A stretch of DNA of 32,506 bases from Desulfobacterales bacterium (GTDB lineage Bacteria; Desulfobacterota; Desulfobacteria; Desulfobacterales; B30-G6). This document shows positions 1 through 32,506 of this stretch, piece after piece; within the stretch, counting starts at the first letter, position 1; each line of letters opens with the position of its first letter. Under the pieces are notes generated by a model. The model did no database searches. It saw only the letters and a list, made by a program, of their open reading frames with translations, and was not told the DNA's origin. Made by a program: the position numbers and the translations under genes. The stretch is taken from NCBI GenBank assembly GCA_029940035.1, contig JAOZRT010000017.1, positions 1 through 32,506 on the forward strand, given 5' to 3'.

Positions 1-1598
1 CAGTTCTCATCATCTCTTTCAGGAAAATCAGATCGATAATCACTAACCCCCCATCTAGTCTCGTTTCTTTTTAACGATGCCCTGGCCGTCATTTCCGCAC
101 AATCAAGAATGAATCGTGCTTCAACGGCTTTGCTTAATTCATGCCAGTCTTCTACTTTCAGACATTCCACATCTTCTTGCCTGAATCTCTTAATCCACTG
201 AAGCGCTGTTGATAATTTTTCAGCGCTTCGGGGTGGTGTTAGATATTCTGTAATAACCGTTCTTAACTTACGTTCAAAATCATTGGGCTTTATGCCGTCA
301 GCTCTTTCCATCTGGGCAAAGATCATCTCAGCCTGTTTCTGGATTGTTTCCTGGTCAATTTTTTTAGTGTTGCCGTCCTTTGCATACTGTACAGCCGATT
401 GACCGGCAATTTCACCAAAAACAAATGCACCTGTAAGGTATTGGTTCGGGACGCAAGCCACATCGCCACAGGCGTATAAGCCTTTAACCATTGTTGACGT
501 ATCAATATCCACCTTGATTCCGGCACTGCCATGACCGGAGCACAAGGCTATTTCTTCAAATCCTACTTCAACAGGTTCTTTTCTTATATCCATTTTCCTT
601 TCCCTGAAGAAACTGATTATGGGATGCTTCCTTTCACTGGCAAACCATACTTCCTCAATTTGCTTTATGGCTTCTTCCGGAAGGTGGCTGAACTTTTCAT
701 ACAGGGTTTGTCCGCTTAAAAGGGCCTGAATGTTATCCTCGTCTGATCCTTCATGAACGTTTACCTCTTCGCCCCTTTCATTTACCATTTTGGTATCAAA
801 ATCTGTGTCATACTCTTTACCCAACGGCACATTCAGCCTTTTGGTTTCTGCAAAATGCTGAACATATTCAAAATTCCTCATCCTGGCGCCGGCACGGTAA
901 GCCATTGAATACCCGTCGCCTGCATTTCCGGGAAAGTCGAACGTACCGTACATATACCCGGATGAGGGCATTCCGAATCTTCCGCAGCCGCCAGATGCCA
1001 ATATAACTGCCTTTGCCGAACATGCGATGAATTTACCCGTTCTGATATTAAAACCACAGGCACCGTAAACCGCGTTGGAATCAGAAAGAAGCGACGTCGT
1101 AATGGTGTGATTTAAAACCGTTATCTTGCGTTTAGCCACTTCACGGGAAAGGATCAGTTTCAGATCAAGCCCTGCCATGGGAATCGTAAACTTATCACCG
1201 GGACAATCGCCGTAAAAAACCGGTGTTCCCACATATTGGCCGGTGTCGTCTTTTTCAAATCCAACCCCCCATTCTTCCAGTTTTTTTAGCATTGCATAGC
1301 TTTTTTCCGCCAGAACATAATGAAGGTCTTCATCAATAACCCCGTGGGTGTGGTCAAGGTCCACGCCTTTTACATAATCTTCAGGGGTTGAGAGTCCGGG
1401 CACAGCCACAACATTGAGCGCATCCATTCCTGTAGCTAAGGTTCCACTTCGCCTTGTGTGTGCTTTCTCAAGTATCGTTATCTTAAGGTTTGGTGCTTCA
1501 TCATGGGCGGCGATGGCAGCCATGCATCCTGCGCTGCCGCCTCCAATGATCAAGACATCTGTTTCTATAATTTGTATCTCAGGTTTATTGATTGGCAT
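1..1598 (-). CDS. AprA/fumarate-reductase-type FAD flavoprotein, C-terminus cut by window edge
   Basis: The reading frame is open from an ATG at 1598 to the left edge (about 532 residues), so the end is missing. It starts with a dinucleotide-binding motif (TDVLIIGGGSAG near residues 13-24), followed by a SGTLATGMDALN segment that resembles the flavin-contact region of adenylylsulfate reductase alpha subunits. A second FAD motif (LYACGDVACVPNQYLTGAF) and a tail with ETRWGVSDYRSDFPE are also typical of the AprA/FrdA superfamily. These are flavoprotein subunits that usually pair with a ferredoxin-like iron-sulfur subunit, which could lie beyond the edge. The start lies 10 bp after the mtbB stop, so the two are probably co-transcribed. 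The link suggests a redox step connected with methylamine use, such as electron supply or amine oxidation; this is inference. It is unlikely to be the main AprA, because its partner genes and the sulfate-reduction context are not visible. Confidence 0.85.
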   Translation of the reverse strand, partial: MPINKPEIQIIETDVLIIGGGSAGCMAAIAAHDEAPNLKITILEKAHTRRSGTLATGMDALNVVAVPGLSTPEDYVKGVDLDHTHGVIDEDLHYVLAEKSYAMLKKLEEWGVGFEKDDTGQYVGTPVFYGDCPGDKFTIPMAGLDLKLILSREVAKRKITVLNHTITTSLLSDSNAVYGACGFNIRTGKFIACSAKAVILASGGCGRFGMPSSGYMYGTFDFPGNAGDGYSMAYRAGARMRNFEYVQHFAETKRLNVPLGKEYDTDFDTKMVNERGEEVNVHEGSDEDNIQALLSGQTLYEKFSHLPEEAIKQIEEVWFASERKHPIISFFRERKMDIRKEPVEVGFEEIALCSGHGSAGIKVDIDTSTMVKGLYACGDVACVPNQYLTGAFVFGEIAGQSAVQYAKDGNTKKIDQETIQKQAEMIFAQMERADGIKPNDFERKLRTVITEYLTPPRSAEKLSTALQWIKRFRQEDVECLKVEDWHELSKAVEARFILDCAEMTARASLKRNETRWGVSDYRSDFPERDDEN

Positions 1599-1608
1599 TT
1601 GTTCTCTT

Positions 1609-3015
1609 TCACTTTTCAAATCGCGACTTGAACCGTTTCACGGAGTTGATCTCAATACCCAACAGATCCGCCACCCTGCTCTTGGCCAGGATGCCTTCCG
1701 GCCCCCCTGCCATGGGTGTGGCAGTTCCGATGCCCATTTCCTTGCGCAAGGGGTGCATGACGTCCTCATCCACCAGGTCCACCACATCCACCCCCAGCTT
1801 ATCAGCCACATATGCCTTAGCATCTGCCAGTTTCATTCTGCGGGCCATCTGCATCCAGGCAACCAGGTCTCCGGCTGTCCGAATTCCGCCCATGCCCGCA
1901 GCAACAATATGCGTTATTGGCATGCCAAAGGGATCCCCCACACCAACCTACAAACCGTCTGCCTTGCCGATAAGGGTTAGTGCCTTGGATACCCGGCTGA
2001 CGCAGTCAATGGGCACCTGCAGGAGCATGGGGATGCCACACACGCCCATGCCCACGTTGGGGTGCACCGGGATGTCAGCCCTTTTGACAGTCTCCGTGAT
2101 CATGGTGAGGGCTTTGGCCAGGTTCCAGGGAAATGATTTGGACGTATCCACATTGATGGCCGGTCCAAAGATATCGGCGCCCACGGATTCGGCAAGCTTC
2201 ACCTGGTCATGGGGGAACAGCCCGGCCAGCTGTTGCCCGTCAAAGGCAATTTCTCCGTGCATACCCAGCACAAATTCACTGGCCATACCGATTATGAGAG
2301 CCATATGCGGGGCATGTTCCTTTAATTGGCGCGCTGCCTCCAGCGTGGCATAAAATTCCGCATCCCCTGAGGATCCCGCTGTATCGAAATTAAAGCCCTC
2401 ACAGCCCATGGCATTGAATTCTTTGCCGATATAAACCATGTCATCGCAGAGTTGAGCAGCAGCTTCCTCCTGGGCGGCCTGAGCCTCTTTTATTTTACCG
2501 GCCGGCATCAGGTCAACCGGATTGGGGAAAGGGCCGTCAGGTTGGAAATACTGCCCCATATTGGGCTGGGACCCATAAAACAAAGGCGCTGTGGTCAACA
2601 AAGAAATCTGGTGATAGGCCTGAAGCTCTACGTCAAGAACAGCTTTAACCGGTTTGAAGCTGTAGTCAGTGTGGCCGATAGAGCCGGTGTCTGCCGCCAA
2701 ACCCCTCTCATATGATAAGACCGATGCCTGACGGCTGATGGAAACACCGCTGCCGCCATCCGCTTCAGTGCCGGAAAAGCATTCAGCCATACCATCGTCG
2801 GTTACGATCAGCTCATGTCCGTGCGGGACACTGACCACCCTTCCCGGTTCAGCGATGATATCAAGCAGGTGCTCGATATCATCGTCCGGCAATGCGGGTA
2901 TTCGCGCCATATCCACAGCATTTTCCGTGCCCTTTTGCAGCTCATCCCTGATTTCAGATAACGACATGTGGACTCTTTCGCCGTCACCCATACGGGTAAG
3001 AATCGTTTTCGGCAT
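1609..3015 (-). CDS. mtbB: Dimethylamine:corrinoid methyltransferase MtbB with in-frame UAG (pyrrolysine)
   Basis: MtbB moves a methyl group from dimethylamine to the cobalt of a cognate corrinoid protein, releasing monomethylamine. The frame from the ATG at 3015 is interrupted once, by UAG at codon 356 (1948-1950), and continues in the same frame to UGA at 1609. Both parts match archaeal MtbB as I recall it: LTRMGDGERV at the start, GHTDYSFKPVKAV, PLFYGSQPNMG, GFNFDTAGSSGD, EFVLGMHG and NVGMGVCGIPML before the UAG, and VGVGDPFGMPITHI and KLGVDVVDLVDEDVM after it. With UAG read as pyrrolysine the product is 468 residues, the usual MtbB length. The start is set by AGGAGG 7 nt upstream; an upstream in-frame TTG at 3075 overlaps the -35 box and is not used. 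It is divergent from the mttB operon and leads the flavoprotein gene. The cognate corrinoid protein and the pyl genes must be elsewhere. Confidence 0.93.
1948..1950 (-). other. In-frame UAG codon, predicted pyrrolysine 356 of MtbB
   Basis: The minus strand reads GAC GGT TTG TAG GTT GGT GTG GGG GAT, that is DGL-UAG-VGVGD. In methanogen MtbB the corresponding stretch is DGI-Pyl-IGVGD (from memory). The codon is in phase with homologous sequence on both sides and no other stop or frameshift occurs. Decoding needs PylS (usually split into PylSn and PylSc in bacteria), PylBCD and tRNA-Pyl(CUA), none of which is in this window. Confidence 0.9.
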
Positions 3016-3046
3016 TGGCAATCCTCCTGTTACCAGTTTTCTATTT

Positions 3047-3075
3047 TCAATATAAATATTTTTTGTTTTCGTCAA
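3047..3075 (-). promoter_or_regulatory. Candidate sigma70 promoter of mtbB
   Basis: The minus strand has TTGACG (3070-3075) and TATTGA (3047-3052), separated by 17 nt of A/T-rich sequence. The -10 lies about 30 nt upstream of the mtbB ATG and leaves room for its AGGAGG ribosome-binding site. The match is moderate and rests only on sequence. Confidence 0.4.
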
Positions 3076-3113
3076 TATAAATCCTAATAATTTGCGAATT
3101 CAGCAATAATTAT

Positions 3114-3135
3114 ATTGACAATCGCGAATGTCGAT
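3114..3135. promoter_or_regulatory. Imperfect 22-bp palindrome over the mttB -35 box (candidate operator)
   Basis: The arms ATTGACAATCG and CGAATGTCGAT are near inverted copies (9 of 11 positions pair) around a central CG. The left 12 bases, ATTGACAATCGC, recur exactly on the minus strand at 21116-21127 over the proposed MATE/fix -35 box. The position is right for transcriptional control. The cognate regulator is unknown; either Lrp/AsnC protein in this window is a candidate. Confidence 0.5.
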
Positions 3136-3143
3136 TCTAAACT
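3115..3143 (+). promoter_or_regulatory. Candidate sigma70 promoter of the mttB operon
   Basis: A perfect TTGACA (3115-3120) and TAAACT (3138-3143) are separated by 17 nt, about 70 nt upstream of the first mttB-family start. The -35 lies inside an imperfect palindrome (3114-3135), which suggests a repressor or Lrp-type regulator acts here. It is divergent from the mtbB promoter, with about 40 nt between the two -35 boxes. Confidence 0.6.
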
Positions 3144-3210
3144 TGAGCACATAAAATAAGCCCCATGTTCTATGATTATCGTAACATTAACCAACGCAAA
3201 GGAGTTATAA

Positions 3211-4641
3211 ATGCAGACGGCAAGTCAGTTTCTGTCACCAGAAGAACAGAACATCATACATGACGACAGCTTGAAAATACTGCAAGAGATTGGTGCGCTG
3301 TATCACAGCGACCGCGCTCTGGACATTCTGGCAAAAAACGGTGCCGATGTCGACAGGGATAGCAAAATAGCCAAAATTCCAGAAGATATGGTGGCACAGG
3401 CCCTGAAAACAGCCCCCAAGTCGTTTGTGCTCGGCGCACGCGTGCCGGAAAACGATTTTGCCCTGCCATCCACCTACAGCGGCTATGTACTTGACAACGG
3501 CGGCATCTTCACCCGTGATTTCAAAACCGGCGAACGGCGCAACGCCAACTTTCAAGATCATGTGGATTTTCTAAAGGTTTTTGATGAAATGAAACTGGCC
3601 AAGGTCGTGTGGGGCACCACCGTGCATGAGTTTCCCAACCACTCTTCCGGTGTGCGTACCGATCTGACCTCGTATATCTATTCCTCCCTGCACATCCAGG
3701 ATGAACTGGGCGGACCGGAAGAGGTACCCTATCTCATCGAAGGGCTGGAATCCATCTTAGGGAGTGCCGATGCCGTCAAAGAACGCAAGATTTATTCGGT
3801 GGTGTACTGCACCCTGGCCCCCCTGGTACACGAGGGCCACATGTGCGATGCCTACCTGGATCTGATACAGTACCACCAGCCCATCTGTCTCTTTCCCATG
3901 GCCTGCGCCGGTTCCACCGGCCCGGCCAGCCTCTACAGCAATATTGCCCAGGGTAATGCCGAAGCACTCTCTTCCCTGGTGCTCTTTCAAATGGCTGAGC
4001 CCGGCTGTCCCATCATTTTTGGCGACGCCTCCGGCAGCACTGATTTTGCATCGGGCAACTTTTTAGAAGGATCACCCGAGATGGTTCTGCAATCGGCTGC
4101 CAGGGGCGAGATGGCCCGGTTCTACGGCCTGCCCAACGAACAGGCCGGCTGCCTTACCGAAGCCAAGGAACATGGCCCCCAGGCCATATTGGAGAAAATG
4201 GTCACCACCCTTCCGCTGGCCATGAGCGGTGCCGACCTCATCCAGGGACCCGGTGCCTTGGAGACCAGCAACATGATGACCCTGGAGCAGATCGTGGTGG
4301 ACGACGAGATCGCCTGCTTCTGCAAGCGCATCCGGGACGGCATCGACATGAGCGCGGCCAAAAACTATTATGAAGACATCAAGGAAGTAAAACCAGGCGG
4401 GCATTTTCTGATGCAGCCCAACACGCTTAATGCCTGCCGATCCAGCGAATTCATGATGCCCACCCTGTGCGACCGGGGCGCCTTCGAGCAGTGGGCCGAC
4501 CTGGGTCGCCCTGATATGTATGAACGGGCTAAAGAACGTGTGGAGGAAATCCTGGCCTCACCCCAGAAGAACCCCCTGCCGGATGACGTCATCGGTAAGC
4601 TGGAAGATATTATGCGACGGGCAGACGAGGAACTCAAATGA
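3211..4641 (+). CDS. MttB-superfamily corrinoid methyltransferase 1, no pyrrolysine codon
   Basis: This 476-residue protein belongs to the trimethylamine methyltransferase (MttB) superfamily. Family features include the N-terminal FLSPEEQNIIHDDSLKILQEIG segment, KIPEDMVAQALKTAPKSF, YVLDNGGIFTRD, PMACAGSTGPASLYSN and GPGALETSNMMTLEQIVVDDEI. True MttB has a UAG-encoded pyrrolysine about two thirds along; this gene has no internal stop. Known non-pyrrolysine members demethylate quaternary amines: MtgB glycine betaine, MtpB proline betaine, MtcB carnitine, MtyB gamma-butyrobetaine. A similar role, with methyl transfer to a Co(I) corrinoid protein, is likely, but the substrate is unknown. AAAGGAG lies 6 nt before the ATG. 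The stop overlaps the next start by 4 nt (ATGA), indicating translational coupling. It is the first gene of the operon. Confidence 0.9.
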   Translation: MQTASQFLSPEEQNIIHDDSLKILQEIGALYHSDRALDILAKNGADVDRDSKIAKIPEDMVAQALKTAPKSFVLGARVPENDFALPSTYSGYVLDNGGIFTRDFKTGERRNANFQDHVDFLKVFDEMKLAKVVWGTTVHEFPNHSSGVRTDLTSYIYSSLHIQDELGGPEEVPYLIEGLESILGSADAVKERKIYSVVYCTLAPLVHEGHMCDAYLDLIQYHQPICLFPMACAGSTGPASLYSNIAQGNAEALSSLVLFQMAEPGCPIIFGDASGSTDFASGNFLEGSPEMVLQSAARGEMARFYGLPNEQAGCLTEAKEHGPQAILEKMVTTLPLAMSGADLIQGPGALETSNMMTLEQIVVDDEIACFCKRIRDGIDMSAAKNYYEDIKEVKPGGHFLMQPNTLNACRSSEFMMPTLCDRGAFEQWADLGRPDMYERAKERVEEILASPQKNPLPDDVIGKLEDIMRRADEELK

Positions 4642-6071
4642 AAGCCACCTTTAAGGTGTTGTCGGACGATGAGCGCACCCGCGTTCACGAAGAATCTCTC
4701 AACCTTCTGGGTAAAACAGGCGTACGCGTCGACACGGCATTGGGTCGCAACATTCTAAAAGATGCCGGCGCAGAGGTCGATGCCTCCAGCAACATCGTAC
4801 GCTTTCCCAGACAATTTGTCGAAGACTGTCTGCGAATGGTTCCAAAGGAAGTAACCCTGGGAGCGCGCAAACCCGGGGCGGATCTACCGTTGAACGGTGA
4901 AGACTGTACGCTCTGCCTGGACGGCGAAGGCCCCTTTGTGCTGGACCGTCATTCCGGCAAAAGGCGAAAGGCCACCTACAACGACTGGAAAGAGATCACC
5001 CGGGTTGCCGATGCCCTGGATGAAATCGGCGTGTACTGGTGTCAGGTGGAAGCCGGTAACAAGGGAGAAAAGCTTGGAGAGGCGGTGCAATACCTCTGCG
5101 ATGTACAAAGGTATTTTACAAAACATGTCCAGGACACCATCTTTCACCCGAGTCACGCACCATGGCTCTTTGAAATTCTGCAAATCATCCATGGAAGCAC
5201 GGCCGATATCCAAAAAAACCACCCCATGTCTACCCTGGTTTGCCCCCAGTCACCCCTGATAATCGACCAGGAGTATACGGACGCCTACCTGGCTTTAAAA
5301 GGATTGAACATGCCTGTAGGAATAATGCCCATGCCATTGATGGGGGCAACCGCGCCGGCAAGCATGATTGCCACGATTGTACAGGGCAATTGCGAGGTTC
5401 TGTCCATGCTCTGCCTGATCCAGGCCCACGAACCAGGGGTGCCGGTTATTTATGCCCCGGCACTTGCGCTCATGGATCCGCGGACCGGTGGGCTGAGGAA
5501 TGCCGGTATGCAATATGCTGTCATGGGGGCGGCGGCTACCGAGATGGCCCGCTATTACAACCTTCCGGCCGAATCCTGCCCCGGCGGTTCCGATGCCCAT
5601 CAACTGGACATTCAGATGGGTTTGGAAGGGGCGGCCATGTCTTTGCCCACCATGCTCTCCTGGCCCGACATTATTGTAGGACCGGGCATGCTGGACGGCT
5701 CCATGGTGGCGAGCCTGGAACAGCTTGTCATAGAAGTGGAAATATTCCGGCTGGCCAAGCAGGCCCATCGTGGTGTCGTGACCGATCAACAGAATTGGCT
5801 GGTGGATGTCATCGATGACGTCGGACCTGGCGGCCATTTTCTCAGCGAGTCTTCGACCCTGTCTGCCATCCGAAGCGATGAATGGTATTTGTCCGACCTG
5901 GGATTTCACGGCAGCTTCGAAGACTGGCTTGCTCAAGGAGAAGAACCGCTCGCGGCAACGGTCAATAAAAAACTTGATGACATACTTGCAAGCCATGCGT
6001 CGCTGCCTTTAGACGAATCTGTTGAAAACGAGCTAGATAAAATTTGCAAACGGGCCAGGGCGTGTGCATGA
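4638..6071 (+). CDS. MttB-superfamily corrinoid methyltransferase 2, no pyrrolysine codon
   Basis: This 477-residue MttB homologue is clearly related to, but divergent from, the upstream copy. Shared landmarks are VLSDDERTRVHEESLNLLGKTG, FPRQFVEDCLRMVPKEVTLGARKPG, LDGEGPFVLDRHSGKRR, PMPLMGATAPASMIATIVQGN, CPGGSDAH and GPGMLDGSMVASLEQLVIEVEI. It has no internal UAG and so groups with the non-pyrrolysine, quaternary-amine-type members. Its start overlaps the previous stop (ATGA), so the two are probably made together. Whether they act on different substrates or form a mixed complex cannot be told from sequence. No corrinoid-binding protein, the usual partner, lies next to it. Confidence 0.9.
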   Translation: MKATFKVLSDDERTRVHEESLNLLGKTGVRVDTALGRNILKDAGAEVDASSNIVRFPRQFVEDCLRMVPKEVTLGARKPGADLPLNGEDCTLCLDGEGPFVLDRHSGKRRKATYNDWKEITRVADALDEIGVYWCQVEAGNKGEKLGEAVQYLCDVQRYFTKHVQDTIFHPSHAPWLFEILQIIHGSTADIQKNHPMSTLVCPQSPLIIDQEYTDAYLALKGLNMPVGIMPMPLMGATAPASMIATIVQGNCEVLSMLCLIQAHEPGVPVIYAPALALMDPRTGGLRNAGMQYAVMGAAATEMARYYNLPAESCPGGSDAHQLDIQMGLEGAAMSLPTMLSWPDIIVGPGMLDGSMVASLEQLVIEVEIFRLAKQAHRGVVTDQQNWLVDVIDDVGPGGHFLSESSTLSAIRSDEWYLSDLGFHGSFEDWLAQGEEPLAATVNKKLDDILASHASLPLDESVENELDKICKRARACA

Positions 6072-6128
6072 TCTGTCGACAGATTGCTATAAACTGTCCA
6101 ACCCGGATATAAATAGAGGAACAATCAA

Positions 6129-7556
6129 ATGGCCTATCTGAAAACTGTTTTGCTGAGTCAATCAGAAGAAGATCTCATTCATGACCAGAGTGTCGAATGC
6201 TTACGGGATGTCGGTGTCCGGGTGGACAGTGATTCTGTCTTGGACCTTTTAGCCGAAAAAGGTGCTTCCGTTGACACAAAAACGCAAATTGCCAAAATAC
6301 CTGAAAAGATGATCAACGAGGCGCTCAAGGCTGCCCCGAAACAGATCACGCTCTATGGCCGGGACCCAAAAAACAATCTTGAACTTCCGGTAGAGGCGTA
6401 TCCATATTCAGTCACCAATGGGACATCTGTATTTGTAAGGGACAAGGATACCAATGAATACCGTGACAGCACCAGCCAGGATGTGGCCGACATTGCCAAA
6501 CTGGTGGACGGACTAGACGGCATTGATTTTCAATGGCCCTCACTTTCTGCCAAAGACATGCCGCCGCATGCGCAGACACTCTACGAACTCTGGATAACCC
6601 TTGAAAACTCATCCAAGCATTTCCAGGGTGATGCCATTCATGGGGCCCATAACGCCCAGGCCCAGATAGATATGGCCGCATTGGTTGTCGGCGGGAGGGA
6701 GGAACTTAAAAAACGACCGATTATTTCCATGATCGTCTGCCCTCTTGCCCCGCTCTATTTTGAAAAAGGCGCCATCGAATCCCAGGTGGCATTTGCCCGT
6801 GCCGGAATCCCGGTAGTTTCTTACTCCATGTCGATCGGTGGTCTTTCGTCTCCCATAACGGTCGCTGGAATGATGCTGAACGCCAATGCCGAAAACCTGG
6901 CCAGCCTCGTGATTACCCAGGCCGCGGCACCAGGCGCTCCCCATATTTATGGATCAGATTCAACGCCCATGGATATGGCTACCGGCAATATCAATTATGA
7001 TGCAGCTGAACTGGGACTGGTGGCTTGTGGACTGTCACAGATGTCAAAGCGTTACAAATTGCCCTCTTTTAACGGCGGCTTCAACGGCTTCAGTGTTGTC
7101 GGCGATTATAATGAAACAATTTTTGAAATGTTGTCAGGCTGCATTGCATCCATTTGCCACACCGATATCACAGGTGGTCTCGGATGTATCGATGACGCCA
7201 AAGGCATTTGTTTCAAACAGATGCTGGTTGATGCTTACACCTGGGAGTGCTGTCGTGAATACATGAAACCCATAGAAATCACGAAAGAGCGGCTCGGTCT
7301 CGATGCCATAAAAAATGTCGGCCCCAAGGGCAATTTCCTGGTTGAACCGCACACACTCAGATATCTCAGAAATGAGCCCATCATGTGGGATGAGGAAAAA
7401 TTTGCATTGCTTACCAAGGATAAAGATGCGCTCCTCCAGGCTGCCGGAAAAATCGTCAACAGCATTCTCGATGAGCACGAAGTCGTTCCCGTGGATGAAG
7501 CCATCCTCAAACAAGGCTATGATATAATTCATGCATACGAAACAAAATATGCTTAA
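6129..7556 (+). CDS. MttB-superfamily corrinoid methyltransferase 3, divergent, no pyrrolysine codon
   Basis: This 475-residue MttB homologue has the usual N-terminal block (LLSQSEEDLIHDQSVECLRDVG, KIPEKMINEALKAAPKQITLYGRDP), SMSIGGLSSPITVAGMMLNAN and a C-terminal GPKGNFLVEPHTLR that matches GPGGHFL in the two upstream copies. In the region where those copies have GPGxLxxSxxxxLEQxV, this protein has GGLGCIDDAKGICFKQMLVD. This suggests a changed active-site lining and probably a different substrate. It has no internal UAG. The start at 6129 follows GAGGA with suitable spacing, 57 nt after the previous stop. It lies in the same operon and directly precedes the GcvT-like gene. Confidence 0.88.
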   Translation: MAYLKTVLLSQSEEDLIHDQSVECLRDVGVRVDSDSVLDLLAEKGASVDTKTQIAKIPEKMINEALKAAPKQITLYGRDPKNNLELPVEAYPYSVTNGTSVFVRDKDTNEYRDSTSQDVADIAKLVDGLDGIDFQWPSLSAKDMPPHAQTLYELWITLENSSKHFQGDAIHGAHNAQAQIDMAALVVGGREELKKRPIISMIVCPLAPLYFEKGAIESQVAFARAGIPVVSYSMSIGGLSSPITVAGMMLNANAENLASLVITQAAAPGAPHIYGSDSTPMDMATGNINYDAAELGLVACGLSQMSKRYKLPSFNGGFNGFSVVGDYNETIFEMLSGCIASICHTDITGGLGCIDDAKGICFKQMLVDAYTWECCREYMKPIEITKERLGLDAIKNVGPKGNFLVEPHTLRYLRNEPIMWDEEKFALLTKDKDALLQAAGKIVNSILDEHEVVPVDEAILKQGYDIIHAYETKYA

Positions 7557-7648
7557 CCGAGCGCTCAATGAAAATCTGGTATCTATTGGGAAGATCTTAA
7601 GATAAATACCTTCTAATTTCGTGGCACTAAAGTTGATGAGGGTCTTTT

Positions 7649-8842
7649 ATGAAAAAAAGCACATTCTATGACTTTCTGAACCGTCATACAGATGATAATT
7701 TTGAGTTCTTTCTTAATAGGGCTAAAGAGGATGTTGATTACATTGACTGGCATGATTTCTGTCTGCCCATGGCCTATGGCGATGCTGCAGCCGAATACAA
7801 GGCCGTCCGCAACTCCTGCGCCCTGTTCGATGCATCCCCTGTTAAAAAATACCGGTTCACAGGAACCGATGCAGGTGCTTTTTTGGATGCCGTGATGACC
7901 CGCCCAATGAGCAGACAAAAATCCATGCACGTCGGCTATGCGGTCTTCTGCAATGAGGACGGTATGCTCCGGGACGACGGCCTGCTCTACAAATTCACCG
8001 AAGACAACTACCTGTTGATGGTCTCGGAGCTGGACCATGATGAATATTTCGGCACCATATCCAGCCAATTCAATGATCTTAAAATTGACGAGGTTTCCTC
8101 GTCCCTGTCGGGCCTTGCATTTCAAGGCCTGCGTTCCTGCGGCGTACTGAACCAATTGGGCTTTGCTGACATTGAAAGCCTGAAACCCTTTGAAATAAGA
8201 GAATATGGTTTTGGCAGCAGCAGCCTGATGGCGGCCCGTGTGGGGTTTACGGCTGATTTGGGCTATGAGCTGTGGTTTGAACCGGCCTTAAACAAAGATA
8301 TGGAAAAAGCCATTAGAGAGGTAGAATCCCTATTGGGCTTTGACATCAATGGCTATGGCTTGACCGCATTGAATGTCCTGCGCCTTGAAGGCGGATTTGT
8401 CGTACCGGGCTGGGATACCGCCCAGACGTTCGAAGACAACAAATATGAACGAACCCCAACGGAACTCGGTCTTTCCTGGGTGGTCGATCTGGACCAAGAT
8501 GGTGATTTTATCGGCAAGAACGCGCTGCTCAAGGAGAGGGACGAGGGCCAGAGGTTTCACATTATGGGGTTTACCATAGACCAAGAATGTGACCTGGAAG
8601 ATGGGAGTGATTTGCATGCCGCTATTGACGGTCATGCCAAAAAAGTGGGAACATGCCCTTCAGTGGCCTGGTCCTACGGGTTGTCATGTTGGGTGGGCCT
8701 GGCCTCTGTTCAATTCGATTATTATAGAAAGAATTTCGATTATCACCTTCATATAAAAGGGCAGGACATTCAATGCCGTCCGGCTAAATTACCTTTTGTA
8801 AATGTTACCCGATATCGGGTGGTCCCTGCACCTTTAAAATAA
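7649..8842 (+). CDS. GcvT-like folate-dependent aminomethyltransferase family protein
   Basis: This 397-residue protein belongs to the glycine-cleavage T-protein / DMGDH C-terminal family, which binds tetrahydrofolate and handles methylene or methyl groups. Visible features are EYKAVRNSCALFDASPVKKYRFTG (in GcvT, FDVSHMG follows at this place), GMLRDDGLLYKF (Asp109-Asp110, near the catalytic Asp of GcvT), GYELWFEP, and GLTALNVLRLEGGFVVPGWD, which matches the usual ARDSLRLEAG region. The stand-alone gene is not with gcvH or gcvP, so glycine cleavage is unlikely. Next to three MttB homologues it could pass a methyl or aminomethyl group to tetrahydrofolate, or demethylate a secondary or tertiary amine; this is inference. 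GAGGG lies 6 nt before the ATG; the gap to the previous gene is 92 nt. Confidence 0.85.
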   Translation: MKKSTFYDFLNRHTDDNFEFFLNRAKEDVDYIDWHDFCLPMAYGDAAAEYKAVRNSCALFDASPVKKYRFTGTDAGAFLDAVMTRPMSRQKSMHVGYAVFCNEDGMLRDDGLLYKFTEDNYLLMVSELDHDEYFGTISSQFNDLKIDEVSSSLSGLAFQGLRSCGVLNQLGFADIESLKPFEIREYGFGSSSLMAARVGFTADLGYELWFEPALNKDMEKAIREVESLLGFDINGYGLTALNVLRLEGGFVVPGWDTAQTFEDNKYERTPTELGLSWVVDLDQDGDFIGKNALLKERDEGQRFHIMGFTIDQECDLEDGSDLHAAIDGHAKKVGTCPSVAWSYGLSCWVGLASVQFDYYRKNFDYHLHIKGQDIQCRPAKLPFVNVTRYRVVPAPLK

Positions 8843-8970
8843 ACGTCCATTTTCATAGCATTAAATGGTACGTTTAGGAGGCAAACCGTAAATTGATTGC
8901 ACGTCGTAAAGAAACAACCCATGACCATACCCTGAATCAAATATACAACCCGCAACAAGGAGGAATCAAC

Positions 8971-10611
8971 ATGGCTGAAAGAAAAAGGAAATATACCACC
9001 CTGATAGCATGCCTGATCGGCATATGCATTTTAGGTCTTGCTTTTTCCGGGAATGCGTTTGCAAAAAAGAAGATCCGTTTGAATGTCGGATTCGGGTCAG
9101 AGGAAATGCTGAGTACGCTCCAAACCACCCCTTTTCAAAATTCTGAAATGGGTTCGGTATATTGGCAACTTGTGTACGATCAGCTGTGGGTTATGGGGCC
9201 CGGGCCCGACTACGACCCCCTGCCTGCACTGGCAACCCACTGGGAAACCGAGGATTATCAGACATGGCGGTTCCACCTGGTGAAGGACGCCAAGTTTCAT
9301 GACGGCAAACCCGTGACGGCCGAAGATGTTGCCTTTACCCTGTGGTATCTGCCCAGGGACCCTGTCTGGGCCTTCCCATCCAATGATATCGATGCAAAAA
9401 GCGATATTAAAGTTATCGACGAACACACCATCGAATTCAAACTGGCCCGGCCCTTCCCCGGTAAATACCCGCCGGCTGACTGGATGCCGATCCTACCCAA
9501 ACACATCTGGTATGAACACAAGGGCAGAAAAATCACCCAGTTCGCCAATAAAAAATCCATCGGTTCCGGTCCCTTCAAACTGAAAAAATTTAAGCCCAGC
9601 CAGTATGTCTGGATGGTCAAGAACAAAGACTACTGGGGGGAACAGCCCCATGTGGAAGAAGTCGTTTTCAAGGGTTATGGCACCGGGGACGCCATGAAGA
9701 TGGCCTTTAAAAAGGGGGATATCGAATTTGTCGGCTATACAGGCGTGAGCCCCCTGCAGATCCCGGGATATGAAAAGGACAAGAATATTGAGGTTCTAGT
9801 TTCTCCGGGCCTGTCGCTGGAGTGGATCACCTTCAACCTGCATAAAAAGACGGCCGTCCAGGACTTGACCTTCCGCAAAGCCTTTATGCACGCCATCGAC
9901 CGGGACAGACTTTTCGAGCTGGCCTACCATGGATATGCCCAACCGGCAGACAGCTTCATCTATACGGACGAGCCTGAGTACAACCCCAATCTGCCCCAAT
10001 ACGAGTACAACCCTGAACTGGCCAAAAGCATGCTTAAAGATGCCGGATATGCGGACACGGACGGCGACGGTATCCTAAACGATAAAACCGGTCAGAACAT
10101 TGTCCTTGATTTCATGGCGCCCTCCGACTGGTCGGAGGAAGTCAAGATGCTCAAACTGATCACGGAGCAGGTCAGGGAAATCGGTGTCGGCATCAAAGAA
10201 GTAATCATCGATCTGGATACGTATTATGAGTTCGCCTATACGCCGGCGGAAGACAAGTTCGATCTTGCCATTTCATCCGAAGGACCCGGCCCCAACGGCT
10301 CCTGGATGTGGGAGTTCTTGCGCAGCAAGGAAGGCGGCGGATTGGGATGGAACCAGTCCGAATATCACAATCCGGAATTGGATGAAACGTACCTCAAGTA
10401 CATTATGGAAACAGACCTTGAAAAACGCAAGGCATATGCCTTCAGGCTTCAGGAAATCATGGCCGAAGATTTGCCCTGCGCCATGTTGGTGAGACCGAAT
10501 CATATCGGCCCGTATCGCACCGATAAATTCGAAGGCCATGTGGCCACCATGGGCGGAATGTCCAACTGGATCAACTTTTGGACGTATTTGAAAATTAAAC
10601 CTAAAAAATAG
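8971..10611 (+). CDS. Oligopeptide/dipeptide-type ABC transporter substrate-binding protein (SBP_bac_5)
   Basis: This 546-residue exported binding protein belongs to the family 5 solute-binding proteins. The start at 8971 is fixed by AGGAGG 7 nt upstream; an upstream in-frame TTG at 8893 has no such site. A signal peptide covers residues 1-31 (basic AERKRK, hydrophobic core, cleavage after GNAFA). Typical motifs follow: LATHWETED, WRFHLVKDAKFHDGKPVTAEDVAFTL, GSGPFKLKKFKPSQYVWM, FRKAFMHAIDRDRLFELAYHGYA and AGYADTDGDGILNDKTG. Members bind peptides, nickel, opines or other small amino compounds. No permease or ATPase is next to it; matching subunits of the same transporter class are encoded on the minus strand at 29826-32506. 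In this operon it probably captures the methylated substrate. It ends with UAG, followed by an in-frame UGA five codons later and then a terminator. Confidence 0.92.
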   Translation: MAERKRKYTTLIACLIGICILGLAFSGNAFAKKKIRLNVGFGSEEMLSTLQTTPFQNSEMGSVYWQLVYDQLWVMGPGPDYDPLPALATHWETEDYQTWRFHLVKDAKFHDGKPVTAEDVAFTLWYLPRDPVWAFPSNDIDAKSDIKVIDEHTIEFKLARPFPGKYPPADWMPILPKHIWYEHKGRKITQFANKKSIGSGPFKLKKFKPSQYVWMVKNKDYWGEQPHVEEVVFKGYGTGDAMKMAFKKGDIEFVGYTGVSPLQIPGYEKDKNIEVLVSPGLSLEWITFNLHKKTAVQDLTFRKAFMHAIDRDRLFELAYHGYAQPADSFIYTDEPEYNPNLPQYEYNPELAKSMLKDAGYADTDGDGILNDKTGQNIVLDFMAPSDWSEEVKMLKLITEQVREIGVGIKEVIIDLDTYYEFAYTPAEDKFDLAISSEGPGPNGSWMWEFLRSKEGGGLGWNQSEYHNPELDETYLKYIMETDLEKRKAYAFRLQEIMAEDLPCAMLVRPNHIGPYRTDKFEGHVATMGGMSNWINFWTYLKIKPKK

Positions 10612-10619
10612 CTCACTAT

Positions 10620-10638
10620 ATGGTATTGACAATACCAT
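10620..10638. repeat. Perfect 9-bp inverted repeat just after the binding-protein stop codon
   Basis: ATGGTATTG and CAATACCAT flank a single A. It begins 9 nt after the stop codon and lies before the terminator hairpin. It may be an mRNA-stabilising or dimeric protein-binding site; no function can be assigned. Confidence 0.4.
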
Positions 10639-10654
10639 TTCATAACTGAAGCAG

Positions 10655-10691
10655 GGGCCCTTCTCGGATCAGAGAGAAGGGCCCTTTTTTT
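10655..10691 (+). terminator. Rho-independent terminator of the mttB-SBP operon
   Basis: A perfect 11-bp stem (GGGCCCTTCTC at 10655-10665, GAGAAGGGCCC at 10674-10684) with an 8-nt loop is followed by seven T residues. It closes the plus-strand transcription unit that begins near 3143. Confidence 0.93.
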
Positions 10692-10903
10692 ATCCCACCC
10701 GCCTCCATTCCCATTAATTTGATATTCTTCAAATATTGTTCCAAATACTTTTATACCAATTGTCATATATATGTTCCAATTCAAGAACCTGATGGGATCC
10801 CCCTCTTAAGGCATTCGAAATATTTTTTTGAAAAATATAGAAACACCAAAATATATATCGGCAAAAAACCTATAGATATTTGTTATATTCGTAAATATAT
10901 TTG
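10692..10903. other. A/T-rich non-coding spacer
   Basis: With the terminator before it and the promoter after it, this spacer forms most of a 376-bp gap between genes (10612-10990). I see no conserved coding frame, RNA gene or riboswitch-like fold. It is notably A/T-rich and may act as an upstream promoter element for the next operon. Confidence 0.4.
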
Positions 10904-10932
10904 TTGACATTGGTCAATTTCGACGATAATCT
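10904..10932 (+). promoter_or_regulatory. Strong sigma70-like promoter of the saccharopine-dehydrogenase/flavoenzyme operon
   Basis: A perfect TTGACA (10904-10909) and TAATCT (10927-10932) have 17-nt spacing. The -35 is part of a small palindrome (TTGAC-ATTG-GTCAA, 10904-10917), and a TTTCGA/TCGAAA pair spans the -10 (about 10918-10941). As at 3114-3135, a symmetric site over the promoter suggests regulation. Confidence 0.6.
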
Positions 10933-10990
10933 TTATCGAAACAGCAATTCTTCTGTGATTAATCATCCACAAAACACATAAGAGGTTATG

Positions 10991-12223
10991 ATGAAAAAAG
11001 TTGTCATTGTCGGAGCAGGTGCTCAAGGAAACGTCATTAGCGGCATTTTGGCCAAAGCCCCTGAAGTTGGTAAAATCTTGCTGACAGACCTGGATGTGGA
11101 GCGGGCGACCGAAGTTGCCCAGACCATCAATTCAGACAAGATTGAAGTGGAAAAAGCGGATGCTTCCAACAAAGCACAATTAATTGAATTATTTAAAAAG
11201 GATCAATACGATCTCGTGGTCAATGCCACATTGATGACCTTTAACCGGCAGGTTATCGAGGCAGCCCTTGAAGCCGGGTCCCATTATATCGACATGGCCT
11301 CTGATGAATTTCTGCCTGAAAAAGATGGTAAACAATACATTGTCGAGCAGCTGGAGTATGCCGATGAATTCGAAAAAAAAGGCCTCATGGCCAACATCCT
11401 GGCCGGCGGCGACTCGGGACTGGTCAACGTCATGGCCAAAGAGGCCGTGGACGAGCTGGATGAAGTCGATTATATCGGTATCAAGGATTATGGTGTGGTG
11501 ACCTGCGATGAACCCGTGGCCATGTGGTCGTTTCAGACCTATCTGGAAGACTGTGCCGATGATGCCATTTACTGGGAAGACGGCCAGTATAAGTGGGCCA
11601 AGCCGTTTACCGGTGAAGAGGAATATTATTTTCCGGCACCGTTGGATATAAAAGGCAAGGTATTCTACCATAACCATGAAGAACCCCTGACCATCCCCGC
11701 CTTTATCGGAAAACCGGTCAAATATGTGGACTTCAAAATGGGCGATCCTGACAGTGCCACCTGGGAGTTTCTGCTTGAAGGGCTCAAGCTGATGGATGAT
11801 GAAACCGTTTCCATCAAGGGCAGCCAGGTAAGCGTAAAGGATGTTTTCTGCCACCAGCTGCCCATAACCCTGACCCCCAAAAAATGCATCGAACTGGTCA
11901 AGGAGAAAAAAATCCAAAGCCAGGCAGTACTGGCCGTGGATGTAAAAGGCACGAGCAATGGGCAAAAGCTTCACTATAAAATGTGGACAGACAGCCCCAA
12001 CATCGAAAAAGCATGTTCCCTGATTCCCGGCACCAACGACGTAAGCTGGATTACGTCTGTCCCTGCGTCTGTTTTGTCGCTCATGATCCTCCGTGGTCAG
12101 CTGAAACGCACCGGGGTGTTTCCCTGTGAAGTCCTGAACAAGGAAGAGCGGGACATCTTCTTCAAGGGCATCAAGGAATGGGAGGTCACTGTCCATAAGC
12201 AGGTGACTTCGGATATTGCTTAA
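10991..12223 (+). CDS. Saccharopine-dehydrogenase-like NAD(P)-dependent oxidoreductase 1
   Basis: This 410-residue protein starts with a Rossmann fold (MKKVVIVGAGAQGNVISG). It has the family pattern of an acidic residue after beta-2 (LLTDLD), DLVVNAT near residue 75 and EAGSHYIDMA, all typical of Sacchrp_dh_NADP proteins. Relatives include lysine 6-dehydrogenase, carboxynorspermidine dehydrogenase and saccharopine reductase; all interconvert an amine or secondary amine and an imine or keto compound with NAD(P)H. In this setting it may oxidise or cleave the demethylated amine; this is inference. Two ATGs lie in tandem at 10988 and 10991; the second has better spacing from AGAGG. A second member of the family is at 27987-29213. 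It is the first gene after the promoter at 10904. Confidence 0.88.
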   Translation: MKKVVIVGAGAQGNVISGILAKAPEVGKILLTDLDVERATEVAQTINSDKIEVEKADASNKAQLIELFKKDQYDLVVNATLMTFNRQVIEAALEAGSHYIDMASDEFLPEKDGKQYIVEQLEYADEFEKKGLMANILAGGDSGLVNVMAKEAVDELDEVDYIGIKDYGVVTCDEPVAMWSFQTYLEDCADDAIYWEDGQYKWAKPFTGEEEYYFPAPLDIKGKVFYHNHEEPLTIPAFIGKPVKYVDFKMGDPDSATWEFLLEGLKLMDDETVSIKGSQVSVKDVFCHQLPITLTPKKCIELVKEKKIQSQAVLAVDVKGTSNGQKLHYKMWTDSPNIEKACSLIPGTNDVSWITSVPASVLSLMILRGQLKRTGVFPCEVLNKEERDIFFKGIKEWEVTVHKQVTSDIA

Positions 12224-12360
12224 AAGGTAGAAGGTAAAGGGTTGAAGGCTGAAGGGTGGAAAAAGTGACAGAGTGACAAAGAAACAAAGTGGCAATTCGC
12301 CACTCAGGTACTTTGCCACTTGAGTTTATTTCTTTGCGTTCTTCGCGTCTTTGCGGTTAA
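12224..12360. repeat. Non-coding repeat-rich spacer with inverted repeats and a dispersed motif
   Basis: G/A-rich short repeats (GAAGG, AAGGGTTGAAGG) are followed by an inverted repeat AAGTGGCA (12287-12294) / TGCCACTT (12314-12321), a nested GTGGC/GCCAC pair, and the motif GTTCTTCGCGTCTTTGCGG (from 12338). The last motif is related to sequences at 24533-24549 and 31919-31941, which suggests a dispersed non-coding repeat family. Confidence 0.5.
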
Positions 12361-12429
12361 AGATTTAAACGAATATTCCAAAAGCTTATAATACGAAATG
12401 GAGATAGAAGATAGAAGGATAGAGAAAGA

Positions 12430-12630
12430 ATGAAAACACAATGCCGGTTTTTATCCGAAGACGAGCAATTGAAGATCCATGAGAGAAGTATCAAGATACT
12501 GGAAGAGGTGGGCGTAAAATTTTTAAGCGAAAAAGCCCTGAAAATTATGGAAAAGAATGGTGCCAGCGTCGACAAAAAAGAAAAGTTGGCTAAAATTCCC
12601 CGGGAGATGGTGGACCAGGCCCTATCGTAG
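12430..12630 (+). pseudogene. Truncated MttB-superfamily gene (N-terminal 66 residues only)
   Basis: The 66-residue product matches the N-terminus of the MttB homologues at 3211 and 6129: CRFLSEDEQLKIHERSIKIL, EEVGVKF, LKIMEKNGASVD and KIPREMVDQAL. It ends at UAG exactly where its relatives go on with KTAPKSFVLGARVP. The UAG is not a pyrrolysine site: the frame beyond reads RYCN and hits a second UAG, with no homology to the family. About 410 residues are lost, and only 55 bp remain before the next gene. This is most likely the remnant of a fourth mttB homologue deleted during evolution of the operon. An expressed small peptide is less likely; the ribosome-binding site is weak. Confidence 0.8.
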
Positions 12631-12685
12631 CGATATTGTAATTAGATAGTTATTGTGAACAGGTAAATTCTATGGAAGGTTATTA

Positions 12686-14269
12686 ATGTCAACACACTAT
12701 GATGCCGTTATCATCGGCGGAGGGCACAATGGCCTGACAGCGGCGGCCTATCTGGCCAAGGCGGGTCGCAAGGTGCTGGTGCTGGAGCGTTGCCATATTC
12801 TAGGGGGTGCGGCTTCCAGTGATGAGCTCTACCCCGGCTTCACCTATACCCTCTACTCCTATGTGGTAAGCCTTTTATCCCCTACCGTTATTTCGGATTT
12901 ACAGCTGCACAGGCATGGTCTCAATTTGATTCCATTGAACGGTAGTTTTACCCCCATGGAAAATGGTGACTGTATTACCTTTCATGAGGATGATGCTAAA
13001 ACCTATGCCTCCATTCGGCGGCATTCAAAACTAGATGCCGAAGCCTATTTTAAATTCAGCGAGTTCATGGTCGACCTGGCCCGCAGCATGAAGCCTTTTC
13101 TGGAAGTCGTGCCACCCGATGTCGTCCGTCCCGGCTGGGACGGCCTGCGCACAATGGGTTTCCTCGGCCGGCACATACGTTCCTTTGACAAGGAAAAATT
13201 TCACTGGGTCCACAAAATCATGACCATGAGCGCCTATGATTTCTTGAGCGAATGGTTCGAGACCGATGTGCTTATTGCCGCCCTGGCGCAAGTGGGCATC
13301 ATCGGCACCATGCTGGGCATCAAGTCCCCGGGAACAGCGTATGTGATGCTGCATTATTACCTGGGTGAAGTGGACGGCGATACATCCGAGTGGGCCACCC
13401 AGGTAGGCGGCACCGGCGGGGTCAGTGCGGCCATTGCCAGTTCTGCCAGAAATTTCGGGGCCGAGATCCGTTGCAATGCACCGGTCACCCAGGTGATTAT
13501 AAAAAACGGGGAAGCTGTTGGCGTTGCCCTTGAAAATGGTGACGAAATCAGCGCCAAGACCGTTGTCTCTGCCTGTGACCCCAACATGACCTTTCGAAAG
13601 CTGGTGGAGGAGAAAGAGCTGCCGCCCGACCTGGTAAGGGCCATCGACAACTTCAAGTTTCGGGGTTCGTCCGGTAAGGTCAATCTATCGCTGGATGGGC
13701 TGCCGGACTTCCCGGCCCTGAAGGACAAATCCATACTGCAGGGCGGTATGCCGGAAATAGCCCCCAGCTGCGACTATCTGGAACGCGCATATGACGATGC
13801 CAAATACGATGATTTTTCTAAACGCCCTTTCATGGGCTGCATCATCCCCTCCACTGTCGATCCGACCATGGCACCCGAAGGCAAGCATTCCATGTCGATT
13901 TTCGTACAATATGCCTCATACAATATGCCCAAACACGGCAATCGCGACCAGCAGCGCGCCGCCTTTGGTAAAACCGTCATCGATACCCTGGCTGAATTCG
14001 CCCCCAATATAAAAGACCTGATCCTTCACCAGCAAGTTATCACCCCCTGGGATATTGAGCAGCAGATCGGTATCTGTGAAGGCAATATTTCCCACGGCGA
14101 GCTTACGCTCGACCAATTGTTTTTCATGCGCCCCACGCCCGGTTGGGCCAAATATCGCACCCCTATCCGCGGTTATTATCAATGTGGCTCGGGAACGCAC
14201 CCCGGGGGGGGAATAACGGGGACACCTGCCCAGCTGGCGGTATCCGAGATGTTCAAAGACGGTGTTTAG
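12686..14269 (+). CDS. COG1233 (phytoene-desaturase/PYROXD2-like) FAD oxidoreductase 1
   Basis: This 527-residue flavoprotein has an N-terminal FAD motif (YDAVIIGGGHNGLTAAAYLAKAGR, GGGHNG at residues 11-16, with VLVLERCHILGGAAS). GGTGGVSAAIASSARNFGAEIRCNAPV is the family's second conserved block. The C-terminal FAD motif is GYYQCGSGTHPGGGITGTPAQ. Family members desaturate carotenoids or oxidise amines and other compounds; no carotenoid genes are nearby. Between an amine dehydrogenase-like gene and a DAO-family gene, an amine or imine substrate is more plausible than a carotenoid. GGAAGG lies 6 nt upstream of the ATG. The next gene is a tandem paralogue 16 bp downstream. It ends in UAG with an in-frame UGA seven codons later. 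Confidence 0.88.
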   Translation: MSTHYDAVIIGGGHNGLTAAAYLAKAGRKVLVLERCHILGGAASSDELYPGFTYTLYSYVVSLLSPTVISDLQLHRHGLNLIPLNGSFTPMENGDCITFHEDDAKTYASIRRHSKLDAEAYFKFSEFMVDLARSMKPFLEVVPPDVVRPGWDGLRTMGFLGRHIRSFDKEKFHWVHKIMTMSAYDFLSEWFETDVLIAALAQVGIIGTMLGIKSPGTAYVMLHYYLGEVDGDTSEWATQVGGTGGVSAAIASSARNFGAEIRCNAPVTQVIIKNGEAVGVALENGDEISAKTVVSACDPNMTFRKLVEEKELPPDLVRAIDNFKFRGSSGKVNLSLDGLPDFPALKDKSILQGGMPEIAPSCDYLERAYDDAKYDDFSKRPFMGCIIPSTVDPTMAPEGKHSMSIFVQYASYNMPKHGNRDQQRAAFGKTVIDTLAEFAPNIKDLILHQQVITPWDIEQQIGICEGNISHGELTLDQLFFMRPTPGWAKYRTPIRGYYQCGSGTHPGGGITGTPAQLAVSEMFKDGV

Positions 14270-14285
14270 GAAAAAGGAGGAAAGG

Positions 14286-15872
14286 GTGTCTGACAGATAT
14301 GATGTGGTAATAATAGGCGGTGGGCACAATGGTTTGACAACGGCCGCCTACCTGGCCAAAGCCGGGCGCACGGTGTTGGTGCTGGAAAAAAAGAATTCCC
14401 TGGGCGGGGCTGCTGTTACCGAAGAATTTTTCCCGGGCTTTCGGGCCTCTTCCATTGCAGATGAATCCAATACCCTCTCACCCAAAATCGTTGCCGACTT
14501 GAAATTGAAATCCTTTGGTCTTCATATTTTACCGGCCGATCCCCTGGTGTTTGCCCCCCAGAAAGAGGGCCGACACCTCACCATCTGGCATGATGTGATG
14601 CGGACTTCCCGGGAAATCGCCCGATTTTCCCAGGCCGATGCCCGAACCTATCCTGTGTTTATTAAAGAGATGGGCAAGATGGCTCGGGTTGTATCAGCCT
14701 TGAACCACATGATCTTACCGGATATGCCGGATGTCGGGTTTATGGACCTGCCGGAGGCGCTCAAGCTCTTCAAGCCGATCCGCTCCCTGGGATGGAAGAA
14801 CATCACCCAGGTCATGCGCAACCTGCCGCTGCCCCTGGCCGATCTTATCGCAGAATGGTTTGAATCGGATGCTGTCAAAGCGGCTATCACTGCTTCGGCA
14901 TTGAACCACATATCGCTGGGGCCGCAGGAATCAGGGACCGGGTACGCTTTTCTCCAGAATTTTGGCCACAGCAATAATGGTCTTTTCCGTGCCGGCGGGC
15001 AGATCAAAGGCGGTACCGGGGCTTTGACTGCTGCCCTGGCTGATGCGGCAAAGCATGCCGGCGCTCACATTCAGATGAATGCCGACGTGTCTCAAATCAC
15101 TATGCGGAACAACTGCGCCGCTGGTGTCGTTCTGGCTGACGGTAAAACCATATCAGCAGACAAGGTTATATCGGCAATTGATATGCGAACCACCTATCTG
15201 GGGCTGGTCGATGCCGGTCCGCTGGATGGAACGGTTTTAAAGCATATACGCAATATCACTTATAGCGGTACCATGGCCCGGGTGCACTATGCCCTGGATG
15301 ATCTGCCGGTATTTAAGGGGTTGGACGGCCATTCTTCACAGGCTCTCAGGGGCCACATCCAGTTGGCCCCCACGATGACCTATCTGCAAAAAGCATTCGA
15401 TCCCGTTAAGTACGGGCAGTTCTCCGAACACCCCTATCTCGATATCCGCATACCGACCTTGAACGACCCGTCAATGGCATTGGGAGGCAAGCATGTGTTG
15501 TCGGCCACTGTTAAATATATACCCTTTCACCTGCGGGAGGGTAATTGGGAAACGCTGCACGATGCCCTGGGTCAGCTGGTCTCCAGAACCATCTCCGAAT
15601 GGGCGCCTGATTTTGAACAATGCGTGCAGCACTGCCATGTCATCACGCCTCTCGCTATGCAAAATGACTACTATTTGCCCGAAGGCAGCCTCACCCATGG
15701 TGACATAACCCTGGACCAGTCCCTCTGGATGCGTCCTATTCCCGGATATACCCAATATCAGTCACCGCTTAAAGGGCTGTACCATTGCAGCGCCGCCACC
15801 CACCCCGGCGCGGGCATCACCGGCATCAACGGATTGAATGCGGCTCGCAGGATTTTAAGGGGGAAGAAATAA
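14286..15872 (+). CDS. COG1233 (phytoene-desaturase/PYROXD2-like) FAD oxidoreductase 2
   Basis: This 528-residue tandem paralogue of the upstream flavoprotein shares YDVVIIGGGHNGLTTAAYLAKAGR, VLVLEKKNSLGGAAVTEEFFPGF, GGTGALTAALADAAKHAG and the C-terminal LYHCSAATHPGAGITGINGLNAAR. The GTG start at 14286 is chosen because GGAGG lies 5 nt upstream and the N-terminus (MSDRYDVVII) then aligns with the paralogue (MSTHYDAVII); a GTG at 14262 lies inside the previous gene. The two proteins have diverged considerably outside the FAD motifs, so they may form a heteromer or handle two successive steps. The stop TAA overlaps the next ATG by one base (TAATG). Confidence 0.88.
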   Translation: MSDRYDVVIIGGGHNGLTTAAYLAKAGRTVLVLEKKNSLGGAAVTEEFFPGFRASSIADESNTLSPKIVADLKLKSFGLHILPADPLVFAPQKEGRHLTIWHDVMRTSREIARFSQADARTYPVFIKEMGKMARVVSALNHMILPDMPDVGFMDLPEALKLFKPIRSLGWKNITQVMRNLPLPLADLIAEWFESDAVKAAITASALNHISLGPQESGTGYAFLQNFGHSNNGLFRAGGQIKGGTGALTAALADAAKHAGAHIQMNADVSQITMRNNCAAGVVLADGKTISADKVISAIDMRTTYLGLVDAGPLDGTVLKHIRNITYSGTMARVHYALDDLPVFKGLDGHSSQALRGHIQLAPTMTYLQKAFDPVKYGQFSEHPYLDIRIPTLNDPSMALGGKHVLSATVKYIPFHLREGNWETLHDALGQLVSRTISEWAPDFEQCVQHCHVITPLAMQNDYYLPEGSLTHGDITLDQSLWMRPIPGYTQYQSPLKGLYHCSAATHPGAGITGINGLNAARRILRGKK

Positions 15873-17239
15873 TGAAGTATTTTTCACCTCCCTCTACCCG
15901 CCGTAACGGCCTAAAACCACCGGCGCTATATGAATATTTTATAGACAATTTCTGGTTCAAATCCGCCGGCCTTGAACATGAGCGTATCAATGAGCCCCTA
16001 AGGGGTGACCATAAAGCGGATATAGTCATCATCGGCGGCGGTTATACCGGTCTTTCCGCCGCTTATAATATCCGTCAGAAATTTCCAGATAAGAAGATTA
16101 TGCTGCTGGAAGGCGCATGTTGCGGATACGGGGCCAGCGGCAGGAATGGCGGTTTCTGCATCGCAACATCCCTTCTTGATTCGAATTTTAAAGATCCTGA
16201 GTCCCGAAAAAGAAACCTGGATGTCAGCCTATACGGGATTAAGCAGATCAAGGCATGTATTGCCGATCACGGCCTTGACTGTGATTTTGAAGAAAACGGC
16301 ATGCTGGATGTGGCCATGAATGCGGACCAGGTCAAGGTAATGGAAGCAGACTACCATTTCCTTAAAGACTGGGGACTCGATGTGGAAATACTGCAGGGGA
16401 AGGCGCTGGAGAAAGAGATCAAATCCCCCCGCTATACGGCCGGACTCATAACATCTCTGGGCGCCACTCTCAATCCCGCCAAGCTCGCCCGGGGGATGAA
16501 AAACATCGTAGAGGAGATGGGGGTTGAAATCTGGGAGCAATCTGTTGTTACCCGGGTTGTTCCTGGCAGGGTCCATCATGTGGATACCGAGCTGGGGGCA
16601 GTGAAAGCCCCAGATTTAGTGCTGGCTACCAATGCCTATTCGCACAAGATCGGATTCTTTGTTAATCGCACATTCCCCCTTTACACCTATGTCGTGGCCA
16701 CAGAACCCCTGAGTTCATCCCAATGGGAGGCCATCGGCTGGCAAAATCGCAGGGGACTCTCAGATTACCGGATGTTATTCAACTACATGATTCCCAGTGC
16801 GGACGGCCGGATCATCATCGGCGGTTCGGATTCAAAATATTATCACAATGATGAAATTGCTCCGGGAAATAACAAATCTGTATCGCAGGATATTGTCAAG
16901 GATCTTACAGACACCTTTCCGGCACTGGTGGGAATCAAAATCGAGCATGCCTGGGGCGGACCCACGGCAGGTTCTCGAGATTTTACCCCTTCGGTTGGTG
17001 TGATGGGCGACCATGGCAATATCTATTATGGCGTCGGCTACAACGAAGGCGTCCCCTCCACGCAAACAGGTGGTAGAATAATTGCGGATTTGATGGCTGG
17101 TGAAAAAAATGAATTCACCACCCATTATATTGTCAACAGAAACATTCCTTATGCAGGACCGCAAATAATGCGTTCATTTTTCGGTGCCTTAAAAAAAATG
17201 TACATGGTCAATATCGTCAAGGCCTCGGGGAATTTTTAA
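15872..17239 (+). CDS. DAO-family FAD-dependent amine/amino-acid oxidoreductase
   Basis: This 455-residue protein belongs to the D-amino-acid oxidase / glycine-sarcosine oxidase superfamily. An N-terminal extension of about 48 residues precedes KADIVIIGGGYTGLSAAYNI (GGGYTG at 55-60). It then has GYGASGRNGGFC (the conserved substrate-cavity loop), NPAKLARGM, DGRIIIGGSDS, HAWGGPTAGSRDFTPSVG and a C-terminal GVGYNEGVPSTQTGGR FAD contact. It most resembles gamma-glutamylputrescine-oxidase-like members, which oxidise primary or secondary amines. In an anaerobe it would act as a dehydrogenase, with electrons passed on rather than given to oxygen; this is inference. Its ATG overlaps the previous stop (TAATG), which supports co-translation. 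It is the last gene of this operon. Confidence 0.88.
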   Translation: MKYFSPPSTRRNGLKPPALYEYFIDNFWFKSAGLEHERINEPLRGDHKADIVIIGGGYTGLSAAYNIRQKFPDKKIMLLEGACCGYGASGRNGGFCIATSLLDSNFKDPESRKRNLDVSLYGIKQIKACIADHGLDCDFEENGMLDVAMNADQVKVMEADYHFLKDWGLDVEILQGKALEKEIKSPRYTAGLITSLGATLNPAKLARGMKNIVEEMGVEIWEQSVVTRVVPGRVHHVDTELGAVKAPDLVLATNAYSHKIGFFVNRTFPLYTYVVATEPLSSSQWEAIGWQNRRGLSDYRMLFNYMIPSADGRIIIGGSDSKYYHNDEIAPGNNKSVSQDIVKDLTDTFPALVGIKIEHAWGGPTAGSRDFTPSVGVMGDHGNIYYGVGYNEGVPSTQTGGRIIADLMAGEKNEFTTHYIVNRNIPYAGPQIMRSFFGALKKMYMVNIVKASGNF

Positions 17240-17258
17240 TATGGCTGCACGGTCAACG

Positions 17259-17329
17259 TATCTGATGCACTTGACCCGCTCAACAGGTAACGATATAAAT
17301 ACGGGTCAATCAGATAAAGTGCGTTTTTT
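17259..17329 (+). terminator. Long imperfect stem plus T-run; terminator or regulatory hairpin
   Basis: TATCTGA (17259-17265) and TTGACCCG (17271-17278) pair with CGGGTCAA (17302-17309) and TCAGATA (17310-17316), leaving a 5-nt bulge and a 23-nt loop. Six T residues follow at 17324-17329. It lies 20 bp after the DAO gene and ends 35 bp before the Lrp/AsnC gene, so it could terminate the flavoenzyme operon or be an operator for the regulator. Confidence 0.5.
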
Positions 17330-17364
17330 AACCATGCTATAGGCAGCAGATAAGGGGATGTGAC

Positions 17365-17874
17365 ATGAGAGAACGGCTTGATAAAACCGATTTAAAAATT
17401 ATCAGACTTCTTCAAAATGATGGGCGCATGGCCAGCTCAGAAATTGCGAAAACCATCAACGTTCCCGAAGCAACCATCCGCTACCGGTTGAAAAAGCTGA
17501 TTGATAAAGAGTATATCCAGATAGTTGCCGCCGCAAACCCCATAAAGCTCGGTTTCGGCATCGTGGCCTGCATCAGCATAGAAGCCGAGATAAGGCAGGT
17601 GGACCAAGTTATCAGCAAACTGGAGAAGATCGAGCGGGTGTCCTACATCGCCCAGATGACCAGCGCTCCCAACATCGAAGTTGAGACATATATTGAAACC
17701 ATCAATGAACTCCATGAGCTGTTGTCCCAGATTGAAATCATCGATGGCGTCATGCGGGTTGAAACCACCTTTATCCGTAGAATTGTCCGGGAACGCTTTG
17801 ATTTCGGCACACCCAAGTATTTGAACGGGTCGGAAAATGGTATTGATCCGGATAATATGAAGAGCCAGTCTTAA
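17365..17874 (+). CDS. Lrp/AsnC-family transcriptional regulator 1
   Basis: This 169-residue regulator has the AsnC-type winged helix (residues 5-55: LDKTDLKIIRLLQNDGRMAS, SEIAKTINVPEATIRYRLKKL) and a C-terminal ligand-binding RAM domain (about 65-145). Lrp/AsnC proteins bind amino acids or related small molecules and often control genes for their use. It is closely similar in layout to the second regulator at 21241, including a shared RYRLxxL recognition helix and an ERFDFG-type tail. Its position just after the amine-oxidising operon suggests it senses a substrate or product of the pathway. It is convergent with fixX, 41 bp away. Confidence 0.92.
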   Translation: MRERLDKTDLKIIRLLQNDGRMASSEIAKTINVPEATIRYRLKKLIDKEYIQIVAAANPIKLGFGIVACISIEAEIRQVDQVISKLEKIERVSYIAQMTSAPNIEVETYIETINELHELLSQIEIIDGVMRVETTFIRRIVRERFDFGTPKYLNGSENGIDPDNMKSQS

Positions 17875-17915
17875 ATAAGATTATTGGCTGATTCGAGTAA
17901 TCTACGCATTCTTAT

Positions 17916-18209
17916 CTAACCGAATCGGTATTTTACACCGTAGCCGCCTTTGGGGTAGGACCATTCGATGGCATCCCGGGGGCAGATGATGCGGCAGGCG
18001 CCGCACTCGAGGCAACCTTCATAGTTGAAGACAAGTTCCCCCTTTTTTTCATCCCATTGATAGTTTTCCGCCGTACAGATAACCAGGCAGGGGCGCGTTG
18101 GACAGTCCTGGCAGCGTTCTTTTTTGACGGTAATATGGGCGTCTTTGTCAATTTTGATTTTTACGGTCGCCATTTTTTCATCGACCGGCAGGCTGGCCTT
18201 TCCACTCAT
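17916..18209 (-). CDS. fixX: FixX-like ferredoxin
   Basis: This 97-residue ferredoxin-like protein carries CLECGACRIICP (C-x2-C-x2-C-x3-C-P), plus an earlier CQDCPTRPCLVIC set of cysteines, and the YEGCLECGxCR context typical of FixX. FixX works with FixC to pass electrons from electron-transferring flavoproteins toward quinone or other acceptors. GAGGAA lies upstream of the ATG at 18209 with good spacing, so translation starts 32 nt inside the end of fixC. An internal ATG at 18173 lacks such a site. The fixC-fixX order is as in fix/etf operons, but fixA and fixB are not in this window. It ends in UAG; an in-frame UAA follows 14 codons later. Confidence 0.92.
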   Translation of the reverse strand: MSGKASLPVDEKMATVKIKIDKDAHITVKKERCQDCPTRPCLVICTAENYQWDEKKGELVFNYEGCLECGACRIICPRDAIEWSYPKGGYGVKYRFG

Positions 18210-19560
18210 AATAACGCTTCCTCAATCTTTTTTTTATTTTTTCAACCAACTTCGCCGGAAGCCGGGATAGTTTCACCAAAGCTGTAAGCGGCCAACGCAG
18301 CAACCCAGGCAAATGGTATTGTCCGATCCTCAAATACAATTCAACCAGCAGAGAAAAGGAATGTTTGGAAATATACATGACATCCGTTTCCCAATACTGG
18401 TTGTAAATATCGGCGGCCGCCTCCATCTCACGAGGCCCTTCCAACCGCGCTGCACTTGCGTAATAGTCACTTTCCTTGCGGCTCTTGTGAACCATGGCGA
18501 GCAGGGCCGTGGAGTCCAGGTACTTTAGATAATTCTTCAGGCTGCGTTTACTGAAGTCTTTTTGCTTAACAGCATCCCCTATGGTTTCTGCCGCCATCAT
18601 TCCGGACAACAGGCAGGTAGGTATCCCCATGCCGGTAACCGTGGCCGTTATCCCACCGGCTTCACCGCAGAGCAAAACCCCGTCTGCATAGAGATTTTCC
18701 GGCTTTACCCTGCCGCCATCCGGTAAGAGATGGGCCTGATACTCCCGGAGTTTGGCCCCCTTGATAAGATTATCCACATAAGGATGCTGCTTGAAAAATT
18801 CCAGTTGCTCATGCAGTTGGATATTTTTTTTCTGCAGTTCGTCGAGACGCGCGAAAACTGCCAGGGAAACACTGTCCACATTGGTGTACAATGTTGCCGA
18901 AAAAACATCCAGATCATTCATATGGTAGCAGTAGATACCCTGCTCGCAACCGATGCCGTCCGCCACCTGAAAGCGTTCGTTGATGACATCCGACGGCAGG
19001 TCGAGCACCTCCTTGACTGCTAAAAAGCACCTTTCCGGCTTCCAGGTAGTGATCAACCCGGATTTTTCACCGACAACGGAGTGAAATCCATCCGCGCCCA
19101 CCACGACATCGGCATATAGTTCCTCGTCCCCTACCCTGACCCCGACAACCTGATCACCGTCTTTGATGAGATTATTCACCTTCATGCCGCTGATCAACTG
19201 GACGCCTTCGTCAACCGCTTTCCGGGCAAACCAGGCATCGAACTTTCTACGGTAGGCCGTGAATGCCAATGGGTCATCAACCCATTGGTAGTTGTAGCTT
19301 GTAAGCGCTTTGGCGTCATTTGGCTCCAGTTGTACCTGGTCTGTGCGCACGACGGTTCTTTCAAAGGGCAGGTCTTTCCTGAATTCCGGAATCAAGCGTT
19401 TCAATTCGGACGTATACAGTACAAAGGAAGACACGTTCTTTTCGCCCGGTACCCGACCCCGCTCCAGTAGAACGGTCTCAATTCCTTTGCGTGCCAGCGC
19501 GTAGGCACAGGCCGAACCGGCAGGGCCTGCTCCGACCACAATACATGTCACTTTATCCAT
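18178..19560 (-). CDS. fixC: FixC-like ETF:quinone-oxidoreductase-family flavoprotein
   Basis: This 460-residue flavoprotein belongs to the geranylgeranyl-reductase/ETF-QO family. It starts with CIVVGAGPAGSACAYALARKG and has VVVGADGFHSVVGEKSG and the C-terminal FAD motif VLLCGEAGGITATVTGMGIPTCLLSGMMAAE. FixC accepts electrons from FixAB-type flavoproteins (or acyl-CoA dehydrogenase-linked ETF) and works with FixX. It is about 30 residues longer than enterobacterial FixC, with a basic, partly hydrophobic tail (LPAKLVEKIKKRLRKRYYEWKG) that may aid membrane contact. AGGA lies 8 nt before the ATG. It follows the MATE gene by 60 bp and overlaps fixX by 32 bp. It could accept electrons from the acyl-CoA dehydrogenases or amine flavoenzymes encoded nearby; this is inference. 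Confidence 0.92.
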   Translation of the reverse strand: MDKVTCIVVGAGPAGSACAYALARKGIETVLLERGRVPGEKNVSSFVLYTSELKRLIPEFRKDLPFERTVVRTDQVQLEPNDAKALTSYNYQWVDDPLAFTAYRRKFDAWFARKAVDEGVQLISGMKVNNLIKDGDQVVGVRVGDEELYADVVVGADGFHSVVGEKSGLITTWKPERCFLAVKEVLDLPSDVINERFQVADGIGCEQGIYCYHMNDLDVFSATLYTNVDSVSLAVFARLDELQKKNIQLHEQLEFFKQHPYVDNLIKGAKLREYQAHLLPDGGRVKPENLYADGVLLCGEAGGITATVTGMGIPTCLLSGMMAAETIGDAVKQKDFSKRSLKNYLKYLDSTALLAMVHKSRKESDYYASAARLEGPREMEAAADIYNQYWETDVMYISKHSFSLLVELYLRIGQYHLPGLLRWPLTALVKLSRLPAKLVEKIKKRLRKRYYEWKGQPAGR

Positions 19561-19620
19561 ATTTTATCCTTTTGCCTGGCTCAACGAGATTAATGAACAT
19601 ACCCCGGCAGCATGCTTTTA

Positions 19621-21039
19621 TCAGGGTGCATAAACCGGCCTTGCTGCATCCAGCCACTCCCGGTCCACCTGGGTATTGATCCACTTTTTTGAAAAAAATC
19701 CACAAAACATGAACAGGGAATGCCCTACCAGGTATAGGGCAAAGGCGCTCCAGGCACCGTAGATCCCGAAGTCGAACACCCGCGTGAACAAAAGGGTGCA
19801 GCCGATGATGCACACCACGGTGGTGACAACTTCGGATATAAGCACAAACCGCCCCCAGCCGTTATGCGTAAAAATGACTTCAAACGGAAACCCGACCGCT
19901 TCAATAAAAAAAAACAGGGCAAAAAACCGCAGGGCCGGTGACCCCACGGCGGCCAGTTCTGCATCGGAGTTGAATAAGCCGACAATTTGCTCCGAAAATA
20001 CCAGGATGCCGGCGAAAAGAACGAGGCCGATCAATATGGCTATAAACTCCGAGGCATATGCGTAACGCACCGCTTCCCGACGTTCGCCTTCTCCAAGTGA
20101 ATTTCCCACCAGGATGGAACCGCCTTCGGCAAAACCACCGACGATGGTACGCTTTAAGACAAATACCGTAAAAACGATGTGCGTTGCCGCCAGGAACAGG
20201 GTGTCGATATTGGCGATCATTGATTCATAATAGAGAAAGATCAGCAGGGCGATGCTCAACTGAGTTATAATAGGACCGGCGGAACGCAGGATGTCCAAAA
20301 AGATCTTCCCTTGAAATGATTTGAACCGCATGCAGCCATAAGGCCTTGTTGCCGGTGACAGGAGTAAATAGCCAATGAAAAACAGGGTTCCCAGACCTTG
20401 AGCGGCAACCGTTCCCAGGGCAGCCCCCATTATCCCAAGTGCCGGAAAACCGAATTTCCCGAAAATAAGGACATAGTTGAAAATGATGTTCAGCACATTC
20501 AAGCCGATGGTGGCCACCATGATGACCTTGGTCTTGTTGATGGCCGCTAGAAATCCGTAGATGGCATAGAACACACCGGCCAGCGGCATCACCCATTTCA
20601 GCGTGGCTATATAGTCGTTGGCCATGGGTATCAGGGCCTTGTCTTCCAGGAGCAAGTCTAACAACTCTTCCGCAAAAAAGGCCACGATAATGGCGAGACC
20701 GCCCACCGCAAGCGACATTACAATGGCGTTGTCCAGGACTTCACCGGTTTTTAACTGCCGGCCCTTTCGTGTTGTGGCATCCAGGCGTGCTTCCTTCTGC
20801 TGGCGCCCATAGCGCCGGGCGCAGATGGTCTGGGTTCCCGGCGCCATGGGCCACACGATCACCCACAACAGTTCGCCGAATATGGTGGCAATACCGATGG
20901 CTGCCAGGTATTCGGTCCCCAGCCTTCCCACCATGGCCGAGTCCGCCAGAACCATCAGAAATTCTGAAACAAGACCCGCCACAAGGGGCGCCCCCAGAAA
21001 AATCACTTTTTTGAAATGGCTTCTGCCCAGTCCCGGCAT
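19621..21039 (-). CDS. MATE-family efflux transporter
   Basis: This 472-residue integral membrane protein of the multidrug and toxic compound extrusion family has about twelve hydrophobic segments. It carries the MATE hallmarks PLVAGLVSEFLMVLADSAMVGRLG near the N-terminus, AAINKTKVIMVATIGLNVLNIIFNYVLIFG in the middle, and the second-half repeat with ERREAVRYAYASEF. Family members export cationic or other small molecules using Na+ or H+ gradients. The ATG at 21039 is preferred; the frame extends upstream to a TTG at 21126, but that codon lies in the promoter region and adds residues with no family match. It leads the MATE-fixC-fixX unit. A role in exporting an amine product or substrate is possible but unproven. 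Confidence 0.88.
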   Translation of the reverse strand: MPGLGRSHFKKVIFLGAPLVAGLVSEFLMVLADSAMVGRLGTEYLAAIGIATIFGELLWVIVWPMAPGTQTICARRYGRQQKEARLDATTRKGRQLKTGEVLDNAIVMSLAVGGLAIIVAFFAEELLDLLLEDKALIPMANDYIATLKWVMPLAGVFYAIYGFLAAINKTKVIMVATIGLNVLNIIFNYVLIFGKFGFPALGIMGAALGTVAAQGLGTLFFIGYLLLSPATRPYGCMRFKSFQGKIFLDILRSAGPIITQLSIALLIFLYYESMIANIDTLFLAATHIVFTVFVLKRTIVGGFAEGGSILVGNSLGEGERREAVRYAYASEFIAILIGLVLFAGILVFSEQIVGLFNSDAELAAVGSPALRFFALFFFIEAVGFPFEVIFTHNGWGRFVLISEVVTTVVCIIGCTLLFTRVFDFGIYGAWSAFALYLVGHSLFMFCGFFSKKWINTQVDREWLDAARPVYAP

Positions 21040-21061
21040 AAATTCTATGAACCTCTTTGTG

Positions 21062-21140
21062 TTAGCGAAAAGTACTATTTTGTTGCAAATTTCGTTAAAA
21101 TATGCTAAATAAACAGCGATTGTCAATAAAAAACAGCGAA
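21062..21140 (-). promoter_or_regulatory. MATE/fixCX promoter region with inverted and direct repeats
   Basis: On the minus strand TTGACA (21121-21126) and TATTTT (21097-21102) are 18 nt apart. AAACAGCGA occurs twice, at 21111 and 21131, 20 bp apart (about two helical turns). TTAGCGAAA (21062-21070) and TTTCGTTAA (21090-21098) form an inverted repeat with one mismatch between the -10 and the gene. The minus-strand ATTGACAATCGC (21116-21127) also occurs at 3114-3125. Phased half-sites of this kind fit Lrp/AsnC-type control. Confidence 0.5.
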
Positions 21141-21179
21141 TATAAGAAGGCCTGGCCCATAAAGCTACTTCTCAGGGAT

Positions 21180-21208
21180 TTGACTTACATCATCCCGAAT
21201 AGTAAGGT
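21180..21208 (+). promoter_or_regulatory. Candidate promoter of the second Lrp/AsnC gene and acyl-CoA dehydrogenase operon
   Basis: TTGACT (21180-21185) and TAAGGT (21203-21208) have 17-nt spacing, 32 bp upstream of the ATG. The -10 is a weak match. The divergent MATE/fix promoter lies about 55 bp away. Confidence 0.35.
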
Positions 21209-21240
21209 GCCCTGCATAAACCCATAGGATGTGAAAAGCC

Positions 21241-21702
21241 ATGGAAAAACGAATCGATGCCACAGATATGAAAATTATCCGCCTGTTGCAGAAAAACGGG
21301 CGCATGTCCAACACGGAAATCGCCAAACAGACCGGGGTTTCGGAAACGACCGTCCGCTACAGGCTGCAGCGGCTCCTCCGGGAGGATTTCATCCAGATCG
21401 TAGCCATGATCAACCCCTTGAGGCTGGGATTCGGCATCGAAGGTATTATCCGCATCAAGGTGGATATCAAAGCCATCGACCACGTCGCAGAAAGACTCAA
21501 AGCTGTCGATGCCCTCTACTTTGTGGCCCGCAGCATGGGGGCGTATGATTTTGATGCCGAATATTTTGTCAAATCATCCACAGAGTTGAAGGACATGATC
21601 GACTTGATCAACGCCATGGAGGGTGTCATGGACACGGATATTTCCACGGTTCTGGACTATGTCAAAGAACGGTATGATTTCGGTGATTTAGATATGGATT
21701 AA
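21241..21702 (+). CDS. Lrp/AsnC-family transcriptional regulator 2
   Basis: This 153-residue regulator has an N-terminal winged helix (IDATDMKIIRLLQKNGRMSN, EIAKQTGVSETTVRYRLQRL) and a C-terminal RAM domain. It is a paralogue of the regulator at 17365: the same IIRLLQxxGRM segment, the same VRYRL recognition helix, an IQIVAxxNPxxLGFGI linker and an ERYDFG tail. It stands between divergent MATE/fix and acyl-CoA dehydrogenase units and probably controls one or both, perhaps also the promoters near 3115 and 10904. The ligand is unknown. AGGA lies 11 nt before the ATG, a somewhat long spacing. Confidence 0.92.
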   Translation: MEKRIDATDMKIIRLLQKNGRMSNTEIAKQTGVSETTVRYRLQRLLREDFIQIVAMINPLRLGFGIEGIIRIKVDIKAIDHVAERLKAVDALYFVARSMGAYDFDAEYFVKSSTELKDMIDLINAMEGVMDTDISTVLDYVKERYDFGDLDMD

Positions 21703-21774
21703 GGTCACCAATAGCTTGCTACAGCAATAGAGGGACAGACAAACAGTGAACCTTTAGAAATGACGGAGCCTGCC

Positions 21775-23277
21775 ATGCTCAGGACCTCGGACGTGAAAGC
21801 ATACTGTGAAAGAGAGCCGCAGTTCGACGATATGATCTGCAGCCTCAGAGCCATCTCCAAACAACCCAAAGGCATGTTAAAGGAAACCAGAGAGGTCGTT
21901 GCGCTGGCCCGAAAATTCAATGACCGGGTCGTGCGCCCCTATACGGCCGAGCTGGATAGAAAAATGCAGGAAGACCCCGACTACCTGCCCCGTGATTTCG
22001 TGGAAGAGGCCAATCGCTGGGGCCTCTACACCCTGTGGATTCCCAGAATATTCGGCGGCAAGGGGTATAGCCTGCCTTCCATCTGCCATTTTCTCGAGGA
22101 GATTACCTCGGTGTGTGCGGCTATGGCCAATCTGATCGGTGTTCACTATCTGGGTGTGGCGACCCTGATCGCCACCTGGAACACAAACATCATACAGCGT
22201 GTTTTCAACGACGTCGTCGAGGGGGAGAAAAACGGAAAACCTTGCCTGGTGTCATTGGCCCTGACCGAACCCGGAGCAGGCACCGATATCGAGGAAACCG
22301 ATCTCATGGACAGGGGCAACATCACCTGCCACGCCAGGAAGGTGGACGGCGGATATCGGGTCAATGGCAGCAAAGTGTTTATCTCCAACGGCCACCTTTC
22401 CACCTGGCACATGCTGTTTTCCTTTGCCGACCTTGGAAAACCCTCATCCAACCTGGTGATGCTGGCGATTAAAACCGAAACCGAAGGATTTTCCTTTGGC
22501 CGTAAAGAACACAAAATGGGACAGAAAGGCTGTCCTGCCAGTGAATTACGATTTGACGACTGTTTCATTCCGGATTCGGTGGTCTGTTTCGACCCGGCCC
22601 AGGCATCGAAGCTGGCGCGCACCAGGACAGATACGACCATGCAGCTTATCGACTATGTTTTTTCGGCATCCCGGGCAGGTGTGGGCGCATTTGGCACCGG
22701 TGTGGCCCGGGGCGCCTACGAGGCTGCCCTGAAGTTTGCTTCTGAAACAGAAGTCTGCGGCAAACAGCTGATCAACCACGAATGGGCGCAGTGCATGCTG
22801 GCTGAAATGAACAAAAATATTATAGGTGCCAGAAATACCTATGTCGAAAGCAACTACGCCAACGGTTTGGACGGCATGTATAAAACCCTTCAGGTCAAGC
22901 CCATCTACTACCTGGTGCGGTATGCGCCGGCGGTTGTTCTAAAAAAGCTTGTGCCGCCTTTCATGGAAAGCCGGCTGGGAACCTGGCTCATGAGAAAAAT
23001 CCATTGCGACTGGCAAACGGATGCCGAGATCGAGCGGACGTCGGGGCTTGGTTCCCTGGCAAAAATTACAGGCACCGATGCCGGTGTAAAAAATGCCCAG
23101 ATGGCGCTCGACCTCATGGGGCAGGCCGGGCTACGGCAGGAATGGATTGCCGAGAAGCACCTACGCGATGCAAAGCTCATGCAGATCTACGAAGGCACCA
23201 ATCAGTTGAACCGCCTGAACCTTTTCAAGTGTTTGGGAGGAAGGCACCTGCCGCAGATGAGTGTTTTCACGGATTGA
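21775..23277 (+). CDS. Acyl-CoA dehydrogenase family protein, catalytic Glu present
   Basis: This 500-residue acyl-CoA dehydrogenase is longer than the usual 380. It has the conserved LALTEPGAGTDIEETD substrate/FAD loop, KVFISNG, SASRAGVGAFGTGVARGAYE, and a C-terminal QIYEGTNQLNR whose Glu (about residue 473) is the usual catalytic base. It removes two hydrogens from an acyl-CoA and gives electrons to an electron-transferring flavoprotein. An insertion of about 50 residues lies in the second half (near VKPIYYLVRYAPAVVLKKLVPPF). The start at 21775 has GGAG 6 nt upstream, which is better than an ATG at 21760. The next gene is a shorter homologue 47 bp downstream; the two may form a pair. FixC/FixX encoded on the other strand could accept the electrons. 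Confidence 0.9.
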   Translation: MLRTSDVKAYCEREPQFDDMICSLRAISKQPKGMLKETREVVALARKFNDRVVRPYTAELDRKMQEDPDYLPRDFVEEANRWGLYTLWIPRIFGGKGYSLPSICHFLEEITSVCAAMANLIGVHYLGVATLIATWNTNIIQRVFNDVVEGEKNGKPCLVSLALTEPGAGTDIEETDLMDRGNITCHARKVDGGYRVNGSKVFISNGHLSTWHMLFSFADLGKPSSNLVMLAIKTETEGFSFGRKEHKMGQKGCPASELRFDDCFIPDSVVCFDPAQASKLARTRTDTTMQLIDYVFSASRAGVGAFGTGVARGAYEAALKFASETEVCGKQLINHEWAQCMLAEMNKNIIGARNTYVESNYANGLDGMYKTLQVKPIYYLVRYAPAVVLKKLVPPFMESRLGTWLMRKIHCDWQTDAEIERTSGLGSLAKITGTDAGVKNAQMALDLMGQAGLRQEWIAEKHLRDAKLMQIYEGTNQLNRLNLFKCLGGRHLPQMSVFTD

Positions 23278-23324
23278 TAAAAAGCAACTGAAACTGATAT
23301 TTCAATACAAATATGGAGACAACC

Positions 23325-24446
23325 ATGCCTCTTGTACAAGACGCCGAAATGCAGATGCTTGCCAGGGCGGCGGCAGAGTTCGCTTCAGGGGAACTGATCG
23401 ATTGCCGGCAAGAGACAGACCGCTTTCCTTTTGGCCCCTTTTTTGCCGTGGCTCTTGAGAAGGCCTACAACCTCGATTTTCTGCATGTCACTCTTCCGGT
23501 TACCATGGGGGGCATAGGCCTGAACACCACGGCCCTGTGCATGGTTTTGGACAAGCTGTGTCAGGAGGATGCCAGCCTGGGAGCGATCATATTGACGCAT
23601 TGCTTTGCGCAGGAAATCCTCATCCAGGCAGGTGCGGGTGAAATCCTGAAGAATCGGGCGGCCTGTGCTGAAAAGCCCGAAAACTTTCTTTTAGCCTGCC
23701 CCCTGTTCAACAACCCGTCAGAGATCCACCATGTGGCCAGGCTCGAAAAAAAGGGCGACCGACCAGTATTGTCCGGACGGATCGATTACCTGGTCCTGGG
23801 CGGTGTTGCCGACCTGGCACTGGTTCCTGCAGCCGGTCAGGGGCAGACATCCTGGACCTACTACCTGGTGGATCTGCGGCAGTCTTCTGCCAGTATCAGC
23901 AAACCGGTGCTGAGCCACGGTATACGTTGCTGCCCGGCGGTTGACATCGAGTTCCAAAAAGCAGAGGCCGTCCTGGTTGGTTTTGACGGTGGCGGCCACG
24001 CCCTTTTTAAGGCGGCAGCGGCAAAACTGTCTGTAGCCGCCGCAGCCATATCCACGGGCATCATGAAGGGCTCTTTTCGTGAAGCCCTGACGTATGCAAA
24101 GGAAAGGGAGCAGGGCGGGCGCAGACTGCTAGGGTGGTCCGACATGCAGAAAATGTTGTCCGACATGGCAGTGCATCTCGAAATCGCGGACATGGTTGTG
24201 GCGGAGGCCTGCCGGTGTTTGGACCAAGGGGTAAAAGACTGGGAGCAAAAAGCTCTGGCTGCCGCCATTCACGTGCAGGAGGCTGCCGTTCAGGTGACCA
24301 CGGACGGTGTCCAGGCCCTGGGCGGCGTCGGATACATGCAGGACTTTGGGCAGGAAAAGCGCTTCCGGGATGCCAAACACATTCAGGCGTGTTTTGGCTT
24401 GACGCCCTTGAAACGGATTAGGCTGCTGGAGCAAATCATCGCATAA
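23325..24446 (+). CDS. Acyl-CoA dehydrogenase homologue lacking the usual C-terminal catalytic Glu
   Basis: This 373-residue protein has an acyl-CoA dehydrogenase fold: LPVTMGGIGLNTTALCMVLDKLCQEDASLGAI in the N-terminal domain, REALTYAKEREQGGRRLLGWSDMQKMLSDMAV and VQALGGVGYMQDFGQEKRFRDAKHIQA in the C-terminal domain. Where active enzymes have YEGT, it reads CFGL, so the usual base is missing. The TEPGAGSD loop is replaced by CPLFNNPSEIHH. It may be a non-catalytic partner of the 500-residue protein, or a member with its base at a different place, as in some long-chain and isovaleryl enzymes. The start at 23325 has GGAG 6 nt upstream and replaces an ATG at 23313 that lacks one. Confidence 0.85.
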   Translation: MPLVQDAEMQMLARAAAEFASGELIDCRQETDRFPFGPFFAVALEKAYNLDFLHVTLPVTMGGIGLNTTALCMVLDKLCQEDASLGAIILTHCFAQEILIQAGAGEILKNRAACAEKPENFLLACPLFNNPSEIHHVARLEKKGDRPVLSGRIDYLVLGGVADLALVPAAGQGQTSWTYYLVDLRQSSASISKPVLSHGIRCCPAVDIEFQKAEAVLVGFDGGGHALFKAAAAKLSVAAAAISTGIMKGSFREALTYAKEREQGGRRLLGWSDMQKMLSDMAVHLEIADMVVAEACRCLDQGVKDWEQKALAAAIHVQEAAVQVTTDGVQALGGVGYMQDFGQEKRFRDAKHIQACFGLTPLKRIRLLEQIIA

Positions 24447-24477
24447 GTACAATCCAGAGGAGATATAAAATTTTTTG

Positions 24478-24549
24478 CCCTTTGTTTACCCAGTGAAATG
24501 CGCGTAAGTGCCGTCGAAGACGATTTCACCGGGGTGTCTTTGTGGTTAA
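24478..24549 (+). repeat. Dispersed palindromic repeat, copy A
   Basis: CCCTTTGTTTACCCAGTGAAA (21 bases, 24478-24498) and TTTCACCGGGGTGTCTTTGTGG (24523-24544) flank a variable centre. The arms ACCC-GTGAAA and TTTCAC-GGGGT are inverted repeats. Both ends recur in opposite orientation at 31842-31900. It lies in the 139-bp gap before the decarboxylase gene. Confidence 0.65.
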
Positions 24550-24585
24550 TTTTATCGGCACCAATGGATGAAAGGAGAATTAGTC

Positions 24586-25422
24586 ATGAGTTCCTTTTTC
24601 AATGATACACCCCCCCAAAAGACCGTTACCCATGGCGAGGCAACGTTTGACCTGCCCATCTTTTACCATCGGGATGATGCCTTTGCCCTCTACTTTTCGG
24701 CGGATTACCAAAAAGTCAAGGCAGTGATGCCCTCCGATAAGCTGAATCCCGTGGTCCTGCCCGGCGGCAAAGCGATCGCTGCTATCGGTGTTTTCAACTA
24801 CATCGATACCACCATCGGGTCTTACGGTGAGATCGCCGTTGCCCTGCCGGCTGTTTTCGGGAAACCGATAACTGCGTCAAAGGGCATTTTAGCCGCGCTG
24901 ATGGAAAGCAAATATCCTGGATTCGGCGTAGTCATTATGCACCTGCCGGTGACGAGAATCGAGGCCAGGGATGCCGGCCGGGGGGAGTGGGGCTACACCA
25001 AATTCATCGCGGATATGCATTTTTCCATCACACCGGAGTATATGCAATGCCGAATGCTGGAGGGAGATGAACAGATTCTCGATATACGTGTAAAAAGACG
25101 TGGGTTTTATTTGAGGGATAAAAAGCCGTTCACGACGTATTCCGTGAAAAATGGAAATCTCATTAAAACGATTATCCCCCAAATTGCCTGTAAAAGGGTG
25201 TCGCCCATTACCGGCGGATCCTATTTGAAACTGGGCAATCATCCTGTAGCGGAATCCATTCGCAAACTGGGGCTTTCCGCCCAACCCATGATGAGTGTCT
25301 ATTATCCGGAAAGAGCGGCCATATTGCCGTCGGGGACGGTTATTGAGAAGGGCGTAAGACCGATGGAAGGCTACCTGGGTAGGGACCGCAAGGCAGATCA
25401 CACGATCGAGTACCCGGCATGA
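24586..25422 (+). CDS. Acetoacetate decarboxylase family protein (ADC superfamily)
   Basis: This 278-residue protein shows ADC family sequence: AVMPSDKLNPVVLPGGKAIAAIGVFNYIDTTIGSYGEIAVALPA, and GRGEWGYTKFIADMHF near residues 131-146. In clostridial acetoacetate decarboxylase this region is GYPKKLAD, where the first Lys forms the Schiff base. Lys139 is at that place, but the second Lys, which lowers its pKa, is Phe140. ADC-like proteins without that Lys often catalyse aldol or other Schiff-base reactions rather than decarboxylation, so the reaction is uncertain. The ATG at 24586 has GGAG 8 nt upstream; an ATG at 24568 overlaps that site. The stop overlaps the next start by 4 nt (ATGA). It follows the acyl-CoA dehydrogenase pair, after a repeat. 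Confidence 0.85.
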   Translation: MSSFFNDTPPQKTVTHGEATFDLPIFYHRDDAFALYFSADYQKVKAVMPSDKLNPVVLPGGKAIAAIGVFNYIDTTIGSYGEIAVALPAVFGKPITASKGILAALMESKYPGFGVVIMHLPVTRIEARDAGRGEWGYTKFIADMHFSITPEYMQCRMLEGDEQILDIRVKRRGFYLRDKKPFTTYSVKNGNLIKTIIPQIACKRVSPITGGSYLKLGNHPVAESIRKLGLSAQPMMSVYYPERAAILPSGTVIEKGVRPMEGYLGRDRKADHTIEYPA

Positions 25423-26012
25423 GCATTGTTGCCATTACCGGTGCCGGCGGTTATATCGGCCGGCAACTGACTGACTGCCTTGAAAAGGCTGCCTGGTGTG
25501 AGCGCATCATCGGCTCAGACATTGTGGAACCCGCTGTTCAATCTTCGAAGTTCCAATTTTTTAACAAGGACATTCGTGATCCTCGACTTATCGATCTCTG
25601 GCGTGACAAAAAGGTCGATACGGTCGTGCATCTGGCTTTTGTGCTCAATCCCATCCACGACGAACAAAAAATGTTCGGCATCAACGTGAACGGCACTTTG
25701 AACGTTCTTGAAGCATGCAAGGCCTTGAATATAAAACATATTGGCGTGGTAAAGCTTTCCGAGGTGGGGGCCTTGGTGGGAAAACGAACCCTTAATATCC
25801 CCAAGCAACTTTATACCGGTATCGTCGGACTGTTGTGGCGTCTGCGCGTAAAGGTTGTGGAAACGCCGGCCGGTATCGTGGATTACATTGCCTATCCCTG
25901 GGTGTTGGATACAGAACGGGCCAAGCAGGAGTTGGGCTGGCAACCCCGGTACACATCAAGGGAAACCCTGCGGATTATGCTGGAAACCCACGATTATAGA
26001 TTGTGTACCTAA
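25419..26012 (+). CDS. NAD-dependent epimerase/dehydratase-like (SDR) protein with large internal deletion
   Basis: This 197-residue protein has a normal N-terminal NAD-binding half (AITGAGGYIGRQL with GxxGxxG; VDTVVHLAFVLNPIHDEQKMFGINVNGTLNVLEAC) and a normal C-terminal end (KLSEVGALVGKR, YPWVLDTERAKQELGWQPRYTSRETL). Relatives are about 310 residues long. About 110 residues appear missing between NIKHI and GVVKLSEVG (near residue 108, about 25742). The lost part would hold the catalytic Tyr-x-x-x-Lys, so it is unlikely to act as a dehydrogenase or epimerase. The frame is kept, so it may still be made. It overlaps the decarboxylase-family gene by 4 nt and is the last gene of the operon. A recent in-frame deletion fits best; an assembly error should be excluded. 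Confidence 0.8.
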   Translation: MSIVAITGAGGYIGRQLTDCLEKAAWCERIIGSDIVEPAVQSSKFQFFNKDIRDPRLIDLWRDKKVDTVVHLAFVLNPIHDEQKMFGINVNGTLNVLEACKALNIKHIGVVKLSEVGALVGKRTLNIPKQLYTGIVGLLWRLRVKVVETPAGIVDYIAYPWVLDTERAKQELGWQPRYTSRETLRIMLETHDYRLCT

Positions 26013-26090
26013 AATGCCCAAACAATGAGGGAAAAAAGTCACAATACAACCTTTTTCAGGACGTTCATTTTCTTAAGTAGCTGTCTTAAC

Positions 26091-26096
26091 TATAAT
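26091..26096 (+). promoter_or_regulatory. TATAAT -10 box upstream of the DUF4382 lipoprotein gene
   Basis: A perfect TATAAT lies about 105 bp before the start codon; no good -35 is at the right distance. TTAAG (26073-26077) and CTTAA (26085-26089) form a small inverted repeat just upstream. The 188-bp gap holds no other recognisable feature. Confidence 0.35.
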
Positions 26097-26200
26097 TTTA
26101 AAAACTTGCTTTCTTGCATGTTTTTTGCATATTACTAAAAGGACGTATTTGAAGAAGACATATCGCTTATTATTCATCATAAAGAATTAGGAGAGAGACT

Positions 26201-27805
26201 ATGAGTAAATATCTATTGTGCATTATAGGCATATTGTTGCTGCTGGCAGGCTGCGGCGGCGGAGATGGCAGCTCGATCACGTCTAAGAACACCAATGACA
26301 GCGGCAGTGTCGCTGTCATGCTGACAGATGGACCTGCTGACGCATATGATAGTATCTGGATCTGGATCACCGAAATTTCCCTGCTGTCGGATGACGATGC
26401 CGATCCTGTGGTTGTTTTCGAGTCTGACGATCCCGGGGGATGGAAAGTTGACCTGCTCGAATTACGGGACCAGGATGCGGTGGTTACTGTCAAAGATGAC
26501 ATCCCAGCCGGCCATTACAGTAAAATCAGGCTGCGCGTTGCCGATATCCAAATAGAAGGAGGAGCGGATGCTCCATGCAGCCCTGAGAATATAGAAATTA
26601 AGCTGCCCAGTGGAAAAATCGATTTGAAACCCAAGGGTGGATTTGATGTCGTTCCCGGCGAAACCATTGCCATACGTCTGGATATTGATTGTGACAAATC
26701 AATCAATCTGCACCCGGCCGGCAAATCAGGCAAGTGCATTTTCCGTCCGGTGGTTTTCGTAGAAATCGACACCCTGGATGCCATCGACGAATGTCCGCGG
26801 GTAACCAAAGGGATAATCGAAACCATCCTGGAAGGAAATACCGGCTTTACCCTGCGGCTCGGCAACGGCCGCGGGTTGTTGACGGTTTTACTGGATGATG
26901 ATGTGGTTATTTTTGGAGAAAACGGAGTGCCGGTTGCACCAGAGGAAATGTGGGAGGCACTGGAACCCGGTCAACTGGTCCACGTGCGGGGGCAACTTGA
27001 CAATGACGGCAATTTGCAGGCGTCGGTCATCGCCATCGGCAACGTCGTGCTGGTCAAAGGTATCGTTGAAGCGCCTTATGTTGAAATACCGGATGAAGGA
27101 GGTACGTTTACATTGGACCTCCTGCCGCCACATGAATTCACTGAAAATATTGTAGATGTAGACGTCAGTGAGGACACGCTGGTCATGAGCGGTTGCGACC
27201 AGCCGACAGATACTGGTGATATTCAAACCGGTATGATGGCCCGTGTGGTAGGCAAAGTGTCCCTGGGGGATCAGTCGATCAAGGCCATAGCCGTGCTTCT
27301 GAAGGATGTAAATATTACCGGCATGCTCGAAGACGTGTCAGATCAGGATAGTGAAGGTGGATATGTGCTCTTTGTTCAGGTCGATGATACAGAACCGGTT
27401 GAGACGGTTGAGATATATATGCCGACGGGTGTTGAACCACGCATCAAAAATATCGGACCGGTACCCATTGAAGAGCTTCAGAGGTTGACGGACTGTGGCC
27501 AAATGGTGGGAGTGAGCATCACTGTTGAGTCTAAAGATACATTGCCCATGATTGCCATTGATGTTCGTGTGGATACGGTAACGGTTGAAGGTGAGTTACA
27601 ATCTGCCGCCCCGGCAAATGACACCAAACCGGTGGTGTTTACCCTGGTTGGTGGCGAGACAATCGCTATACCCTCAACGGTCAAAATTGATCCGCCCAAC
27701 ACGAATATCATGCTGGGAGATTACCTCGTCATTATCGGACTTATCACCTGTGAAGAAGATGATTACGACTACAAGGCTTACAAGATAACCATTACAGAAC
27801 CTTAA
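26201..27805 (+). CDS. Secreted lipoprotein with DUF4382-type domain and repeated OB-like segments
   Basis: This 534-residue protein starts with a lipoprotein signal (YLLCIIGILLLLAGC, lipobox Cys18 followed by GGGDGSS). Residues 35-190 resemble DUF4382: GSVAVMLTDGPADAYDSIWIWITEISLL, WKVDLLELRD, IPAGHYSKIRLRV and FRPVVFVEID. The rest (about 200-530) holds several beta-rich segments of the DUF5666 kind, with recurring EPGQLVHVRGQLDNDGNLQASVI and KGIVE patterns. The product is acidic and rich in Asp, which suggests Ca2+ or other cation contact. Such proteins are attached to the outer side of a membrane and have no firmly known function. No operon partners are visible; it stands between the decarboxylase block and the transporter genes, with a terminator-like hairpin after it. 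AGGAG precedes the ATG. Confidence 0.82.
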   Translation: MSKYLLCIIGILLLLAGCGGGDGSSITSKNTNDSGSVAVMLTDGPADAYDSIWIWITEISLLSDDDADPVVVFESDDPGGWKVDLLELRDQDAVVTVKDDIPAGHYSKIRLRVADIQIEGGADAPCSPENIEIKLPSGKIDLKPKGGFDVVPGETIAIRLDIDCDKSINLHPAGKSGKCIFRPVVFVEIDTLDAIDECPRVTKGIIETILEGNTGFTLRLGNGRGLLTVLLDDDVVIFGENGVPVAPEEMWEALEPGQLVHVRGQLDNDGNLQASVIAIGNVVLVKGIVEAPYVEIPDEGGTFTLDLLPPHEFTENIVDVDVSEDTLVMSGCDQPTDTGDIQTGMMARVVGKVSLGDQSIKAIAVLLKDVNITGMLEDVSDQDSEGGYVLFVQVDDTEPVETVEIYMPTGVEPRIKNIGPVPIEELQRLTDCGQMVGVSITVESKDTLPMIAIDVRVDTVTVEGELQSAAPANDTKPVVFTLVGGETIAIPSTVKIDPPNTNIMLGDYLVIIGLITCEEDDYDYKAYKITITEP

Positions 27806-27852
27806 TAAGCCGGCAAATTGTCAGTTTTATTTTTAAACACTGATTGAATAAT

Positions 27853-27882
27853 GAAAGCAGGGTCATACATGGCCCTGCTTTC
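27853..27882 (+). terminator. Terminator-like hairpin between DUF4382 gene and minus-strand operon
   Basis: A perfect 10-bp stem (GAAAGCAGGG at 27853-27862, CCCTGCTTTC at 27873-27882) with a 10-nt loop lies between two convergent genes. The T-run is poor (TTATAA), so termination is likely but not certain, and it may act on both strands. Confidence 0.6.
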
Positions 27883-27986
27883 TTATAAACCGGTTATTAT
27901 AAATCTGTTTTGTTTCAAGAAACGGGGTGTGGGCAAGGGGCCTCTGACTTGGAAAGTGCAGTCAATAATAAAGTACGCCAACTGCT

Positions 27987-29213
27987 TTAGAACAATCTTT
28001 TTTCCACAATCCGGTCCACGGTAATATCCAGCTTGGCCGCCTCTTTCAGGTAGAAGGCGCGCTGTTCATCGTCGAACACCTCAGGCGGAAAAAGTCCTTT
28101 CTGATAAACCTTGTCGTTCACGAGCATCTTGGTGAACAACGCTCCGCACTGACCGGTCAAATAGGTTTCGGCGGTCAGGCCGGTTTTTTCAAAAGCTTCG
28201 AAAACACCGGGTGCATTCACATAATTGTCGATCCTGACAGGCTTACCGTCTTTTTCCCCGTCCACGCGTATAAGAAAGGCCCCTTCTTCACATTCCAGGC
28301 CTTCATCCAGGATTGCCTTAATTTCGCCCGGGTACTTGGGAGCGGGAGGCGTCAGCCTGAGGGCCAGGTCCATGGGTACGATAGCGGTGCCCTTCACATC
28401 CACTGGGTCGTTAGATAAAAGCCCCATGCGGTAAAGTGGTTCGGCAAAATCAACGCCAAAGCCACCATATTTGAAGTAGATGTTTTTAGCACCCTTGAGA
28501 TATTTGTCGGATAGAAGGCCCATGGTGACCGGTTCGTCATGGGCGTGCTCCACCGTGCGTATTTTTTTATCGATGCCCCTGAACGTCATCCACATGGCAT
28601 TGCTGAACGGTTCGGTTTCTTTCATTTGACCGTTCTCATAGCAGTAGGCCGGGCAGTTCATGTCACCCAAGGCCACCTCGGGTGACCACCAGAAGGGCAA
28701 AAAGCGCTTGGCCCAGATACCTTCGTACACATGAATCTGGATCGTGTCGCAGGTGTCCATCTGTTCCGTGGTCTCACGGGTGATGACGTTGGCCAACCCA
28801 GGCGCGGACCCCGTACTCATGAGAGCGGACAGTCCCTTGGCCTCGAATTTATCACTCCACTCGGTTAGCAGCAGTTCAATACCCTTGTCAAAGTCGAGGT
28901 TTTCAAACTCGGCTGCGGCAAAATCCTGGTAGTTTACCTTGGCTTCCAGAGCAGCTTTCAGCGCATTGGGGGTCAAGACGATGGGCAGGGCATTGACCAT
29001 CAAATCAACCCCTTGGGCGGCCTGGACGACATTCTCTACCTTGGTGGCATCCAGTTTGAGTGCCGTAGCCTTTTTAAGGGTGCGCTCCATCTCTTTTACC
29101 GCGGCCTCGTCATAGTCCGCACAGATGATCTCGGACACGTTGGGTTCCTCGTTCATCCGTTTGGCCACCGTGCTACCCTGAGCACCAGCTCCGAGCAATA
29201 AAATTTTTTTCAT
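27987..29213 (-). CDS. Saccharopine-dehydrogenase-like NAD(P)-dependent oxidoreductase 2
   Basis: This 408-residue protein belongs to the same family as the one at 10991: KKILLLGAGAQGSTVAKRM, an acidic IICADYD after beta-2, LMVNALPIVLTPNALKAALEAKVNYQDFA, and STGSAPGLANVITRE. It shares the GAGAQG start and the overall length but differs clearly along the rest, so a different substrate is likely. These enzymes oxidise or form C-N bonds next to a carboxylate with NAD(P)(H). GAAGGG lies upstream of the ATG. It is the last gene downstream of the opp-type transporter and the small lipoprotein on the minus strand, separated from the latter by 244 bp that hold a hairpin repeat. An amine or amino-acid-derived substrate delivered by the transporter is a reasonable guess. 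Confidence 0.87.
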   Translation of the reverse strand: MKKILLLGAGAQGSTVAKRMNEEPNVSEIICADYDEAAVKEMERTLKKATALKLDATKVENVVQAAQGVDLMVNALPIVLTPNALKAALEAKVNYQDFAAAEFENLDFDKGIELLLTEWSDKFEAKGLSALMSTGSAPGLANVITRETTEQMDTCDTIQIHVYEGIWAKRFLPFWWSPEVALGDMNCPAYCYENGQMKETEPFSNAMWMTFRGIDKKIRTVEHAHDEPVTMGLLSDKYLKGAKNIYFKYGGFGVDFAEPLYRMGLLSNDPVDVKGTAIVPMDLALRLTPPAPKYPGEIKAILDEGLECEEGAFLIRVDGEKDGKPVRIDNYVNAPGVFEAFEKTGLTAETYLTGQCGALFTKMLVNDKVYQKGLFPPEVFDDEQRAFYLKEAAKLDITVDRIVEKRLF

Positions 29214-29374
29214 TTTCCGTTCCCTTCATTAGAAACAGTCAGTCGCCTTTGCGAACAGGCCACCCTTCCCAATAACCTGGGTTAGACAACACCCTCCGTG
29301 TTGATACATATTTCTAATGTGTATAATAAATTTAGCTGAAGCAGCTTTATAGCAAGGGGCAAAGAAGCAGCTGT

Positions 29375-29433
29375 CAGCTCATAGTTCATAGCCCATTGCT
29401 TGCTATCAGCTATGAGCTACGACCTATGAGCTG
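29375..29433. repeat. Inverted repeat built from CAGCTCATAG / CTATGAGCTG units
   Basis: CAGCTCATAG (29375-29384) and CTATGAGCTG (29424-29433) form a perfect 10-bp stem. Additional CATAGC and AGCTATGAGCT units lie within the loop, so several alternative folds are possible. It lies in the 244-bp gap between two minus-strand genes. Repeats of this kind are common between genes; no function is assigned. Confidence 0.55.
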
Positions 29434-29457
29434 TTATATATCCTTGAATCTTATGCC

Positions 29458-29769
29458 TTATTCTTCGTCCCAGGTTGCTTTGGTGTAACCCAGGGCTGTT
29501 GCCGCAGCCTGTTCATCGGCGTTCAACTGGTTCCAGTATTTGTCTTCCGAAGCAGGTTGTTTTGCTTCGCCTTCCCAGCTGTCCGCGTCCCAGCCAAGCT
29601 TTCCCCACAGGGCTTGTTCCGCGGCTGTCATATCCTCCCAGCCGGCTTCTTCCCACATAGCGATGTCGGTGCGTACGGAATCGGCATCTATCTTACCCGA
29701 GGTGGCACATCCAAACAGCAGGGCGACACTCATCATCATTACCAATACAACAGCAATCCTTTTTTTCAT
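29458..29769 (-). CDS. Small lipoprotein with two Trp-rich repeat units
   Basis: This 103-residue protein has a lipoprotein signal (KKRIAVVLVMMMSVALLFGC, Cys21). The mature part is acidic and has two copies of a motif of the form W-x-x-L-x-x-x-E-Q-x-A-x-x-x-L-G-[WY]-x-x-x-x-W: MTAAEQALWGKLGWDADSW and LNADEQAAATALGYTKATW. Similar short W-L-EQ-LG-W units occur in uncharacterised proteins of bacteria and eukaryotes; the function is unknown. AGGAGGT lies 7 nt before the ATG, a very strong site, so the product may be abundant. It lies 56 bp downstream of the OppF-type gene. Confidence 0.82.
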   Translation of the reverse strand: MKKRIAVVLVMMMSVALLFGCATSGKIDADSVRTDIAMWEEAGWEDMTAAEQALWGKLGWDADSWEGEAKQPASEDKYWNQLNADEQAAATALGYTKATWDEE

Positions 29770-29825
29770 TTTTACTACCTCCTTTGGTTGGGTTGATTAA
29801 GAAGAGCCTCAATCAACTGGTTTGT

Positions 29826-30848
29826 TTATTCACGGTTATCTCGGCATTGATCGCCGTCAACCAACAAGCATGCAGCAAAGTGGCCTTCACCCACCTGCAC
29901 CATTTGCGGTTTACCGGAACGGCACTCCTTTTTGCGCTCAAGACAACGGGGTGCAAAATTGCAACTGTCCATGGTGTCATCCGGGGTTATGGGAATATAG
30001 CCCCGAATGGGCAACTCCTGTATCTCGGCAGTCGGATCGGGCACCGGTACTGCCGCGATCAACGCCCGCGTGTAAGGATGGCAGGGATGGTTGATTATCG
30101 TCTCGGTGGGCCCGATCTCCAGGATCTTCCCCAGGTACATGATGGCAATGCGGTCACAAATATAGCGCGCCGTAACCAAATCGTGGGTGATGTATATAAA
30201 GGAGATACCATACTTGTCGCGCATTTTAAACAGCAGATCGAGGATGCCGATCCTGACGGATACATCCAGCATGGAAACGGACTCGTCGGCAATGACAAAT
30301 TCCGGCTGCAGCACCAGCACCCGTCCGATACTTACACGCTGGAGCTGGCCGCCGCTGAGAAGCATCGGGTATTTATTCCAGTATTCCTCCACCGGGTTCA
30401 AGCCAACCTCTTCCAGGGTCTTTCTGATCAATGCGTCCTCGGCGTCCCTGTCCTCGACCAGATGATGAATCTTGATGGTCTGCCGCAGGATTTCAGAGAC
30501 GGTTCGACGGGGATTCAGCGACCCAAAGGGGTCCTGGAAAATCATCTGCATTTTCCGGCGAAAGGGCTTGAACTGCTTCCGGCTCATGGCGTCCACTCGG
30601 GTTCCCTTGAAATGGATTTTTCCGCCCGTGGGTTCCAGGAGCTTTAGTATCGTTCTGCTCAGGGTCGACTTTCCGCATCCGCTCTCCCCGACGAAGCCCA
30701 GAATTTCCCTCTCAGCCACCGAGAAGCTGATGTCATCCACAGCCCGCAGATACGATTGTTCCTTCTTGAACAAAGAAGCAAACATCCCTGTTCGCAGAGG
30801 AAAGTATTGTTTTAAATTTTCTATTTTAAGTACGGTATTATGGTTCAT
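29826..30848 (-). CDS. Oligopeptide/dipeptide ABC transporter ATPase (OppF/DppF type)
   Basis: This 340-residue ATPase of the OppF/DppF type has Walker A GESGCGKST, Q-loop FQDPFGSLNPRRTV, signature LSGGQLQR, Walker B VIADESVSMLD and the H-loop THD. The C-terminal oligopeptide-transporter extension has CNFAPRCLERKKECRSGKPQM and a late Cys, which fits the iron-sulfur/HPY tail of these proteins. It would work with the OppD-type protein to power uptake by the OppB/OppC-type permeases. In Walker B the usual PVSALD is SVSMLD, a common variant. It starts 9 bp after the OppD-type stop. The matching binding protein may be the one encoded at 8971; this is inference. Confidence 0.93.
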   Translation of the reverse strand: MNHNTVLKIENLKQYFPLRTGMFASLFKKEQSYLRAVDDISFSVAEREILGFVGESGCGKSTLSRTILKLLEPTGGKIHFKGTRVDAMSRKQFKPFRRKMQMIFQDPFGSLNPRRTVSEILRQTIKIHHLVEDRDAEDALIRKTLEEVGLNPVEEYWNKYPMLLSGGQLQRVSIGRVLVLQPEFVIADESVSMLDVSVRIGILDLLFKMRDKYGISFIYITHDLVTARYICDRIAIMYLGKILEIGPTETIINHPCHPYTRALIAAVPVPDPTAEIQELPIRGYIPITPDDTMDSCNFAPRCLERKKECRSGKPQMVQVGEGHFAACLLVDGDQCRDNRE

Positions 30849-30857
30849 ACGTTAATC

Positions 30858-31808
30858 CTATTTTACCATATGACAAGCGACGTGCCGCCCATCGATCGTG
30901 TTGACGGCAGGCTCCTCCTGGATGCAAATATCCTGGGCCAGTTCACACCTTGGCGCAAATCTGCAGCCCGGCGGCGGATCAATAAGACTAGGGGGAACCC
31001 CGGGGATGCTTTTCAGCTGCCTGCGTTCCCCTTTCAAAGACGGATAGGCCCCGATCAAGGCCTTGCTGTAAGGGTGAAGGGGTGTTTTATACAGGGAGAC
31101 CGCGTCAGACGCTTCCATTATTTTTCCGGCATACATAACCGCCACCCGGTCACAGGTTTCCGCCACCACAGACAGGTCGTGGGATATAAAAACCGCCGTG
31201 AGATTTAACTCTTCTTTCAAATTCCTGAGCATCATTAAAATCTGGCGTTGAACAACTACATCCAGACCGGTGGTGGGTTCGTCCAAAATTAAAAACTTGG
31301 GGTTGCAGGCCGTGGCAATGGCTGCCATGACCCGTTGTTTCATTCCACCTGAAAATTCATGGGGGTAGCTGTTGATACGCTGATCATTGATGCCCACTAA
31401 ATTAAGCTGCTTTTTTGCTCGCGCCAGGGCCGTCTCCCGGGTGACGGACTCATGTTCGAGGATCATCTCGGTGATCTGTTTGCCGATGGTTAACACAGGA
31501 TTCAGGGCATTTTGAGCCTCCTGGCGGACAATTGAAATTTCTTTACCGCGCAATTGCCTTATTTGTTCATCCGTCATGGGGACGATGTCCTTTCCCATGA
31601 ATCGGATACTACCGTCGACAATTTGCCCGGGCGGCTTGATAAACTTCATCAGGGACATGGCCGTGGTGGTTTTGCCGCAACCGGATTCGCCAATCAGGCC
31701 CAGGGTTTCTCTTTTTTCAATGGAGAACCCGATGTTATCCACCGCCTTAGCCGGTCCCCGGCGGGTCATGAAATACAATTTTAAATTTTCGACTTCTATC
31801 AACGCCAT
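30858..31808 (-). CDS. Oligopeptide/dipeptide ABC transporter ATPase (OppD/DppD type)
   Basis: This 316-residue ATPase of the OppD/DppD type has Walker A GESGCGKTT, a Q-loop region VRQEAQNALNPVLTIGKQ, signature FSGGMKQR, Walker B FLILDEPTTGLD and the H-loop SHDLSV. The C-terminal region has the extension typical of this group (GCRFAPRCELAQDIC and a final Cys). It powers uptake through the permease pair and forms a heterodimer with the OppF-type protein. The Q-loop is followed by EA rather than the usual DP, a small departure. The ribosome-binding site before the ATG at 31808 is weak. It is separated from the permease gene by 146 bp that contain a palindromic repeat, unusual inside such an operon. 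Confidence 0.93.
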   Translation of the reverse strand: MALIEVENLKLYFMTRRGPAKAVDNIGFSIEKRETLGLIGESGCGKTTTAMSLMKFIKPPGQIVDGSIRFMGKDIVPMTDEQIRQLRGKEISIVRQEAQNALNPVLTIGKQITEMILEHESVTRETALARAKKQLNLVGINDQRINSYPHEFSGGMKQRVMAAIATACNPKFLILDEPTTGLDVVVQRQILMMLRNLKEELNLTAVFISHDLSVVAETCDRVAVMYAGKIMEASDAVSLYKTPLHPYSKALIGAYPSLKGERRQLKSIPGVPPSLIDPPPGCRFAPRCELAQDICIQEEPAVNTIDGRHVACHMVK

Positions 31809-31842
31809 TGTTCTTTATCTACCTTGTTTGCAATTAAAAAAG

Positions 31843-31936
31843 CACAAAGACACCCCGGTGAAACAGGAACAAGCACGGGTTTCACGGGGTAAACAAAGGG
31901 CATGAAGAGCCTCTTATTGTTCTTCGTGTCTCTGTG
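31843..31936. repeat. Dispersed palindromic repeat, copy B, inside the transporter operon
   Basis: Outer arms CACAAAGACAC (31843-31853) and GTGTCTCTGTG (31926-31936) pair at 10 of 11 positions. Inner arms CACCCCGGTGAAAC and GTTTCACGGGGT pair as well. The left two thirds, read in reverse, match the copy at 24478-24549. The element sits between the OppC-type and OppD-type genes and would form a hairpin in the mRNA. Confidence 0.65.
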
Positions 31937-31954
31937 GCTGAGAATCAAATTTTA

Positions 31955-32506
31955 TCAAAAGCCTTTCTTTTCCTTGTATCCCGGTTCCAGGATATCGCTG
32001 ACAGCCGTCCCCAGGAGACTGAAACTCACGATAAGCACGACAATACTGACAATGGGCGGGGTCACCCACCAGTAGCTTTCCGAAATCACCCCGGACTCGA
32101 ACACGGAGTGCAGCATCATGCCCCAGCTGATGCTGGTGGGGTCGCCCAGCCCCAGGAAACTCAGGACCGATTCGGCATAAATAGCTTCGGTGATCATAAT
32201 GACAGCCTGGGCAAACATGAGCGGCACCACGTTGGGAAGTATCTCGGAAAACATCAGTTGAATGTTGGACGCCCCGATACAGCGGGAGGATTCTACAAAG
32301 GGTCTTTCCTTCAGAGACAACACCTGGGACCTGACAACACGGGCCGTCGTAGGCCAGCTCACCAGACTGACCACCAGGATAATATTCCACATGCTGGGCC
32401 CCAGGACGGCGGCAAGGACGATCATCAAGGGTAGTTCTGGCAGCATCATGAAAAAATCCACGATACGCATGAGCACTTCATCCACGAACTTGCCATAATA
32501 TCCGGC
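31955..32506 (-). CDS. Oligopeptide/dipeptide ABC transporter permease (OppC/DppC type), N-terminus cut by window edge
   Basis: The C-terminal 183 residues of a permease are present, open to the right edge. The first visible residues are AGYYGKFVDEVLMRIVDFFMMLPELPLMI, typical of the DppC/OppC middle region. The EAA loop is ESSRCIGASNIQLMFSEILPN, the contact point for the ATPases. Three to four membrane segments follow (near LMFAQAVIMITEAI and PPIVSIVVLIVSFSLLGTAV), and it ends with a DILEPGYKEKKGF tail. It forms the channel with an OppB-type partner that should lie just beyond the edge. Downstream come both ATPase genes. Confidence 0.92.
   Translation of the reverse strand, partial: AGYYGKFVDEVLMRIVDFFMMLPELPLMIVLAAVLGPSMWNIILVVSLVSWPTTARVVRSQVLSLKERPFVESSRCIGASNIQLMFSEILPNVVPLMFAQAVIMITEAIYAESVLSFLGLGDPTSISWGMMLHSVFESGVISESYWWVTPPIVSIVVLIVSFSLLGTAVSDILEPGYKEKKGF

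Follow-up and report, generated by a model that had tools for sequence, protein, structure and literature searches.

The locus described here raises the question of whether an mtbB gene interrupted by an in-frame TAG is a broken gene or a working one and, in the latter case, how the cell tells this UAG from a true stop. The window analyzed is a 32,506-nucleotide stretch of a Desulfobacterales genome (GCA_029940035.1, contig JAOZRT010000017.1). The features around the TAG are:

1609-3015, minus strand: mtbB, 468 residues with pyrrolysine (Pyl) at 356, assigned by TIGR02368, PF09505 and the sequence
1609-1611 and 3013-3015, minus strand: terminal stop TGA and start ATG of mtbB, the start preceded by AGGAGG
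1948-1950, minus strand: in-frame TAG, mtbB codon 356, assigned as a pyrrolysine codon from the family site and the pyl set
3-1619, minus strand: fumarate reductase/succinate dehydrogenase-like flavoprotein frame, downstream of mtbB, running off the contig
3211-4641, 4638-6071 and 6129-7556, plus strand: three MttB-superfamily genes without TAG, TIGR02369 below cut-off

The initial annotation had joined two apparent gene pieces into one MtbB frame and placed the UAG at the pyrrolysine site of the family. Both claims were borne out. With the TAG taken as a residue, the minus strand reads as a single 468-residue frame, uninterrupted apart from that codon (context DGL-O-VGVGD), and its product gave full-length matches to TIGR02368 (497 bits, cut-off 369, residues 7-464 of 468) and PF09505 (612.7 bits, cut-off 25). 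The coordinates and the codon number, 356, were correct, and of 61 non-redundant MtbB genes, 60 have TAG here and one has TCG. In an AlphaFold2 model (mean pLDDT 90.9), residue 356 falls in a strand with seven helices C-terminal to it, and a 355-residue product would therefore be predicted to miss part of the fold. A fold search returned weak TIM-barrel matches, including MetH and BHMT; a sequence search found no solved MtbB chain.

At the Pyl position, the three neighboring MttB-superfamily genes encode Leu (CTT), Gly (GGT) and Asn (AAC). No corrinoid gene was recognized in the window around mtbB, and no MtbB relatives were found in plasmids and viral contigs. A short MttB-family remnant, corresponding to the N-terminal region of the gene, is also present in the window (12445-12630).

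Comparison with the three closest orthologues gave identities of 0.80-0.87 after the TAG versus 0.81-0.85 before it, and a dN/dS of 0.08-0.13 downstream of it, indicating that protein selection persists past the TAG. Two unusual copies were seen among the relatives. One, from the genus (L065:2163-3533, G001:C365), is a full-length MtbB with Ser (TCG) replacing Pyl, either a natural loss of Pyl or an assembly error; Pyl may thus not be needed in every copy. The other (L047:3001-4377) has a TGA at alignment position 341 in addition to the TAG at 356, and the TGA could reflect decay, error or another recoded codon.

The assembly (5.17 Mb in 581 contigs, 99.86% complete, 4.78% contaminated) was searched for pyl genes and a tRNA-Pyl, a test set beforehand, and the complete set was found on a contig separate from the window (C433). 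Its gene order (L016) is two TAG-bearing mtbB genes, an mtbC-like gene, tRNA-Pyl(CTA), pylSc, pylB, pylC, pylD and pylSn. The tRNA, with anticodon CUA, was identified by ARAGORN at C433:4726-4799, and pylSc, pylB, pylC and pylD all scored above curated cut-offs. The MtbC-like corrinoid protein, at 198 bits, fell short of the cut-off for MtbC (350). The initial annotation had further held that the organism makes and inserts pyrrolysine; the gene set and the tRNA-Pyl(CUA) found here support this, and actual insertion is what they would imply.

A binning accident does not account for the pairing of window and pyl cassette, since G002, a relative from the genus with 95% completeness and 1% contamination, encodes PylSn and an MtbB orthologue of 85% identity in a similar neighborhood, with MttB homologues, an Lrp-like regulator, a saccharopine dehydrogenase-like gene and others conserved. 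A survey of 58 genomes across genus, family and order found MtbB and PylSn together in 7, PylSn alone in 1 and neither in 50, so that all seven MtbB-bearing genomes also have PylSn. In the genome itself there are ten copies of MtbB, each carrying one TAG, always at the Pyl site, together with about ten MttB genes that have a TAG, three of which are partial. These numbers are upper estimates, because one contig with a Pyl-MtbB and a Pyl-MttB (C441, L020) may be foreign to the bin (GC 0.415, tetranucleotide r 0.60 to the window). Over 30 MttB-family matches in the same genome lack the TAG. Large MtbB expansions recur in the order: another Desulfobacterales genome (G004, JAIPEE contigs) has twelve MtbB matches. 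Desulfocicer vacuolatum, a Pyl-using member of the Desulfobacterales, likewise encodes an MtbB of this type (L038). The only MtmB-family gene found (L069:6598-7944, G000:C559) has no in-frame stop; MtqB, a non-Pyl MtmB homologue, was recently shown to be active on tetramethylammonium and choline (PMC13044021).

TAG is also a common stop in this genome, ending 106 of 423 long ORFs (25%) in a 638 kb sample, where it makes up 16% of stop trinucleotides. This frequency would suit a reading of codon 356 as an ordinary stop and of the gene as a pseudogene or a source of truncated product. We regard that reading as extremely improbable in view of the TAG at the family site in 60/61 genes, the dN/dS of 0.08-0.13 beyond it and the pyl set. 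Further readthrough genes are not claimed: 7 of 24 long TAG extensions belonged to genes other than MtbB or MttB, no more than for TAA or TGA. As UAG is a common true stop, it has not been reassigned, and the cell must distinguish its Pyl codons from its stops.

We conclude that the window gene is almost certainly a working Pyl-containing MtbB. The split synthetase PylSn/PylSc would charge tRNA-Pyl(CUA), which would place pyrrolysine at UAG 356, within the active site of a methyltransferase with a TIM-barrel fold. MtbB would then move a methyl group from dimethylamine, the substrate expected from the family, to a corrinoid protein (the MtbC homologue on C433), from where it would probably pass to folate and the reverse Wood-Ljungdahl pathway. 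A refinement of this scheme, not opposed to it, is that UAG 356 encodes Pyl on methylamines and is a stop otherwise, as Prat et al. 2012 (cited in PMC8211752) reported for Acetohalobium arabaticum; we consider this quite possible, at somewhat less than an even chance.

The strongest feature of the locus, absent from the initial annotation, lies downstream of the UAG. Positions within it are numbered with the U of UAG as 1:

1852-1885, minus strand: RNA hairpin, nucleotides 66-99, identified by covariation and whole-gene rank
1951-1953, minus strand: codon 355 TTG (Leu), just before the UAG, synonymously conserved in 57/61 genes (z 5.8 relative to the scored codons of mtbB)

The hairpin consists of stems 66-72/93-99 and 74-80/85-91, an A-C mismatch at 73-92 and a tetraloop AGAY. 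In the window, 14 comparative pairs surround the one mismatch and the loop is AGAC, which is AGAU in most relatives. Across the 61 MtbB genes, a set that takes in MAGs labelled Spirochaetes, Phycisphaerales and Fermentibacteria (L027, L037, L045), the hairpin lies 63-96 nt beyond the UAG and the AG start of the tetraloop is invariant. Synonymous conservation in the 61 codon-aligned genes peaks at codons 382 (GGA, 61/61), 384 (CTG, 57/61), 355 and 383; codons 381-384 fall 73-84 nt after the UAG.

Pairing excess was concentrated on one antidiagonal, with pairs 75-90, 69-96 and 72-93 ranking first, second and sixth of 1,439 variable column pairs in a 108-nt region. Gene-wide, the 34-nt hairpin ranked first of 1,317 windows, with a mean pairing of 0.85 (next 0.70) and a summed excess of 1.03 (next 0.79). 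Pair 75-90 was third of 38,534 column pairs over the gene; since single pairs elsewhere are similar in excess, our claim rests on the whole helix.

Several pairs join invariant first or second codon positions, which alone prove nothing, so the hairpin might be viewed as a by-product of protein conservation or as a DNA palindrome. Pair 75-90 speaks against the former, as it links two wobble positions. On the protein tree it underwent 36 inferred changes, of which 28 kept pairing, 17 as double compensatory changes and 11 as single ones; the kept fraction of 0.78 compares with a mean of 0.12 and a maximum of 0.55 for 598 control wobble pairs. In an independent count over 32 genes, 33 cells changed on both sides versus 8.3 in shuffles (0/500 as high), and slid structures gave 0-7. 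The same pair showed G-U 19 times and A-C never, which fits sense-strand RNA and not a DNA palindrome. Either version of this alternative is, in our judgment, very unlikely.

Folding gave a consistent picture once the hairpin itself was tested. The window sequence alone folds into the predicted structure except for the outermost pair (-15.4 kcal/mol), and in 97% of 60-odd genes the hairpin is stabler than synonymous shuffles (mean z -1.65, sem 0.13). The signal does not emerge from the surrounding 100-102 nt region: the 100 nt after the window UAG were of ordinary stability (z 0.26), and 102-nt segments of 39 genes gave a mean z of -0.17 against synonymous shuffles. RNAalifold recovered just four pairs of the mtbB hairpin.

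A second hairpin was found in mttB. Of the eight codons with the strongest synonymous conservation in 37 TAG-bearing MttB genes, three are +23 TTG, +24 GCA and +26 GCC, and the hairpin with the best pairing anywhere in the gene begins at +65. Its form is A/G69-UUGGC[AGGN]GCCAA-U/C84, at nearly the same distance from the UAG as in mtbB, and of 9 changes at pair 69-84, 4 are double. Five or more of the six pairs in this hairpin form in 30/37 Pyl genes versus 2/42 non-Pyl paralogues (Fisher p 8e-13, a value that ignores kinship; the Pyl-MttB genes are probably one clade). A hairpin with an AG loop and six pairs or more at +45 to +110 occurs in 30/37 Pyl-MttB genes versus 0/42 non-Pyl MttB genes, and six pairs were reached in 1 of 358 control coding windows. 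The 15-mer TTGGCAGGNGCCAAY occurs seven times genome-wide, each time in a TAG-bearing MttB gene and never reversed. In a sample of 110 TAG-ended ORFs, 13 others had at least six pairs, only one of them neither MtbB nor MttB; at ordinary UAG stops such hairpins are seldom seen.

On these comparative data, it is well supported that the two hairpins are RNA structures tied to Pyl genes in this sample. A role in Pyl decoding, for which we see about even odds, would mean that the hairpin favors decoding over termination. We propose, at slightly less than an even chance, that bacteria mark Pyl UAGs with a cis hairpin located about 60-95 nt downstream, whose tetraloop starts with AG. It would have arisen independently in mtbB and mttB, be read by some factor or by the ribosome, and set Pyl codons apart from the many true UAG stops.

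The structures may instead be real but serve another role, for example in mRNA stability or in pausing translation to assist folding. A strong hairpin is missing from some Pyl genes: 7 of the 37 MttB genes form fewer than 5 of 6 pairs, and two of the genome's own MtbB copies have only four pairs in a row. In L065, the copy with Ser, the upper stem is retained but the hairpin is no stabler than synonymous shuffles. According to reviews (PMC8211752), E. coli can express archaeal Pyl genes without a cis element, and 63-96 nt from the UAG is far for direct action on the decoding ribosome. What weighs on the other side is the recurrence in two gene families, at almost equal distance from the UAG, of a hairpin whose tetraloop starts with AG, together with its distribution: the split of 30/37 against 0/42 between Pyl and non-Pyl MttB, and its rarity at ordinary stops. 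We give such another role a somewhat lower than even chance. A search of the pyl cluster for a gene that could bind the hairpin turned up, after pylSn, a 412-residue frame that had no family match and looks, by its sequence, like an outer-membrane protein.

As UAG ends about one quarter of the sampled ORFs, a mark that told Pyl codons and stops apart would be of consequence, and the proposed hairpin mark could be the missing signal for which stop codons to read through. The comparative data give a precise element with exact pairs and exact synonymous changes, which makes it directly testable; if confirmed, the hairpin would aid the finding of Pyl genes and improve Pyl insertion.

Like the bacterial SECIS element, the hairpins described here are part of the coding sequence and follow a recoded stop. 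SECIS comes directly after UGA and is bound by SelB; the present hairpins, in contrast, stand about 60-95 nt from the stop and have no known binder.

Closer counterparts are the PYLIS families of Rfam, one of which overlaps the mtbB hairpin and models part of it:

1851-1950, minus strand: Rfam PYLIS_2 (RF02509) match, 82.9 bits (gathering 36)

PYLIS_2, the mtbB family, shares pairs 73-77/88-92 and 79-80/85-86 with the hairpin and has neither pair 78-87 nor the lower stem 66-72/93-99; this comparison with archaeal MtbB rests on the Rfam consensus lines. Its pair 75-90 is strongly supported in the present genes, while its pair 73-92 is A-C in most of the bacterial genes and unpaired in 82%. The first stem of PYLIS_2 (7-38) showed no covariation and no excess pairing in these 61 bacterial MtbB genes. 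For mttB, the 2013 study behind the PYLIS-like structures found none (Have et al. 2013, PMC3639795). Rfam PYLIS_3 (RF02510, mttB) covers the same 100-nt region of Pyl-MttB as the mttB hairpin; its structure lacks the UUGGC[AGGN]GCCAA hairpin, and its consensus sequence is unable to form it.

In marine Deltaproteobacteria, the parts of Kivenson et al. 2021 (PMC8318568) covered here describe Pyl-MttB and Pyl-MtbB with pyl genes as an expansion of a dual Pyl/Sec code, and propose a link to the reverse Wood-Ljungdahl pathway. Our genome belongs to the same broad group and shares the metabolism, both Pyl enzymes and the pyl genes. Those parts make no mention of the hairpin. It looks new, with the proviso that priority is not proven, as subscription literature lay mostly outside the search. 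Kivenson et al. give up to five Pyl-MttB copies per genome, compared with about ten TAG-bearing MttB and ten TAG-bearing MtbB genes here. The class of Pyl-MtbB is already known, and the window gene adds a paralogue to it. With the MtbB of Methanosarcina and marine Deltaproteobacteria (TIGR02368, PF09505) it shares the full-length match, the TAG at the family site and the pyl set; it differs in being one of ten paralogues and in its place between non-Pyl MttB genes and a flavoprotein gene.
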